Notes under the pieces: model-generated
Told to the model about the DNA's origin: nothing
The model's input: only the letters and a program-made list of their open reading frames with translations
Database searches by the model: none
Program-made: the position numbers and the translations under genes
Shown here: in pieces, positions 1 to 64,000 of the stretch
How positions within the stretch are numbered: the stretch's first letter is position 1
Layout: each line of letters starts with the position of its first letter
Origin: Peptoanaerobacter stomatis
Lineage (GTDB): Bacteria; Bacillota; Clostridia; Peptostreptococcales; Filifactoraceae
Assembly (NCBI RefSeq): GCF_000238095.2
Contig: NZ_JH815225.1
Span: 646,724-710,723, forward strand
Length of the DNA: 64,000 nucleotides
Reading direction: 5' to 3'

Positions 1-1273
1 TTATATTTATAAATTTTTGGCTGTCCATATTCCATCTTATAAGAAAATTTTCAAAGATTTCATAATCTTCTTTTTTTATATCACTCATACCGCTTTTAAA
101 AAAGCTCATTATATTGGAATGATTAGGCGACTTTACGAACATATCCAAAAACGAAAATAACATATTAACAATATTTTCTTGCGTTATATTTCTCTTGGTA
201 TCTATGAAATAGGGTATGTCATACATATCAAATATCTCTTTTATAAGAGGTGCATATCCTACACTATCGGTTACTACTACAGCCATATCTTTATATCTGT
301 ATTTTTTCTCATCACTTTCATTTTGTCTTATAAGCATAGTTATTTTATTTGCTAAATACATTATTTCTGTTCTTGCTTTGTCAAATTTTATCAAACTTAT
401 ATTTTGAGGTATTTTACTATATTTTTTAAAATCAAATTTCCCGAAATTTTCTTCTAAATGCTTTAAATCTTCTATTTTATTATAAGATTGGTCAAGATGT
501 ATAATTTCATATTTTGAAAATGCTTTATCAGCAATTTTTATCATGCTTTCAAGTGTTTTTTTTGTTATGTCAAATGAGCTGTCATCTGTATCATAGTAAG
601 TAAGCGTCATAGTTATATCTATCTCATTTGATAACAAACTTTCTATAACATTTAGCTCCAACTGTGTAAAACTCACAAAATTATCAAAATAAATCTTAAA
701 TTTCTTATTTTTTGTATATTCAGGTATCTTTTCACATAATAAATTTAATCTTGATTCATTATCAACAAATTTATCTGATATTTTTTCTTCTAATAAATCA
801 TAAATTTTAGCAACGTCTTTCAGTTTTTGAGACAATATTTTATCATTTATTTTACTTGATAAAGAAGATAAACTTTTTGAAGATATTTCATATTTTTTTA
901 GCTCAGTTATAATTTTTATAATATTTTCTAAAAATCCTGATTTATTAATTGAATTTTTATAAAAATTGAGTTCTTCTTTATTTTTAAGCAATATGTTTTC
1001 TGCAAGCATTATTTTTCCTACATCATCTATGTATTCTTTTTTCAAACCTCCTACTCTTGACAACACCTCTGCTGAAAGTCTTTCAAAGCTCATAACTTTG
1101 CATAAAAAAATAGGTTTTTTTATAGTATTTATAATCATCTGCTCAGTTTCCAGCGTGAGTTGCTCAGGTGCCATAAGATAACTCAATGTGTTATCATTTA
1201 TATTTTTCTTTATCTCGTCCATTATATATGTAGTTTTGCCACTATATGCCCTTGCAGTTACTATTTTAAGCAT
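1..1273 (-). CDS. addB: ATP-dependent helicase/deoxyribonuclease subunit B (5' part only)
   Basis: AddB pairs with AddA to process double-strand breaks for homologous recombination. The first 424 residues are inside the window; the rest lies beyond base 1. The start is the ATG at 1271-1273, with AAGGAG seven bases upstream. Residues 7-14 (ARAYSGKT) are a Walker A-like loop in which the usual first Gly is Ala. The stretch LMAPEQLT (about 35) matches the MxPEQ element common in AddB. The body is Lys/Glu-rich with long helices. A hairpin lies 20-60 bases upstream of the start. The C-terminal nuclease and Fe-S cysteines cannot be seen. The call rests on the N-terminal motifs and overall character. 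Confidence 0.8.
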   Translation of the reverse strand, partial: MLKIVTARAYSGKTTYIMDEIKKNINDNTLSYLMAPEQLTLETEQMIINTIKKPIFLCKVMSFERLSAEVLSRVGGLKKEYIDDVGKIMLAENILLKNKEELNFYKNSINKSGFLENIIKIITELKKYEISSKSLSSLSSKINDKILSQKLKDVAKIYDLLEEKISDKFVDNESRLNLLCEKIPEYTKNKKFKIYFDNFVSFTQLELNVIESLLSNEIDITMTLTYYDTDDSSFDITKKTLESMIKIADKAFSKYEIIHLDQSYNKIEDLKHLEENFGKFDFKKYSKIPQNISLIKFDKARTEIMYLANKITMLIRQNESDEKKYRYKDMAVVVTDSVGYAPLIKEIFDMYDIPYFIDTKRNITQENIVNMLFSFLDMFVKSPNHSNIMSFFKSGMSDIKKEDYEIFENFLIRWNMDSQKFINI

Positions 1274-1294
1274 TGCTTTGCTCCTTAAACTGAG

Positions 1295-1336
1295 AACGGC
1301 TACTTTTCAACATATAGTTGACAATAGCCGTTTTTT
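1295..1336 (+). terminator. Hairpin with T-run on plus strand, in the addB leader
   Basis: The arms AACGGCTA (1295-1302) and TAGCCGTT (1325-1332) flank a second short inverted stretch (TTCAAC / GTTGAC). The T-run follows only on the plus strand, where no upstream plus-strand gene is seen. On the minus strand the same bases form a hairpin in the 5' leader of addB. It is either a terminator for antisense transcription or a leader structure. Confidence 0.5.
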
Positions 1337-1492
1337 ATAATTTTTATCCTTACTTAAAATAACTTTTTACAGTTATAACAATATAAACTTATTAGTAAAT
1401 ATTTATAATGTGATGTTTTTAATATATTTATACATCTTCTATTTAATAAAATTTTATATAAATAATTTTTATAGAAAAATATATATAAATCA

Positions 1493-2968
1493 TCAATATT
1501 TTTCTATATTTATCATATTTTCCAAGCCTTTCAAAAGATATTCATATGTTCTTTTTGTAGAGCTTATACTTAAATGTTCATTTGGAGTGTGTATATCATA
1601 CATATTCGGACCAAATGATATTATATCCAAATCAGGCATTTTTTTACTCATTATACCGCATTCAAGTCCTGCGTGTATTGCTTCTAATTTCATATCTTTA
1701 TCATACATTTGTCTGTATGTGTCGGCAAACAGTTTTCTAAGTCTTGAATTTTTATTATATTTCCAACCAGGATATATTGATTCTATAACTATTGTGGCAC
1801 CTGAAAGATTTGCTATTGCTTCATGTTTTTTGATTATATACTGTACTTGTGAGTCAATACTGCTTCTGATAGCACAATTAAATGTAACCAACGCATTTTT
1901 TTCATCTGTAACTATAACTCCCAAATTGTTTGATGTTTCCACAAGATCCTTTATGTCTAAGCTCATTTGAGTAACTCCGCTTGAATATATCATTAACAGG
2001 TCTATAATTTTTTGTTTTGAAATAGTGCTTAAAACTCTATCTATGTGTTTATCTGTATATTCAATTTCCAATCTGAAATCGTCATCTATGCCATTTAATT
2101 CTTTTTTTACTATATTTTCAACAATTCTTACTATGTCTTCCAAATCAGCCTTATTTTTTTCATTTATTACTATACTTGTGTCGCATTCTCTTGGAATAGC
2201 ATTGTTTTTTGCTCCTCCGTTTATGCTTATCATCTCAAAGTTTACTCGGCCGTTTATCTCATAGAGTACTCTACCAATTATTACATTAGCATTACCTCTA
2301 TTTTTATCTGCATCCATACCTGAATGCCCACCCTTTAAACCTCTCACTTTTATTATTGCATTCAACGAATTACCATGCAACATTGTATATTCTATAGGCA
2401 ATTTTAAAAGACTTTTAGCACCGCCTGCACAGCTTAATAGTAACTCATCTTCATTTTCCGTATCAAGATTAATCATATACATAGCATCTAAATTCTGTAC
2501 AGCAAGCTCGTTTGCACCTAACATTGTAGTTTCTTCGTCTACCGTAAAAACAGCTTCCAATCTCGGATGTTTTATATTGTTATCTGCAAGTATAGCAAGT
2601 CCGAAAGCCAAAGCCACACCGTTATCTGCTCCAAGAGTAGTGTTGTTTGCATATATATAATCATCTTTTATAACAAGCTCTATCGGATCAGTATCAAAAT
2701 TATGGTCTATATTGTTGTTTTTCTCACAAACCATATCCATATGACCTTGCAACATCACTGTACCTATATGTTCATATCCTGATGTTGCAGGTTTTCTTAT
2801 TATTACATTTCCACAAGCTTCTTGTATAAAATCCAGTTTATGCTCTTTAGCAAAATCTACTAAATAATCGCTTATTTTTTTTGTATCTCCTGATTTTCTC
2901 GGTATATTTGAAATTTCTTCAAAATATCTGAATACTTCTTTAGGTTCAAGACCTTCTACTCTACTCAT
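1493..2968 (-). CDS. pepD: Aminoacyl-histidine dipeptidase (M20 family, PepD)
   Basis: This is a cytoplasmic zinc dipeptidase that cleaves Xaa-His and related dipeptides. Its 491 residues match the usual PepD length of about 485-490. M20 metal-site motifs are intact: QGHMDM with His76 and Asp78, LGADNG with Asp115, VDEE with the general base and metal Glu at 145-146, and HAGLECG near the C-terminus. The lid/dimerisation region contains the GGHSG motif. The start ATG at 2966-2968 follows an AAAGGAGA site. The gene is probably monocistronic, between addB and selC. It would suit an organism that feeds on peptides. The family assignment is strong; exact substrate range cannot be read from sequence. 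Confidence 0.93.
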   Translation of the reverse strand: MSRVEGLEPKEVFRYFEEISNIPRKSGDTKKISDYLVDFAKEHKLDFIQEACGNVIIRKPATSGYEHIGTVMLQGHMDMVCEKNNNIDHNFDTDPIELVIKDDYIYANNTTLGADNGVALAFGLAILADNNIKHPRLEAVFTVDEETTMLGANELAVQNLDAMYMINLDTENEDELLLSCAGGAKSLLKLPIEYTMLHGNSLNAIIKVRGLKGGHSGMDADKNRGNANVIIGRVLYEINGRVNFEMISINGGAKNNAIPRECDTSIVINEKNKADLEDIVRIVENIVKKELNGIDDDFRLEIEYTDKHIDRVLSTISKQKIIDLLMIYSSGVTQMSLDIKDLVETSNNLGVIVTDEKNALVTFNCAIRSSIDSQVQYIIKKHEAIANLSGATIVIESIYPGWKYNKNSRLRKLFADTYRQMYDKDMKLEAIHAGLECGIMSKKMPDLDIISFGPNMYDIHTPNEHLSISSTKRTYEYLLKGLENMINIEKY

Positions 2969-3029
2969 ATCTTCTCCTTTTATAAATTTAATTAATCTAT
3001 CAAAAATTTACTACTTTTTGCAAATCATA

Positions 3030-3124
3030 TGGCGGGAATATGAAGGAGTCGAACCTCCCGAGGAGTTTTTATATCCCCCTATGATTTTGAAGACCACGAA
3101 ATGCACCGGCACTTACATATTCCC
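3030..3124 (-). tRNA. selC: tRNA-Sec (anticodon UCA)
   Basis: The transcript is 95 nt with an encoded CCA end. It has an 8-bp acceptor stem (GGGAATAT with ATATTCCC), discriminator G, a 5-bp T stem with loop TTCGACT, a long variable arm, and an anticodon loop CTTCAAA that places UCA. The 8+5 acceptor/T geometry and UCA anticodon are specific for selenocysteine tRNA. The organism therefore should read some UGA codons as selenocysteine. The partner genes selA, selB and selD are not in this window. It lies between pepD and ung, same strand, with about 60 bases to the pepD start. Confidence 0.93.
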
Positions 3125-3157
3125 ATATAATTAATTAGCGTTCAACTCTCGTTTATT

Positions 3158-3829
3158 TTACATATTACACCAATTAATCTCTACTAAACCGTTGTTTTTC
3201 AAAAATTCATTAGTTTTAGAAAAGTGTTTGCAACCGAAAAAACCGTTATTCGCTGAATATGGGCTTGGGTGTGCGCATTTGAGTATAAGATGATTTTTAT
3301 TCGTGATTAAATTTTCTTTCATCTGAGCATTTCTTCCCCAAAGCAAATATACTACCGGTGTATCTTTGTAATTAAGTTTTTCTATTATACTGTCAGTCAA
3401 TTTTTCCCAACCTATTTTACTGTGAGAATTTGGCTGACCTTTTAATACTGTGAGTGATGCATTCAACATCAGCACTCCTTGATTTGCCCATGAAGTCAAT
3501 TCTCCGCTTGTCTTATCCATTTCTATATTTAAGTCATTTTCTATTTCTTTGTAAATATTTTTAAGTGAAGGCGGAGTTGTAATACCTTTTTTTACAGAAA
3601 AGGATAAGCCGTGTGCCTGCCCTACTCCATGGTATGGATCTTGCCCTAATATAACTACTTTCACATCTTCATAAGGTGTGTATTTAAGAGCATTAAATAT
3701 ATCATACATACTTGGAAATACAGTTTTTGTGGCATATTCTTTTTTTAAAAACTCTCTTATATCTTTATAATATTGTTTTTCAAATTCATCTTTTAAAATG
3801 TCATCCCAACTGTTTCCTATATTTACCAT
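3158..3829 (-). CDS. ung: Uracil-DNA glycosylase, family 1
   Basis: Ung removes uracil from DNA as the first step of base-excision repair. At 223 residues it is of normal length. The water-activating loop GQDPYHG occupies residues 62-68 with catalytic Asp64; the leucine/minor-groove loop HPSPYSA starts at His187; the uracil-binding LLWG(R)NA segment is at about 162-168. The ATG at 3827-3829 is preceded by a weak AGGAG. It sits just downstream of selC on the same strand and could be cotranscribed with it, though no terminator or promoter between them was clear. Confidence 0.96.
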   Translation of the reverse strand: MVNIGNSWDDILKDEFEKQYYKDIREFLKKEYATKTVFPSMYDIFNALKYTPYEDVKVVILGQDPYHGVGQAHGLSFSVKKGITTPPSLKNIYKEIENDLNIEMDKTSGELTSWANQGVLMLNASLTVLKGQPNSHSKIGWEKLTDSIIEKLNYKDTPVVYLLWGRNAQMKENLITNKNHLILKCAHPSPYSANNGFFGCKHFSKTNEFLKNNGLVEINWCNM

Positions 3830-4064
3830 AATAACTCCTGTTTTTTTTATTTATTATATATTTATACTAATTGCTGATATAACAGATAATTTATATTGAC
3901 AGCCCATAAATATTGATAAATCTACGCAACACTATTTATATTTAATTCTGTCATTAATAAGTAATTTATATAAAAAATTAATCTATTTCAAAACCTGCCT
4001 TATAAAGTATCTAATTATATTACACTCTGTATTTAGAAAGATAATATTAATTTTTTACTGATAA

Positions 4065-5249
4065 CTAAAACATTTGTATATCTTTAAATACTACAGCTCG
4101 TCTTAAATCGCTATTAAACAATAAATCTTTTGATGCTCCCATAAATTTATTACCGAAAAATCTAAAAGCGTTTATTAAAAATGAAAAATGTTTTATGATA
4201 TGCGTAAGTTCTCCATTTTCATATAAATAAGCTCTCTTGACATCAAATTTAAGTTCTTCTTTTTGTAATGTAACATCTGCACTTTCTATAAATATTGCCG
4301 ATTTTACCATATCTTCCAATTTATAATCACCATTTTGTATATATGCTCCAAGAAGTTTGCAAGACGGATAGTCATCTTTCAGTGCATAACTGCAACATGT
4401 GTTTTCAACTTCATATTCTTTTGCAAGGTCTTTATTTGAATAAGGTTTTATAACAGTCCCGTTTTCTATCAATACATTTCTATAATACGGACTATAACTG
4501 CCTTCCCAGTCAAAAAACGGAAGTAAACCATATTTTTGTGACTTTGTGTCCTCAGGAGAAAGCGAAGTATAAAATGATAATTTCTCAGAAAATATTTCTA
4601 CGTTCATCAATTTATTTTCAATTACATTTTTGCAAGTCAGATATTCTTCAAAGAAATCATAAATATTCAAATCGCTCGGTATTATTAAATTTTTTTCGTT
4701 AATTTTTGATATTTCTATATATTTCTTTTGAACAATAGGTTTTAAAAATAATTCCATATCTTGCACAGCTTTTTTGCTGTCAAGTGCTCTATATTCAAAT
4801 TTGAACTTATCTTCTCCAAGCTTTACATAAAAAACATTTCTCTCATCTTCAAAGTTCATATGAAGTTTGTTTATATTGGTAAGATTGTATCTTATATTTA
4901 CATTCTTGTATTCAACTTCTATATCTTTTGATAATTTTTCAAGTTCATTCCCTACTTTATATACCGTATCTGCCACTTCTCTTTCTTTTATATTGCTATT
5001 ACTTGCAATAACGTTTCTCTGAGTATTAAGCATAGTAGTATGTGAATAAGGATACTTCTTATTTTGAGACGCAATAAAATATCCTTCATCATCGTCTATA
5101 TCGTTGTTTATATAGGCTATGGAAAGGGTTTCGTTTTCAAAATCTCTAAAAATATTATTTTGCTTATTTATTTTAATCATTTCATCAACAGATGAATTTT
5201 TATAAAATGCTTTTTTTTCAGTTTTCCTTATTTCCAGTTTTTCTTTCAT
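4065..5249 (-). CDS. Divergent TldE/PmbA-like protein
   Basis: This 394-residue protein shows the C-terminal pattern of the TldD/PmbA (TldE) family: an FFDWEG segment (about 243), the RNVLIENG strand (about 256), then a stretch that corresponds to the family's conserved small-residue region. TldD/TldE form a heterodimeric metalloprotease that trims peptides such as microcin or modified-peptide precursors. No HExxxH zinc motif is visible, as expected for the non-catalytic TldE side. It is shorter than the usual 430-450 residues, and no TldD partner is in view. The N-terminus (about 1-120) is weakly matched. Family membership is inferred from the C-terminal third, so confidence is moderate. Confidence 0.55.
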   Translation of the reverse strand: MKEKLEIRKTEKKAFYKNSSVDEMIKINKQNNIFRDFENETLSIAYINNDIDDDEGYFIASQNKKYPYSHTTMLNTQRNVIASNSNIKEREVADTVYKVGNELEKLSKDIEVEYKNVNIRYNLTNINKLHMNFEDERNVFYVKLGEDKFKFEYRALDSKKAVQDMELFLKPIVQKKYIEISKINEKNLIIPSDLNIYDFFEEYLTCKNVIENKLMNVEIFSEKLSFYTSLSPEDTKSQKYGLLPFFDWEGSYSPYYRNVLIENGTVIKPYSNKDLAKEYEVENTCCSYALKDDYPSCKLLGAYIQNGDYKLEDMVKSAIFIESADVTLQKEELKFDVKRAYLYENGELTHIIKHFSFLINAFRFFGNKFMGASKDLLFNSDLRRAVVFKDIQMF

Positions 5250-5401
5250 AGCTATCCCACCAGTATATAAATATTATAATCAATATATTACCATTTTTAA
5301 AAATAATAATCTATATGTATTTGTAAAAATGATTAAATTTTTAATATATACAATTATTTTACTAAATTTTTATGTAGTTATTCTTAAATTAAAAAAACTC
5401 T

Positions 5402-5430
5402 AAGACATATTTATATAAATATGTTATAAT
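5402..5430 (+). promoter_or_regulatory. Candidate promoter of the Rrf2 gene
   Basis: A consensus TATAAT at 5425-5430 has AAGACA 17 bases upstream (5402-5407), a 4/6 match to TTGACA. It lies about 45 bases before the ATG of the Rrf2 gene. A poor -35 is the weak point. Confidence 0.45.
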
Positions 5431-5476
5431 TTATATTCAATCAGTAGAATTTTATTTATATGTTTAAGGAGTCGTT

Positions 5477-5896
5477 ATGATAGTTTCTACAAAGGGGAGA
5501 TATGCACTAAAAGCTGTATTTGAACTGGCAATGACTGATATTGACACCCCTATGTCATTAAATACCATATCTGAAAAAACAGATTTATCTGAATTATATT
5601 TAGAACAAATTTTCTCCGTATTGAAGAAAAAAGGTATAGTAAAAAGTATCAGAGGTGTCCAAGGTGGATATCTTCTGACAAGAAAACCAGATGAAATATC
5701 TGCCGGAGAAATAATAAAAGCACTTGAAGGTGAGCTTTCTCCATCTAAATGCCTCATAGATGAAGGTTACTGTGATATGCTCGACAGATGTCCTACTTAT
5801 ATGATATGGGACAGAATAAAAAAATCAATTGATGATGTCATAGACAACACTACTCTTCAAGATATGATAGATGAATATAATAAGAAAAATTTATAA
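5477..5896 (+). CDS. Rrf2/IscR-family transcriptional regulator
   Basis: A 139-residue winged-helix repressor. The helix-turn-helix covers about residues 27-50 and the wing GVQGGYLL 60-67, both typical of Rrf2 proteins. Three cysteines (92, 99, 105) follow the IscR arrangement that binds a [2Fe-2S] cluster, so it may sense iron-sulfur status or oxygen. The ATG at 5477 has AAGGAG six bases upstream. No isc/suf genes flank it; the next gene on the same strand, 300 bases on, is an NADH oxidase. That makes control of an oxygen-response gene plausible, but this is inference from neighbourhood only. Confidence 0.9.
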   Translation: MIVSTKGRYALKAVFELAMTDIDTPMSLNTISEKTDLSELYLEQIFSVLKKKGIVKSIRGVQGGYLLTRKPDEISAGEIIKALEGELSPSKCLIDEGYCDMLDRCPTYMIWDRIKKSIDDVIDNTTLQDMIDEYNKKNL

Positions 5897-6197
5897 TTTT
5901 TGAATAATTATATTATTCTATGGGTATTATTGCATAGAATTTGTTAAATTATAAACACTTATGATTTATTGTAAATATAGAATATATCATATCTTATATT
6001 AATTTTTATGCTTAGAGTATATATAATAAAAAGATTAATTTTTTGACTACTTGTTTTAATTTTTACTAATTTTATATAAAAAATTTTTCAATTCTCTTTC
6101 AAGATATATCCTGAGTTATACAAGTATTTTTTAGTTATTTTAATCTCACAATTAATCTGACTATAATATAAATTAAAACATTTTTTGGAGGAATTAA
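5897..6197. other. Intergenic region between the Rrf2 gene and nox
   Basis: About 300 AT-rich bases. A hairpin ATTCTATG (5915-5922) / CATAGAAT (5933-5940) follows the Rrf2 stop but lacks a T-run, so it is only a weak terminator. A TATAAT-like -10 at 6162-6167 could serve nox, with no good -35. No gene seen. Confidence 0.5.
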
Positions 6198-7532
6198 ATG
6201 AGCAAGATAGTAGTTGTTGGAGCAAATCACGCAGGTACTGCGGCAATAAATACAATAACAGGTTTTAATGAAAATAATGAAGTTGTGGTTTTTGACCAAA
6301 ACTCCAACATAAGTTTTTTAGGTTGTGGAATGGCACTTTGGATTGGCGAACAAATCTCAAAACCTGACGGACTTTTTTATTCAAACAAAGAAAAACTCGA
6401 ATCACAAGGCGCAAAAATAAATATGAACTCATCTGTTGACAGCGTTGATTTTGACAAAAAAATAGTACACGCTACTTTAGAAAATGGACAAAAAATTGAA
6501 GAATCTTATGACAAATTGATACTTGCCACAGGTTCTCTACCTATAGTACCAAATGTAAAAGGAAAAGACCTTGAAAATGTTCAAATGGTAAAATTGTTTC
6601 AAAATGCTGAAGATGTCATAGAAAAATTAAAAAACCCTGAAATAAAAACAGTTGCTGTAGTTGGTGCCGGATATATAGGAGTGGAGCTTGCAGAGGCTTT
6701 TGAAAGAAAAGGCAAAAAGGTTGTACTTATTGATACAATGAGCACTGCTTTATCAAACTATTATGATATAGAATTCAGCACAATGATGGACAAAAATTTA
6801 GAAAGCCACGGTATCCAGCTGGCTTATGGAGAAATGGTTAAAGAAATAATCGGTAAAACAAAAGTTGAAGGAATAATAACTGACAAAAATCAGTACAAAT
6901 GTGATATGGTAATACTTGCTGTAGGATTCAGACCTAACACTGCTCTTGGAGGCGGAAAATTAAAAACTCTTGCAAATGGAGCATATTTAGTTGACGAAAC
7001 TCAACAAACAAGCATTAAAGACGTATATGCAATAGGTGATTGTGCAAGCGTATTATTCAATTCAACAGGAGAAAACTCATATATAGCACTTGCTACTAAC
7101 GCTGTTCGTTCCGGACTTATAGCAGGACATAACGTATGCGGAAAACATATGGAAACAAATGGAGTACAAGGCTCAAACGGTATAGCTATTTATGACTTAA
7201 AAATGGTATCAACAGGTCTTTCTGAAGAAAGAGCAAAAAAATTAGGTTTAGAAGTAGAATCAACTTCTTTTGAAGATTTACAAAAAGCCGCTTTTATAGA
7301 AACAGAAAATCCAAAAGTAAAAATAAAAATAGTATACGATAAAAATACAAGAGTTGTAATAGGTGCTCAAATGGCATCAACTTATGATATGTCTATGGGT
7401 ATCCATATGTTCTCATTAGCTATTCAGGAAAAAGTTACAATAGACAGACTTAAATTATTAGATATACTGTTCTTACCTCATTTCAATCAACCATATAATT
7501 ATATAACTATGGCTGCATTATCAGCAAAATAA
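6198..7532 (+). CDS. nox: NADH oxidase (H2O-forming type), FAD/NAD-dependent disulfide-reductase family
   Basis: This flavoprotein of 444 residues probably reduces O2 to water with NADH, protecting an anaerobe and recycling NAD+. FAD-binding GANHAGT (8-14) and the redox-active FLGCGMALW segment with Cys43 are the signature of Nox and coenzyme-A-disulfide reductases; the WIGEQIS continuation is characteristic of water-forming Nox. A second Rossmann motif (GAGYIGVE, about 155) binds NADH, and AIGDCA (about 282) closes the FAD site. GGAGG lies before the ATG. CoA-disulfide reductase activity cannot be fully excluded. A strong terminator follows, so the gene is likely monocistronic. Confidence 0.9.
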
Positions 7533-7544
7533 AATGGTTTATTA

Positions 7545-7575
7545 AAAACAGTAAACTTTTTTGATTTACTGTTTT
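7545..7575 (+). terminator. Rho-independent terminator of nox
   Basis: Perfect 11-bp arms AAAACAGTAAA and TTTACTGTTTT with a T-rich loop, starting 13 bases after the nox stop. Confidence 0.85.
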
Positions 7576-7596
7576 ACAAATGTTCAGTAAACTATA

Positions 7597-7853
7597 TTTC
7601 TCATATCTGTTGGTGACAATGTCAAAGGAATGATTTTCAAAATGCAGAGGACATCCACCGTCAGTCGTTTTGAAATCAATCGCTGCGGTATATTCGGGAG
7701 CGGAAAGAAAAGACAAAATAAATTCTCCGCCCCGTTTCGTCACCCGATACGATTCTTTTCACATATTTTCCAAGTATCTGTTATAAACATTCGAAACCGG
7801 ACAAAAAATAATATCTAAGCTGTCGTTCTCAAAAGGAAACGGCGCTCTTATAT
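7597..7853 (-). pseudogene. Relic of a class I SAM-dependent methyltransferase
   Basis: Reading the minus strand from 7853 gives PFPFENDSLDII, then CPVSNVYN, an in-frame TGA at 7759-7761, then KESYRVTKRGGEFILSF. The order PF-x-D-x-(F/L)D followed by (W)KExYRVxKxGG is the C-terminal half of a class I methyltransferase, and the TGA sits where the family often has Trp, so a TGG-to-TGA change is likely. A further SFDIVTNRYEKY segment looks like another methyltransferase motif. The N-terminal half is missing. This stretch is visibly richer in G+C than the flanking genes, suggesting acquired DNA. Confidence 0.55.
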
Positions 7854-7869
7854 TTCATCCTCACACTTT

Positions 7870-8016
7870 TCACTTTTTCTTTCCTTTCGGTGCAGGCAAT
7901 TCATCAATCATTTCATGAAATAAACGACTCAAAAATTCCTTAGTCTCTAAATCATCCACCAAAATCATTTTCTTTGCACCCTTGTAAGGAAGCTCATACA
8001 TAGGCAGATCCGTAAT
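7870..8016 (-). pseudogene. Unassigned C-terminal gene fragment (about 43-48 residues)
   Basis: An open stretch on the minus strand ends with a Lys-rich tail and TGA (7870-7872). From the ATG at 7999-8001 it encodes 43 residues (MYELPYKGAKKM... MIDELPAPKGKKK), reading like the natural C-terminus of a larger protein. A stop lies a few codons upstream in the same frame and no ribosome site is present. I do not recognise the family. It adds to the string of relics in this island. Confidence 0.35.
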
Positions 8017-8026
8017 CTACCTGTCT

Positions 8027-8320
8027 CTAATAGAGGATATCCTTACACATCATAATAATCAGCGGAAGAAATATAATCCCTACAAACAGTACAACATACT
8101 CCAATCTCAGTCCGTAAACCGTATGTTTTACTCCTTTTCGATTCAAATATCTCGATAAAAAAAAATTAAATCCTGTTATAACAATATGAAACAACAATAG
8201 AGCAATATACTGTTGCTTTTCTGTCTTGAAAATACATGGACTGAGCTTGCTTAAAAGAGCCAAGCCTCCAAAATAATCCGCTACTACAATAATAAGTCCA
8301 TATCCGCTAAAGCTTATCAT
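8027..8320 (-). CDS. Small membrane protein of unknown function
   Basis: 97 residues with about three hydrophobic helices (near 5-25, 38-55 and 72-92) and basic loops (NRKG) between them. The ATG at 8318-8320 has a clear GGAGGA site seven bases upstream, which supports translation. No family recognised. It lies among gene relics and just upstream (on the transcript) of unassigned coding fragments, so it may be a remnant or an accessory membrane protein such as a membrane immunity protein; the latter is only a guess. Confidence 0.5.
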   Translation of the reverse strand: MISFSGYGLIIVVADYFGGLALLSKLSPCIFKTEKQQYIALLLFHIVITGFNFFLSRYLNRKGVKHTVYGLRLEYVVLFVGIIFLPLIIMMCKDILY

Positions 8321-8383
8321 CTTCTATTCCTCCAAACTTCATCAATTTGCTTCCATATCCAACTCACCAATTAAATCGCTAAA

Positions 8384-8520
8384 TTATTTTTTTTTATCGC
8401 TTTTTTTCTCCAATTCATGCTTTATAAAATTCCATTCTAAATTATCCTGTTATCTCTCCATCTAACAAAATGGGATTTTCAATATTTCCCCAATTTATAT
8501 CAGGATACTAAATTAATAGT
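8384..8520 (-). pseudogene. Frameshifted C-terminal gene fragment
   Basis: Minus-strand reading gives INWGNIENPILLDGEIT, and after a one-base shift at about 8447 continues DNLEWNFIKHELEKKSD with a Lys tail and TAA (8384-8386). The two pieces join smoothly, as for a gene broken by a single-base change. No start or ribosome site remains. The family is not recognised. Confidence 0.4.
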
Positions 8521-8548
8521 TTAATCTCTATCCAAAAAGCAACCTTAC

Positions 8549-9340
8549 TTAAATATTTTTAAAAAAACGTAAAGCGGATTTTTTTGCCTTTTCTATTTTT
8601 GTAGATTCTTTATTTTCTACAGCGCTTGAAGATATCCATTTTTTACCAAATATTGTTTGTGCTGCCTCTACTATAACTCCGCAAGCATATAAGTCTTTTT
8701 CTTCTGTAATACTTTTAGCAAATGCTAATTTTACTTTTTCTTTTAATTCTTCCGGTCGCACTCCATAAAACATCATTTGCATAAGGCTTGTTGCAGACCA
8801 TGCCCTACAAAGAGTATCTTGATCGCAAATCATCCGATGAGTTAGTAAGTCAATTTCTTTTGATGAACCTACCCACCCAAAAGCTATTATAAGTTTACGG
8901 CGCAGAATACTGTTATTTGTATCTAAAAGTGAAACAAGAACAGTAATAAGGCGTTCGCAAAACAATGAATAAAAATCTCTATGTTTTAATTTTGAAAGGA
9001 TTTCCGCTATAAGATAAGCAGTATATATTTTTATTTTTTCATCTTCAATTTCATCTAACTGTTTAAATAAAAATTCTATTCCATTTCTGTCATGTTTTTC
9101 AAAGCCGTTCTCCAAATGTAGCTTTGTATCTTTTTCCCAATCTTTGCAAATAAGCTCATAGTGATATGCTATCTCATTACTTCCGGCTAAATCGGCTATA
9201 AATCCAAGTCTTTTATCAGAATCAAACTCACTTTTTTCTAAATCAAGATATGATTTTTCTAAATCTTTCCTCGTAAGGCTAATGCGATTAACCCTTTCAG
9301 CTTCAATCTCTTGTATAATTTTGTCAGTTGAATCCGGCAT
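8549..9340 (-). CDS. HEAT-like helical repeat protein, unknown function
   Basis: 263 residues, almost all predicted helix. Residues about 90-215 show the alternating hydrophobic pattern of HEAT/ARM-type repeats (for example YTAYLIAEIL, LIIAFGWVG, AWSATSLMQMM). The ATG at 9338-9340 follows GGGGGAAG with good spacing. No catalytic motif or membrane segment was seen. Helical-repeat proteins of this size are common among immunity proteins of polymorphic toxins and as scaffolds. Its neighbour is an NTF2-like immunity-type protein, which favours an orphan immunity role; this is inference from context. Confidence 0.65.
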   Translation of the reverse strand: MPDSTDKIIQEIEAERVNRISLTRKDLEKSYLDLEKSEFDSDKRLGFIADLAGSNEIAYHYELICKDWEKDTKLHLENGFEKHDRNGIEFLFKQLDEIEDEKIKIYTAYLIAEILSKLKHRDFYSLFCERLITVLVSLLDTNNSILRRKLIIAFGWVGSSKEIDLLTHRMICDQDTLCRAWSATSLMQMMFYGVRPEELKEKVKLAFAKSITEEKDLYACGVIVEAAQTIFGKKWISSSAVENKESTKIEKAKKSALRFFKNI

Positions 9341-9440
9341 ACTTCTTCCCCCTATACAGCTTGAATTATCATTTCTAAATATCAGACAATATTATATCAT
9401 TTTTTATCGATTAATCTTATTCCATACGATAAACATTTTC

Positions 9441-9941
9441 TCAAATTCTATCCCAGTACCATATTGTTTCATCTCCAAAACCGTAACACTTTCCATCTAC
9501 CAACCATTTCTTATCAATTAATCTGAGAATAAATTCGTGTTTCATATCAACGGTTTCCTTGTAACGTGTGATGATAGTCACCTTATCTTCTTTTTTTATG
9601 GTGAATTCCAGCGAAAAATCGCCACTATTGACATAAGAATACTCACTTGGATTAGCATAACGCTCTGCATACCCACTTGACATCAAGTTCTCACTGACTT
9701 TTCCTTTTATAATCTCTTCAAAGCGATTTTTATATTCTGCCATAAGTTCTTTCCATTTTGGATGATTCTGATTGTCAGAAATATTCAATACAGACTTTTC
9801 TACATCCAGTTCATGATTACGCTTAAAAATTTCTTCTTCAAGTAAAGTCAATTCCTTCAACAGCTCGAGGAATGATGATATGATTTCCTTCGCCATTTCT
9901 TTATCTTTTTCAGGGGTGTTGTTTTTTAGTATAATATTCAT
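9441..9941 (-). CDS. NTF2-fold immunity-type protein
   Basis: 166 residues. The first 60 are helical and charged; the second half has the strand pattern of the NTF2-like fold (FSLEFTIKKEDKVTIITRY, then HEFILRLIDKKWLVDGK) ending in a WY-D-I motif. This strand-turn-'W-x-(I/V)DGKxY' ending is typical of NTF2-fold immunity proteins that protect against contact-dependent or Rhs-type toxins. No toxin gene is adjacent, so it would be an orphan. GAGGAG lies 11 bases before the ATG. Fold assignment is by eye and moderately secure; the toxin it would counter is unknown. Confidence 0.55.
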   Translation of the reverse strand: MNIILKNNTPEKDKEMAKEIISSFLELLKELTLLEEEIFKRNHELDVEKSVLNISDNQNHPKWKELMAEYKNRFEEIIKGKVSENLMSSGYAERYANPSEYSYVNSGDFSLEFTIKKEDKVTIITRYKETVDMKHEFILRLIDKKWLVDGKCYGFGDETIWYWDRI

Positions 9942-9998
9942 CTCATCTATCTCCTCAGCTTCTAATTTGTCAATTTTTCATCAATTCCATCTTCTTCT

Positions 9999-10172
9999 CT
10001 ATCCATTAATCCTATAAACCATGTCACCGATATAATATATATAATGGCTGACACAGGCTCTTTTCTTTCTTCTCAAATCCAGTATGGTTCTATTATAAGC
10101 CCGATAAATCTTCTCTGCTTCTGCATCCATACTAAATTTACATTTCACCCTTGTGTCAAGTATTGGATACAT
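9999..10172 (-). pseudogene. Short frameshifted fragment of unknown gene
   Basis: A 57-codon frame starts at the ATG 10170-10172 with no ribosome site (MYPILDTRVKCKF... RAYNRTILDLRRKK). A one-base shift after RRKK gives a hydrophobic tail EPVSAIIYIISVTWFIGLM and a charged end. This looks like a small protein with a C-terminal membrane helix that has been disrupted. Not recognised. Confidence 0.3.
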
Positions 10173-10192
10173 ATTTTTTAGTTAGAATAATA

Positions 10193-12367
10193 CTATCTTA
10201 CAATATCAACATCAGAAATATCATCACAACAATTAGATAAATATTGTGAATAGGCAACAACACTTGCTTTTGTTTTTTCCTGTATATCTCTTAGTAGTTC
10301 TTCACATTTTTTATCTTTAGGAATAAAAAAAACATTTTTAATTTTATCAAAATGATGTCTAAATACATTTTCTTTTATTTTATTATGTTCTTCCCAAAAT
10401 TCATTAGCACTCAAAGAGCTATCATAACTTTGAAAAAAAGTTTTTTCATATAAGCATTTCATTGCTTCTGCCCTAAATCCATAGCGAGAACTGCTCGCAT
10501 CATAAAAAAACTGTTTAATAATTCGAGCATCAATTATACATTCATTATCTTCAATAAAATCAGCTAAAACCGATTTATCAAGCATACGATTTTTAAATAC
10601 ATATCCGACTCCTTCTTTCAGATCATTTATATTCACTTGTAAAGATCCCAGATAAGTATAAACCTCGATAAAATTATAATTATTATACTTTGAAGACAAA
10701 ATACCAAAACCATTTTTATAAAAAAACAATGGGATGTTGTTAATATAATCATTGCTATAAGTTGTCGTTAAAATTTCGCCATCTTCACTTACTATTTTAT
10801 TTTTCTCTTCTTTTAATATTTCCAATCCTCTCTTAATAAGCACCTCTTTCACCGGATTCACTATCAAATCTAATCCCTTTTCAATTCTACTTCTTTCCAA
10901 ATTCAAGGAAATATTATCAGCTGATGTAGAAATAGATATAAATGGTCTTTTCTTTAAATAAGTAGTTCCTACTTCATATAACGTCGGTACCATTAATCCA
11001 TTATAAATTATTTGAGGTTTATTAGTAAAACTATCATCTTTTTCTATTTTTTTATTATCCAAGTATTTAATATCAAATTCACTTCTATCCGAAACTGACT
11101 TCCACTCATAGAGTTCTCCAGCAAATGAGTTTATTATTTGTTCTTCATTATTATAAAAATACTTTATTTCACAATCGGGTAATACATACCACTCATTTAT
11201 CTTCAACTTTTCTTCTAATTCATATTGTTCTAATTCCGATAAATCTTTTTTTAAGTCAACACAAACTTCCGTGCCATGTTCAAAAGTTTCATCTTGTATG
11301 ATTGACACAGCGATTGGTTTATTCTCATTTGAATCAGGAGAATACTCAAATGAATATATACGATTTTCTTTACAAGATTTTGTTTTTACAGCAATTCTAT
11401 CGCCTAATAAAAATGCCGCTAATGCTCCTATACCAAACTGTCCAACTAAATTCCGTTTATTTCCCTTTTTAGAACTTTCTCCAATAACAAAGTATTTATT
11501 TAGCAAAATGTCTTTCGTCATTCCAATACCGTAATCTCTTACCTTTAATATCGTTCCATCACTATTTTTTTGAACATTAAGTTCTATATAGCTTTTAATC
11601 TCATCTTCCTTGCTCAGTTCTTTCATAGCATCACAGGCATTTTGTATAATCTCACGTAATCCACATTCTGGGGTATTGCCGTATAATGGCTCAATGAGAT
11701 TCGGAATTATTTCGTTAGATACTCGAAATTTGATCCTTTCGGGAATAAACGGAACATTCTCTATTTTATTTATTAATAGATTTCCAAATTGAAAAAAATT
11801 ACCATATGTTGTAGCACAGATAATATATGGCTCAAGTTTCTTTTTTAAATCTTCCGCAAACTTAGTTGTTTCAAGATATTCCTCATATGTCTGTATTGTA
11901 CTTGAATAAGAAATTTCGAGTCCATGAGTAGTTATTTTCCCAATTAAATGTCTATTCCCTTTTATAGAAAAGCAATTTTCATCATTATTCTTATATTCAA
12001 AATATTTTGTTACATTAACAATACATGCTATAACAGATTTATATCCATCATCAAGATTAATTTGTTCTTTTCCCTCTTCCCTAATAAAACATTCCATTAG
12101 TTCTTCATATTTAGAGTACATTCCTAAAAATCTGTCTTTTAAACGCTCTTTATTGATAAACACTTCAACAAGTGTAAATGTCCTTTTTAACTCCGAATAT
12201 TCAGATAGTATCTTCTCAGAATATTCAGATAGTATCTTCTCAGAATAATAACGAAAAGGGTCTTCTAAAATTATATTATTAAATGTTCCTGCGTTTATTG
12301 CAGTTGAATTACCCGTTAATTCTTGTTTATCAATAACACAATTTCCTGAATTATATATTTCTCTCAT
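10193..12367 (-). CDS. HSP90-like (GHKL) ATPase, candidate conflict-system effector
   Basis: 724 residues. A GHKL ATP-binding domain lies at about 225-400: N-box REIIQNACDA (Glu239, Asn243, Asp246), G1 DYGIGM (278-283), G2 GQFGIG (309-314) and a GTEV segment (about 365). This is the HSP90/HtpG order, but the flanks do not resemble HtpG. Residues 1-33 are rich in Asn, Thr and Gly and resemble the C-terminal tail of the upstream 141-aa protein. Residues 42-59 contain a duplicated SEKILSEY unit. The C-terminal 300 residues are unassigned. It follows the 141-aa gene by 10 bases; the ribosome site GGGAG is 14 bases from the ATG, unusually far. HSP90-like ATPases occur in several bacterial defence loci; that role here is inference. 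Confidence 0.8.
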   Translation of the reverse strand: MREIYNSGNCVIDKQELTGNSTAINAGTFNNIILEDPFRYYSEKILSEYSEKILSEYSELKRTFTLVEVFINKERLKDRFLGMYSKYEELMECFIREEGKEQINLDDGYKSVIACIVNVTKYFEYKNNDENCFSIKGNRHLIGKITTHGLEISYSSTIQTYEEYLETTKFAEDLKKKLEPYIICATTYGNFFQFGNLLINKIENVPFIPERIKFRVSNEIIPNLIEPLYGNTPECGLREIIQNACDAMKELSKEDEIKSYIELNVQKNSDGTILKVRDYGIGMTKDILLNKYFVIGESSKKGNKRNLVGQFGIGALAAFLLGDRIAVKTKSCKENRIYSFEYSPDSNENKPIAVSIIQDETFEHGTEVCVDLKKDLSELEQYELEEKLKINEWYVLPDCEIKYFYNNEEQIINSFAGELYEWKSVSDRSEFDIKYLDNKKIEKDDSFTNKPQIIYNGLMVPTLYEVGTTYLKKRPFISISTSADNISLNLERSRIEKGLDLIVNPVKEVLIKRGLEILKEEKNKIVSEDGEILTTTYSNDYINNIPLFFYKNGFGILSSKYNNYNFIEVYTYLGSLQVNINDLKEGVGYVFKNRMLDKSVLADFIEDNECIIDARIIKQFFYDASSSRYGFRAEAMKCLYEKTFFQSYDSSLSANEFWEEHNKIKENVFRHHFDKIKNVFFIPKDKKCEELLRDIQEKTKASVVAYSQYLSNCCDDISDVDIVR
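12195..12242 (-). repeat. Tandem 24-bp duplication inside the ATPase gene
   Basis: Two identical 24-bp units (12195-12218 and 12219-12242) lie head to tail, with five bases of a third copy. Being a multiple of three, the duplication keeps the frame and repeats the octapeptide SEKILSEY. It could be a site of copy-number variation by slippage. Confidence 0.9.
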
Positions 12368-12377
12368 AATAAAACCA

Positions 12378-12803
12378 TTATCTCCCTAAATTTCCATTCC
12401 AAATACAAGTATTAATTATATTGCCTGAACCTATATTTGATTGGCTCTTAATATTAACAGAACTAATCTGTATCGAATTTGAAGACAATTTTGCAAACTC
12501 TTCTTGATTATCTTTAACCCATTCAACAAATTCTCCAAAAATTTTTACTTTATCATTCCCAGTTGTTTCTTGATATACTTTCTCCATTTTCCCCTCTGAC
12601 TCTTCAATACTATCGCTTGATACACTTGATATTGTCTCTAAATATTTTTCTGCCTGTTCCTCACTTGTAAAAAAATCCTTGCTTAAAAACTTTTGTTTAA
12701 AACTTCTTATAATACCAGTACCAGACATTTTTAACACATCCCAAGTAACACCACTTACAACACTTGAACCAATAAAAGTTAGCACTTGTTCTAAAACATT
12801 CAT
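12378..12803 (-). CDS. Small partner protein of the HSP90-like ATPase, unknown function
   Basis: 141 residues. The N-terminus has a hydrophobic helix (FIGSSVVSGVTWDVLK, about 10-25) that may insert in or touch membrane or form a helical bundle; residues 40-105 are acidic and helical; the last 35 are Ser/Asn/Gly-rich with alternating Ile (IQISSVNIKSQSNIGSGN). The same kind of Asn/Gly/Ile-rich stretch starts the next protein, suggesting a shared interaction element. GGGGG lies before the ATG, and a consensus promoter lies 50-80 bases upstream, so it heads a two-gene operon. No family recognised. Confidence 0.7.
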   Translation of the reverse strand: MNVLEQVLTFIGSSVVSGVTWDVLKMSGTGIIRSFKQKFLSKDFFTSEEQAEKYLETISSVSSDSIEESEGKMEKVYQETTGNDKVKIFGEFVEWVKDNQEEFAKLSSNSIQISSVNIKSQSNIGSGNIINTCIWNGNLGR

Positions 12804-12855
12804 TTTACAGCCCCCTTAATTATAAAATCAGATATTGTTTTCATCCGTTACTAAA

Positions 12856-12884
12856 CATTATATAATAATAGTTAATTTTATTCA
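12856..12884 (-). promoter_or_regulatory. Promoter of the 141-aa/HSP90-like operon
   Basis: On the minus strand TTGAAT (12879-12884) and TATAAT (12856-12861) are separated by exactly 17 bases, a near-consensus sigma-A promoter. It is about 50 bases upstream of the start codon of the 141-aa gene. Confidence 0.7.
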
Positions 12885-12917
12885 AAAAAATTTATATTTT
12901 CTCAACCATTTTTACTT

Positions 12918-13130
12918 CTATTTTAACTTTAACACCGTATTTTTCAATAGCTTATTGATAAGATCAGTATAAATCATCTGATCGAGCACTTCCGTTATGC
13001 TTGTAATTCTTTGACCTGCATCTTTGGAAGAAGCTCCGCAGTGGTATATCCTGTGCTTATCTGTATTCCAATCAATGATAATATATCTGTCATGGAACTC
13101 CCCTCCGGATTTTTGAAACTTTATCTTTCT
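12918..13130 (-). pseudogene. C-terminal relic resembling ORF6N-type phage/mobile-element protein
   Basis: The minus strand reads without stops from about 13130 to TAG at 12918-12920. It contains GGEFHDRYIIIDW, then IYHCGASSKDAGQRI, a pairing I associate with the C-terminal domain of ORF6N-type proteins carried by phages and mobile elements. There is no start; the piece abuts an IS200 fragment. The family name is from memory of the motif, so the assignment is tentative; that it is a truncated coding remnant is clear. Confidence 0.5.
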
Positions 13131-13139
13131 AAACGGATA

Positions 13140-13345
13140 TCAAGGAGAGCACCGAAACGATGAAGCAACTACACCCGATTTATTTATATACCATTTTGTA
13201 TGTGCTAAACTATTATTGTCCACTTTAGGACACCTCCTTATGATTTTTAATATTTAGCTGACGAACCAATATTATTTATCATAAGGTTTTTTGTTTTTGC
13301 TTATAGCTAAAGCTTTCTTCCCTCCACCTGCATATCAGGCGGATT
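13140..13345 (-). mobile_element. Left end of an IS200-type insertion sequence (truncated)
   Basis: A GTG at 13221-13223 with AAGGAGG upstream opens a 27-codon frame whose first residues, VDNNSLAHTKW, match the N-terminus of IS200/IS605 TnpA transposases (xDxNSLxHTKWNCKYH). Homology stops right after KW, before the HUH histidines and Tyr. Upstream, 13322-13343 forms the hairpin CCGCCTG / CAGGTGG, as expected for the subterminal structure of IS200 left ends. The rest of the element is gone, replaced by the ORF6N-like tail. Confidence 0.65.
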
Positions 13346-13393
13346 ATTGTTTTATAAAAGCTTTGCATTTACAAAACTGGCTTAAGCCTACAG

Positions 13394-13432
13394 AAAAAAC
13401 TCTTGAATTTGTTAAAAACTCAAGAGTTTTTT
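13394..13432 (-). terminator. Rho-independent terminator downstream of murI
   Basis: Arms of 13 bases (AAAAAACTCTTGA / TCAAGAGTTTTTT) start eight bases after the murI stop. It has T-runs on both sides and could act in both directions. Confidence 0.85.
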
Positions 13433-13439
13433 GTACATA

Positions 13440-14264
13440 CTAAAATCCTTCTGATTTTAATTCTTCTTCTATACTTACTTCGTTTATATCATCTATGTTT
13501 AACTTAGTTACGTTTTTAGCTACATTTCTGAATGTATCAGGATCTCTTGTAACAAAATATTTTACTGTATATTCATCTTTTCTGTCGCTCAACATATTTT
13601 TCTCAGCAAGCAAATCCTTTACTTCTAAAGCAGTTTGCATTCCCGGATCTACAATATTCCCATTAAAATATTTTTTAAACAAATCTTCTACAAGCGGATA
13701 ATGTGTACAACCCAATATAAGCGTATCTATATCATCAGTAAATCTTGTAACAAATTCTTTTATAATTTCCTCATTTTGCTCGTTATATTCAAAACCATTT
13801 TCTATTATATTCGCAAGGTTTACACTACCTTCCTCATATACTGCTATTTCTTGATTTTCTCTTTTTTCTTTTAATATTTCATTCAAATATCCATGTGTTT
13901 TGGCAGTAAATACTGTAGAGCAAACACCTATCTTATTATTTTTTGTAACTCTAAGCGCCTCTTTTGCTCCCGGATTTATAACTCCAATTATATCTATATC
14001 AAATATATCTTTCAAATAGTCAAGCGCCGCAACAGTGGCTGTATTACAAGCTACGACTATAATCTTAGCATCATTTTTAATTAAAAAATCCACTATACAT
14101 TTGCACAGCTTTTTCAACTGTTCAGAAGTTTTTTGTCCATATGGATTATGTCCACTGTCTCCGAAATATACATATTTTTCATTAGGTAACACTTCTACCA
14201 ACTTGTTTAAAACAGAAAATGCTCCAACTCCAGAGTCAAATATACCGATAGGTCTGTTATCCAT
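13440..14264 (-). CDS. murI: Glutamate racemase
   Basis: MurI converts L- to D-glutamate for peptidoglycan. The start chosen is the ATG at 14262-14264, which follows GGAGGT and begins MDNRPIGIFDSG; an upstream in-frame extension of 38 mostly hydrophobic residues has no ribosome site. The resulting 274 residues match the family. Asp10-Ser11, the catalytic pair Cys73 in VACNTAT and the second Cys in GCTHYP (about 184) are present. Two 12-base copies of ACTAATATATTT lie upstream of the start. Glutamate transport (gltS) is the next gene upstream, on the same strand. Confidence 0.95.
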   Translation of the reverse strand: MDNRPIGIFDSGVGAFSVLNKLVEVLPNEKYVYFGDSGHNPYGQKTSEQLKKLCKCIVDFLIKNDAKIIVVACNTATVAALDYLKDIFDIDIIGVINPGAKEALRVTKNNKIGVCSTVFTAKTHGYLNEILKEKRENQEIAVYEEGSVNLANIIENGFEYNEQNEEIIKEFVTRFTDDIDTLILGCTHYPLVEDLFKKYFNGNIVDPGMQTALEVKDLLAEKNMLSDRKDEYTVKYFVTRDPDTFRNVAKNVTKLNIDDINEVSIEEELKSEGF

Positions 14265-14475
14265 AACAATTACACCTCCAAAATTGTGTATATAAAAAAG
14301 ATTGCAAAATACTAATATATTTATACTAATATATTTTAGAATTATAGGAAAATATATTGTAATTGATTTTAAATTCATTGATTTTTATTTTTCCATTATT
14401 TATTTAATATTAGTATTAATAAAAATTTTGCAATATTACCTACTATAAAATCAATCTATTGCCAATGAATTTATA

Positions 14476-14512
14476 AAAAAAGTATAGACATAATAAAATG
14501 CCTATACTTAAA
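14476..14512 (-). terminator. Terminator downstream of gltS
   Basis: Arms AAGTATAG (14480-14487) and CTATACTT (14502-14509) followed by T-rich sequence on the minus strand, just after the gltS stop. Confidence 0.75.
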
Positions 14513-14522
14513 AATATTATAA

Positions 14523-15833
14523 TTATTTAACAAAGTTTACAAATCCTGTTATAACCATAGCATTAGTGAAGTCTATCAAGAATGCTCCAACTACAGGAAG
14601 TATAAAGAACGCTCTTGGAGCAGCTCCAAATTCTTCTTGTACTGCTGTCATATTAGCAACACCGTTAGGAGTAGCACCCATACCAAATCCGCAGTGTCCT
14701 GCAGCTATTGTAGCAGCATCAAAGTCTGAACCCATAACTTTAAATGTTACGAAATAAGCAAATACAGCCATAACTACTGTTTGTGATATCAATATTACAA
14801 ACATAGGCCCTGCAACTGCTGCAAGTTCCCAAAGTTTTAATCCTGTAAGAGCAAATGAAAGGAACGCATTAAGACCTATTGTTCCAAGGAAATCAGATGC
14901 TTTTTGGTTAACATGCCACTTACCTGTAGATTCACCTATATTTAGGAATATAGATGCTATAATCATAGCTGTTACGTATGAAGGCAATGTAACACCTGCT
15001 TTTTTTAGAGGTATTTCAATCACAGCACCAAGTGCTATTGCAACAACTATATAAGTTAAAGTTTTAAACACTTCATTAAAATCTATTTTTTCTTGTGCTT
15101 CTTCAGTTTCAATTTTTTTGTCAGAATATTCTGATGCTTTAGATTTAAGATTATTTTTTCTTATAAGAACAGCACCAAGAGGTCCTCCCATAAGTGAACC
15201 CATTACAAGACCGAATGTAGCAGCAGCCATAGCTGTAGCTGTAGCTCCCTCCATGCCTAACTTTTCAAATTCAGGACCGAACGCTCCACCTGTACCGTGT
15301 CCTCCTGTCATAGTAACTGAACCGCATATTAATCCAAGTAGTGGATGTTGTCCCATAAGTTTAGCAACTCCAACACCTACTGCGTCCTGTACAACGCAAA
15401 GAAGTGTAGCTAAAACCCAGAATATTAATACTCCTAAACCACCTTTTTTTACGAGTTGTATACTTGCTGTCAAACCTATTGTAGTAAAGAATACCATCAT
15501 GAATGGTTTTTGGAATGTTGTATCAACGCCTATTGAAAAATTAAGATAATTTCTTGATAATAGATGAAGTAGCGCAAATACTATACCTCCGGCAACCGGT
15601 GCAGGTATACAGAATTTTTCTAATGCCGGAATTTTTTTCTTCAAAAATACTCCGATATAATACACACAAAGTGCCAATGCAAAACTTTGCATAAGGTCCA
15701 ATTTTAAAGTAGTAAGTCCGGTATCACTTGTTGAAAGAACCATAGTGTTTTGATATGTACTTAAATTCATACCTTTAAGTAAATCTGTTACTCCTTTAAA
15801 ATCATTAATAGGATAACTCATAAATAATACCAC
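14523..15833 (-). CDS. gltS: Sodium/glutamate symporter
   Basis: GltS imports glutamate with Na+. The 436-residue product has about ten to twelve membrane segments arranged as two inverted halves, each with a Gly-rich re-entrant loop: TGGHGTGGAFG (about 176) and a GHCGFGMGATPNG segment (about 378), both characteristic of ESS/GltS carriers. A charged cytoplasmic linker (about 228-250) separates the halves. The ATG at 15831-15833 is preceded by AAAGGTGG. It is likely transcribed alone from a promoter about 60 bases upstream. Glutamate would feed fermentation, MurI and osmotic balance. Confidence 0.95.
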   Translation of the reverse strand: MVLFMSYPINDFKGVTDLLKGMNLSTYQNTMVLSTSDTGLTTLKLDLMQSFALALCVYYIGVFLKKKIPALEKFCIPAPVAGGIVFALLHLLSRNYLNFSIGVDTTFQKPFMMVFFTTIGLTASIQLVKKGGLGVLIFWVLATLLCVVQDAVGVGVAKLMGQHPLLGLICGSVTMTGGHGTGGAFGPEFEKLGMEGATATAMAAATFGLVMGSLMGGPLGAVLIRKNNLKSKASEYSDKKIETEEAQEKIDFNEVFKTLTYIVVAIALGAVIEIPLKKAGVTLPSYVTAMIIASIFLNIGESTGKWHVNQKASDFLGTIGLNAFLSFALTGLKLWELAAVAGPMFVILISQTVVMAVFAYFVTFKVMGSDFDAATIAAGHCGFGMGATPNGVANMTAVQEEFGAAPRAFFILPVVGAFLIDFTNAMVITGFVNFVK

Positions 15834-15895
15834 CTTTCATAAATATTGTTTTGCACCTAATAATTTTAAACAAGACAACGATTGCTTTTACAAGT

Positions 15896-15924
15896 TTTAT
15901 ATCGTTTGTTTTACAATAGAACAA
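15896..15924 (-). promoter_or_regulatory. Candidate gltS promoter
   Basis: Minus-strand TTGTTC (15919-15924) and TATAAA (15896-15901) are spaced by 17 bases, about 65 bases before the gltS start. Confidence 0.5.
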
Positions 15925-16120
15925 AAATATAATGACAAACAACACAAACATTTAAAATAATAACATCGTCTGTTAAAGATTAATAAGTGTAAAGTTAAAA
16001 AGTATGAAAACATTTTTTACAGTTAAAATTATAACCCATATTCCTAAAAAAAACAATAAAAATTTTATATTTTTTTGAAATATTTTATTCTTTTTTATAT
16101 AAACGTTTAAATTTCAATAA

Positions 16121-16158
16121 AAAACGCAAGAATATTTTGAAATATTTCTTGCATTTTA
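16121..16158 (-). terminator. Probable terminator of the mutS-mutL transcript
   Basis: GCAAGAATATT and AATATTTCTTGC pair with one bulge; A/T runs flank both sides. It lies about 200 bases after the mutL stop, which is distant. Confidence 0.5.
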
Positions 16159-16355
16159 TCTTTATTATATATAAAATTTTACATATTTTTCTAATGAAAA
16201 TGTTTGTTAATGATAATTTCATATAAATTAAGTAGCATAATAAATATTGAATAATAAAAATATTATTTTATGGCATATTTTATTCATATTATCAAATATA
16301 CACAGTTTTAGCCAACTAATCTATGAATTAAAATATTCATAATTTTTAATATAAT

Positions 16356-18452
16356 TTACAATATTCTTTTGAAGAATTTTTCAATCTCATATTTAGATAA
16401 TCTTGTTATTGTAGGCCTACCGTGCGGACAAGCATATTTATTGTCACAATGTTCTAAATCGTAGATTAATTTTTCTACTTCTATATCCTTCACTGTACTG
16501 TCATTGCCTTTTATAGCCGCTTTGCAAGCTTTTGTAGCTATTTTGTCTTTTATTATGTCATTTGACAGATTTTCTTCAAGATATACGTCAAATACTGCAT
16601 TCACAAATTTTCTTGCAGCATTTTCATCAAAATGTGTAGGTATTCCTCTAAGTAACATTATATTATCTCCGAATAAATCACATTCAAAACCGAAATTTTC
16701 AAGTTCTTCTATAATTTGTGCTGATTCGTCTACAAGATTTATCGGAATTCCTATTTTTTGTGGCAATATAAGTTGTTGAACTGTTATTAAATTTGAATAA
16801 AAATCTTTTAAATATCGCTCATATAACACTCTTTCATGTGCGGCATGCTGATCTATCATATACATATCTTCTCCATCAAAAAGTATGATATATGTATCAA
16901 ACACTCTACCACTGTATTTTAACAGTGTAAGATCTACACATCTTATTTTATTGTCACTCAAGTCAATATTTACATCATTTTTGAATATATCTTTCGGCAT
17001 AGAAAGAACAGGTTTTTCATCTAATATATTTACATTTGAAATTTCATCTTCGTTTTTCTTTTTGTCAGAAGCTTTATTATCATATGTTCCTTGAAATTCT
17101 TCTTTACAGCCGTTTTTTGTCTCGTAATCATCCTCGTCATTAGTTTCTGCAACCATAGTTATGCTATGATTATGCTCATAGGTATTATATTTTAATCCTT
17201 CTTTTTTCTCTTGTTCATGATTTATGAATATGTCTTTTGTTTTATCCTGTGGCTTTAATTCATAGACAAATGTATCGTCTCTTTCTTGTCTTTTTATTAT
17301 TTCTATGGATTGTTGCGTAAACTCCTTATCATCTTTTTGTGAAGAGTTATTTTTTTTATTTTTTAAATTTTCATAGCCGGAAATTATATTCGAAAAAATT
17401 TCGCTATTTTTTGAAATTTCATCATCTTTTGATATTTTTATATCTGGTATCATACTAAGATTATCTAAGATTGATGAAATTTTATTTTCAATAAGATTGT
17501 ATACTGTTTTTTCATCTGCAAACTTTACTTCTAATTTATTTGGATGTATATTTACATCTACCATATCAGGCTTAATTATTATATTTATAAAAAACATCGG
17601 GAAATTGCCTGAAGGAATATATTTTCTATAAGCATTTTCTATATGAGATGTTATTGTCTTATCTTTTATAATTCTTCCATTTATAAATATATATTGCATC
17701 TTTCTGCTTGAAAACATCAAAGAATTATTTCCTATAACTCCTTTTACACTTATATATTCGCTTAAAGGCTCCTCCAATGATATCATTCCACTATAATAAT
17801 CTTCTGCAAATATTATATTTATTACATCTTCTATTTTTCCTGTACCATATGTTTGAAATACTTGTTTTGAGTTATTTATATATTTTAATTTTATACTTGG
17901 ATTTGCAAGCGCATATCTTATCAAAAAATCGCTTATTTTTGAAGATTCCGCTCTGTCTGTTTTTAGAAACTTTTTTCTTGCAGGTATATCATTAAATAAA
18001 TCTTCCACTATTACAGTTGTGCCGTCTTTTGCTCCAACTTTTGTTTTTTCCAACAATTTATCACTACTTATAACCACATTCATACCGTAGTTGCTGTATG
18101 AAGTTTTTGTAGTCATAGAAATCTTTGCAACTGCAGATATACTCGCAAGAGCCTCTCCTCTAAAGCCGTTTGTAGTTATATTTATAAAATCGTCGAATGT
18201 TGTAATTTTACTCGTAGTATGTTTTTTAAATGCCTCAAGCACATATTGCTCATCTATTCCTATGCCGTTATCCGTAACTCTTATATAGTCTTTTCCACCA
18301 TTTTTTATTTCTACTACTATTGATGTCGCCCCTGAATCTATTGAATTTTCCACAAGTTCTTTTACAACACTGCAAGGGCTTTCTATAACTTCTCCTGCTG
18401 ATATTAATTTTATTATATTATCATCTAATTTTTTTATGATATTGTCTTGCAT
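16356..18452 (-). CDS. mutL: DNA mismatch repair protein MutL (endonuclease type)
   Basis: MutL couples mismatch recognition by MutS to strand incision. The N-terminal GHKL ATPase shows VENSIDSGA (about 36), DNGIGID (about 61) and GFRGEALASI (about 93). A poorly conserved acidic linker (about 340-500) joins it to the dimerisation domain, which carries DQHAAHERVLYE (about 533), the metal-binding motif of MutL proteins with intrinsic nickase activity, plus ACKAAIKG and CPHGRP near the end. This fits an organism without MutH. The 698 residues include a long linker. It follows mutS by 12 bases, so the two form an operon. Confidence 0.96.
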   Translation of the reverse strand: MQDNIIKKLDDNIIKLISAGEVIESPCSVVKELVENSIDSGATSIVVEIKNGGKDYIRVTDNGIGIDEQYVLEAFKKHTTSKITTFDDFINITTNGFRGEALASISAVAKISMTTKTSYSNYGMNVVISSDKLLEKTKVGAKDGTTVIVEDLFNDIPARKKFLKTDRAESSKISDFLIRYALANPSIKLKYINNSKQVFQTYGTGKIEDVINIIFAEDYYSGMISLEEPLSEYISVKGVIGNNSLMFSSRKMQYIFINGRIIKDKTITSHIENAYRKYIPSGNFPMFFINIIIKPDMVDVNIHPNKLEVKFADEKTVYNLIENKISSILDNLSMIPDIKISKDDEISKNSEIFSNIISGYENLKNKKNNSSQKDDKEFTQQSIEIIKRQERDDTFVYELKPQDKTKDIFINHEQEKKEGLKYNTYEHNHSITMVAETNDEDDYETKNGCKEEFQGTYDNKASDKKKNEDEISNVNILDEKPVLSMPKDIFKNDVNIDLSDNKIRCVDLTLLKYSGRVFDTYIILFDGEDMYMIDQHAAHERVLYERYLKDFYSNLITVQQLILPQKIGIPINLVDESAQIIEELENFGFECDLFGDNIMLLRGIPTHFDENAARKFVNAVFDVYLEENLSNDIIKDKIATKACKAAIKGNDSTVKDIEVEKLIYDLEHCDNKYACPHGRPTITRLSKYEIEKFFKRIL

Positions 18453-18464
18453 AATTCCCTCGTT

Positions 18465-21020
18465 TTATCTAAGTTCGCTTTTAATCTTATAAAGCAAGTC
18501 CATGGCTTGCCTAGGAGTATATTCATCTATATTCAAATCTTTTATCTTTTGAACTATTCTAAGATTGTTGTCTTTTGAAAAATTTTCTATGCTGACTTGA
18601 TCCTGTTCGCTCTTTTGATTATATTTTTTAGAAGATTTTTTTTCAGAAGTTTCCAGCTTTGACAATATGATATTTGCTCTCTCCAAAACCTCATATGGTA
18701 AATCTGCAAGCTGTGCAACGTGTATTCCGTAACTTTTATCCGCTTTACCAAGTATTATCTTTTTGAGAAATTTTATTTCTTTACTGTCATCTACCAACAT
18801 ACAATAATTTTTAATATTTTTGTATTTGCCTTCTAATGCGGTAAGCTCGTGATAATGAGTAGATACAAGAGTTTTTGCTTTTATATGCTCACATATATAT
18901 TCAACTATTGAAAATGCAAGACTCATTCCATCATATGTGCTTGTACCTCTGCCTATTTCATCTAATATAATCAATGAGTTTTGAGTTGCATTTTTTAATA
19001 TGTTGGAAACTTCTGTCATCTCTACCATAAAAGTGGACTGCCCCATAGATAAATCATCACTTGCACCTATGCGAGTATAGATACTGTCTATAATAGGTAT
19101 CTGCGCAAAACTTGCAGGTACATATGAGCCTATATGCGCCATTAGCATAATTATGGCAACTTGTCTCATATATGTTGATTTTCCTGCCATATTAGGTCCT
19201 GTTATTATATGTGTCTCTGAGCTTGTCAAATCTGTATCATTTGGGACATACTCTTCATTTGGAAGCAGTTTTTCTATTACGGGATGTCTACCGTTTTTTA
19301 TAACTATATTTCCGTCAGTTGAAATCATAGGTTTTACATAATCATTTTCTATTGCTGTTTTAGCAAGGGCTGTATATACATCTATTTGCGAAATCATCTC
19401 TGCTACTTGCATTATCTTAGGTATGAAGTTTTTCAGTTCTTCTTTTACTTCCTTGTATAATGAACTTTCAAGCTGACTTTCTCCTTGTTTGGCACTCAAC
19501 ATTTCTTCTTCTATTTTTTTTAGATTATTGTTTATAAATCTTTCGCTTGATACTAATGTCTGTCTTCTCTCATAATCACTCGGCATATTGAAATTTTGCA
19601 GTGCGGCTTTTGTTATTTCTATATAATAACCAAAAACCTTATTATAGCTTATCTTTAAATTTTTTATACCGGTTTTTTCTCTTTCATCGCTTTCCATTTT
19701 TATCAATATATTTGAAGTATTTTCGAGTAAATCTCTATAATACGCCAATTTTTCATCATATGAAGATTTTATTATATGCTCTTTCTTAAAATCTTCACCT
19801 ATTTCTTCTATTGAATTTTCTATCAAATTTATTATTGGCATCAAATCATTCTTCGACAAAACTTCGTATAATTCTTCAAATCTTGAGTCATTTTCTCCCT
19901 TGAAAATATTTTTTATCTCATTTACTGCCTTTAATGATTTTTTTAAGTTAAGTAAATCTCTGTGAGATACAGTGTCATATACTATACGATTGGATATTCT
20001 CTCCAGGTCATAAACTTCTCTTAGTATATGCGATACGCCTGTGGATACAGAATAGTGCTCTACAAAAGATGATACTTTATTTAATCTTTGCCTTATTTCA
20101 TTTTCATCATTTAAAGGTTTTAACAAATATTGTTTTAACAATCTCGAGCCCATAGACGTATTTGCTTTATTAAGCACCCAAAAAAGTGTATATGAATTAT
20201 TTTTTCTTATACTTTCTATAAGTTCTAAATTTTTTATTGTATAGTAATCAAGCGACATATACTTTACTTGATTTTTTTCGTAAAAAAAGTTTATATCAAA
20301 GAATTTCTGCGTATCATACACATATTTATATACCTGTATCAGTGAAGGTATTTTATCTGCAAGATTATTATCAGAAATGAACTCTTCTATATTTTCGTAA
20401 TTGGCAGTATTTTGGACTACATTATTTTCTATAAGAAAGTTATTTATTATCTTGCTGTTTTTGAAAGAATTTTCTTTCATTTTTTTTAAAAATATATCGT
20501 CCATTATTATTTCAGATGGCATGACAGAAAAAAATATATTCGATACTTCTTGATATGTTGTTGTAATATTGTTGACTTCACCTGTTGTAATATCTGCATA
20601 CGTCATATACACTATATCTTCATCTGTTATTATAGCCATTATATAGTTGTTTGATGAGCCTTCTATCATATCGTCATCAAGTACAGTTCCAGGTGTTATT
20701 ATCTTTACAACATCACGCTTTACTATGCCTTTGGCGTCTTTAGGATCCTCGACTTGCTCACATATAGCAACTTTTTTACCAAAATTTATAAGTTTTTGTA
20801 TATATGATTTTGCACTGTGATACGGTACTCCGCACATAGGTGCTTTTTCTCCATTGCCACAAGCCTTTCCTGTCAAAGTTATTTCAAGGAGTCTTGATGT
20901 TTCGATTGCGTCATCGAAAAACATCTCATAAAAATCTCCAAGTCTAAAAAATAATATACTGCCTTTGTTGTTGTTTTTTATTTCAAGATATTGTTTCATC
21001 ATAGGTGTTAAATTTTCCAA
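18465..21020 (-). CDS. mutS: DNA mismatch repair protein MutS
   Basis: MutS recognises mismatches and small loops. 851 residues, standard length. The mismatch-reading motif GDFYEMF (about 28-34) with its Phe and Glu is present, and the C-terminal ABC-type ATPase has Walker A GPNMAGKST (about 606-614), the DDLSMGQSTF segment, Walker B LIILDEIGRGTS and the STHYHEL switch. The first codons (MENLTPMMKQYL) are canonical. It lies upstream of mutL and downstream of miaB, with a 260-base gap to miaB that shows no clear terminator, so one long transcript or a separate promoter are both possible. Confidence 0.97.
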   Translation of the reverse strand: MENLTPMMKQYLEIKNNNKGSILFFRLGDFYEMFFDDAIETSRLLEITLTGKACGNGEKAPMCGVPYHSAKSYIQKLINFGKKVAICEQVEDPKDAKGIVKRDVVKIITPGTVLDDDMIEGSSNNYIMAIITDEDIVYMTYADITTGEVNNITTTYQEVSNIFFSVMPSEIIMDDIFLKKMKENSFKNSKIINNFLIENNVVQNTANYENIEEFISDNNLADKIPSLIQVYKYVYDTQKFFDINFFYEKNQVKYMSLDYYTIKNLELIESIRKNNSYTLFWVLNKANTSMGSRLLKQYLLKPLNDENEIRQRLNKVSSFVEHYSVSTGVSHILREVYDLERISNRIVYDTVSHRDLLNLKKSLKAVNEIKNIFKGENDSRFEELYEVLSKNDLMPIINLIENSIEEIGEDFKKEHIIKSSYDEKLAYYRDLLENTSNILIKMESDEREKTGIKNLKISYNKVFGYYIEITKAALQNFNMPSDYERRQTLVSSERFINNNLKKIEEEMLSAKQGESQLESSLYKEVKEELKNFIPKIMQVAEMISQIDVYTALAKTAIENDYVKPMISTDGNIVIKNGRHPVIEKLLPNEEYVPNDTDLTSSETHIITGPNMAGKSTYMRQVAIIMLMAHIGSYVPASFAQIPIIDSIYTRIGASDDLSMGQSTFMVEMTEVSNILKNATQNSLIILDEIGRGTSTYDGMSLAFSIVEYICEHIKAKTLVSTHYHELTALEGKYKNIKNYCMLVDDSKEIKFLKKIILGKADKSYGIHVAQLADLPYEVLERANIILSKLETSEKKSSKKYNQKSEQDQVSIENFSKDNNLRIVQKIKDLNIDEYTPRQAMDLLYKIKSELR

Positions 21021-21280
21021 AACATCACCACCTTTTTTATTCTTATACTGAAATCTTATTAAGACATCATATTCCTTAATTTTATAATTTATTTATATAC
21101 CTTTTGTGTAATTTATAAATCTATTTTTTATACTAAACTATATTTAAAAACCATATATAAAATACTGCAATAAAATGCATAATAAAAAAATCAAAATTAT
21201 TATGGTATTTCAAATGGAAAATAGTATTAAACAGGTATCTATATTAATAGCGATACACTAATAATTTTTTCCAATTAATA

Positions 21281-22708
21281 TTATACCTCAACTCCGTTTA
21301 ATGAGAAAGACTTTACATCTGTAATTTTTACATTTACAATCTGACCTATTTTACTTTCATCACCCACAAAATTTATGAGCTTATTTTTTCTGTTTCTACC
21401 TGATAAGACCGACTCGTTCTTTTTGCTGAAACCTTCTACAAGCACTTGCTCTATCTTATCTTTATATTCCTTATTTTTCTTAGCTGATATTTCATTTGCT
21501 GTTTCAAGCAATCTGTTAAACCTGTCTTTTTTAACTTCTTCACTTATATGTCCTGACATTTTTTCAGCTACTGTACCCTTTCTTGTTGAATACATAAACA
21601 TAAATGCCGAATCATATTCAACTTCTTTTACAAGTTTTAGTGTCTGCTTGAAATCTTCTTCTGTTTCTCCCGGAAAACCTACTATTATATCTGTAGTAAG
21701 TGCTATATCCAGTGCAACTTTTTTTATTTTTTCAATTTTTTTCATATAATCTTCAGCTGTATATCTTCTGTTCATAAGTTTTAATACATTTGAACTTCCT
21801 GATTGTACAGGCAAATGTAGACTTTCACAAAGTTTATCCAATGTAGCAAATGAATTTATAAGTTCATCCGAAATATCTTTAGGATGAGATGTCATAAATC
21901 TTATTCTCTCAATGTTATCCATTTTGTTTATATCTTCCAAAAGCATTGGGAATGTATATTTATCTGTAAAATTATTGCCATAAGAGTTTACATTTTGACC
22001 TAACAAAGTTATCTCTTTTACAGAATTTTGAGAAAGCAATTTTACTTCCTGCAATATATCCTGTGGCGACCTACTGCGTTCCCTACCTCTTGTAAAAGGC
22101 ACTATGCAATATGTGCAAAAATTATTGCAACCATACATTATATTTACAAACGCTTTAAAATCATATCTTCTTACTGATGGCAAACCTTCTACTATATTTC
22201 CGTCTATATCCCATACATCTACAACCGTTTCTTTGTCTACCAAAGAAACATAAGTGTACAATAACTCCGGAAATTTATAGATATTGTGTGTTCCAAATAT
22301 TATATTTACATGTTTATATTTACTTGTGAGCTCCTTGACAATATGAGGCTCTTGCATCATACAACCGCAAGTTGCGATCACTATATTCGGATTTTTCTTC
22401 TTAATATTTTTTAATGCACCAATATTACCAAAAAATCTGGTCTCTGCATTTTCTCTGATTGCACAGGTATTATATATTATAAGATTCGCTTTTTCCATAT
22501 CTTCTGTTTCTTCATATCCCATATTTGTAAGCATACCTTTTATATTCTCACTGTCATGTTCATTCATCTGACAACCGAAAGTAACTATTATAAATTTTTT
22601 AGCCTCTCCTGTTTTTGCATATTCATCATCATTTATGTTTTTTACTAAATCGACATAATATTCTTGATTAGAAAAATTCTCTTTATTTATTATACTTACT
22701 CTATCCAA
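21281..22708 (-). CDS. miaB: tRNA-i6A37 methylthiotransferase MiaB
   Basis: MiaB is a radical-SAM enzyme adding a methylthio group to isopentenyl-A37 of tRNAs. The N-terminal UPF0004 domain has its three cluster cysteines (FGCQMNE, NTCAIRE, TCGCMMQ), the radical-SAM motif is CNNFCTYC, and a C-terminal TRAM domain ends the 475 residues. The start is TTG at 22706-22708, chosen because AAAGGAG sits at the right distance and no ATG fits better. An N-terminal extension of about 35 residues before the domain is common in clostridial MiaB. Placement before mutS-mutL is a common clostridial arrangement. Confidence 0.95.
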   Translation of the reverse strand: MDRVSIINKENFSNQEYYVDLVKNINDDEYAKTGEAKKFIIVTFGCQMNEHDSENIKGMLTNMGYEETEDMEKANLIIYNTCAIRENAETRFFGNIGALKNIKKKNPNIVIATCGCMMQEPHIVKELTSKYKHVNIIFGTHNIYKFPELLYTYVSLVDKETVVDVWDIDGNIVEGLPSVRRYDFKAFVNIMYGCNNFCTYCIVPFTRGRERSRSPQDILQEVKLLSQNSVKEITLLGQNVNSYGNNFTDKYTFPMLLEDINKMDNIERIRFMTSHPKDISDELINSFATLDKLCESLHLPVQSGSSNVLKLMNRRYTAEDYMKKIEKIKKVALDIALTTDIIVGFPGETEEDFKQTLKLVKEVEYDSAFMFMYSTRKGTVAEKMSGHISEEVKKDRFNRLLETANEISAKKNKEYKDKIEQVLVEGFSKKNESVLSGRNRKNKLINFVGDESKIGQIVNVKITDVKSFSLNGVEV

Positions 22709-22836
22709 TGTAACTCCTTTAAATTTATAATTATAATATTATTTAATTAAATTAAATATAGATATTTTTTTACATAATACTTAATTTTTTTAAAATGCTA
22801 TATTTATTCCATTGCTATCCAAAACAGATAATTTTA

Positions 22837-23337
22837 TTATTCAAATATTTTTGCCATATAATATTCATCTACATATTTTTGGTCGATATACATAGATTTC
22901 TTTTTTATCCCTTCTATTTCAAAGCCGTTCTTCTCATATAAATGCTTTGCAATATCATTCTCGCATACAACCGTCAATTCCAATCTTTTTATATGATTTT
23001 CTTTAGCCCATAAGTCCAGTCTTTTAAAAAATTCACTACCTATCTTTTTATCTGTATATTCTTTTAAAACACCCACTACTATATAGGCTGTATGTTCAAT
23101 TCTTTTAAGTTTTCCTTTTTCCGCTGATATATAGCCTGCTATTTTATCTCCATCTTTAGCCAAACACAAAAAATCATTATATTTCAATACATTTTCTATT
23201 CTTGACTTTATAATTGAAAAATCCTTTTTTCTTTCTCCTGCCTCAAACAACATATACTTAGTTTCATAGTCAAGATTATTCATCATATGCCACAAAGCTT
23301 CTGCGTCTTCCAATTTTACTTTTACAAAATTAATCAT
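22837..23337 (-). CDS. GNAT-family N-acetyltransferase
   Basis: 166 residues with the GNAT fold order. Beta-strand TAYIVVGVL leads to the acetyl-CoA loop (KEYTDKKIGSEFF, about 104), where the usual (R/Q)xxGx(G/A) is represented by DKKIGS; the C-terminal motif LYEKNGFEIEGIKKKSM is typical of RimJ/RimL-like or polyamine-type acetyltransferases. The substrate cannot be predicted. The stop-to-start spacing to the downstream ispH is 11 bases (ispH lies downstream on the genome but upstream in transcription), so this is the last gene of the cmk-plsC-ispH cluster. Confidence 0.88.
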   Translation of the reverse strand: MINFVKVKLEDAEALWHMMNNLDYETKYMLFEAGERKKDFSIIKSRIENVLKYNDFLCLAKDGDKIAGYISAEKGKLKRIEHTAYIVVGVLKEYTDKKIGSEFFKRLDLWAKENHIKRLELTVVCENDIAKHLYEKNGFEIEGIKKKSMYIDQKYVDEYYMAKIFE

Positions 23338-23348
23338 ATTTTTCCCAT

Positions 23349-24182
23349 TTAATTTAAGTCTTGTATATATTTTATCACTTCATCTATCACAAAATCAGGC
23401 GTTGATGCACCTGCTGTTATACCTACATTTTTTACATTCTCAAACATAGATTGGTCAAGCTCACTACAATCTTCTACAAATATGCTTTTAAATCTACTGC
23501 TTGCAAGTTCATATAATTTTTTTGAATTGGAGCTTGATTTGTCACCTATTACTACTATCATATCTACTTTTTCTGATATTTCCAATATGGCGTCCTGTCT
23601 TTTTTTAGTTGCATTGCATATGGTGTTAAATATCTCTAAGTTTTCAGTTTTTTCAGATATTTTACTCACTATTTCTTCATATTTTTCTATATTGAAGGTT
23701 GTTTGAAAAACAAGTACATAATTGCAATTTTTGTCTATTTTTAATTTTTCTACGTCTTTTTCATCTCCAACAAACTGTGCTGTATAGTCACACCATGAGT
23801 TTATCCCTATAACTTCAGGATGACTTTTATTGCCTATTATTATTATCTCATTACCCGATTTATATTTGTCAGCAACAATCTGATGTATTTTCTTTACAAA
23901 TGTACAAGTGGTATCTATTATATTCATACCATGCTCATTTGCAAAATTATAGAATTTCTTTTCTACTCCATGTGAACGAAAGAGTATGTTTTTATAATCT
24001 TTATCTATATCATCTACTATTTGAAGTCCTTGATTTTCAAGTTTTTCTACTGCTCTTTTATTGTGTATTATAGAGCCTAATGAATATACTTTACCAAGCT
24101 CTCCAATGCTGTTTTGAGCTATTGATATCGCTCTTTTGACACCATAGCAATAACCTGAAAATTTAGAAAGTATTATGTTCAT
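23349..24182 (-). CDS. ispH: 4-hydroxy-3-methylbut-2-enyl diphosphate reductase
   Basis: IspH performs the last step of the MEP isoprenoid pathway, giving IPP and DMAPP. 277 residues. The three cluster-ligand cysteines are in GYCYGVKRA (Cys12), TTCTFV (about 92) and CNATKKRQ (about 190). It is a stand-alone protein, not the IspH-RpsA fusion of many Clostridia. AGGAG lies before the ATG. dxs, the first enzyme of the same pathway, is at 55.7-57.6 kb in this window. It is cotranscribed with plsC and cmk, judging from the short spacings. Confidence 0.96.
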   Translation of the reverse strand: MNIILSKFSGYCYGVKRAISIAQNSIGELGKVYSLGSIIHNKRAVEKLENQGLQIVDDIDKDYKNILFRSHGVEKKFYNFANEHGMNIIDTTCTFVKKIHQIVADKYKSGNEIIIIGNKSHPEVIGINSWCDYTAQFVGDEKDVEKLKIDKNCNYVLVFQTTFNIEKYEEIVSKISEKTENLEIFNTICNATKKRQDAILEISEKVDMIVVIGDKSSSNSKKLYELASSRFKSIFVEDCSELDQSMFENVKNVGITAGASTPDFVIDEVIKYIQDLN

Positions 24183-24245
24183 ATTTTCTCCTAAAAAATT
24201 AAAATTCTATATAAAAATAGAATTTTAATTTTAAAAATTTACTTA

Positions 24246-24827
24246 TTATTTTGATTTTATAATTTGCATTACTTCATTTGAAACTGCTATATAGCCTTCA
24301 TTATTTTTTTCTGTCATAAGTTGTTCAGGTACGGTATATAAATCGTGATAAATTATTTTTATTTTTGAAAATGGTTTGTAATTATTTTCAGCTACTATAG
24401 ACACAGGTATTACAGGTGTATTTGTACGCATTGCAAACATTCCTATTCCTGCTTTTGATGTATCATCTTCTATACTGCTCACCCTTGTGCCTTGTGGAAA
24501 TATACCTAATATCTCTCCATCTTTTAAGACTTTTAACGATTCTTTTAACGCTCCTAAATCATTTTTATTTCTGTCTAATGAAATAACATATGTTCTGTCC
24601 AAAATGAATTTTAGAATTTTATTTTCAAACAATTCTTTTTTTGCTATATAATGTATTTTTCTCTTATTAAATGTAATTATTACAAGCAAAGGGTCAAGAT
24701 TATTTCTATGGTTTGATGCGACTATATATGCTTTGTTGCTCTCAACCGTATTATTACCTACCACTTCTATTCTATAAACTATGCGAAGTACTATATTTAT
24801 GATAAATCTGAGTACACTATATAACAT
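24246..24827 (-). CDS. plsC: 1-acyl-sn-glycerol-3-phosphate acyltransferase
   Basis: PlsC makes phosphatidic acid at the membrane. 193 residues, with the acyltransferase block I NHRNNLDPLL (HxxxxD, about 39-48), block III FPQGTRV (about 114-120) and a short N-terminal hydrophobic segment (1-20) for membrane contact. In block I the first position is NHRN rather than the more usual NHxS, which is tolerated in short bacterial PlsC. Its ATG overlaps the end of cmk by 11 bases, so translation is probably coupled. Confidence 0.92.
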   Translation of the reverse strand: MLYSVLRFIINIVLRIVYRIEVVGNNTVESNKAYIVASNHRNNLDPLLVIITFNKRKIHYIAKKELFENKILKFILDRTYVISLDRNKNDLGALKESLKVLKDGEILGIFPQGTRVSSIEDDTSKAGIGMFAMRTNTPVIPVSIVAENNYKPFSKIKIIYHDLYTVPEQLMTEKNNEGYIAVSNEVMQIIKSK

Positions 24828-25473
24828 CTTTTTCTCCTACAATATTTATTACTTTGTTTACTACTTCATCTATACTCATATCGCTTGTATCAATTTCAAC
24901 TGCATCGTCTGCTTTTTTTAAAGGTGATATTTTTCGATTAGAGTCTATATAATCTCTATTTTCTATAGATTTTTTTATTTCTTCTATGCTGATATTTATA
25001 TTACCCTTATTTTGTTCTTCTAAATATCTTCTTTTTGCTCTGACATCCACACTTGCTGTTAAATAAAATTTATAATCTGCACTTGGAAAAACTACCGTAC
25101 CTATATCTCTGCCGTCTAACAGAACTGATTTTTTCTTACTCATCAAGCGTTGCATATCTACCATTTTTTCTCTCACAACATCTATTACTGACACATCCGA
25201 CACATTTTCATTTACAATCTTACTTCTTATCTGCGAAGTAACATCTTGATTGCATAAATACACTTTATCTCTGTCGAAATCTATGTCTATCTTATCAAGA
25301 GAAGATTTTATTTCATCTTTATCGTCAAACTTTACATCATTTTGTAAAAAATAATATGTTACTGCTCTGTACATAGCTCCTGTATCTATATACATTATTC
25401 CTAATCTGTTCGCTATAAGTTTTGATATTGTACTTTTACCGGCTCCGGCAGGTCCATCTATCGCTATTATCAT
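24817..25473 (-). CDS. cmk: Cytidylate kinase
   Basis: Cmk phosphorylates CMP and dCMP. 218 residues, with Walker A GPAGAGKS at residues 7-14, DTGAMYRA at about 31, LDGRDIGTVVFP (about 119) and a LID arginine cluster RAKRRY (about 148). The ATG at 25471-25473 has GGAGGT before it and overlaps the stop of the upstream molybdopterin-binding gene by four bases. The cmk-plsC-ispH order is conserved in Clostridia. Confidence 0.96.
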   Translation of the reverse strand: MIIAIDGPAGAGKSTISKLIANRLGIMYIDTGAMYRAVTYYFLQNDVKFDDKDEIKSSLDKIDIDFDRDKVYLCNQDVTSQIRSKIVNENVSDVSVIDVVREKMVDMQRLMSKKKSVLLDGRDIGTVVFPSADYKFYLTASVDVRAKRRYLEEQNKGNINISIEEIKKSIENRDYIDSNRKISPLKKADDAVEIDTSDMSIDEVVNKVINIVGEKDVI

Positions 25474-26447
25474 AATAGACCTCCATGTCCTAATGACGCA
25501 ATAAATTCTTTGTCTATCTCTATATCCGCCAACGCTCTTGGCAATATTATATCAAACACAGTCTTGGCACAATACATAACTGAACCCGGCAAACCCATTA
25601 TAGGCACTTTATCGTCAAAATATGAAAGTGCAAACATAGCTCCCGGTAATACAGGTGTACCGTATGTCACAAATTTATCAGCTGTAAGTGATATAGCTTT
25701 AGGAGTTAAATCATCAGGATCTACACTCATACCTCCTGTGCACAATATTATATCACATCCTGCCGATTTCAATTTTTTTATTGCTTCCGTTATCATCTGT
25801 GTATCATCTGAAACAGTTTCATGAGCTATCACTTCTACACCAAAATCAGCCAGCTTTTCTTTTACAACAGGTGTAAACTCATCTTTTATTCTTCTATGAT
25901 AAACTTCGCTTCCTGTAGTAACTATACCCGCTTTTTTTCTAACAAAAGGTTTTATATCAAAAACTTTTTTTCCATTTATAATTTTTTTTAAATCTTCCAT
26001 TTTTTGTTTTTCTATAACAAGAGGTATTATTCTCATTCCTGACAGTTTTGTACCCTTTTTTATCGGAGTATCCCCTTTTATAGATGCCATCATTATATCT
26101 TTTTGCATATTTATTTCTTTTAACAAGTTCACATCTACTGTAAAATATCCGTCAATATCTGCTACAAGCTCCATTTTCCCTTCTTTTACAGGTGTAAAAC
26201 TCATATCTTCGGTTCTTGTCAAATCTATCATAAACTGAGCCGCATCATTTTCGTGCATCATATTATCATCATCTTTTTCCCAAACATATATATGCTCTTT
26301 TCCAAGAGATAATAATACCGGTATATCTTCGTCCTTAATAATATGCCCTTTTCTAAATCTTGCATCTTTTACTTTGTCTTTGACTATTTGAGTTATATCA
26401 TGACATAATATATATCCTACAGCATCCTTGGTATCTATCAATTTCAT
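25470..26447 (-). CDS. MoeA/MoaB-like molybdopterin-binding protein
   Basis: 325 residues. The C-terminal half holds the molybdopterin-binding MoaB/MoeA fold: AGIVTTGSEVY (about 172), the Gly-rich ILCTGGMSVDPDD loop (about 235) and LPGAMF (about 273). The N-terminal part (KDAVGYILCHDIT) resembles the MoeA-like leader found in paralogues of clostridial Mo-enzyme clusters. It may act in molybdenum cofactor maturation; it is not a complete MoeA (about 400 residues) and may be a paralogue used for Mo-hydroxylase assembly. It heads the cmk-plsC-ispH-GNAT run, a position that gives no clue to its role. Confidence 0.82.
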   Translation of the reverse strand: MKLIDTKDAVGYILCHDITQIVKDKVKDARFRKGHIIKDEDIPVLLSLGKEHIYVWEKDDDNMMHENDAAQFMIDLTRTEDMSFTPVKEGKMELVADIDGYFTVDVNLLKEINMQKDIMMASIKGDTPIKKGTKLSGMRIIPLVIEKQKMEDLKKIINGKKVFDIKPFVRKKAGIVTTGSEVYHRRIKDEFTPVVKEKLADFGVEVIAHETVSDDTQMITEAIKKLKSAGCDIILCTGGMSVDPDDLTPKAISLTADKFVTYGTPVLPGAMFALSYFDDKVPIMGLPGSVMYCAKTVFDIILPRALADIEIDKEFIASLGHGGLL

Positions 26448-26516
26448 AAAATTCCTCCAAAAAAGAATTATGTAGTATTAACTTAAAAAGATAATACCAC
26501 ATAAATTCAACTTTTC

Positions 26517-28301
26517 TTATTTTTTTCTAATTGTAAATATAGTTATATCATCTTCCAACTTTTTCTTATTTGTAAAATCTTCTATCTCTGACAACAAATC
26601 TTGACAAGGCTTTTCTTCTCCCTCATCAAGCTTTTTTATAATATATTTTGCCAAATTATCCGCTCCATATTCTTGACCTTGCTCATTTTTTGATTCAATT
26701 ATTCCATCGGTATAAACAGCAAACAATTCTATGTCGGATATATCAAAAACTTCTTCCTCATAAACTGTATTTTCAAATATTCCAAGGGCTATGGATGTAC
26801 TTCCATTCATTAATCTGTAATTTCTCTTTCCTTTTTCATCCTTATATACCGCTATTGGTACTGTATGCCCTGCATTTGAAGCATAAGCCTTATTATTTTT
26901 AAAATCAAAAAATATCATCTTGGAAGTTATGAACACATCCATCTTATCTAACTCTTTAAACAATATGTTATTAAGTTGGGCTAATATTGTTGACGGAGAT
27001 GATGTCATTGTAAGCAATAGATTTATTGCCCCTTTTGTCATTGCAACAAAGTAGTTTGACATTATTCCGTGACCCATAACATCTGCTATAAAAAGTATAT
27101 ACTTGTCTTGTTCAACTTTTATAAACTTGCAAAAATCCCCACCTATATACTTATAAGGAACATTAAGATAATCTATGTTCAAAAAATCATCTTCACTCAT
27201 TATCTCATCTTCCATTATGAGTTTTTGCTGTTGATGTACCAATTGCAAGTCTCTGTGTATAATAGAATCTTCCAAAAGCTTTCTGTTGCTTGTAAATAAA
27301 TGAACTGATAAAAGTACTTGAGCCGCATATATCCCCAATATTCTAAGATCATCTGTTCTATATTTTTCTGAATTTATCATTACTATCTGACCAATTTTTC
27401 TATCATCTTTTATTATATTTTCATAAGCTATTGTACTTATACCGTATTTAGATACATTTGGTGGTATGTCTTCAAATGTAAATGTCTTTTTCTTATCATT
27501 TGGATTATATTTAAGAAAATTTGTAGTTATTGCAAGTCTTTTACGATTTCCATGACTTTGTATAATTCTTAAATCAGAATCTTCATCATCTATAAATATC
27601 ATAGCGGATTTAGAGTTTGTTATCTTACAAATATCCCTTGCTATAAGTTTAAAATATGAGTCAAGCCCTTTGTTTTCATATAAATTATCTGTAAGTGTTT
27701 CAATTGATACTATTGCATCTCTCAACTTTCTAACTATTTCATCAATTTCTCTGTTTCTACTTGTAATATCAACAGAAAGAGCAAGCAGTGATGCAACTGA
27801 TTCCATAAATTTGATATCATCTTGTAACAATTTTTCTTCAGGTCCCAAAAAACAAGTCATAAATCCTCTTGCCTTATCCCCTGAAATTAACGGAACTGCT
27901 ATTCTACTAACGTATCCGTTCAGCTCTGCAAAATCTCTTTCGCTTTCTCCTCTTTCATCCTCAAACAAATCCTCTATATAACAGGTTTTTTTATTTACAA
28001 CTGCATCATATATATACTGTGGAAATTCCTCCATTGTTATCTTTTTACCTATAGCAGTTTCTTCACCATTTATGTATTTAGGTATATCCCCTAAGGTTTC
28101 TTTGCATACTAAATATGTATATTCATATGTATCTTGCCTAAATATATTGACGCACGCTCTTTTTGGAGGAATAATTTCAAGCATTTTATCAATTACTAAA
28201 TCTTTTATATCAAAAAAATCTTTAGAAGATGTAACTATTTTTGATATTTCAACCATAGTGCTCAAGGTTTTATCTAAATTACTCAAAATACACCTCTTCA
28301 A
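26517..28301 (-). CDS. GAF-domain SpoIIE/PP2C-type serine phosphatase
   Basis: 594 residues, soluble. The N-terminal 350 residues contain two GAF-like sensor domains (about 10-180 and 200-340) with typical FDIKDLVID and IGQIVMINS segments, joined by short helices. The C-terminal PPM domain (about 375-594) has the metal residues in ADVMGHG (Asp), YTDGIIES and DDITIF. Such proteins reverse phosphorylation of anti-sigma antagonists or other serine-phosphorylated targets in response to a ligand. No sigma, anti-sigma or anti-anti-sigma gene is beside it, so the target is unknown. Probably monocistronic. Confidence 0.9.
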   Translation of the reverse strand: MKRCILSNLDKTLSTMVEISKIVTSSKDFFDIKDLVIDKMLEIIPPKRACVNIFRQDTYEYTYLVCKETLGDIPKYINGEETAIGKKITMEEFPQYIYDAVVNKKTCYIEDLFEDERGESERDFAELNGYVSRIAVPLISGDKARGFMTCFLGPEEKLLQDDIKFMESVASLLALSVDITSRNREIDEIVRKLRDAIVSIETLTDNLYENKGLDSYFKLIARDICKITNSKSAMIFIDDEDSDLRIIQSHGNRKRLAITTNFLKYNPNDKKKTFTFEDIPPNVSKYGISTIAYENIIKDDRKIGQIVMINSEKYRTDDLRILGIYAAQVLLSVHLFTSNRKLLEDSIIHRDLQLVHQQQKLIMEDEIMSEDDFLNIDYLNVPYKYIGGDFCKFIKVEQDKYILFIADVMGHGIMSNYFVAMTKGAINLLLTMTSSPSTILAQLNNILFKELDKMDVFITSKMIFFDFKNNKAYASNAGHTVPIAVYKDEKGKRNYRLMNGSTSIALGIFENTVYEEEVFDISDIELFAVYTDGIIESKNEQGQEYGADNLAKYIIKKLDEGEEKPCQDLLSEIEDFTNKKKLEDDITIFTIRKK

Positions 28302-28479
28302 ACTTTAAATTAAAGACATACTAAATATTTTTTATAAAAAATGATTATTTTTATATAGACTTTTTTAGGAAAAAATTTATAAACATATTTATTTCAATAC
28401 AAACTTCCTTATTTTTAATAACTTCGTTAAGTAAGTTAAAATAAGTTTTCTATTTTAAAATAATCAATCAGTCAAAAAT

Positions 28480-28998
28480 TTATTCTTCCACAAATGCAAT
28501 ATATGATAAATTTCTATATTTTTCTTTATAATCTATACCATATCCCACTATAAACTTATCTTCTATTTCAAAACCTATATAATCAACATCTATATCACAT
28601 TTTCTTCTTGACGGTTTATCCAACAATGTACATATTTTTAAAACCTTTGCATTTTTATTACTTAAATAATCTTTTAAATATTTAAGAGTGAGCCCTGTAT
28701 CTATTATATCTTCCACTATTATCACATTTTTCCCACTTATATCATTATCTAAGTCCTTAAGTATCTTTACAACCCCTGAACTTTTAGTTGACATTCCATA
28801 ACTGGATACAGCCATAAAATCAATTTCTACATCTAAGTCTATATTTCTAATCAAGTCAGATAAAAATACACTTGCACCTTTTAAAACTCCAACTAAAAGT
28901 ACTTCTTCACCCTTAAAATCTTTTTCTATACTCTTTGCAATTTCATAAACCTTATTTTTTATATCCTCTTGAGATATAAATATACTAGAAATTTTCAT
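28480..28998 (-). CDS. hpt: Hypoxanthine phosphoribosyltransferase
   Basis: Hpt salvages hypoxanthine and guanine to IMP and GMP using PRPP. 172 residues. The PRPP-binding motif VIIVEDIIDTGLTL lies at 92-105, with Glu96, Asp97 and Asp100; VGVLKGA (36-42) and SSYGMST (65-71) build the rest of the site; the C-terminal VGYGIDYKEKYRNL segment is diagnostic for HPRT. It is separated by about 180 bases from the phosphatase gene. Confidence 0.96.
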   Translation of the reverse strand: MKISSIFISQEDIKNKVYEIAKSIEKDFKGEEVLLVGVLKGASVFLSDLIRNIDLDVEIDFMAVSSYGMSTKSSGVVKILKDLDNDISGKNVIIVEDIIDTGLTLKYLKDYLSNKNAKVLKICTLLDKPSRRKCDIDVDYIGFEIEDKFIVGYGIDYKEKYRNLSYIAFVEE

Positions 28999-29232
28999 TG
29001 CATAAACCTCTTCAATTATAAATAAAAATAAATTATCTAAGTAATTATAACATTAAAACTTAAAATTATCTATAAAAAATAAAAAACATTATTTTATAAA
29101 TTACATAAAATATTAATAAAAATCTCCACAAATATATTGAAAATATAAAATTTTGTGTTAAAATAGTAAAAAAGATATTTATAAATTTTGTTAGAATTTA
29201 CTTTTATAATCTAATTTTAAGAGTTGAAAATT

Positions 29233-29415
29233 ATGGACGATATAAAAAATTTAAATGAACACGAGCTTATACAAGAAATAAACAAGCTTGCAAAAAAAGA
29301 GGAACTTTCTCAAGAAGAACTTATATTACAAAAAACACTTAGAAATGAATATATATCGAGAGTAAAGAAGAATTTAAAATCACATCTTGATAATATAAAG
29401 CCTCAAAACACATGA
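29233..29415 (+). CDS. DUF896 (YnzC/YnzB-like) small protein
   Basis: 60 residues, helical and charged, matching the DUF896 pattern: MDDI...INKLAKKEELSQEE...LRNEYI...NLKSHLDNI. The ATG at 29233 is preferred over the in-frame TTG at 29224 because AAGAG lies nine bases before the ATG, and family members begin M(x)DI. The function of DUF896 proteins is not well established; B. subtilis YneA-operon members are related. It comes first in a plus-strand run with cheW, degS and degU, 26 bases ahead of cheW. Confidence 0.88.
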   Translation: MDDIKNLNEHELIQEINKLAKKEELSQEELILQKTLRNEYISRVKKNLKSHLDNIKPQNT

Positions 29416-29441
29416 TTAAAAAGTAAGGAGGTAGACAATTA

Positions 29442-29900
29442 ATGGACACTTATGTGGTTTTTAAAATAAACGAACAAAAATATTGTGTAAATATATTAAC
29501 TATAAAAGAAATTTGCAGCAATAAAGAAGCAACTTTCTTACCAAACACACCGTCATTTATAGAAGGCATTATAAATTTGCGTGGAGAAGTTTTAACCATA
29601 ATAAACCTTTCTAAAAAATTAGGAATTCTTTCCACTACACCATTCCAAGAGCAAAAAATATTGGTGGTTTTAATTGATGAATTACTAATCGGTTTTTTGG
29701 TTGACGAAGTCATAGGTATTATACACACACCTTCGGAAGATGTTAATGATAAACCAAAAATGCTTGAAAATGAAGTGAATTTCATAAACAGCATCATTAA
29801 ATCAGAAGATGAAATGATAATATCTATAGATTTAAAACATATTTTAAATAAAGAAGAGCTGTCAAGTGTAGAACAACTCAATAAAGAGCAAGCAATATGA
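29442..29900 (+). CDS. cheW: CheW-domain scaffold protein
   Basis: 152 residues forming a single CheW domain: VFKINEQKYCVNI (start), IEGIINLRGEVLTIINL (about 42-58, the most conserved stretch) and LLIGFLVDEVIGI (about 83-95). CheW links receptors to the CheA kinase in chemosensory arrays. Here no cheA, receptor or flagellar gene is near; instead its stop overlaps the start of a DegS-like kinase (ATGA), so the two are translationally coupled. It has AAGGAGG upstream. Whether it works with an array elsewhere or with the adjacent kinase is open. Confidence 0.92.
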   Translation: MDTYVVFKINEQKYCVNILTIKEICSNKEATFLPNTPSFIEGIINLRGEVLTIINLSKKLGILSTTPFQEQKILVVLIDELLIGFLVDEVIGIIHTPSEDVNDKPKMLENEVNFINSIIKSEDEMIISIDLKHILNKEELSSVEQLNKEQAI

Positions 29901-31036
29901 TGAGTATAAAAAAACATACAAGCAATATAAATCTTGCTATACAAAATATAATTGACTCCATGCAAAGCGGTAAAGAAGAAATTTTTAATATAACCGAATC
30001 TATTAATAAAGAAAACACAATAATTCAATCTGATATAGTCAAGACTAAAAAAACCATAAGTATTTATACTAAAGAAGTGGAAGATTTAAAAGAGAGTGAA
30101 CTTATCAGCAGAGAAAAACTTTTATTAGTAAGTAAAGACTTCAATCATTACACTCATGAAGATATAAAAAATGCATATGAAGAAGCACTTACGTTGCAAG
30201 AAAAACTGCTTGCAAAAAAAAGCGATGTCACAACAGTTTTACAGACTCTCGAAAATTTAGAAAAAAGAATAGAAAAAAATAAAGAACTCACAGAAAAAGC
30301 AGACAGATTATTAAATAGAATTGAAGTATTAAGCGAATATATAAAAGTAGATGTATCAGATGATGAAGATGATATAAAAGATGCTACCGGAAAATGGATA
30401 CTTTCTCAAGAGAAAGAAAAAAGTAGAATATCAAGAGATATTCATGACGGACCTGCTCAAACATTAGCATCTATAGTTATGAAATCTGATATAATAAAAA
30501 GACTTATAGAAAAGGATTCACCTAAAAATACTATATATAGAGAATTAGAACAACTTAAACACCAACTTAGAAATGCAATAAAAGAAATAAGAAGAATAAT
30601 ATACGACTTAAGGCCGACTTCTTTGGACGAATTAGGACTTATTCCAAGTATACAAGGGCTTATAGCCAAAGCAAAAGAAGATTATGATATAAATTTCAAT
30701 TTATCTACAAGAAAAAATGATCCAATCAAAAGTTCTACTACAAAAATAATATGTTTTAGAGTTTTACAAGAATCAATAAATAATATTTTAAAGCATTCTA
30801 ACGCTAAAAATGTAGATATAAACATATCTATCGGTTCTAAAACAATAATATTGAAAGTAGAAGATGATGGAATAGGTTTTAATATTGAAGATATTGACTC
30901 TTCAAAATCATTTGGGCTTTCATCTCTTAAAGAAAGAATTTTGTTAGCTGAAGGAGAAGTAAAGATACTATCTAAGCCCAATAACGGAACACGACTCGAA
31001 ATAAAAATACCAAACAAGGAGGATATATATGCATAA
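29897..31036 (+). CDS. degS: DegS-type cytoplasmic sensor histidine kinase
   Basis: 379 residues, without membrane segments. The first 160 residues are long coiled coil like the DegS sensor domain. HisKA_3 motif SRDIHDGPAQTL carries the phospho-accepting His183; the N-box LQESINNILKHSNA, DDGIGF and GLSSLKERI motifs complete the ATPase. It should phosphorylate the response regulator encoded next, whose ATG overlaps its end by eight bases. The gene starts four bases inside cheW. DegS homologues monitor cytoplasmic or flagellar state and often act as phosphatases too; the signal here is unknown. Confidence 0.92.
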   Translation: MMSIKKHTSNINLAIQNIIDSMQSGKEEIFNITESINKENTIIQSDIVKTKKTISIYTKEVEDLKESELISREKLLLVSKDFNHYTHEDIKNAYEEALTLQEKLLAKKSDVTTVLQTLENLEKRIEKNKELTEKADRLLNRIEVLSEYIKVDVSDDEDDIKDATGKWILSQEKEKSRISRDIHDGPAQTLASIVMKSDIIKRLIEKDSPKNTIYRELEQLKHQLRNAIKEIRRIIYDLRPTSLDELGLIPSIQGLIAKAKEDYDINFNLSTRKNDPIKSSTTKIICFRVLQESINNILKHSNAKNVDINISIGSKTIILKVEDDGIGFNIEDIDSSKSFGLSSLKERILLAEGEVKILSKPNNGTRLEIKIPNKEDIYA

Positions 31037-31691
31037 TGACAGAATAAGAGTGATGATCGCAGATGATCATGAGCTTATAAGAGAGGGAATATCAAGAATA
31101 TTAGATATGGAAAATGATATAGAAGTGGTCTGCAAAGCAAAATCAGGTCCAGAAGCAATAGAATCACTAAAAAAATGTAAAGTTGATGTTATACTTTTAG
31201 ATATAAATATGCCTGATATGACAGGTATAGAAATACTTAAAAAACTTAAATCATCACATTCAAAACCAAAAATAATAATGCTTACAGTATATGATGACGT
31301 AGAATATGTATCACAAAGCGTCAGCTTAGGAGCAGACGGATATGTATTAAAAGATTCAGATTCTGAAACTTTGATAAAAACAATAAAAATAGTAAACTCA
31401 GGAGGCAGTTATATACAGCCTACCCTTGCTACAAAGTTGATAAAACACATAACAAAAGAAAAACAAGCATATAAAGAGGAAGTAGACGCTGTTCAATCTC
31501 TAACGAGAAAGGAAATAGTAGTTGTAAAAGCTATAGCTAACGGATTAAGTAACAAAGGAATCTCAGAAAAACTTAAGATAAGCGAAAAAACAGTGAAAAA
31601 CCACGTATCAAGCATATTAAAAAAATTGGAATTGCAAGATAGAACTCAAGTAGCCATATATGCAATAAAAAATAAAATAGTTGAATTATAA
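31029..31691 (+). CDS. degU: DegU-type (NarL/LuxR) response regulator
   Basis: 220 residues. Receiver domain (1-125) with acidic pair ADDH (11-14), phospho-acceptor Asp58 in LLDINMPD, Thr in MLTVYD and Lys in VLKDSD. The C-terminal LuxR-type HTH (about 150-215) contains LTRKEIVVVKAIANGLSNK and SEKTVKNHVSSILKKL. This is the cognate partner of the kinase encoded immediately upstream. A hairpin terminator follows. It would control transcription; targets cannot be told from the window. Confidence 0.95.
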   Translation: MHNDRIRVMIADDHELIREGISRILDMENDIEVVCKAKSGPEAIESLKKCKVDVILLDINMPDMTGIEILKKLKSSHSKPKIIMLTVYDDVEYVSQSVSLGADGYVLKDSDSETLIKTIKIVNSGGSYIQPTLATKLIKHITKEKQAYKEEVDAVQSLTRKEIVVVKAIANGLSNKGISEKLKISEKTVKNHVSSILKKLELQDRTQVAIYAIKNKIVEL

Positions 31692-31719
31692 CAAAATTTT
31701 GTTCAATTTATTATAAAAT

Positions 31720-31751
31720 AAAACAACCACCTAAAAGGCGGTTGTTTTATT
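31720..31751. terminator. Bidirectional terminator between degU and the CoA-transferase gene
   Basis: AAAACAACCACC and GGCGGTTGTTTT pair with one A-C mismatch; A/T runs on both sides let it end both converging transcripts. Confidence 0.85.
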
Positions 31752-31757
31752 TTATAA

Positions 31758-33095
31758 TTATTTATTGCTTTTTCTCCAAATTTTCATCTTTTCAGCATCT
31801 TTTATAAGCTCTTCTCTAAAATCCGGATGAGCTATATTTATAAGTGCCTCTGCTCTTTGCCATGTACTTAAACCTTTTAAATTTACCTTACCGTATTCTG
31901 TAACTACATAATGAGTGTTAGGTCTTGCGGCAGTAACTGCAGAACCTTCTTTCAATGTAGGTATTATTCTTGATGTCATTTTTCCTTCTTTATCTGTAAC
32001 AGTAGATGATAAGCATATAAAGCTCTTTCCACCATTTGATAAATATGCACCAAGCACAAAATCAAGCTGACCGCCAGCACCACTTATATGTTTTGTTCCT
32101 GAAGATTCTGAGCTTACCTGACCGAACAAATCAACATCTACTGCGTTATTTATAGATATAAAATTATCTAAAGATGCTATAATTCTTGCATCATTTGTAT
32201 AATCAACAGGAGCTGACATAAGCATAGGATTATCATCCATAAAATCATACATAGCCTTAGTACCTGCGCCAAAAGCATATGTTTGTCTAAATCTGTCTAT
32301 ATTTTTCTTAGCACCTGTTATCTTACCTTTTTCAGTCATCTCTACAAAAGCATCTACATACATTTCTGTATGAACTCCTAAATCTTTTAAATCAGAGTCT
32401 GCTATTACAGAGCCTACTGCATTCGGCATACCACCTATACCTAATTGTAAGCATGCTCCATTTGGTATTTCTTCAACTATCATATTTGCAACTTTTATAT
32501 CTACTTCCGAATATGAGCCGGCTTTCATAGCTGCAATAGGTGTATTGCTTCCTTCAATTATATAATCAACTTTTGATATATGCACTTCAGACTCAAAACC
32601 ACCAAGACATCTCGGCATATTTTTATTTACCTCAACCACAACTTTTTTACTACTTTCTATTAAAGCCATCATATGAGATGCATTAGGTCCGAAATTAAAA
32701 AATCCATGTTTATCCATAGGTGTAACCTGCATTACAGCAACATCTACCGGAATAGGATTCTCTCTATAATATCTTGGCATTTCAGAATATCTTAGAGGAA
32801 TATAAAAAGCTCTTTTATTACTTGCCATTTTTCTTTCTATACCTGAACAATGCCAACTATTCCATGTAAAATGCTCTCCTGTTTCATCAGCTTTGATTAC
32901 CTCAGGCTCCCAAAAAATTACTCCTCCTCTAAGATTTACATCTTTAAGCTCATTTACTCTCTTTGCAAGAGCTTTATCAAAATCATATGCTGTACCTACA
33001 CACCAGCCGTAGTCTACCCAATCACCTGATTTTACAAGTTCAGCAGCCTTTTCGGCAGTTACTAATTTTTCTTTGTATTGTTTTGAATAATCCAT
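31758..33095 (-). CDS. Butyryl-CoA:acetate / 4-hydroxybutyrate CoA-transferase family protein
   Basis: 445 residues, full length for the acetyl-CoA hydrolase/transferase family of butyrate and 4-hydroxybutyrate pathways. Conserved stretches are GGMPNAVGS (about 226), GVHTEMYVD (about 246, whose Glu is a candidate for the catalytic residue), [15 protein letters not shown] (about 335) and the C-terminal [18 protein letters not shown]. It would transfer CoA between butyryl-CoA (or 4-hydroxybutyryl-CoA) and acetate; the acetyl-CoA could feed ATP formation via acetate kinase at 40.2 kb. A perfect 18-bp inverted repeat lies in its upstream region. Exact substrate is not resolvable here. Confidence 0.88.
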
Positions 33096-33678
33096 AAACT
33101 CCTCCTAAAAATAATTTTATGATAACGATTTAAAAATATTTTTATTACATTATAATCTATTTTATTTTTATTTTCAACAAAAATAAAATAGATTATTTTC
33201 CTTATAATTAAGAATATCATTATATTTCATTAATATTTCACCATTTTAGTATAGTTATTTGTTTTAAAAAAACTTTTTAAATTTCATTTTGTAAATATAT
33301 TATTATCTGAATAAACATATATATTTTTAATATTATGCTAAAATATATTTTAATACAAATTTCTATTATCAAAGTATCAGAAATAGATTGTTTTATTTTT
33401 ATGGAATGATAGTATAAATCGTATTATTTATGAACAATTAGTATCATTTATTGCAAAAATAACAGCAAAACAACCAATAATTTTTATTTTTTTTAATAAT
33501 GCTTTACAAATATGTTTGTAACCATTATAATATCTTATATAGAAAAAGAATTTTATTTAAAATATAAAAATAAAAGTTTATTGTTTAAAACAACTTCTTA
33601 TTGATTAGCTGACTATTTAAAATTATAATTATATACATATAAGCTGTTATTTTAAATTTTTTTAGGAGTGTATTTATT
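33096..33678. other. Divergent intergenic region, AT-rich
   Basis: 580 bases between the minus-strand CoA-transferase and the plus-strand HD-GYP pair. It holds the promoters of both and the large palindrome at 33152-33196. Otherwise very AT-rich with no gene or RNA recognised. Confidence 0.6.
33152..33196. repeat. Perfect 18-bp inverted repeat with 9-base loop
   Basis: Left arm 33152-33169 is ATAATCTATTTTATTTTT; right arm 33179-33196 is its exact reverse complement; loop ATTTTCAAC. It lies 57-101 bases before the CoA-transferase start. It could be a transcription-factor site, a leader hairpin or a weak terminator. Confidence 0.85.
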
Positions 33679-34698
33679 ATGAGCAACATATCTGTAAATA
33701 AGTTAGAGAGAGGAATGATTATAGATAGCGATATATTTAGTAAAAGAGGCTCGCTATTATTGTACAAAGGTTTTAAGATAGAAAATCCTGATTTAGTTTC
33801 AATCGTACTTCGTAGAAACGGCATAAATTCTGTAATGATAAAAGATGATGAAACTCAAGCTTCTTCAGCCGTAAAAGAATCAGATAGAATTTCTCAAAAG
33901 ATATTGCAAGAAGTCGCAGCTTTTAAAGAAGAATTTAACAAAATAGTTGAAGACTTGGAAGAAGACATAGAAAATTTCACTCAAACTAAAGACATCTCAA
34001 AAATAAGAGAATTGGATAGAGGCGCCGAGCTTGCAAAAGAATCCGAATCATCTGTACTGACTATATTCCAATTAGTTGAAAAAATAAAAAATGACGGTTC
34101 AAATAAATATTCCGATATACTTCAAGTATCATTAATATCTTATTCAATAGGAAAATGGATAGATTTAGATGATGTTCAATTAAAAGAACTTTCTGAAGCA
34201 TCTATGCTAAGCTCTATTTTTGCACTTAGCGATGTCGATTATGAGAATATACATGAAATAAAAGGTGCAGATACTGTTTCTAAAGAAGTTTTACAATCTG
34301 CCATAACGTCAAGAGAAAGAAATGACGGTTCAGGTCCTATGGGACTTACAAACGAACAAATACCTATATATGCAAAAATTATAGCTATATCTGAAATATT
34401 CTATGCACTTACTACCAACAACGAATTCTATGAAAGAATGTCAGTTTTTGATGCTCTAAAAATAATGCAAAGCGAATATATGTCTTTATTAGATACAAGA
34501 ATACTATATATATTCCTTCATAAAGTGGCTAATAAGTATATAGGTTCAACTGTAAGATTATCAGATGGAACAAGCGGAGTAATTGTTTTCGTTCCTGAAA
34601 ATGAAGTAGTGCTTCCTTTTATCAAAACAGGCGAAGGTCAGATAATAAACCTACAAAGCAGTCAATATAAAAATAACAAGATAATTGAAATTTTATAA
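33679..34698 (+). CDS. HD-GYP-related protein with lost catalytic residues
   Basis: 339 residues. It aligns end to end with the next gene product (shared N-terminal GMIIDxDI, C-terminal YIGSTVRLSDGTSGVI), so the two are tandem paralogues. Where the HD-GYP domain needs HD, this protein has SS (about 178-179); HHER is replaced by TSRER (210-214) and GYP by GPM (219-221). All expected metal ligands appear lost, so it is probably a non-catalytic binding or regulatory protein rather than a c-di-GMP phosphodiesterase. GGAG precedes the ATG. The downstream gene starts 31 bases after its stop. Confidence 0.82.
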   Translation: MSNISVNKLERGMIIDSDIFSKRGSLLLYKGFKIENPDLVSIVLRRNGINSVMIKDDETQASSAVKESDRISQKILQEVAAFKEEFNKIVEDLEEDIENFTQTKDISKIRELDRGAELAKESESSVLTIFQLVEKIKNDGSNKYSDILQVSLISYSIGKWIDLDDVQLKELSEASMLSSIFALSDVDYENIHEIKGADTVSKEVLQSAITSRERNDGSGPMGLTNEQIPIYAKIIAISEIFYALTTNNEFYERMSVFDALKIMQSEYMSLLDTRILYIFLHKVANKYIGSTVRLSDGTSGVIVFVPENEVVLPFIKTGEGQIINLQSSQYKNNKIIEIL

Positions 34699-34729
34699 AA
34701 ATATGTCTTTACTAAGGAGAGTTAATTAG

Positions 34730-35818
34730 ATGAGAATTTCTATAGATGACATTAAAAATAATATGATCATTGACGAGGATATATATAATTCTAACGGTAG
34801 ACTTATTTTATCAAAAGGTTTATCAGTTTCTGACGAAAATTTTATCAAAGATTTATTGAAAAGAAATGCTATTAATAAAATAAAAGTGTTAATGCTTTTT
34901 GACATTGCCAAAGAGGAGAATGAACAGGAGGACGTAAATGTTCCTTTTGAAGTAATAAAAGAGCAAGAAATAGAAAGTTTTATGACGGATTTCAATAATG
35001 TTGTAAATAGTTTTGAAAAAGAAATCATAAGCACTATTTCAGGTACTGGTAACGCAAAAAGCCTTGAAAATATTCTATCAGAGACGATAAAAACCAATTC
35101 CGGTAAAAATACCAACGTATTCCAATTGCTACAAAAGTTCAAAAACTCGGATGATTTGACATTTGTACACTGTAATGCTGTGTCTCTAACAGTGCATACT
35201 ATCGGTAAATGGATGAAATTATCAGAGAGTGATTTAAAAGATTTATCTCTCGCCGGTCTGCTTTTTGACGTAGGAAAATATGCTCTATCAAAAGATTTGC
35301 TCAGAAAAACTACACCCTTAACTGAGTTTGAAATTGAAGTTATAAGATCTCACGTAGAAAAATCATTAGAAATATTAAAACCTTATGACTTGAATGACAA
35401 TATAATAGATGCGATAAAATATCACCACGAAAGATGTGATGGAAGTGGGTATCCTTATGGTCTAAAAGGTGATGAAATACCGCTTTTAGCAAGGATATTA
35501 GCTCTTGCAGATGTGTTTGTAGCACTAACTTCAATGAGACCTTATAGAAATAAAATGACACCATTTGCAGCTGTAAAATTACTTGAAACAGATTTTATGC
35601 AGAAACTTGACATAGTTATACTATCTGATTTTATCAACAAGATAGCATCTAACTATATAGGAGCAGAGCTTAGATTATCTGACGGTAATAAAGGTGAAAT
35701 AATATTTATAAATGCTAATGCACCGTTAAGACCTATAGTAAAATTAAAACCGACAGGAGATTTATTGGATTTGAGCTCAAAGGCAAATCATGATATAGAA
35801 ATTGAAGAATTTTTCTAA
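34730..35818 (+). CDS. HD-GYP domain protein (altered HD motif)
   Basis: 362 residues. Residues 1-60 form the small N-terminal domain also present in its tandem neighbour. The HD-GYP domain (about 130-300) has His208, HHERCDGSGYP (232-242, with both His and GYP) and DVFVALTSMRPY, but the HD pair is Phe179-Asp180 (LLFDVGK instead of LLHDIGK). HD-GYP enzymes degrade cyclic di-GMP with a metal centre; loss of one His ligand could lower or abolish activity. AGGAG precedes the ATG. A strong terminator ends this two-gene operon. Confidence 0.88.
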   Translation: MRISIDDIKNNMIIDEDIYNSNGRLILSKGLSVSDENFIKDLLKRNAINKIKVLMLFDIAKEENEQEDVNVPFEVIKEQEIESFMTDFNNVVNSFEKEIISTISGTGNAKSLENILSETIKTNSGKNTNVFQLLQKFKNSDDLTFVHCNAVSLTVHTIGKWMKLSESDLKDLSLAGLLFDVGKYALSKDLLRKTTPLTEFEIEVIRSHVEKSLEILKPYDLNDNIIDAIKYHHERCDGSGYPYGLKGDEIPLLARILALADVFVALTSMRPYRNKMTPFAAVKLLETDFMQKLDIVILSDFINKIASNYIGAELRLSDGNKGEIIFINANAPLRPIVKLKPTGDLLDLSSKANHDIEIEEFF

Positions 35819-35840
35819 AAAATTTAATAATACAAAATGT

Positions 35841-35874
35841 AAAATACGATAGATGAAAATCTATCGTATTTTTT
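35841..35874 (+). terminator. Terminator of the HD-GYP pair
   Basis: Perfect 12-bp arms AAAATACGATAG / CTATCGTATTTT with loop ATGAAAAT and T-run, 22 bases after the stop. Confidence 0.9.
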
Positions 35875-35970
35875 ATGTTATACTGTTTTCTAATAAAATT
35901 ATAGATAACTTATATAATGATATAACATCAATATAAATAGTTTATTGAAAAATTAATTATTATTATTACC

Positions 35971-36054
35971 CATTATTCTATGAGATTTTAGTATTAATAT
36001 TAGTTTATTTTTACTTAAAATATCCATTATTCTATTAAGCTTTAGTGTAAACTT
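35971..36054 (+). repeat. Two imperfect copies of a short dispersed intergenic motif
   Basis: CATTATTCTAT, a short variable stretch, then TTTAGTATTAATAT (35971-36000); and CATTATTCTATTAAGC then TTTAGTGTAAAC (36025-36054). A third copy is on the opposite strand at 59497-59527 and a weaker one at 43791-43820. Confidence 0.45.
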
Positions 36055-36174
36055 TATTCAAATCTGGATATGCTCGTACTAATACCAATTAAAGCCATAT
36101 TATAATGCCTTTAAAAAGTTATATTTTTAGAAAATAATATGTTATACAATTTAAAAATATTATAATTGGTACAA

Positions 36175-37104
36175 CTATTTTTCTTCTATATATCCGAATT
36201 CTCTTATATAATTGGTATTTTCTCTCCAATTCTCTTTAACTTTTACCCAAGTCTCCAAGAATACTTTGCAACCAAAAATTTCTTCCAACTCTACCCTTGC
36301 TGATTTGCCTATACCTTTTAATTTTCTACCGTTTTTTCCTATTATTATCTTTTTATGAGAATCTCTTTCGCAATATATTACAACTGATATTTCTATCATA
36401 TTTTTTTGTTTATTGTCAAATATTTTTTCTACTTCTACTGCTGTACCATGAGGGATTTCTTTATCTGTATAATTCAATATTTTTTCTCTTACTATCTCGC
36501 TTATCATAACTTTATTACTTTGGTCTGTGCTTATGCCATCCGGAAAATATTTAGGACCGTATACAAGATATTTTTTTATTGTTTCTATCAGCTCTGATAC
36601 ATTTTTTTTCTTAATTGCACTTATTGGAACAATATCATCAAATATACCTATTTCATCATACATTTTTATGAGTTGAAATATTTTTTCTTCGTTAAGTTTG
36701 TCTATTTTATTTATCGCAATTATCTTTGGTTGTTTCGATTTTTTTAAGCTTTCTATTATCGAATTGTCGAGTTTACCGATATTTTCTGACTCATCCACTA
36801 CATATAGTATAACATCTGCCGATGAAGATGACGATTTTACTTCTTTTTCCATATATGAACCTAATTTATTTTTAGGTTTTTGAACTCCCGGCGTATCAAG
36901 AAATACTATCTGAGAATTTTCATCATTGTATATACCTTTTATTCTGCTCCTTGTTGTCTGGGGTTTATCACTTGTTATAGCTATCTTTTCTCCTATCATT
37001 GCATTTAACAAAGTTGATTTTCCTACATTAGAGCGCCCAACTATACTGACAAAACCAGTTTTACACACTGCATCTTCACTTAGTAAATTTTGTAATTTTT
37101 CCAA
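36175..37104 (-). CDS. era: GTPase Era
   Basis: Era binds 16S rRNA and helps mature the 30S subunit. 309 residues. G1 GRSNVGKS at 23-30, DTPG (about 71), NKID (about 132) and SAIKK are in place; the C-terminal KH domain carries IIIGKNGRKLKGIG (about 254). GAGAAA sequence lies upstream of the ATG. In many Clostridia era sits in a ybeY-dgkA-era-recO cluster; here it stands alone behind glmS. Confidence 0.96.
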   Translation of the reverse strand: MEKLQNLLSEDAVCKTGFVSIVGRSNVGKSTLLNAMIGEKIAITSDKPQTTRSRIKGIYNDENSQIVFLDTPGVQKPKNKLGSYMEKEVKSSSSSADVILYVVDESENIGKLDNSIIESLKKSKQPKIIAINKIDKLNEEKIFQLIKMYDEIGIFDDIVPISAIKKKNVSELIETIKKYLVYGPKYFPDGISTDQSNKVMISEIVREKILNYTDKEIPHGTAVEVEKIFDNKQKNMIEISVVIYCERDSHKKIIIGKNGRKLKGIGKSARVELEEIFGCKVFLETWVKVKENWRENTNYIREFGYIEEK

Positions 37105-37154
37105 AAATCTTTCTCCTTAATAAATATACATATTTTTATCTAAAATTTAATACA

Positions 37155-38987
37155 TTATTCAACTGTGACAGATTTTGCCAAATTTCTCGGTTTATCCACA
37201 TCATTTCCTTTTTTTATAGATGTATAATACGCTATAAATTGTGCCGGTATAACTGCCAGAATTGATGAAAACATATCATAAACTTCCGGTATTTGTATAA
37301 CATCATCTGCATAATTTTTTACATCTTCTATATGTTTATCAGTTATTATTATCGTATATGCCCCTCTTGCCTTTACTTCTTGTATGTTGGACATTGTCTT
37401 ATCAAGTAATTTATCTTGGGTTACTACTGCAATAACAGGTGTATCTTTTTCTATCAATGCTATCGTCCCATGCTTTAGCTCTCCTGCTGCGAATGATTCA
37501 GTATATATATATGATATTTCTTTAAGTTTTAAAGCACCTTCCTTGCCAACACTGTCATCCAAGCCTCTGCCTATATAAAAAGCTGATTTTGAATTTTTTA
37601 TCTTTTCAGCAATCTCGATACATTTCTTCTCTACGGACAGAGTTTCTTTTACTTTTTGAGGTAATTTTTTCAGCTTTTCAACTATATTATGGTAGTCTTC
37701 TATACTTATTTCTTGTTTCAACTTAGCTAATTCAACGCCTATCATATAAAATGCTACAAGCATTGTAGTATACGCTTTTGTAGATGCCACTGCTATTTCA
37801 GGTCCTGCAAGCGTATAAAAAACATCATCCGAATTTCTTGCGACTGACGAACCTACTACGTTTGTTATGGATAATATTCTACACCCTTTTGTTTTTGCCA
37901 ACTTTTGTGCGGCAAGTGTATCCGCCGTTTCTCCTGACTGGCTTACAAGTATAACAAGAGTATTTTCATTTATAAATTGCTTATTATATCTGAACTCTGA
38001 GGCAATATCTACTCTAACTCTTAAATTGGCAAGGTTTTCAATTATATATTTGCCTATGAGTCCGGCATTATACGCCGTCCCGCATGCAACTATATATATA
38101 TCTTTTATTTTTTGTATTTCATCTTCATCAAGTCTTATATCATCCAATATTAAATTGTTATTTTTATCTATTCTTCTTAATAGAGTATCTGATATTGCTT
38201 GAGGCTGTTCATTTATCTCTTTGAGCATAAAATGCGGATAACCTGCTTTTGTTGCAGATTCCATATCCCAAGTAATCACAGACTTTTCTTTTTCTATTTT
38301 TTCTCCTTCTAAGTTATATATTGTTATGCTGTCTTTTGTAAGTACGACCATCTCTTCGTTATCTATATAATACACTTCTTTTGTATAACTTAGTATTGCA
38401 GGTATATCCGATGCAAAAAAATTTTCTCCTTTGCCTATACCTACTACAAGTGGCGATTCATTTCTTACAGCTATTATCTTATCAGGTTCATTTTTATATA
38501 TTATTCCAAGCGCATATGCACCTCTTAATCTTTTTACTGCTAAATTAACGGCTTTCATTATATCTTTTGAATCTTCTAAATAATGATCTATCAAATGCAC
38601 TATTACTTCTGTATCAGTTTGAGACTTAAATTTATATCCTTCTTTTATGAGCTCAGCTTTCAAATCTCTGTAATTTTCTATTATTCCATTGTGTATTACA
38701 GCTACTGACTCACTTTCATTGATATGGGGATGTGAATTTACATCTGACGGTTCTCCATGAGTAGCCCACCTCGTATGACCTATACCTATAAATCCGGTAT
38801 GAGGTTGTTTTTTCAGGTGTTCTTTAAGCACCGATAATCTTCCCTTAAATTTTGAAAGCTCCAATTTTCCATTTGATATTGTAGCTATACCTGATGAATC
38901 ATATCCTCTATATTCCAATTTTTCAAGACCGTTTACAACTATGTCTTGAGCATTTTGATTTCCTATATATCCTACTATTCCACACAT
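37155..38987 (-). CDS. glmS: Glutamine--fructose-6-phosphate aminotransferase
   Basis: GlmS makes glucosamine-6-phosphate, the entry into wall amino sugars. 610 residues. N-terminal nucleophile Cys2 in MCGIVGYIG, glutaminase motifs RWATHG and HNGIIEN, two SIS isomerase domains with SQSGETADT (about 351) and the C-terminal KSVTVE ending that inserts in the active site. It is preceded by a glmS ribozyme, so its mRNA is cut when glucosamine-6-phosphate is plentiful. GlmU, acting later in the same pathway, is at 50-52 kb. Confidence 0.97.
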   Translation of the reverse strand: MCGIVGYIGNQNAQDIVVNGLEKLEYRGYDSSGIATISNGKLELSKFKGRLSVLKEHLKKQPHTGFIGIGHTRWATHGEPSDVNSHPHINESESVAVIHNGIIENYRDLKAELIKEGYKFKSQTDTEVIVHLIDHYLEDSKDIMKAVNLAVKRLRGAYALGIIYKNEPDKIIAVRNESPLVVGIGKGENFFASDIPAILSYTKEVYYIDNEEMVVLTKDSITIYNLEGEKIEKEKSVITWDMESATKAGYPHFMLKEINEQPQAISDTLLRRIDKNNNLILDDIRLDEDEIQKIKDIYIVACGTAYNAGLIGKYIIENLANLRVRVDIASEFRYNKQFINENTLVILVSQSGETADTLAAQKLAKTKGCRILSITNVVGSSVARNSDDVFYTLAGPEIAVASTKAYTTMLVAFYMIGVELAKLKQEISIEDYHNIVEKLKKLPQKVKETLSVEKKCIEIAEKIKNSKSAFYIGRGLDDSVGKEGALKLKEISYIYTESFAAGELKHGTIALIEKDTPVIAVVTQDKLLDKTMSNIQEVKARGAYTIIITDKHIEDVKNYADDVIQIPEVYDMFSSILAVIPAQFIAYYTSIKKGNDVDKPRNLAKSVTVE

Positions 38988-39054
38988 ATTTTCTCCTTGT
39001 AATAATTTTTCAAATTTTTACTATATTCGGAGAAGTGACTCAATACATTTTTTG

Positions 39055-39229
39055 TTAAAATTTATAAAGATAAATTTCTTTTTGTTATATATTTTTAGAC
39101 TGCCACAAGCCTTTGGAATACCCGCCGAGTCTTTCGATAATTCCAATCCTCGTCAATAATAAACTCTGCATTAAAAAAGTAAAATTTTTTATATTTTTAA
39201 TAATACACAGAGATTAATTATCCTGGCGC
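39055..39229 (-). ncRNA. glmS ribozyme (glucosamine-6-phosphate-activated self-cleaving RNA)
   Basis: On the minus strand the RNA starts AGCGCC, with self-cleavage expected between A (39230) and G (39229). The conserved core GACGAGGAT, TTATCGA and TCGGCGGG follows in the correct order. CTCTG/CAGAG pairs in P1-P2, P3 is AGGCT/AGTCT, and P4 is a perfect 8-bp stem AAATTTAT/ATAAATTT with loop CTTT (39058-39077). It is directly upstream of glmS. Identification is by core sequence and pairing, so confidence is high. Confidence 0.93.
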
Positions 39230-39330
39230 TTGACTTAATACCAAAACTCTATTTTACAGTAAATTGAGTTATTATAAAACTCATTTAAGATTCAGTATAT
39301 AATATTTTCTCCAAATATTAAAACAGTTAA

Positions 39331-39391
39331 AAAGCCTATCAAATATATAATTTCATCAAAAAATTGAGATAGTATATATCGATAGGCTTTA
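39331..39391 (-). terminator. Terminator downstream of rpmF
   Basis: 10-bp arms AAAGCCTATC (39331-39340) and GATAGGCTTT (39381-39390) with a long, partly self-complementary loop, ten bases after the rpmF stop; T-run on the minus strand. Confidence 0.7.
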
Positions 39392-39400
39392 TATAGCTGA

Positions 39401-39580
39401 CTATTCAGCTGTAACAACTTCTCTTCCATTATAATATCCACATTCCGGACAAACTCTATGTGACAATTTTAATGAATGGCATTGAGGACATTCAACTAAA
39501 TTTTTAGCTGTCATATTCATATTCGCTGAGCGTCTTGAACGAGTAGCTGATTTTCCAGTTTTTCTTTTTGGTACTGCCAT
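39401..39580 (-). CDS. rpmF: 50S ribosomal protein L32
   Basis: 59 residues from the ATG at 39578-39580, which is preceded by AGGAGGAG; a ten-residue upstream extension is in frame but lacks a ribosome site. MAVPKRKTGKSATRSRRS is the classic L32 start, and two CxxC pairs (CPQC, CPEC) form the zinc ribbon. It follows the yceD-like gene as in most bacteria. The usual next gene, plsX, is absent; a terminator and the glmS ribozyme come instead. Confidence 0.97.
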   Translation of the reverse strand: MAVPKRKTGKSATRSRRSANMNMTAKNLVECPQCHSLKLSHRVCPECGYYNGREVVTAE

Positions 39581-39624
39581 ATTCTCTCCTCCTTCCATAT
39601 TTTTTCGCAAATATATCTATATAT

Positions 39625-40122
39625 CTACAAAAAATTTTTTAGTTCTGCCAACCTCGGATCGATATTTGGATTTTCTTCTTCACAATTGCAAGTAGTTTTA
39701 TTTAAATCAGCTCCGCATATATGACAAAGCCCTTTGCAATCTTCTTTGCAATAAAGATTATTATTAAGATGTTCAAAAACAGCATCGTAAAATATCTTAT
39801 CAAAATCCAAATAATCATCTACTATAATTATATCATAATCAACATCTTTATCTTCTTTTGATAATATTCCTGAGATTTTAACATCTTCAACTGCTCTCAT
39901 ATCATCCAAACATCTTACACAGTTAAGCGTAGTATCAAGGTGTATATTTATATCAGCATATAAGTCATCATTTGCTTGTTTGGTGATTTCACATAAAACT
40001 TCAGGCTTACTGTTAAACTTAACCTCTCTGCCTTCCATATTACACAAATCAATATTCGGCTCATAATTATAATTGAATCTGCTCTTTTGAGATAAAAGCA
40101 TATCTTTTATAAGTATCTTCAT
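39625..40122 (-). CDS. yceD: YceD/DUF177 protein, 23S rRNA accumulation factor
   Basis: 165 residues from the ATG at 40120-40122; an in-frame GTG three codons earlier is possible but worse placed relative to GGGGTG. A CxxC (CVRC, about 72) and a C-terminal cysteine cluster (CKEDCKGLCHICG, then CNC) are typical of DUF177 proteins, which are co-conserved with rpmF and needed for 23S rRNA levels. It ends 45 bases before rpmF, so they form the standard yceD-rpmF pair. Confidence 0.92.
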   Translation of the reverse strand: MKILIKDMLLSQKSRFNYNYEPNIDLCNMEGREVKFNSKPEVLCEITKQANDDLYADINIHLDTTLNCVRCLDDMRAVEDVKISGILSKEDKDVDYDIIIVDDYLDFDKIFYDAVFEHLNNNLYCKEDCKGLCHICGADLNKTTCNCEEENPNIDPRLAELKNFL

Positions 40123-40237
40123 AAAAAACACCCCATTTTTTGAGTAACAATTGATATTATACTAAAAATTAGGTATATGTGTCAAGTAATTTTGCTTTAT
40201 TTTACATATAATTTTTAATTTTATGACAATATTTACT

Positions 40238-41431
40238 TTATTTTATCAATGCCAATGTATCTCTTGCTATAACTAACTCTTCGTTAGTAGGTATAACCAT
40301 TATTTTTATTTTTGAAGATTCTTTTGATACTATTTTTTCTTTTCCTCTTACTTTGTTTTCCTCAGTGTCAAGTTCTATGCCTAAAAATTCCATTCCTTTA
40401 CAAATTTCTTCTCTTGATTCTGCTGAGTTTTCTCCAAGACCTGCTGTAAATACTATTGCATCTACATGTCCTAATTCAGCAATATAAGCACCTATATATT
40501 TTTTAACTCTGTTATGGAAACAATCAAGTGCTATTTGTGCTCTTTCATTTCCTTTTTCAGCTTCTTGTTCTATATCTCTGAAATCTGAGCTTACTCCTGA
40601 TAAACCTAATACACCTGATTTTTTATTCATTATGCTGTCAACATCTTTTGCAGAAAGTTTTTCTTTTTCCATCAAAAATGTAACTATTGCAGGATCCATA
40701 TCCCCTGTTCTTGTTCCCATTATAAGACCTTCAAGCGGAGTAAAGCCCATAGATGTATCTATTGATTTGCCTTTTTCTACAGCAGTTATACTTGCACCAT
40801 TTCCTAAATGGCAAGTTATGATATTTAAATCTTCAGGTTTTTTACCAAGTATCTCAGCCGCTCTTCTACTTACATAAAGATGTGATGTTCCGTGGAAGCC
40901 GTATCTTCTTATTTTATGTTTTGTATAATATTCATAAGGTAATGCGTATAAATATGATGATGCAGGCATAGTTTGATGGAATGCTGTATCAAATACTGCA
41001 ACCATAGGTACATTTGGAAGTATTTTTTCACACGCATTTATTCCAACAAGATTAGGTGGATTATGTAGTGGTGCCAAATCTATACAATCTTCCAAACTCT
41101 TTTTAACTTTTTCATCAATTACAACAGAGCATGCAAATGCCTCTCCACCGTGAACCACTCTATGTCCTACAGCATTTATTTCACTGAGATCTTTTATAGC
41201 TCCGTATTTCTCATTCATAAGAGCATCTATTACTAATTTTAGGGCAACATTATGGTCAGGTATGCTTTGTTTTATAGTTTCTTTATCCATACCTGTTCTT
41301 TCGTGTTTAAGTACAGAACCTTCTATACCTATTCTTTCAACCAAACCTTTTGCCAATACGCTTTCATCTTTCATATCTATGAATTGATATTTTAAAGATG
41401 AACTTCCACAATTGATAACTAAAATATTCAC
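40238..41431 (-). CDS. ackA: Acetate kinase
   Basis: AckA makes ATP and acetate from acetyl phosphate. 397 residues from a GTG at 41429-41431, selected because GGAGAG is seven bases upstream and the family starts (M)[13 protein letters not shown]. Acetokinase signatures: GHRVVHGG (about 120), [10 protein letters not shown] (about 175), HLGNGAS (about 206) and GTRTGDMDP. No pta gene is next to it; folD follows at 41.5 kb. It is followed after a gap of 107 bases by yceD-rpmF, the usual clostridial order. Confidence 0.97.
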
Positions 41432-41511
41432 TTTAACACTCTCCTTAATAAAATATTTTGTCAAATAACAAGAATAAAAACTTAACAGTTAATTGCTATA
41501 CTATCTATATT

Positions 41512-42354
41512 TTAACTCAACTTTAAAGTTTTTTCAACCAGTTGTTTTATTAAAGTTAAAGTTGTTATTACACCCACACCTTTCGGTACAGGAGTTATTC
41601 TTATGTTATCATAATCTATGTTTTCAAAATCTACATCGCCTGATATCTTACCGTTATCAAAGTTTATTCCTACATCTATTACAACTTGATTATCTCTCAA
41701 ATGTTCTTTTGTTATAAGTTTTGCCTGACCGGTTGCACATATAACTATATCTGCATCTCTTGTTTCTGCTTTTAAGTCAAGCGTCTTAGAATTACACACC
41801 GTAACAGTAGCTTTTTCCTTTATCAGCATTATAGCGAGTGCTTTTCCTACAACTTGTGATGCTCCTACAACTGTACATTTTTTGGAGACTAAATCTACAC
41901 CATAAAATCTCAAAGTCTCCATTACCGCTCTTGGTGTACAAGGATATAATAAATTGCTCTTCTTCTCGAATAATTTACCTTGATTATATGATGTAGCACA
42001 ATCTATGTCTTTTTTCCAATGTATTGTTTCATTTATCTCAAACTGTTCTATTTGCGGATGTATAGGTCTGAATATCATTATCCCGTCTATCTCATCATCT
42101 TTATTCAATTTTTCTATTTGCCTTTTCAAAACCTCAGCGTCTTCATCTTGTGCATAAACATATGAATCATATGGTATTGAAAACATTTTTAAATTTCTTT
42201 TTAATGAATGCTCATAAGTTATATCATCCATATTTTCCCCTATTCTTATCAGGGCAATTTTAGGAGTTTTATTTCTTTTATTCAATTCAAACAACATTTC
42301 TTGTATCTCTTTTTTTATATTTTCAGCCACAGGCTTGCCATATAATATCCGCAT
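41512..42354 (-). CDS. folD: Bifunctional methylenetetrahydrofolate dehydrogenase/cyclohydrolase
   Basis: FolD interconverts 5,10-methylene- and 10-formyl-tetrahydrofolate. 280 residues. The N-terminal domain holds YEHSLKRN (about 49) where the family has YxxxKxK; the NADP-binding domain has VGASQVVGKA (about 159-168), in which Ala replaces the usual Arg of GxSxxVGxP and the final Pro is Ala. GVGVITTLTLIKQ near the end corresponds to PGGVGPMT. These changes make it a rather divergent FolD, perhaps specialised for a fermentation or one-carbon role. It follows coaBC by 90 bases. Confidence 0.85.
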   Translation of the reverse strand: MRILYGKPVAENIKKEIQEMLFELNKRNKTPKIALIRIGENMDDITYEHSLKRNLKMFSIPYDSYVYAQDEDAEVLKRQIEKLNKDDEIDGIMIFRPIHPQIEQFEINETIHWKKDIDCATSYNQGKLFEKKSNLLYPCTPRAVMETLRFYGVDLVSKKCTVVGASQVVGKALAIMLIKEKATVTVCNSKTLDLKAETRDADIVICATGQAKLITKEHLRDNQVVIDVGINFDNGKISGDVDFENIDYDNIRITPVPKGVGVITTLTLIKQLVEKTLKLS

Positions 42355-42443
42355 TATCTTTCTCCTTATAAATAGAATTATCCATTAAGCGAATGATATA
42401 TCATCACTTAATTTTTCTATATTTTTATCTTAACAAAAGTTTT

Positions 42444-43634
42444 TTATTTTACAAATTTATCTTTTATATTTTTCAGTATAAGTTTTGCTATTTCACATTT
42501 TGAAGATTTTGGAATATGCGTCTTGCTTCCATCAGAATAATATATATCTACTATATTAGTGTCCGATAAAAAGCCTGCTCCTTCCATAGATACGTTATTT
42601 GCTACTATCATATCAAGATTTTTCTTTTGTATCTTAGTTTTTGCATAGTTCTCAACATCTGTGGTTTCTGCCGCAAAGCCTACTAATATCTGATGTTTTT
42701 TATTTTCTCCCAACGTTTTTAATATGTCTTTAGTTCTTGTAAGTGCTATACTCATATCCGTATCTGATTTTTTTATTTTATTATCCGCCTTTTTTTGTGG
42801 AGTATAATCAGCTACAGCTGCCGCTTTTATTACTATATCTATATTATCATACATATTTACAACTTCATCATACATATCTTTTGCACTTCTTATTCTTACA
42901 AACTCTTTTATACCGTACGGCACGCTCAAATTTGTATGTCCTGATATTAATATGACATTTGCTCCCATAAGTGCAGATTCTTTTGCTATGGAATATCCCA
43001 TTTTCCCACTTGAATTATTGGTTATATATCTTACAGGATCTATATCTTCTATAGTTGCTCCGGCTGTTACGAGTATATTTTTCCCTTCAAGCTCTTGCGT
43101 TTTGTTGAGTTCAAAATCTACAACTTCTATTATTGTTTCAACATCTGCAAGTTTTCCTTTGCCGATGTCCTTGCAGGCTAAAACTCCACTATCAGGTTCT
43201 ATAAACAGTACGCCTCTTTTTATCAATTTTTCTATATTTTCAGTAGTTGCAGGATTATCATACATATTGGTATTCATTGCCGGTGCAATTATTATTTTAC
43301 TTTTTGTCGCAAGTGCAACACTTGAGAGCATATCATCAGCTATTCCATTTGCAATTTTTGCTATTATATTTGCTGTTGCAGGTGCTATCAACAATATGTC
43401 AGCTTTTTTTGCAAGCTCAATATGATTTACTTCCCAATATTTGATGTCTTGAAACATATCTACATTGACCACATTGCTGCTCAATGTTTGAAATGTTAAC
43501 GGATTTACAAATTTTACAGCATTATTTGTCATAATAACATCTATATTTATATCTTTTTTTACAAGTTTTGATGTTATGTCACAAGCTTTGTATGCTGCAA
43601 TACTTCCTGTCACTCCTAAAACTATATTTTTCAT
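42444..43634 (-). CDS. coaBC: Bifunctional phosphopantothenoylcysteine decarboxylase/synthase
   Basis: CoaBC adds cysteine to phosphopantothenate and decarboxylates it on the way to coenzyme A. 396 residues. N-terminal flavoprotein CoaC: VTGSIAAYKA (8-17), the catalytic His in NHIELAKKAD (about 70) and the PAMNTNMYDNP substrate clamp (about 118). C-terminal CoaB: TAGATIEDIDPVRYITN (about 190) and a KKADNKIKK loop (about 283). AGGACGAG precedes the ATG. Confidence 0.96.
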   Translation of the reverse strand: MKNIVLGVTGSIAAYKACDITSKLVKKDINIDVIMTNNAVKFVNPLTFQTLSSNVVNVDMFQDIKYWEVNHIELAKKADILLIAPATANIIAKIANGIADDMLSSVALATKSKIIIAPAMNTNMYDNPATTENIEKLIKRGVLFIEPDSGVLACKDIGKGKLADVETIIEVVDFELNKTQELEGKNILVTAGATIEDIDPVRYITNNSSGKMGYSIAKESALMGANVILISGHTNLSVPYGIKEFVRIRSAKDMYDEVVNMYDNIDIVIKAAAVADYTPQKKADNKIKKSDTDMSIALTRTKDILKTLGENKKHQILVGFAAETTDVENYAKTKIQKKNLDMIVANNVSMEGAGFLSDTNIVDIYYSDGSKTHIPKSSKCEIAKLILKNIKDKFVK

Positions 43635-43870
43635 ATCTCGTCCTCTTTTATTTTATAAAAAATTATATCAATTATAAAATCAGCTTATACTAAAACCTAT
43701 ATAAATTATTTGTTTTTTCCAAGTGATATAAGTTATATCCTATATATTTTTTTGCTCTGTACTAATATATTGATTTTCACTAAATATACACAATTCTATT
43801 AGACTTTAAGTATTATACTATCATATAATTAAATAAACGATACAACAAAATATTATATCATCATAAATGC

Positions 43871-43905
43871 AAAAAGGAAACCTATATATTAAAGGTTTCC
43901 TTTTA
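43871..43905 (-). terminator. Terminator of prsA
   Basis: AAAAGGAAACCT / AGGTTTCCTTTT with a small A/T loop, directly after the prsA stop. Confidence 0.9.
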
Positions 43906-43914
43906 TAATCTAAT

Positions 43915-45048
43915 TTATTTATTTTGTGTGTCTTGAGTTTTATTTTCTTCTGTTTGCGCCTGTTGTTCGTCTTTGTTGGCGTTATTATCTTCACCTGTTT
44001 GCTCTGTAGTTTCTTCTTTTTTATTTAATTCTACAGGTTTTATATCTTTTTCTGCATTTGCTATGGCGTCTTCGTGTTTTTCTATCTTAGCGTCTTTTTT
44101 CAAATTTTCAATATATTCCGAGAATTTTTGCTCTTGTAACATATTTTTTATATATTCTTTAGCTTTTGCTTTTTCTTCTTCTGTTTCACTCTTTTTGTCT
44201 GTTACTTTTACTATATGATAACCGAATTGTGTCTTAAAAGGTTTTGATATTTCTCCAACATTCATATTGAAAGCTACATCCGAAAATTCTTTAACCATTT
44301 CGCCTTTTGAAAAATAACCGAGATCTCCTCCTGAGTCTTTTGAGCCATCTTGAGAATATTGTTTAGCTAACTCTTCAAAACTCTCACCCGCTTGTATTTT
44401 CTCATAGATTTCATCTATTTTTTTCTTAGCTTCTTCTTGTTTTTCTGCTGACATATCACTACCGTTTTCTGTAGTAAGAATTATTATATGAGATGCCTTT
44501 ACTTTTTCGCTGCTGTATTCTGATTTATGCTCTTCATAATATTTGTCAACTTCTTCTTGTGTGACTTCATTTTCTTTTGAATATTTATCTTGTAATGCCA
44601 TTTTTACAACGTCTTCTTGTATCATAGATTTTATAAAATTATCGTCTATTTTATTATCTTCATAATATTTCTTTAACGTTTCATTTTCATCTATGCTTTT
44701 CTTTGATTGCTCAAAATATTCGTTTACTTTACTCTCATCTGCTGTTACTGACTGTTTCTTTGCTTCTTGTGATATAATCTTGTCATCTATAACCTTATTT
44801 AATATCTCTCCTTTAAAGTGTTGTAATATTGTTTCATCAGTATTTGGAGCTTTTTCTTTCCAAATATCTTCTCCATAAATACTATCTAATTGAAATTTAA
44901 ACACTTCCAATTTTTTAAGATATTCTTCGTATGGTATGTCTTCTCCGTTAACTGTTGCTACCGATTTACCTACACTTGTAGACTTACAAGCTGTAAACAA
45001 CATCACAGATGCTATAACTACACTGAGCAGCTTAAAATATTTTTTCAT
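43915..45048 (-). CDS. prsA: PrsA-like foldase lipoprotein (parvulin peptidyl-prolyl isomerase)
   Basis: An extracellular membrane-anchored chaperone for secreted proteins. The ATG at 45046-45048 has GGAG seven bases upstream, giving 377 residues. A signal peptide (basic KKYFK then hydrophobic 7-19) ends in the lipobox FTAC with lipidated Cys21. A SurA-N-like helical region (about 30-180) leads to a parvulin domain (about 190-290) with ASHIII, GGDLGYF and FGYHIVKV motifs. The last 50 residues are Glu/Gln/Asn/Thr-rich and low-complexity. It follows mfd, as in many Clostridia. Confidence 0.93.
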   Translation of the reverse strand: MKKYFKLLSVVIASVMLFTACKSTSVGKSVATVNGEDIPYEEYLKKLEVFKFQLDSIYGEDIWKEKAPNTDETILQHFKGEILNKVIDDKIISQEAKKQSVTADESKVNEYFEQSKKSIDENETLKKYYEDNKIDDNFIKSMIQEDVVKMALQDKYSKENEVTQEEVDKYYEEHKSEYSSEKVKASHIIILTTENGSDMSAEKQEEAKKKIDEIYEKIQAGESFEELAKQYSQDGSKDSGGDLGYFSKGEMVKEFSDVAFNMNVGEISKPFKTQFGYHIVKVTDKKSETEEEKAKAKEYIKNMLQEQKFSEYIENLKKDAKIEKHEDAIANAEKDIKPVELNKKEETTEQTGEDNNANKDEQQAQTEENKTQDTQNK

Positions 45049-45237
45049 TTTCACACTCCTATTTTTATTATGCTAATTGATGAATAAAAATTGATTTATA
45101 ATAAAATACAAAATCAATTATTTATTGTAATAACATATTTTAGATATTTTCCAATGTTAATAATAAAATTAATGATTTATTTTTTATATTATATACTATT
45201 TTTCTTTAAAAAAGTTTAAATTAATAATACAAAAAAT

Positions 45238-48200
45238 TTACAAAAATTTTCTCATGAATTCTATGATTTCTTTTAACATTTGATCTTCTTTTACAGTCTT
45301 TAAAGTTTGTATAAATTTTTGAGTTTTAGTTTCATATACTATGTTTCTATTTTTTTGACTTATCTTTACAACTCTAATTTTTTCTCCAAGTGAGCGTATG
45401 CTTGAAATTTTAAGTAAATTTTCAACTTCTTGCGGTATGTCTGAAAATCTGTCTTCTATTTCTGCTTGAATATCAAAATAATCTTCTTTACTGTTTATTG
45501 ATGCAATTTTTTTATAGATTTCCATTTTTTGTATTTCATCTTCTATATAGTCATCGGGAATATAGGCATTCACATTTAAATATACTTCTGTTGAAACTTT
45601 TTCTTCTACTGTTTTTCCTTTCAGTCTGTTAAAACTGTCATTCAACATCTTTATATATAAATCATATCCTACTTCTTCTATATGACCGTGTTGCACTTCA
45701 CCAAGTATATTGCCTGAGCCTCTTATCTCCAAATCCATCATAGCAACTCTGAATCCACTTCCAAATTCTGTAAACTCTCTTATTGCTTTCAATCTTTTTT
45801 GTGCTATTTCAGTAAGCACTTTATCTTTTTCATACATTAGATATGCATAAGCTTGCCTTGATGAGCGTCCTACTCTTCCTCTTAATTGATATAATTGTGA
45901 TAATCCCATCTTATCAGCATTATATACTATTATAGTATTGGCATTTGATATGTCCATACCTGTTTCAATTATAGTGGTACAAAGCAATACGTCATATTTT
46001 TTTTCAAGATAGTCCATCATTATATCTTCCAATGCTATTGCACTCATCTGACCATGTGCTATTGCTATCCTTGCTGAAGGCACTAATTTCTGTATAAAAT
46101 TATACATTTTATCAATATTTTCTATAGAATTGTATACAAAAAATACTTGACCGTTTCTTGCCATTTCTCGCTCTATTGCATCTAATATTATACCTTCTCT
46201 TGCCTCTGTAACATATGTTATTACAGGGTACCTGTCATTTGGAGGTTCTTCAAGCACTGACATATCTCTTATACCGGAAAGCGACATATTCAATGTTCTT
46301 GGTATAGGTGTTGCTGTAAGCGTAAGAACATCTATATTTGACTTCATCTGTTTTATTTTTTCTTTATGCTTTACTCCGAATCTTTGCTCTTCATCTATTA
46401 CAAGCATCCCTATATTTTTAAATTCAACGTCTTTTGAAAGAAGTCTATGTGTTCCGATTACTACATCCACTTCTCCATTTTTTATTTTTTCTACTGTTTT
46501 TTCCTGTTCTTTTTTAGTTTTAAATCTGCTCAGTACGTCTACATTTATAGGATAGTTTTCAAATCTATCGCTCAAAGTCTTGTAATGCTGTTGTGCCAAA
46601 ATAGTAGTCGGAACTAAAAACGCAACTTGTTTTTGATCCATACAGGCTTTGAAAATACCTCTTAATGCCACTTCTGTTTTTCCGTATCCAACATCCCCAC
46701 AAATCAATCTGTCCATAGGTCTTATATTTTCCATATCTCTTTTTATGTCTTTTATAGACTTTAACTGATCTTGTGTTTCCTCAAATGGAAAAAGTGCTTC
46801 AAACTCTCTTTGCCATACTGTATCTTTTGAAAAAGCATATCCCTTTTGATTTTCTCTTTCTGCATAAAGTTCTATAAGATATTTTGCTATCTCATCAACA
46901 GCTTTTTTTGCTTTTTGCTTTTGCTTTTTCCATTGGTTTGAACCCAGTTGTGTAAGACTTATTCTATCACTTGCATTCCCTATATACCTTTGAACTCTAT
47001 CCATTTGGGATATTGGCACATATATAAAATCTCCACCTTTGTAAGAAACTTTTATATAGTCTTTTTTTATACCATCATTTTCCTTTTGCTCTATACCTAT
47101 AAACTTTCCTATTCCATAAACTTCATGTACTACTATATCGCCTTTTTTTAAATCTGCAAAGCCCTTCAGTCTTTCAGATTTTATATTTTTCCTCTTTCTT
47201 GGTGTACTTAGCTTTGACAATCTAAAAAATATATCATTATTTGTTATAAACACAAAATTTGCTTTTTTTAATATAAGTCCTTGAGTTTTATTATCTTTTA
47301 AAATAAATACGTCTGATGATTCTATATCAAATTTATCACTGTTTATATATTTTGCCGATATATCACTTGATTCCAATTCCGAAATTATATTTTTTATAAC
47401 TTTCTCTTCTTGCAAAAGTATAACTATCTTATATTTTCTATCTTTATAAGTATTTATGTCTACTATAAGTTGATTGATGTCTCCTCTATATTTTGGTGCA
47501 CTTTGTACATCAAAATTAAATATAGCTTTCGTTTTTATCTTTTTAATGTTTCCTGTTACTTCTGATGTAAGTATGAGTTTATAGTCATATATTTTTTGCA
47601 TTATGCTGTCTTTGTCTATAAAAATATTATCTTGACCTTTTAATGCAAAGCCTCTTTCCAAAGAACTTTTATAGTTTTCAAAAAACTCGTAATATATATT
47701 ATCAATTTTTTCAAAAACCCTATTAGGTTCACTTAATACTATATTACAATTTTTATCTATAAACTGTAAGATACTCAAATCTTTTTCTTCATACAAAAAG
47801 CCTATATATTTTTCTAAACCTTTAAAATATGTCTTAGATTGTATTTTTTCTATATCAATTCTTATATCTTCACTTGTATTATCTTTTAGAAGATTTTCTA
47901 TATTTTTTAAAGACTTGTCTATATTTTCAGGATATATATATTCTCTTGCAGGTATTATTATAACTTTTTCCGCTTTATCAATGGATACCTGTGAATATAG
48001 ATCGAATATTCTTATAGAGTCAACTTCATCGTCAAAAAATTCTATTCTTACAGGATTACTGAAATCAGGAGGAAATATATCTATTATAGAACCTCTGAGC
48101 GAAAACTGTCCTTTTGATTCTATCTTCCTTACCCTGTCATATCCTGCAATCACCAGTTTTTTTGTCAATTCATATATATCTATATTGGAAGAAATTTTTA

Positions 48201-48621
48201 TATCTATTATATTTTTTTCATAATATTTTTTAGGCATATATTTTCTAAGTAGCGACGCTATGCTTAGAATTAATATATCATAGTCATTATCATATATTTT
48301 CTTCAAGCAACTTATTCTTTGAAACTCATTATCTCTATTTATCGCATCTATTTGATAAAATTTCAACTCATCGCTTTGAAGTATGATTATTTTAGAACTA
48401 TTATATCTAAGCAATTCTCTATATATGTCTTGTGCTACTATATCACTTGGTGTTATGAATATTACCTTCTGTTTATGAGCGCTATATATATAATCCAAAA
48501 AAAATGGTATGCTCTCAGTTGATATTCCATTTAATAGAATCGGAGTGTTTCTTTCAGATATAGCTCTATCCATCTGTATAAATTCATCTGTTTCAGATAG
48601 ATAATTCAAAAATTTATCCAA
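45238..48621 (-). CDS. mfd: Transcription-repair coupling factor
   Basis: Mfd removes stalled RNA polymerase and recruits UvrA. 1127 residues in the standard layout: UvrB-like N-terminal domains (1-330), the CarD-like polymerase-interacting domain (about 490-550, KKGDIVVHEVYGIGKF), helicase motors with CGDVGYGKTE (about 640) and VIDEEQRFGV (about 735), TATPIPRTL, the QLRGRVGRS motif, and the C-terminal TRCF domain. Stop-to-start spacing to pth upstream in transcription is 12 bases. Part of the conserved glmU-prs-pth-mfd-prsA order. Confidence 0.97.
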   Translation of the reverse strand: MDKFLNYLSETDEFIQMDRAISERNTPILLNGISTESIPFFLDYIYSAHKQKVIFITPSDIVAQDIYRELLRYNSSKIIILQSDELKFYQIDAINRDNEFQRISCLKKIYDNDYDILILSIASLLRKYMPKKYYEKNIIDIKISSNIDIYELTKKLVIAGYDRVRKIESKGQFSLRGSIIDIFPPDFSNPVRIEFFDDEVDSIRIFDLYSQVSIDKAEKVIIIPAREYIYPENIDKSLKNIENLLKDNTSEDIRIDIEKIQSKTYFKGLEKYIGFLYEEKDLSILQFIDKNCNIVLSEPNRVFEKIDNIYYEFFENYKSSLERGFALKGQDNIFIDKDSIMQKIYDYKLILTSEVTGNIKKIKTKAIFNFDVQSAPKYRGDINQLIVDINTYKDRKYKIVILLQEEKVIKNIISELESSDISAKYINSDKFDIESSDVFILKDNKTQGLILKKANFVFITNNDIFFRLSKLSTPRKRKNIKSERLKGFADLKKGDIVVHEVYGIGKFIGIEQKENDGIKKDYIKVSYKGGDFIYVPISQMDRVQRYIGNASDRISLTQLGSNQWKKQKQKAKKAVDEIAKYLIELYAERENQKGYAFSKDTVWQREFEALFPFEETQDQLKSIKDIKRDMENIRPMDRLICGDVGYGKTEVALRGIFKACMDQKQVAFLVPTTILAQQHYKTLSDRFENYPINVDVLSRFKTKKEQEKTVEKIKNGEVDVVIGTHRLLSKDVEFKNIGMLVIDEEQRFGVKHKEKIKQMKSNIDVLTLTATPIPRTLNMSLSGIRDMSVLEEPPNDRYPVITYVTEAREGIILDAIEREMARNGQVFFVYNSIENIDKMYNFIQKLVPSARIAIAHGQMSAIALEDIMMDYLEKKYDVLLCTTIIETGMDISNANTIIVYNADKMGLSQLYQLRGRVGRSSRQAYAYLMYEKDKVLTEIAQKRLKAIREFTEFGSGFRVAMMDLEIRGSGNILGEVQHGHIEEVGYDLYIKMLNDSFNRLKGKTVEEKVSTEVYLNVNAYIPDDYIEDEIQKMEIYKKIASINSKEDYFDIQAEIEDRFSDIPQEVENLLKISSIRSLGEKIRVVKISQKNRNIVYETKTQKFIQTLKTVKEDQMLKEIIEFMRKFL

Positions 48622-48633
48622 AATATAACCTCC

Positions 48634-49197
48634 TTACTTTATATTGTATTTATTCATAGACTTATCCAAACCCTTCTCTATTGCATAAAGACACGCTTCA
48701 CTGCATTTATCAAGTACATCTGATAGAATATTCGTCTCTTCGCTTGTAAAATTAGATAGTACATATGAGGCTAAATCCATATATTGCGGTGGTTTTGACA
48801 CGCCTATTCTAAATCTTGGAAAATCATCATATCCAAGTAAATATATTATATTTTTCATTCCATTATGAGTTCCGGAGCTGCCTTTTTGCCTTATTCTCAA
48901 CTTTCCCACATCAATATCTATATCATCATAAAGCACAAACAGATTTTGATGCTCTACTTTATAAAAACTCATTATTTGTTGCACTGATTCACCGCTTAAA
49001 TTCATAAATGTCTGTGGTTTTACAAGTATAATCTTTTCACCTTTATACTGTCCTTCTCCTATCAGTGCCTTGAACTTTATTTTATCTACTTTTATATTCA
49101 ACTTCTTAGACAATATATCTATTGCCATAAAGCCAACATTATGTTTTGTATTTTGATATTTCAAGCCCGGATTTCCAAGCCCTACAATAATATACAT
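48634..49197 (-). CDS. pth: Peptidyl-tRNA hydrolase
   Basis: Pth recycles tRNAs from aborted peptides. 187 residues. Catalytic motif GLGNPGLKYQNTKHNVG at 6-22 with His20; Asn residues in KPQTFMNLSG (about 60-69) and the YDDIDI segment (about 90) and GSSGTHNGMKNI complete the site. It lies 12 bases after prs and 12 before mfd, so it is clearly inside the operon. Confidence 0.97.
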   Translation of the reverse strand: MYIIVGLGNPGLKYQNTKHNVGFMAIDILSKKLNIKVDKIKFKALIGEGQYKGEKIILVKPQTFMNLSGESVQQIMSFYKVEHQNLFVLYDDIDIDVGKLRIRQKGSSGTHNGMKNIIYLLGYDDFPRFRIGVSKPPQYMDLASYVLSNFTSEETNILSDVLDKCSEACLYAIEKGLDKSMNKYNIK

Positions 49198-49209
49198 ACT
49201 TCCTCTTTC

Positions 49210-50163
49210 TTATGAAAAAATTGCACTTATAGGTTGATTGCTGAATATTCTTGATATTGCTTGTGAAAATATAGGCGCAACTGATTCTATTTTTATTTTA
49301 TCTATTTTTTTCTTTTCAGGTAATTCTATAGTATCAAGTACCATCACTTCTTTTATAGGAGAGTTTTGTATCCTTGATATTGCTTCTCCTGATAATACAG
49401 GGTGTGTACAACAAGCATAAATATCTTTTGCTCCGAAACCTTCAAGTGCATTCGCACCGTTTACAAGAGTACCTGCTGTATCTATCATATCATCTACTAT
49501 TATTACATTTTTATCTTTAACATCACCGATTATATTAAGCACTTCACATACGTTTGCTCTCGGTCTTCTTTTATCTATTATAGCTATGCCTACTCCCAAA
49601 CTGTCAGCAAATTTTCTTGCTCTTGTTACGCTTCCAAGATCCGGTGAAACTATAACTACATCATCTCTACCATAAAATCTACTTTTATAAGCTTTTGCAA
49701 GTATAGGTTCGCCCAATAAATGATCTACCGGTATATCAAAATATCCTTGTATCTGTGCTGCGTGCAAATCCATAGTTACAACTCTGTCTGCTCCGGCAGC
49801 AGTTATTAGATTAGCTACAAGTTTAGCTGTAATAGGGTCTCTTGATTTTGCTTTTCTATCTTGTCTTGCATATCCATAATATGGAATAACAGCATTTATT
49901 CTTCCGGCTGATGCTCTTCTAAATGCATCTATCATTATCAAAAGCTCCATCAAATTAGTATCCACAGGCTCTGATGTTGATTGAATTATATAAATATCCT
50001 TACCTCTTACAGATTCTAATATATTTACAGCTATTTCTCCGTCACTGAATTTTTTGACTTCAATTTGCCCCAACTCTACACCTACACCTTTAGCAATTTT
50101 AGATGCAAGGCTTATATTAGAATTACCTGCAAAAATTTTAATTTCACTACCACTCGTGTTCAT
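49210..50163 (-). CDS. prs: Ribose-phosphate pyrophosphokinase
   Basis: Prs makes PRPP from ribose-5-phosphate for nucleotides, His and Trp. 317 residues, class I. The N-terminal KIFAGNSN and EVKKFSDGE segments, the pyrophosphate loop [19 protein letters not shown] (about 130) and the ribose-phosphate loop [14 protein letters not shown] (about 215) are canonical. GGAGG precedes the ATG. It precedes pth by 12 bases. Confidence 0.97.
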
Positions 50164-50383
50164 CTAATTTTCCTCCAAGAAATAAATAAAAAAAAGTCTA
50201 TAAACAACAAATTTACAACACAAAGAGAATATACTCATAAAAAATATAAGTATATTCTTCTTTTATCAGTCTATAAAAATTTGTTTATAATTTTTTCATA
50301 TTAAAATTATAAAGATAATTATAACAGATTTTATAAATTAAATCATTAAAATATTTAAAAATAATTTTTTTATAACTTAGTTT

Positions 50384-51745
50384 TTAATCCAAAAGTTTTT
50401 TCTTAGCAGTCCATCCTGCTTTTATAACTTGTCTTGCCCTTGCTATACATAAACTGTTTGCGGGCACATTATCCGTAACAGTCGAACCTGTAGCTACATA
50501 TCCCTTTTCTTCTATTGTAACAGGCGCTACAAGATTTGAATTCGAGCCTATAAAAGCATTGTCTTTTACTATAGAGCGATTTTTATGTTTTCCGTCATAA
50601 TTGACAAATACAACTCCACAACCTATATTGACATTATCTCCTATATCTCCGTCACCCACATAAGCTAAATGTGACGCCTTACTGTTATTGCCCATAATAG
50701 AATTTTTAACTTCGACAAAGTTACCTATTTTAACCTTCTTACCTAATTTTGATTTCGGTCTTAGATGTGCATATGGTCCTATAGTTGTTTTTTCATCGAC
50801 ATAGCTTTCCTCTAAGAATGATGTTCTTATAGTAACATTGTCTTTTATAACTGTATCCACTATTTCATTACCTGCATACAATATACAGTTATTCCCTATG
50901 TCAGTTTTACCCCTCAATATATTGTTAGGATAAATTATAGTATCTCTTCCAATTACTACATCTTTTTCTATATATATACTCTCCGGAGATATGAGAGTAA
51001 CTCCATTGTCCATATGGAAACTGTTTATTCTTTTGCTCATAACTTTTCTTGCATCTTCTAATTGAGTTCTTGAATTTACTCCCATTATTTCATCTTGCTC
51101 TATGAAAAAAGTCGATATTTTGTTTCCGTTGTTTTTTAATATCTCAAATAAATCTGTAAGATAGTATTCTTTTTGATTGTTGTTGTTAGTTATCTTATTT
51201 ATATTTTCTTTTATAAGTTTGCCTGAGATATAAGACATTCCTGAGTTTATTTCTCTTATCAATTTTTCTTCATCGTTGGCGTCTTTTTGCTCTACTATTT
51301 TAACAAAATCTCCATTTATATCTTTAACTATTCTACCATAACCAAACGGATTATCCACCATACTTGTAAGTATTGTTACAGGTGTATCATCTTTTTTATC
51401 TTCTATAAGTTTTTTTATTGTAGACGCTTGTATAAGTGGAGTATCTCCATATAAAATAAGTACATCATCATTTTCATTTATATTTTTCTCTGCTAAAATT
51501 ACAGCATGACCTGTTCCTAACTGCTCATCCTGATGAACATATTCAACTTTATCTTTAAAATATGACTCTATTTGTTCTTTAGCATGACCTACTATAAAGA
51601 TAGGTTTTTTATCGGAAACCTCTTTAGCTATCTCATATACATACTCTATCATAGGTTTACCCATGATTTCATGCATAACTTTTGACTTTTCAGATTTCAT
51701 CCTTGTGCCTTTTCCTGCACAAAGCACTACTACTTGTAAACTCAT
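50384..51745 (-). CDS. glmU: Bifunctional N-acetylglucosamine-1-phosphate uridyltransferase / glucosamine-1-phosphate acetyltransferase
   Basis: GlmU makes UDP-GlcNAc in two steps. 453 residues. N-terminal pyrophosphorylase: LCAGKGTRMKSEKSKVMH (8-25), GTGHA (about 82), YGDTPL (about 101). C-terminal left-handed beta-helix acetyltransferase with hexapeptide repeats and the segment NYDGKHKNR (about 384) and AFIGSNSNLVAPV. A 220-base gap separates it from prs, but order is the conserved clostridial one. Confidence 0.97.
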   Translation of the reverse strand: MSLQVVVLCAGKGTRMKSEKSKVMHEIMGKPMIEYVYEIAKEVSDKKPIFIVGHAKEQIESYFKDKVEYVHQDEQLGTGHAVILAEKNINENDDVLILYGDTPLIQASTIKKLIEDKKDDTPVTILTSMVDNPFGYGRIVKDINGDFVKIVEQKDANDEEKLIREINSGMSYISGKLIKENINKITNNNNQKEYYLTDLFEILKNNGNKISTFFIEQDEIMGVNSRTQLEDARKVMSKRINSFHMDNGVTLISPESIYIEKDVVIGRDTIIYPNNILRGKTDIGNNCILYAGNEIVDTVIKDNVTIRTSFLEESYVDEKTTIGPYAHLRPKSKLGKKVKIGNFVEVKNSIMGNNSKASHLAYVGDGDIGDNVNIGCGVVFVNYDGKHKNRSIVKDNAFIGSNSNLVAPVTIEEKGYVATGSTVTDNVPANSLCIARARQVIKAGWTAKKKLLD

Positions 51746-51773
51746 TTTTATCTCCTAAAATTATGTTTATTTT

Positions 51774-52322
51774 TTATAAATTAAATTCTTTCAAAATATA
51801 ATCTATTCCAACAATAGACTTTGCATCTATTATTCCTAACTCATCAAATCTTTCTTTTATAAGATCAAGAGATACTTCCATGGTAGAAAACGTACTGCAA
51901 ACATTGACATCTTTCACCTTTCTTACATCAGTCACATACATATACACTTTTTCATCCGAATAAGCTATACTTGGATAAAAACTGTATACATTTTTGATAT
52001 TGTCCACTTCATAACCAAGTTCTTCCAACATTTCGTTTTTTATAACATCCAAATGATTTTCGTTAGAATCTATTCTTTTTGACGGTAATTCAGTTGAATA
52101 TTCATCTATTGATTTTCTATATATTTTATTCAATACAAGCTTTCTATCTTCTGTTAATGCTATTAACAATATAGTTCCGGGGTGCTCAATAAGTTCTCTT
52201 TGTGAATATCCCTTCGCTTTTTCTACTGTAAGCACTTTCAATGAAATATACTTTCCTGTATATATCTCTTTTTGAGATACAATATTTTCTGCTTTTTCTA
52301 TCTTGTTACTATCGCTCAACAT
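51774..52322 (-). CDS. NUDIX hydrolase (ADP-ribose pyrophosphatase-like)
   Basis: 182 residues from the ATG at 52320-52322, with AAGG five bases upstream; a GTG two codons earlier overlaps the recN stop but would touch the ribosome site. The Nudix box is recognisable as RIDSNENHLDVIKNEMLEEL (about 80-99) but the usual leading Gly is absent and the REUxEE Arg is Asn. The metal-binding Glu residues remain. The N-terminal strand IYTGKYISLKVLTVEKA is like ADP-ribose pyrophosphatases. The imperfect Nudix box means activity should not be assumed. It is coupled to recN. Confidence 0.82.
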   Translation of the reverse strand: MLSDSNKIEKAENIVSQKEIYTGKYISLKVLTVEKAKGYSQRELIEHPGTILLIALTEDRKLVLNKIYRKSIDEYSTELPSKRIDSNENHLDVIKNEMLEELGYEVDNIKNVYSFYPSIAYSDEKVYMYVTDVRKVKDVNVCSTFSTMEVSLDLIKERFDELGIIDAKSIVGIDYILKEFNL

Positions 52323-52324
52323 AT

Positions 52325-54004
52325 TCACCTTGAATTTTTGCTAAGAAGTTCTTTGGCATGCTCCAAAGATTTTATGGAATCTGTACTTGCGTCCATCATC
52401 TTAGCTATTTCAACTATCCTTTCTTTTTCTGACAAAATTTTTGCCTTTGTTAGTGTGTTATCATCTTCTTCTGTCTTAAATACTTCTATATGATTTTGTG
52501 CATACGATGCAATCTGCCCTTGATGTGTTATACAAAGCACTTGTCTCACTCTTGAAATATCTTTAAGTTTTTTTCCAACCTTTTCACTTGCAAGCCCACT
52601 TATTCCTGTATCTATCTCGTCAAATACCATAGTCTTTTCAAATTCTGAAGATATTACATTTTTAAGTGCAAGCATAAATCTTGAGATTTCTCCACCTGAT
52701 GCAATTTTTGAAAAAGGTTTTGTATCTTCCCCCTTATTAAATGAAATCAAAAATATTACATTATCATTGCCCTTATTGTTATATGTGTCTAAAGGACTTA
52801 TATTAATATCAAACGCTACATTTTTCATACCTAATGTAGCAAGTTCATCTACTATAAGTTTTTCAAGCTCTGTTTTTTTCTCGGTTCTTATAGATGTTAT
52901 ATTTGCAGAAATATTTTTTAATTTTTCATCTAACTGTGACATTTGTCTTTTTATATCTTTTATCTTATCCTCATATTTTTCATAAAATTCTACTTCATCA
53001 TAAGCATTTTGTAAATATTCCTTCAGTTTGTCGTAGCCTTGTGCATATTTTGAATATATTCTGTTTATTTCATCATATCTGTCTTCTAATATAGTCTTTC
53101 TGTCTTCGTCAAAGTCATATCTGCCGAGATTATCCCTAACTTCATAAGATAGTTCTTCTATATTATAATATTCGTCATTTAGCTTTTCACTTATAGATTT
53201 GAGATTATCGTCCAAATCCGAAAAATTTTCAAACTCTTGCATATAAATTCTAAGTACTTTAAGAATATTATTAGTTTTCCCGTAAAGCTCCTCATAAAGT
53301 CCATTCATACATTTTGATATTTTAACAGATTTATCCATTATTTCAAGTCTATCTTCTATATTTTTATCTTCACCTTTTTTCAGTTTCAACTCTTCTATTT
53401 CATTTATTTGATATTTAAGCAGCTCAAGCTCTCTTTTGTTTTTTTCTTTGTCATAGTTGGAATACATATCCTCATACTCTTTGCTAAGCTTTATGTATGA
53501 AGAGTATATGCTGATATATTCCTTAAACTGTTTCATTTTTCTAATACCTATATATGAATCAAGTATATTTATATGATTAGTCTCTTCAAGCTCGTTAAAC
53601 TCATTTTGTCCATGTATATTTATCAAATATGAAGATATTTTTTTCAAAAAAGAAGTATTGACATTTTTGGAGTTTATCTTGCAAAGACTTCGTCCATCTG
53701 AGTATATCTCTCGTTTCAAAATTATAATATTGTCTTCTATATCAATGTTTTCTTCTTTCAACATATTTTCAAGAAGTTTTTTCATATTGTCTTTTATGAA
53801 AAATATAAGCTCTATTATCGATTTATTTGTACCTTTTCTAACAAATGTCTTATCCGCCCGTTTACCTATAGCAAATGATATAGCATCTATCATTATGGAC
53901 TTTCCCGAGCCTGTTTCTCCTGTGAAAACTGTAAAGCCGTTTTCCATTTCCAACTCCAGTTTATCAATAAGTGCAAAGTTTTCTATATACAACTGTTTTA
54001 ACAT
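52325..54004 (-). CDS. recN: DNA repair protein RecN
   Basis: An SMC-like ATPase acting early in double-strand-break repair. 559 residues. Walker A GETGSGKSI (29-37), long coiled-coil arms (about 150-370), signature ASGGEISRFMLAL (about 425), Walker B MVFDEIDTGISG and the ITHQGQIAS switch. GGAGGAG precedes the ATG. In many Clostridia the order is tlyA-nadK-argR-recN; here tlyA is followed by a small membrane-protein gene and then recN. Confidence 0.96.
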   Translation of the reverse strand: MLKQLYIENFALIDKLELEMENGFTVFTGETGSGKSIMIDAISFAIGKRADKTFVRKGTNKSIIELIFFIKDNMKKLLENMLKEENIDIEDNIIILKREIYSDGRSLCKINSKNVNTSFLKKISSYLINIHGQNEFNELEETNHINILDSYIGIRKMKQFKEYISIYSSYIKLSKEYEDMYSNYDKEKNKRELELLKYQINEIEELKLKKGEDKNIEDRLEIMDKSVKISKCMNGLYEELYGKTNNILKVLRIYMQEFENFSDLDDNLKSISEKLNDEYYNIEELSYEVRDNLGRYDFDEDRKTILEDRYDEINRIYSKYAQGYDKLKEYLQNAYDEVEFYEKYEDKIKDIKRQMSQLDEKLKNISANITSIRTEKKTELEKLIVDELATLGMKNVAFDINISPLDTYNNKGNDNVIFLISFNKGEDTKPFSKIASGGEISRFMLALKNVISSEFEKTMVFDEIDTGISGLASEKVGKKLKDISRVRQVLCITHQGQIASYAQNHIEVFKTEEDDNTLTKAKILSEKERIVEIAKMMDASTDSIKSLEHAKELLSKNSR

Positions 54005-54031
54005 TATTCTCCTCCAAAAAACAGTTCATAG

Positions 54032-54289
54032 TCAATTTTCTTCATTAAACATAAGCTTTTTCATTTCAAAAGTGAAATTTATAAAAATTATCAAATCTAT
54101 CACAATAAGTATACATTTGGGCATTATATCTTTTACAAATACCAATGAAACCCACAATATAGCAACTATTATAAGTGCATATATTATTACTGAAATAAAT
54201 ATCAACAATTTTTTTACAGCTTTTTTGTCAGAAACTTTATTTAAAAAAATTTCTATTATAATATCTACAATAATTTCTAAAATCTCCAT
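54032..54289 (-). CDS. Small membrane protein of unknown function
   Basis: 85 residues from the ATG at 54287-54289, chosen because GGAG lies six bases upstream; an ATG four codons earlier has none. Two or three hydrophobic helices: an amphipathic Ile/Glu-rich start (LEIIVDIIIEIF), then VKKLLIFISVIIYALIIVAI and a third about residues 55-72. No family recognised. It lies between tlyA and recN, where relatives carry nadK and argR. Confidence 0.6.
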   Translation of the reverse strand: MEILEIIVDIIIEIFLNKVSDKKAVKKLLIFISVIIYALIIVAILWVSLVFVKDIMPKCILIVIDLIIFINFTFEMKKLMFNEEN

Positions 54290-54465
54290 AACAAACTCCA
54301 TACCATTAATACAGTAAAAAGTGATTATAATATGTTAATTCAAACAAATACAATATACTGTAAATTATAAATTAATTTAAAAACTCTCAAAAATCTTTAG
54401 ACTTACAGCATTTGCATATTGATAATTTAACAATTATTAATAATTATCTTAAATCTACTTATAAC

Positions 54466-55260
54466 TTAATCAAGTTCATTATGAGAAGCATCCGCTGTCA
54501 AATCTATAAAACTATTATCAAACTCCACGTTTTCATCTGTAAAATATGCCAAATACTCTATATTGCCTTTTTGCCCTTTTATAGGAGAAAATGTGAGATT
54601 TTTTATATACATTTCATTTTCTATTCCGGCATCAATTATTTCTCTTATAACTCTTTTATGCACATTTATATCTCTTACTATTCCGTTTTTACCCACTTCT
54701 TCTCTCTTGCTCTCAAACTGCGGTTTTATCAGAGATATTACACAAAATCTGTCTTTTAAAAATTCTTTCAGTTTAGGAAATATTATTCTTAGCGATATAA
54801 AAGATACATCTATTACTGCAAAATCTATATCGTCAGAAACCTTATTTCTCTCCAAATATCTGAAATTTGTCCTTTCCATACAGACTACTTTTTCGTTTAT
54901 GCGAAGTTTATAATCTAATTGACCATATCCTACATCAATACTATAAACTTTTTTTGCACCATTTTGCAACATACAGTCTGTAAATCCACCTGTAGATGCC
55001 CCTATATCCATACAAATTTTATCTTTTAAATCTATATCAAAAATTTTTATAGCTTTTTCCAATTTCAATCCGCCTCTACCTACATACGGAATAGCCTCAT
55101 CTTTCAGTTTTATTTTACTGTTTTCATCTACAAGCATACCGGCTTTATCAGACAGTATATTATCAACAAAAACATTGCCTGCCATTATGTTCGCTTTTGC
55201 TTTTTCCCTCGACGGATATAGACCTTTTTCTACAAGAATTACGTCCAATCTTTTTTTCAT
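54466..55260 (-). CDS. tlyA: TlyA-family rRNA 2'-O-methyltransferase / hemolysin-like
   Basis: 264 residues. An N-terminal S4 RNA-binding domain (1-60: KRLDVILVEKGLYPSREKAK) leads to an FtsJ-like SAM methyltransferase domain with DIGASTGGFTDCML (about 82-95) and SIDVGYGQL (about 105); the catalytic Lys of the KPQFE motif is at about 179. The family methylates rRNA ribose in ribosomes, or has unknown roles. AATTATT-like sequence lies upstream, with no good ribosome site. The dxs gene upstream is separated by 478 bases, unusually large. Confidence 0.9.
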   Translation of the reverse strand: MKKRLDVILVEKGLYPSREKAKANIMAGNVFVDNILSDKAGMLVDENSKIKLKDEAIPYVGRGGLKLEKAIKIFDIDLKDKICMDIGASTGGFTDCMLQNGAKKVYSIDVGYGQLDYKLRINEKVVCMERTNFRYLERNKVSDDIDFAVIDVSFISLRIIFPKLKEFLKDRFCVISLIKPQFESKREEVGKNGIVRDINVHKRVIREIIDAGIENEMYIKNLTFSPIKGQKGNIEYLAYFTDENVEFDNSFIDLTADASHNELD

Positions 55261-55738
55261 AATAATTCATTACTCGCTTAATATTTATTTTATATTTTTA
55301 AAATTCTTAATTTAATAGCAATCACCATTAAAAATAAATATAATAGCAATTTTTATTTTACTTATTTTTTAATCAGTTAAAAAGTATAAAAGTATTACAA
55401 CATTAGTTATTATAACATAAATTCTTCATTTTTTCTATTACTTGTATAAAATTAAAAGTTATATGCAATATCAGTATTATACAAAAAACAGCAAACCTTT
55501 GCGATTTACTGTTTTCTAAAATTATTTTGATTAATATATGCAATTTTGATAAAATATGATTAATAATTAATAGAGTTGTTCAACAGCTCAATTTTAAAAA
55601 CTGCTAAAAGTAATTGTAAAAATTAATATTGGAAAAGCTATTTTTTAAATCTGAAATTTGATATATTTACAGTCACTGACGGCAGGTAATCAAACAAGTC
55701 CGTTTAAGTTTTATACTGTTATTAAAATCACTATTCTA
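55261..55738. other. Intergenic region between dxs and tlyA
   Basis: 478 AT-rich bases. Contains an imperfect terminator hairpin (55484-55516) but no recognised RNA or gene. The first 100 bases after dxs show a little more G+C (CTGACGGCAGG near 55675) with no assigned feature. Confidence 0.5.
55484..55516 (-). terminator. Probable terminator downstream of dxs
   Basis: AAAACAGCAAA / TTTACTGTTTT, one mismatch, A/T runs on both sides. It lies 220 bases after the dxs stop and shares its stem with the nox terminator. Confidence 0.5.
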
Positions 55739-57595
55739 TTATTTTATTATCTCATATATTTTTTTACTTATAATTTCCGGTGTAAAGCCGTATCTTTCAT
55801 ATATTTTATCAACATTTCCATGGGAAATAGGCTCATCCGGGAATGAGAAAAATTTGAGTTTCGGATTTTGAGTTTTTTCTGCTACATAATCTGATATTAT
55901 TGCTGAAAAACCTCCTGTTTTTATTCCGTCTTCCATTGTAAATATATATTTGTCATCTAATATACTGTCCATAATTTCATTATCTACAGGGCGTATTCTC
56001 CTCGCATTTATAACTTTTATATCCATATTATATTCTTTTTTTAGTAGTTCTTGTGCCTGCAAAGCTATATTAAGCATTTTCCCTGTCGCTAATATAGTAG
56101 AATCACCTTTATATGACAACTGCTCCCACGCTGTAACGTCTTGCTCGTTTTTATCAAAGCCCAAATTATATATTATTCCTCTTGGAAATCTTATCGCAAC
56201 AGGACAGTTTTTTCCATATAATACATCTATCATTTTTTCCATTTCAATTGCATCTTTTGGAGAATATATTTCTATATTAGGCATACTTGACAAATAGCTT
56301 ATATCATATAAACCGTTGTGCGTCTCTCCGTCTTCACCTACTATTCCGGCTCTGTCTATCAGAAAAGTAACAGGAAGATTCTGCATACAGACATCATGCA
56401 ATATCTGATCATATGCTCTTTGCAAAAATGTTGAATATATAGCCACATAAGGTCTTATTCCTGATATTGCCATGCCCGCCGCCATTGTAACTGCATTTTC
56501 TTCTTCCATTCCCACATCTACAACTCTTTTTGGAAATTTTTTCTCAAGACAGTCAAGTCCTGTACCTTTTATCATTGCAGCCGCTATTGCAACAGTATCA
56601 TCATATTTATTAAATATCTTCAGCAATGATTTACCTGCTATATCTGAAAATGTTTCCTTATTTGATACTTCTATCTTCTTTGTAAAATCAAACTTTCCTA
56701 CTCCATGATATGTTGTTGGGTCATTTTCCGCAAATTCATATCCCTTCCCTTTTTTCGTTATTACATGAAGTATTTTAGGTCCTTTTATTTTTTTCATCTC
56801 TTTGAGTGCATTTACAACTTCAAAATAATTATGTCCATCGACAGGCCCATAGTAATTTATCCCAAATTCATTAAATAACGCTCCCGGCACTGTTATATTT
56901 TTTATATTGTCTTTTACATTTTTTATTACATTTACTGCATTTTCACCTATAAAAGGCAAAGATGATATAGTTCCTCTTACATTTTTTGACAGACGTCTAT
57001 ATTTTTCATTTACTCTCAACTTACTTAAATGTTTTGCTATTCCGCCTACGCTCTTATCAATAGACATTTCATTGTCATTCAAAATTATGAGCATATCAAG
57101 CTTAGAATGCCCCAAAAAATTTATTCCTTCCAATGCAAGACCACTGCATATTGAACTGTCTCCTATAAGAGATATGACATTATAGTCCTTATTCTGCAAA
57201 TCTCTTGTCATAGCCATACCTATTCCGGCCGATATAGATGTAGAGCTGTGTCCTGTATTAAAAGGATCGTGTATGCTCTCAGAAGTTTTCGGAAAACCGC
57301 TCATACCGTCAAGCTGTCTTAATGTATCAAACTTTTCTTTTCGTCCTGTCAATATTTTATGAACATAACTTTGATGCCCTACATCAAATATCACCCTGTC
57401 AACAGAGGTATCATATACACTATGTATTGCCATAGTAAGTTCCACTACGCCCAAATTAGATGACAGATGCCCTCCTGTCTTTGATACTTTATTTACCAAA
57501 AACTTTCTTATATCCCTGGCAAGAAATACCATTTCATCTTCTCTTATATTTTTTATGTCCTGTGCATCTTTTATTCTATCCAGATATTTATACAT
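55739..57595 (-). CDS. dxs: 1-deoxy-D-xylulose-5-phosphate synthase
   Basis: Dxs starts the MEP isoprenoid pathway from pyruvate and glyceraldehyde-3-phosphate using thiamine diphosphate. 618 residues. GHLSSNLGVVEL (about 43), GHQSYVHKILTGR (about 73), the ThDP motif here GDSSICSGLALEG...NDN (about 145-175, GDS where the family has GDG) and MEEENAVTMAAGMA (about 362). AAAGGTAG lies before the ATG. The pathway end enzyme IspH is at 23.3 kb. Otherwise typical. Confidence 0.95.
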   Translation of the reverse strand: MYKYLDRIKDAQDIKNIREDEMVFLARDIRKFLVNKVSKTGGHLSSNLGVVELTMAIHSVYDTSVDRVIFDVGHQSYVHKILTGRKEKFDTLRQLDGMSGFPKTSESIHDPFNTGHSSTSISAGIGMAMTRDLQNKDYNVISLIGDSSICSGLALEGINFLGHSKLDMLIILNDNEMSIDKSVGGIAKHLSKLRVNEKYRRLSKNVRGTISSLPFIGENAVNVIKNVKDNIKNITVPGALFNEFGINYYGPVDGHNYFEVVNALKEMKKIKGPKILHVITKKGKGYEFAENDPTTYHGVGKFDFTKKIEVSNKETFSDIAGKSLLKIFNKYDDTVAIAAAMIKGTGLDCLEKKFPKRVVDVGMEEENAVTMAAGMAISGIRPYVAIYSTFLQRAYDQILHDVCMQNLPVTFLIDRAGIVGEDGETHNGLYDISYLSSMPNIEIYSPKDAIEMEKMIDVLYGKNCPVAIRFPRGIIYNLGFDKNEQDVTAWEQLSYKGDSTILATGKMLNIALQAQELLKKEYNMDIKVINARRIRPVDNEIMDSILDDKYIFTMEDGIKTGGFSAIISDYVAEKTQNPKLKFFSFPDEPISHGNVDKIYERYGFTPEIISKKIYEIIK

Positions 57596-57788
57596 TTTTC
57601 TACCTTTTCATTTTTATAGTTTATTTATTATATTATAAATCTCATAGATAATTTATATAAAAATATTTGTGATTCTGTATTTTTATTATAAGTAGTCTAA
57701 ACTTAATTTCAAATTTTGATTTAATTTATTTTAAACTGATAAAACTAATGTTTTATATTTACAATTTAATATTCAGTATATAAAAAAT

Positions 57789-59384
57789 TTATTTTTTCTG
57801 GCTTAATACCAATACATCTTTTTCCAATATAATTGTATCTCCCTTAGGTATTACCGGCTTATCATCTCTCATTATCAATATTATAAGCTGTTCTTCCAAT
57901 GATATTTCCTGTATTTTTTTACCCAAATAATCACTTTCTTTTGTTATTGTCATTTCACTCAAATCAAATTCTATATTATTGTTAAATCTTACAGCCGTCA
58001 ATGCTATACAATCATCTTTTCTAAATACCACATCGCCTTTAGGAAGTATAGAACCGTCTTTCCCCTGTATTGACACAATGAGCAAATCCGGAGGCAAGTT
58101 TATATCTTTTACGGTTTTTCCAATCCAAGGATGATTTTCTGTAATTTTCACCCTTATATAATCAACCGGTATATCTTCAGTATAATCACTGAATGTTTTT
58201 AGTATATTTTCATTTTCATCAATCATATTCAGCTTTTTTGTAACATAAGGTATCAAACTCCCCTGTAATATAATCGATAATAAAACTACTCCGAAAACTA
58301 TGTGAAATATATCAAAACTTACATTAAGTCCACTGCCAAGCACCATTATTGCAAAAACTATTGATGCTGCACCTCTAAGCCCACAAAAACTTACCAAAAT
58401 TTTCTTTTGCAAAGACACTTTCTCAAACGAATACAACAAAAACACCGCAACCGGTCTGGCAACAAATGTAAGTGCCAAAAATACAAAGAAAAACTCCTCT
58501 TTCACACTCCATATTGCAGACGGTAATGACAGCAAACCGAGCAAGAAAAATACAATGAGTTGCATAAGACCTGTTATTCCATCAAAAAAATGTATCAATG
58601 AACTCTTATTTTTTATCTTCTGATTACCAAGTATTATACCTACAAAATAACTGCTCAAAAATCCGTTTCCTCCAAAAAAAGTAGGAAAAGCATAGCTAAA
58701 CAGTGCCACAGATACAAAAAATATTTGGTCGAATCCTTCTGTGTCAAATTTATATCTTTTCAAAAACTCTATTGTAAACTTTGCTATTAAAAGACCACAG
58801 CATATACCTATAACAATTTGCATAACAAAAGTTTTTGCTATCTCAAACGAAGATACTCCACCTTTTAATATCATAACACATATGATCATGCACATATATG
58901 CAAACGGGTCATTACTACCGCTTTCCAATTCCAATACAGGAGCAGTATTCTCTTTTATTCCGAGTTTCTTGGAACGAAGTATGGAGAAAACTGATGCCGC
59001 ATCAGTCGAACCTATTACAGAACCAAGTAATAAACTCTCCCAAAATGAAAACTTTAATATAAAATGACATATCACTCCCGTAATCAAGGCAGAACCCACA
59101 ACACCTAAAGTAGATAAATGCAAAGATTCCTTCACAACTTTTTTAGCTGTATTCCAGTTTGTTCCGAAACCTCCATAAAACATTATGAATATAAGTGCAA
59201 TTACACATATATTTTCCGACATTAAATAATTGTCAAAATATATTTTTCCAATACCGTCACTGCCGAACATCATACCCAAAAAAATAAAAAATACAAGCGT
59301 AGGTATACCTACCTTAGACGAAAACTTATTTATAAGTACGCACAAAAAAATAATTAAAGAACCTATCAGCAAAGATGTGACCAT
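57789..59384 (-). CDS. K+/H+ antiporter, CPA1 family, NhaP2/CvrA type
   Basis: 531 residues. The first 395 make about 12-13 membrane segments with the CPA fold: GSTDAASVFS (about 125) and LELESGSNDPFAYM (about 152, the ion-binding SND), plus GLRGAASIVFA (about 341). The C-terminal 135 residues form one RCK-C (TrkA-C) regulatory domain plus a second related lobe, with KITENHPWIGKTVKDINLP. This arrangement is typical of potassium/proton antiporters with nucleotide-responsive tails. GGAGTTATA sequence precedes the ATG. No linked genes. Confidence 0.92.
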   Translation of the reverse strand: MVTSLLIGSLIIFLCVLINKFSSKVGIPTLVFFIFLGMMFGSDGIGKIYFDNYLMSENICVIALIFIMFYGGFGTNWNTAKKVVKESLHLSTLGVVGSALITGVICHFILKFSFWESLLLGSVIGSTDAASVFSILRSKKLGIKENTAPVLELESGSNDPFAYMCMIICVMILKGGVSSFEIAKTFVMQIVIGICCGLLIAKFTIEFLKRYKFDTEGFDQIFFVSVALFSYAFPTFFGGNGFLSSYFVGIILGNQKIKNKSSLIHFFDGITGLMQLIVFFLLGLLSLPSAIWSVKEEFFFVFLALTFVARPVAVFLLYSFEKVSLQKKILVSFCGLRGAASIVFAIMVLGSGLNVSFDIFHIVFGVVLLSIILQGSLIPYVTKKLNMIDENENILKTFSDYTEDIPVDYIRVKITENHPWIGKTVKDINLPPDLLIVSIQGKDGSILPKGDVVFRKDDCIALTAVRFNNNIEFDLSEMTITKESDYLGKKIQEISLEEQLIILIMRDDKPVIPKGDTIILEKDVLVLSQKK

Positions 59385-59496
59385 TATAACTCCATTTTCA
59401 GCATTTTTATTTATATTAAAACTTTATTGAAATACTAATTCTTTTTTAATTTTAAAATTTTAAACCCATTTATTATTTTTCAATTTGATTATCCCT

Positions 59497-59527
59497 ATAT
59501 TAATACTAAAGGTTAATAGAATAATAG
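59497..59527 (-). repeat. Copy of the short dispersed intergenic motif
   Basis: Minus-strand CTATTATTCTATTAACC then TTTAGTATTAATAT, about 80% identical to the copies at 35971-36000 and 36025-36054. Confidence 0.45.
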
Positions 59528-59796
59528 ATATTTCTGCTTTTAAAAATCTATTAACTGAGTAAAATTAAGTATATTTTAAACAAATAACTCATATAAATGC
59601 ATCATTAATAAACATATATTAGAGTTAATTATCAAAAATAAAACTTGATTTAAAAATTTCTGTTGCATCAATTAGAGATTTTATAATCTATAATTGCGTT
59701 TACTATAATCTACAGAAATTGTGTATCTAAAATATTATATCTTATTAACCTTAAAATAGTCATATATATTTTAGCAAAATTTATAAAAAATTGCAA

Positions 59797-59833
59797 AAAA
59801 ATAAAACCTAAAAAATTTAGGTTTTATTTTTTA
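59797..59833 (-). terminator. Terminator of groESL operon
   Basis: AAAATAAAACCTAAA / TTTAGGTTTTATTTT inverted repeat with T-run on the minus strand, 15 bases after the groEL stop. Confidence 0.9.
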
Positions 59834-59846
59834 ACTTTATTTTGGA

Positions 59847-61469
<1,623 letters not shown>

Positions 61470-61643
61470 TTATATTACCTCCGAATTATTCTTGTAAATT
61501 AATCTGTAAAACTTTATTATCTACATTTGAAATATATTTTTCTTTTTTATATATTTTTTTACATAAGTTTCAAAACTCATCAGTCAATACTTCTGTATCT
61601 GTAATACTTTTATAAAATAAACAAACCATTGCAATAAATTATA

Positions 61644-61928
61644 TTATTCAACTACTGCAAGTATGTCATTTTGTCTTAATATTGTATATTCTTGTCCGTC
61701 TATCTTTACTTCTGTACCTGCATATTTAGAAAATAATACTTTGTCACCTTTTTTAACTTCCATTTTTATTTCTTTTCCATCAATCACTCCACCTGGTCCT
61801 ACTTCTACTACCTCAGCCTCTTGTGGTTGCTCTTTAGCGCTTCCTGTAAGTATTATTCCTCCCTTAGTCTTTTCCTCAGCCTCTAATCTTTTTATTACTA
61901 CTCTGTCAGCCAATGGTCTTATTTTCAT
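61644..61928 (-). CDS. groES: 10-kDa chaperonin GroES
   Basis: GroES caps GroEL. 94 residues: KIRPLADRVVIKRL start, mobile loop EEKTKGGIILT (about 17-27) and the roof loop, ending YTILRQNDILAVVE. GGAGG precedes the ATG. First gene of the CIRCE-controlled operon. Confidence 0.98.
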   Translation of the reverse strand: MKIRPLADRVVIKRLEAEEKTKGGIILTGSAKEQPQEAEVVEVGPGGVIDGKEIKMEVKKGDKVLFSKYAGTEVKIDGQEYTILRQNDILAVVE

Positions 61929-61973
61929 TATTAATTGCCTCCTATATAAATATAAATAATTAACCTTTTTATG

Positions 61974-62000
61974 TTAGCACTCAATTAATACGAGTGCTAA
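61974..62000 (-). promoter_or_regulatory. CIRCE operator (HrcA binding site)
   Basis: Perfect TTAGCACTC-N9-GAGTGCTAA (61974-61982, 61992-62000), the HrcA binding site, between the groES promoter and its start. HrcA represses chaperonin transcription at normal temperature. Confidence 0.97.
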
Positions 62001-62011
62001 CCACATATATT

Positions 62012-62039
62012 ATTATATAACAAAAAAATTTTTTTGCAA
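62012..62039 (-). promoter_or_regulatory. groESL promoter
   Basis: Minus-strand TTGCAA (62034-62039) and TATAAT (62012-62017) spaced 16 bases, just upstream of CIRCE. Confidence 0.8.
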
Positions 62040-62347
62040 TAGTTTTTTATAATAAATATTAAATTTTTTATATACCTAAATTGCATTAACAAATACACAA
62101 TTTTTTCTATAAGATATTCTAATTTATAATTTTTAAAATATTCTTAATAATTTTAATTATATAATCATTTTAAATATTTATACTTTTATTCTCTTTATAA
62201 ATTTTGATATTTTAAATTATCATTAAACAAATAGCGGTATATGTTGTATTTACAAAATATAATTAACAGAAAAAATAAAATTATCTTTTGTAAAAATTTT
62301 ATATATTTTTTGTAAAAAATATACTTAACTTTTTTAGTAAAAAATAC

Positions 62348-62376
62348 TTGATTGTGCTTAATAAATTTAATATAAT
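62348..62376 (+). promoter_or_regulatory. Promoter of the GGDEF gene
   Basis: TTGATT (62348-62353) and TATAAT (62371-62376) with a 17-base spacer, 69 bases ahead of the ATG. Confidence 0.6.
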
Positions 62377-62444
62377 AGTAACTATAGCAATTTTTATTTT
62401 ATAAAATTGTAATTTTAATGATTTTATGGAAGGTAAATAATTAT

Positions 62445-64000
62445 ATGTATGAAAATATTAAAAAAACTGAATTCAGTAATATTTCTGAAAATAACGATGA
62501 TTCTCTGAATAGTTTTTTTCTTAAATACCCTGACTTTTCTTTCATTCATAATATGCTTCCTTGTGGAATATTCCGCTGCAAAAATGATAAAGATCTCACT
62601 CTTACATATATGAATGACGGTTTTTTGAGATTGACTGAATATACACGCGAAGAATTAATTAGATTATACAACAACAGTTTTGCAAGTATAATATATTCCG
62701 AAGATTTACAAAACGTTGTAACAGAATCTATGAATATTAAACCTTCAAGCATAGATATAGATATGGAATTTAGAATTATAACTAAATCAGGCAAACTCGT
62801 ATGGGTACTAAGCAAAGGTATGATATGTCAATGTTCCAGTAATGAATATGAATATTGCAGTGCGCTTGTAGATATAACTTATCAAAAAAAAGCTATGCGT
62901 TTGCTTACGAAAAAAGCCGAACATGACGGACTTACAAATCTATACAACAGAGTTACTACTCAAATTCTTATAGATAATTATTTAAAATATGAAGTAGATA
63001 ACTCAAAAGCGGTATTTTTTATCCTTGATATTGATAATTTTAAAACAATAAATGACACATATGGTCATCCTTATGCTGATACCATATTAGTAGATATAGC
63101 CAAATCTCTACGCTCCTTATACAGAAGTACTGACATATTGTGTAGAGTCGGCGGAGATGAAATGATTGTATTTCTTAAAGATATTCAATCTAAAGATATA
63201 GCTATGGATAAAGCCAATGATTTAATAAAATCAATCGCTGAAATTTCAAAAAGGCGTTCTACAGGCTTACCGATAACTTGCAGTATAGGTGTATCACTAT
63301 ATCCAAATGACGGAAAAACTTTTGATGACCTATATAAAAAAGCTGACACAGCTTTATATTATGCCAAAGAAGAAGGAAAAGGACAAATATTTTTTTACGA
63401 TGCTCTACCAAAAACATATCACTATTTGAATGCTGAAACTAAACATACACATATAGATTCAAAGAATATGGAGCCTGAAACTGAGGGAGATTGGCTACTT
63501 TGGTATTCGTTCAATCTTTTAAACGATTCTGATGATATACCCGGTGCCATAAATTTGATATTATCATTACTCGGTCAAAAAACCGGAGTAGACAGAGTAT
63601 ATATATTTGAATATGCAGAAAATCACACGAGGTTTAGAAACACGTTTGAATGGTGTAATGAAGGTATAGACTCTGAAATGGAAAATCTTCAAGCTCTTAC
63701 TATTGATAGTGTAAAAGCTATATTCGATAAGTTTGATGAAACAAACGGCCTATTATATTGTAAAGATATTGAAGAATTTTATCCTGATCCTATATACTAT
63801 GTATTAAAACCTCAAAATATAACCTCCGTACTCCAATGTGAGCTTAAAAACGGCGGTCAAAGATTCGGTATGCTCGGCTTCGATGAATGTCACGGCAAAA
63901 AATATTGGAGTTTAAAATTAGTGGACTTGCTGATAAAATTTTCCCATCTTATAAGTGTATATCTTTCAAATTACAGACTAAAACAATATATACAAATGGA
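62445..64000 (+). CDS. PAS-GGDEF diguanylate cyclase (3' end outside window)
   Basis: At least 518 residues; open to the window edge. A PAS/PAC sensor (about 30-145) is followed by a GGDEF domain (about 155-310) with the active motif GGDEM (236-240), HDGLTNLYNR start, DIDNFKTINDTYGH and the inhibitory I-site RSTD (227-230) five residues before GGDEM. A further domain after about residue 330 resembles a GAF sensor (GVDRVYIFEYAEN). It would make cyclic di-GMP from GTP with product inhibition. GGAAGG precedes the ATG. It runs divergently from groESL and is possibly linked to the HD-GYP-related proteins at 33.7-35.8 kb. Confidence 0.92.
   Translation, partial: MYENIKKTEFSNISENNDDSLNSFFLKYPDFSFIHNMLPCGIFRCKNDKDLTLTYMNDGFLRLTEYTREELIRLYNNSFASIIYSEDLQNVVTESMNIKPSSIDIDMEFRIITKSGKLVWVLSKGMICQCSSNEYEYCSALVDITYQKKAMRLLTKKAEHDGLTNLYNRVTTQILIDNYLKYEVDNSKAVFFILDIDNFKTINDTYGHPYADTILVDIAKSLRSLYRSTDILCRVGGDEMIVFLKDIQSKDIAMDKANDLIKSIAEISKRRSTGLPITCSIGVSLYPNDGKTFDDLYKKADTALYYAKEEGKGQIFFYDALPKTYHYLNAETKHTHIDSKNMEPETEGDWLLWYSFNLLNDSDDIPGAINLILSLLGQKTGVDRVYIFEYAENHTRFRNTFEWCNEGIDSEMENLQALTIDSVKAIFDKFDETNGLLYCKDIEEFYPDPIYYVLKPQNITSVLQCELKNGGQRFGMLGFDECHGKKYWSLKLVDLLIKFSHLISVYLSNYRLKQYIQM

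Follow-up and report, generated by a model that had tools for sequence, protein, structure and literature searches.

Two degenerate HD-GYP paralogues of Peptoanaerobacter stomatis: a candidate non-hydrolysing dinucleotide receptor and its possible partner

Annotation usually labels HD-GYP genes as phosphodiesterases of c-di-GMP. For the enzyme PmGH, alanine substitution of either H221, the histidine of the HD dyad, or D308 is reported to abolish activity, substitutions in the GYP region do not, the E185 ligand is absent anyway from HD-GYP proteins outside the tri-iron group, and c-di-GMP was seen bound when only the G-site iron was present (PMC4159591). VCA0681 carries Gln at D308 and is nevertheless described as active, so that D308 is dispensable there, and VC1087 and VCA0895 of V. 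cholerae, whose HD motif is not intact, are reported to be inactive (PMC4212101). Other members of the family have been described as inactive, including Bd1817 of Bdellovibrio (3tm8), a relative in which the GYP tyrosine is absent (PMC4159591); PA2572 of Pseudomonas aeruginosa, a YN-GYP protein for which no activity was detectable in the reported work and which regulates motility and virulence and makes a REC-mediated protein contact (PMC3411652); and DvhD of Desulfovibrio vulgaris (PDB 9rbz and 9rc0), a degenerate HD-GYP protein that is reported to bind c-di-GMP without hydrolysis or metal and to signal (PMC13090378). Inactive HD-GYP proteins (the last three, VC1087, VCA0895 and three from Leptospira) are therefore already known from these accounts, as are pairs with a degenerate member. 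Searches of open-access papers listed no account of a clade, confined to one order, in which just the HD histidine is missing, a weak negative.

The window analysed here is a stretch of 64,000 nt of Peptoanaerobacter stomatis (GCF_000238095.2, NZ_JH815225.1, positions 646,724–710,723, forward strand) containing two HD-GYP genes, A and B, in an operon-like layout (Table 1). Both frames are intact and lie on the same strand, 31 bp apart. The encoded proteins are 31% identical and share an architecture of a short N-terminal domain with a helical linker, an HD-GYP region and a C-terminal beta domain. Both belong to the HD-GYP domain family, scoring 117.7 (B) and 43.1 bits (A) against Pfam HD_5 (cut-off 27.2 bits), with the match of A covering only the C-terminal half of the domain. 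Sigma-70-like promoter matches are not significantly enriched here (30 found versus 23.5 expected).

Table 1. Features of the A–B locus, in window coordinates
Feature	Position	Strand	Remarks
Gene A, 339-aa HD-GYP pseudo-enzyme	33679..34698	+	Ligands all replaced or deleted, GYP Tyr missing
Gene B, HD-GYP protein of 362 aa lacking the HD histidine	34730..35818	+	Member of an order-wide non-His clade
Terminator-like hairpin 3' of B	35841..35872	bidirectional	14 base pairs; each strand has a T tract
Best sigma-70-like promoter match 5' of A	33503..33531	+	11/12 positions
A Gly219-Pro220, remnant of GYP, Tyr deleted	34333..34338	+	Alignment
B Phe179 codon (ttt) at PmGH H221; Asp180 next	35264..35266	+	Alignment to PmGH
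B His232-His233 kept (PmGH H276, H277)	35423..35428	+	Alignment to PmGH
B Gly240-Tyr241-Pro242 (GYP) kept	35447..35455	+	Alignment to PmGH
B Val264 codon (gta) at PmGH D308	35519..35521	+	Second residue that PmGH activity needs

Elsewhere in the window, a DegS-like sensor kinase and a LuxR-type response regulator are encoded as a pair upstream of A (29897–31691), separated from it by a gene on the opposite strand that we take to be CoA-transferase-like, and a PAS-GGDEF-like protein (62418–63998), which scored 144.7 bits for GGDEF when the genome was searched, runs off the window end. An Rfam search of the window returned only a tRNA-Sec (3030–3124) and a glmS ribozyme (39032–39241, upstream of a glmS-like gene), with no known RNA element near A or B; control of the pair by a c-di-GMP riboswitch was rejected, as the window contains no such match.

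Residues of A and B are given here as mapped to PmGH numbering. B keeps H189 (H147 in B), D222 (D180), K225 (K183), H250 (H208), H276 (H232), H277 (H233) and D305 (D261), together with the G-Y-P motif (240–242) and R314 (R270). Six of the seven shared metal ligands are therefore present and the HD histidine is the sole shared ligand lost. The original prediction that B retains HH and GYP and carries Phe179 in place of the HD histidine is borne out by the alignment to PmGH, but it missed a second loss, Val264 at the D308 position. E185 is not kept either, its position being occupied by L143. The canonical HD dyad is absent from both proteins, reading Phe179-Asp180 in B and Ser-Ser in A. Under a putative mapping to the canonical site of DvhD, B retains four of eight residues (Y241, R270, Y272 and L197), with L266 for Met, D288 for Glu, and the Lys and Tyr replaced by I202 and L143. 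Because D308 is also absent, the earlier description of B as an atypical enzyme is probably wrong. The direction of the accompanying claim, that the pair is not a simple phosphodiesterase, is supported, since A is a pseudo-enzyme by sequence, an ordinary phosphodiesterase is an unlikely role for B, and the pair is kept in all five genomes that carry such genes.

Degeneration has gone much further in A, where all seven shared metal ligands are gone. The residues at H189, H221, D222, K225, H276, H277 and D305 are D, S, S, A, S, R and E, a deletion spans the H250 segment, and GYP is without its Tyr. An alternative alignment places His192 of A in the H250 column, but this histidine is not conserved among the other A copies. 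These losses support the view of A as a pseudo-enzyme, with no metal ligand and no GYP tyrosine; the stronger statement that HD, HH and GYP residues are lacking entirely goes too far, as a DGSG stretch and the Gly and Pro of GYP are still present (residues 216–220). The A copies of the sister genus have lost fewer residues than those of the window's genus and retain a complete GYP. Across five genomes of the family, mean identity among A proteins is 71% in the N-terminal domain, 70% in the C-terminal domain and 51% in the core, and the corresponding values for B are 51%, 49% and 57%. The flanking domains of A are thus better conserved than its core, so that constraint no longer centres on the catalytic region, as would suit a scaffold or partner protein. 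For the N-terminal domain of A (window 33679–33849, model residues 1–57), structural comparison gave a match to a domain of MoeA (2nqm; Z 8.0, rmsd 1.3, 54 aligned).

Absence of the HD histidine is widespread in the order. A profile, A1, was built from 30 B-like proteins, chosen because they lack the histidine out of 38 regions hand-picked among the top matches of a search of 148 genomes of the order; all 30 rows match Pfam HD_5. The profile was run on 393 sampled genomes of the order with at most five candidates scored per genome, so that the counts are lower bounds, and at least 46 genes in at least 38 of these genomes reach 380 bits, the highest score below that being 348. The histidine is absent from 39 of the 46 found, in seven families (12 in f3, six each in f4 and f11, five each in f1 and f5, three in f8 and two in f7), and is replaced by Ile (17), Ser (9), Thr (4), Leu (4), Phe (2), Ala (2) or Met (1). 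The contrast between 0/39 for the histidine and 39/39 for the aspartate that follows it is more than chance. H189, D222, H276 and G-Y-P are likewise found in 39/39, H250, H277, D305 and K225 in 38/39 and R314 in 32/39, and D308 is retained in 2/39; the RPY residues that contact c-di-GMP are missing from each of the six f11 members. The other seven of the 46 (five in f5, two in f7) keep the histidine, all with Asn at D308. The six f4 genes are the only members first discovered through the profile, and all six are without the histidine. Fourteen rows fall below 380 bits, and the seven of these that were read each have both the histidine and D308.

Outside the order the pattern is different. In a search of 291 genomes of the class, no locus outside the order scores above 326 bits. 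Once three in-order loci are excluded, the 27 best loci all have the histidine, 26 of them with D308 and one with Glu in its place. Among 398 genomes of the phylum, only the window's own gene exceeds 323 bits. A search for named relatives gave seven loci, all ordinary or distant HD proteins. Within the window's family, the orthologues of B from five genomes have F, F, S, A and S at the H221 position. As the histidine is absent from all five and from all 39 clade members, Phe179 as a strain-specific change is ruled out.

A tree of 74 sequences, calculated with the H221 and D308 columns left out, unites the 39 proteins, the seven His-bearing copies and five A proteins in one clade (UFBoot 95). 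Within it, A groups with the most degenerate f4 copy (in G475) at UFBoot 100, and both group with the B of the family at 100; on this topology, A arose within this clade. That f4 copy, a second one (L188, G475:C73, HD-GYP gene at 9251), has lost H250, H277 and D305 too. Its grouping with A implies that the A type may predate the window's family. The position of the His-bearing copies within the clade is weakly supported (70 and 84), so that regain of the histidine and several losses are indistinguishable. Three f2 proteins from another clade of the same order (L122, L126 and L127; genomes G129, G086 and G106) have Phe-Asp with D308 kept, which represents a separate, independent loss of the same histidine.

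The A–B pair is present in 5/5 genomes of the two genera that carry such genes, with open frames and 44–73% identity, and the other six of 11 family genomes have neither gene. In one genus (g1), A and B lie on one strand with gaps of 31, 12 and 359 bp; in the other (g2) they are not adjacent, with three and one ORFs between them. No conserved neighbours of the pair were found across the five family genomes, where the flanking genes differ, except for an MCP-like gene that flanks the pair in both g2 genomes. The original view of tandem paralogues holds for the window, where the two genes are adjacent, but not more widely, as the B orthologue stands alone in most genomes read, so that the pair cannot be regarded as the basic unit. 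Of 33 loci, 14 (in f3, f7 and f8) have the B orthologue directly downstream of metG and tatD, with a yabE-like gene further on; in the window's family the B-type gene has moved and stands with A. Among the gene names used for the synteny clusters, Pfam checks covered metG, tatD, yabE (DUF348/G5/3D) and a single spmA-like representative (Gate), and we assume that rsmI, cca, pncB, spmA/B, rnmV, ksgA and yabG are correctly named. The His-bearing copy of f5 adjoins a yabE-like gene in 4/4 loci read, one of which also has tatD and metG immediately upstream, and the non-His copy of f5 has a PAS-GGDEF gene just upstream in 5/5 loci. In f7, non-His and His copies are in tandem in 2/2 genomes. Two such f5 loci are L092:10011–12332 (minus strand) and L119:6752–8965 (plus strand); in genome G036 the PAS-GGDEF protein is fused to a nitroreductase-like domain (Pfam E 7.6e-15), and in G025 a separate 190-aa ORF between the PAS-GGDEF and non-His genes probably encodes the same domain.

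The window's genome has 16 GGDEF matches, 15 of them above the cut-off, six EAL matches (one weak) and one PilZ match; one c-di-GMP-I riboswitch above the cut-off was found in it and none in two sister species. Across the three genomes of the genus there are seven HD_5 matches, comprising three A, three B and one degenerate PAS-GGDEF-HD fusion, and the same search found no canonical HD-GYP protein, though A and B are kept. The fusion, on contig C2 of the window's genome (L003:1459–3276, minus strand), is a 5TM/PAS/GGDEF protein with a third, equally degenerate HD-GYP end, in which Tyr stands at H221, Phe-Met replaces HH and GYP is absent.

Structure predictions with AlphaFold2 gave a mean pLDDT of 64.4 for B, with a confident core at residues ~140–300 and poor N- and C-terminal domains (pLDDT <50), and of 78.1 for A. 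The top solved match by VIA-align is, for both models, DvhD with bound c-di-GMP (B, 9rbz: Z 23.0, rmsd 3.7, 206 aligned; A: Z 14.5, rmsd 3.5, 165 aligned); PmGH comes next (Z 20.1 for B and 13.8 for A). In Foldseek the leading structure is DvhD for B (4.3e-12) but Bd1817 for A (1.5e-5). Both proteins are thus predicted to have the HD-GYP fold, which is unsurprising and not independent of sequence, since the input alignment contained canonical HD-GYP rows.

As A and B have lost catalytic residues, and this loss is common to relatives in several families, they probably sense a signal rather than destroy it. We slightly favour a reading in which B is a non-hydrolysing dinucleotide receptor and A is its paralogous partner. 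The B clade, made up of stand-alone HD-GYP proteins, has lost the HD histidine and, with few exceptions, D308 as well, but keeps its remaining metal ligands and the nucleotide-binding loop of GYP. B would bind c-di-GMP, or a related molecule such as pGpG, in what was the active site, with a reduced metal site and without cleavage, and would relay its bound state via the domains at either end and the long linker of helices. HD-GYP proteins dimerise through stalk helices. A, as a duplicate with its nucleotide site lost and its flanking domains strongly conserved, would pair with B and serve as the output or scaffold half. The receptor role is suggested by the binding of c-di-GMP by DvhD without metal ligands and by PmGH with the G-site iron alone, and by the four DvhD-site residues that B putatively keeps. 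However, six retained metal ligands are odd for a pure receptor, as DvhD is reported to need no metal, and the activity described for VCA0681 indicates that loss of D308 need not be decisive; the lack of RPY residues means that the role may not hold in f11, and the separation of A and B in genus g2 argues against the pair.

The retained ligands could instead mean that B is still an enzyme, with an altered metal set, that cleaves c-di-GMP slowly or acts on another substrate (pGpG, another cyclic dinucleotide or a phosphomonoester), which we consider quite improbable. H189, D222, H250, H276, H277, D305 and K225, each in 38 or 39 of the 39 members across seven families, do look like a selected metal site, VCA0681 is reported to be active without D308 (PMC4212101), and mononuclear HD domains can be phosphomonoesterases, as the PmGH paper recalls (PMC4159591). 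On the other hand, the H221A variant of PmGH is described as dead, VC1087 and VCA0895 as inactive without an intact HD motif (PMC4159591, PMC4212101), and the residues that replace the histidine in the clade include no other usual metal ligand. It is unlikely, if less so, that the pair is a protein–protein module with no nucleotide ligand, using the HD-GYP fold as a scaffold as proposed for PA2572, which is reported to show no detectable activity yet to be regulatory, with a REC-mediated protein contact (PMC3411652). Such a module would suit the loss of the nucleotide site in A and of the RPY contact residues in six of the 39 clade members (f11), but invariant G-Y-P, and R314 in 32/39, would be unexpected in the B clade without a bound nucleotide. 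That both genes are simply decaying into pseudogenes is very improbable: the greater degeneration of A in the window's genus than in its sister genus points that way, but both frames are open in every carrying genome, a single ligand is hit with its neighbours spared in 39 genes, and the flanking domains of A are ~70% identical.

A more far-reaching form of the receptor reading, which we hold to be doubtful, is that the B clade constitutes a class of its own among second-messenger readers, fixed within a single order. The change from enzyme to receptor would have come about by losing one ligand (plus D308), with the remaining metal centre kept as a structural or redox-sensitive ligand clamp. 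In the window's family the result would be a reader of two proteins, with nucleotide-blind A as obligate partner and HD-GYP catalysis wholly replaced. As the clade carries a substitution that is lethal to the model enzyme, genome-based counts of phosphodiesterases are probably wrong in this order. The proteins also form a natural series, with one ligand gone (B), all gone (A), or the histidine present with Asn308 (f5 and f7 copies), which lets one ask by what steps an enzyme turns into a receptor and what ligands are really required at the nucleotide site.

Among pairs, the closest parallels are hdgA/hdgB of Streptomyces, which have neighbouring locus numbers and in which one member is described as canonical and the other as lacking the GYP residues (PMC6205966), and LIC_10138/LIC_10139 of Leptospira, also with neighbouring locus numbers and a changed HD histidine, which differ from A–B in that both are reported to be without metal and nucleotide residues (PMC12943098). 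Both pairs are likened to A–B by locus numbers and residues, not by homology. PA2572, VC1087 and VCA0895 resemble B in having no intact HD dyad, with no activity detected in the reports on those three, but PA2572 is described as having lost both dyad residues and possessing a REC domain, whereas B loses one residue. Bd1817 resembles A in having no GYP tyrosine and matches the models in fold; it is reported to keep a di-iron centre and a closed lid, whereas A has no metal ligands and B retains the tyrosine. PmGH (Persephonella marina, 4mcw) shares with B the fold, GYP and the ligand set except H221 and E185, but is an active tri-iron phosphodiesterase, whereas B is without H221, D308 and E185. 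Under the putative mapping, DvhD has in common with B the GYP tyrosine, the RPY arginine and tyrosine and one site (clamp) leucine. It differs in being, as described, a metal-free transmembrane PAS/HD-GYP protein in which SQ stands for HD and MN for HH (PMC13090378), whereas B is soluble by its domain make-up, keeps HH and has lost only the HD histidine among the shared ligands.
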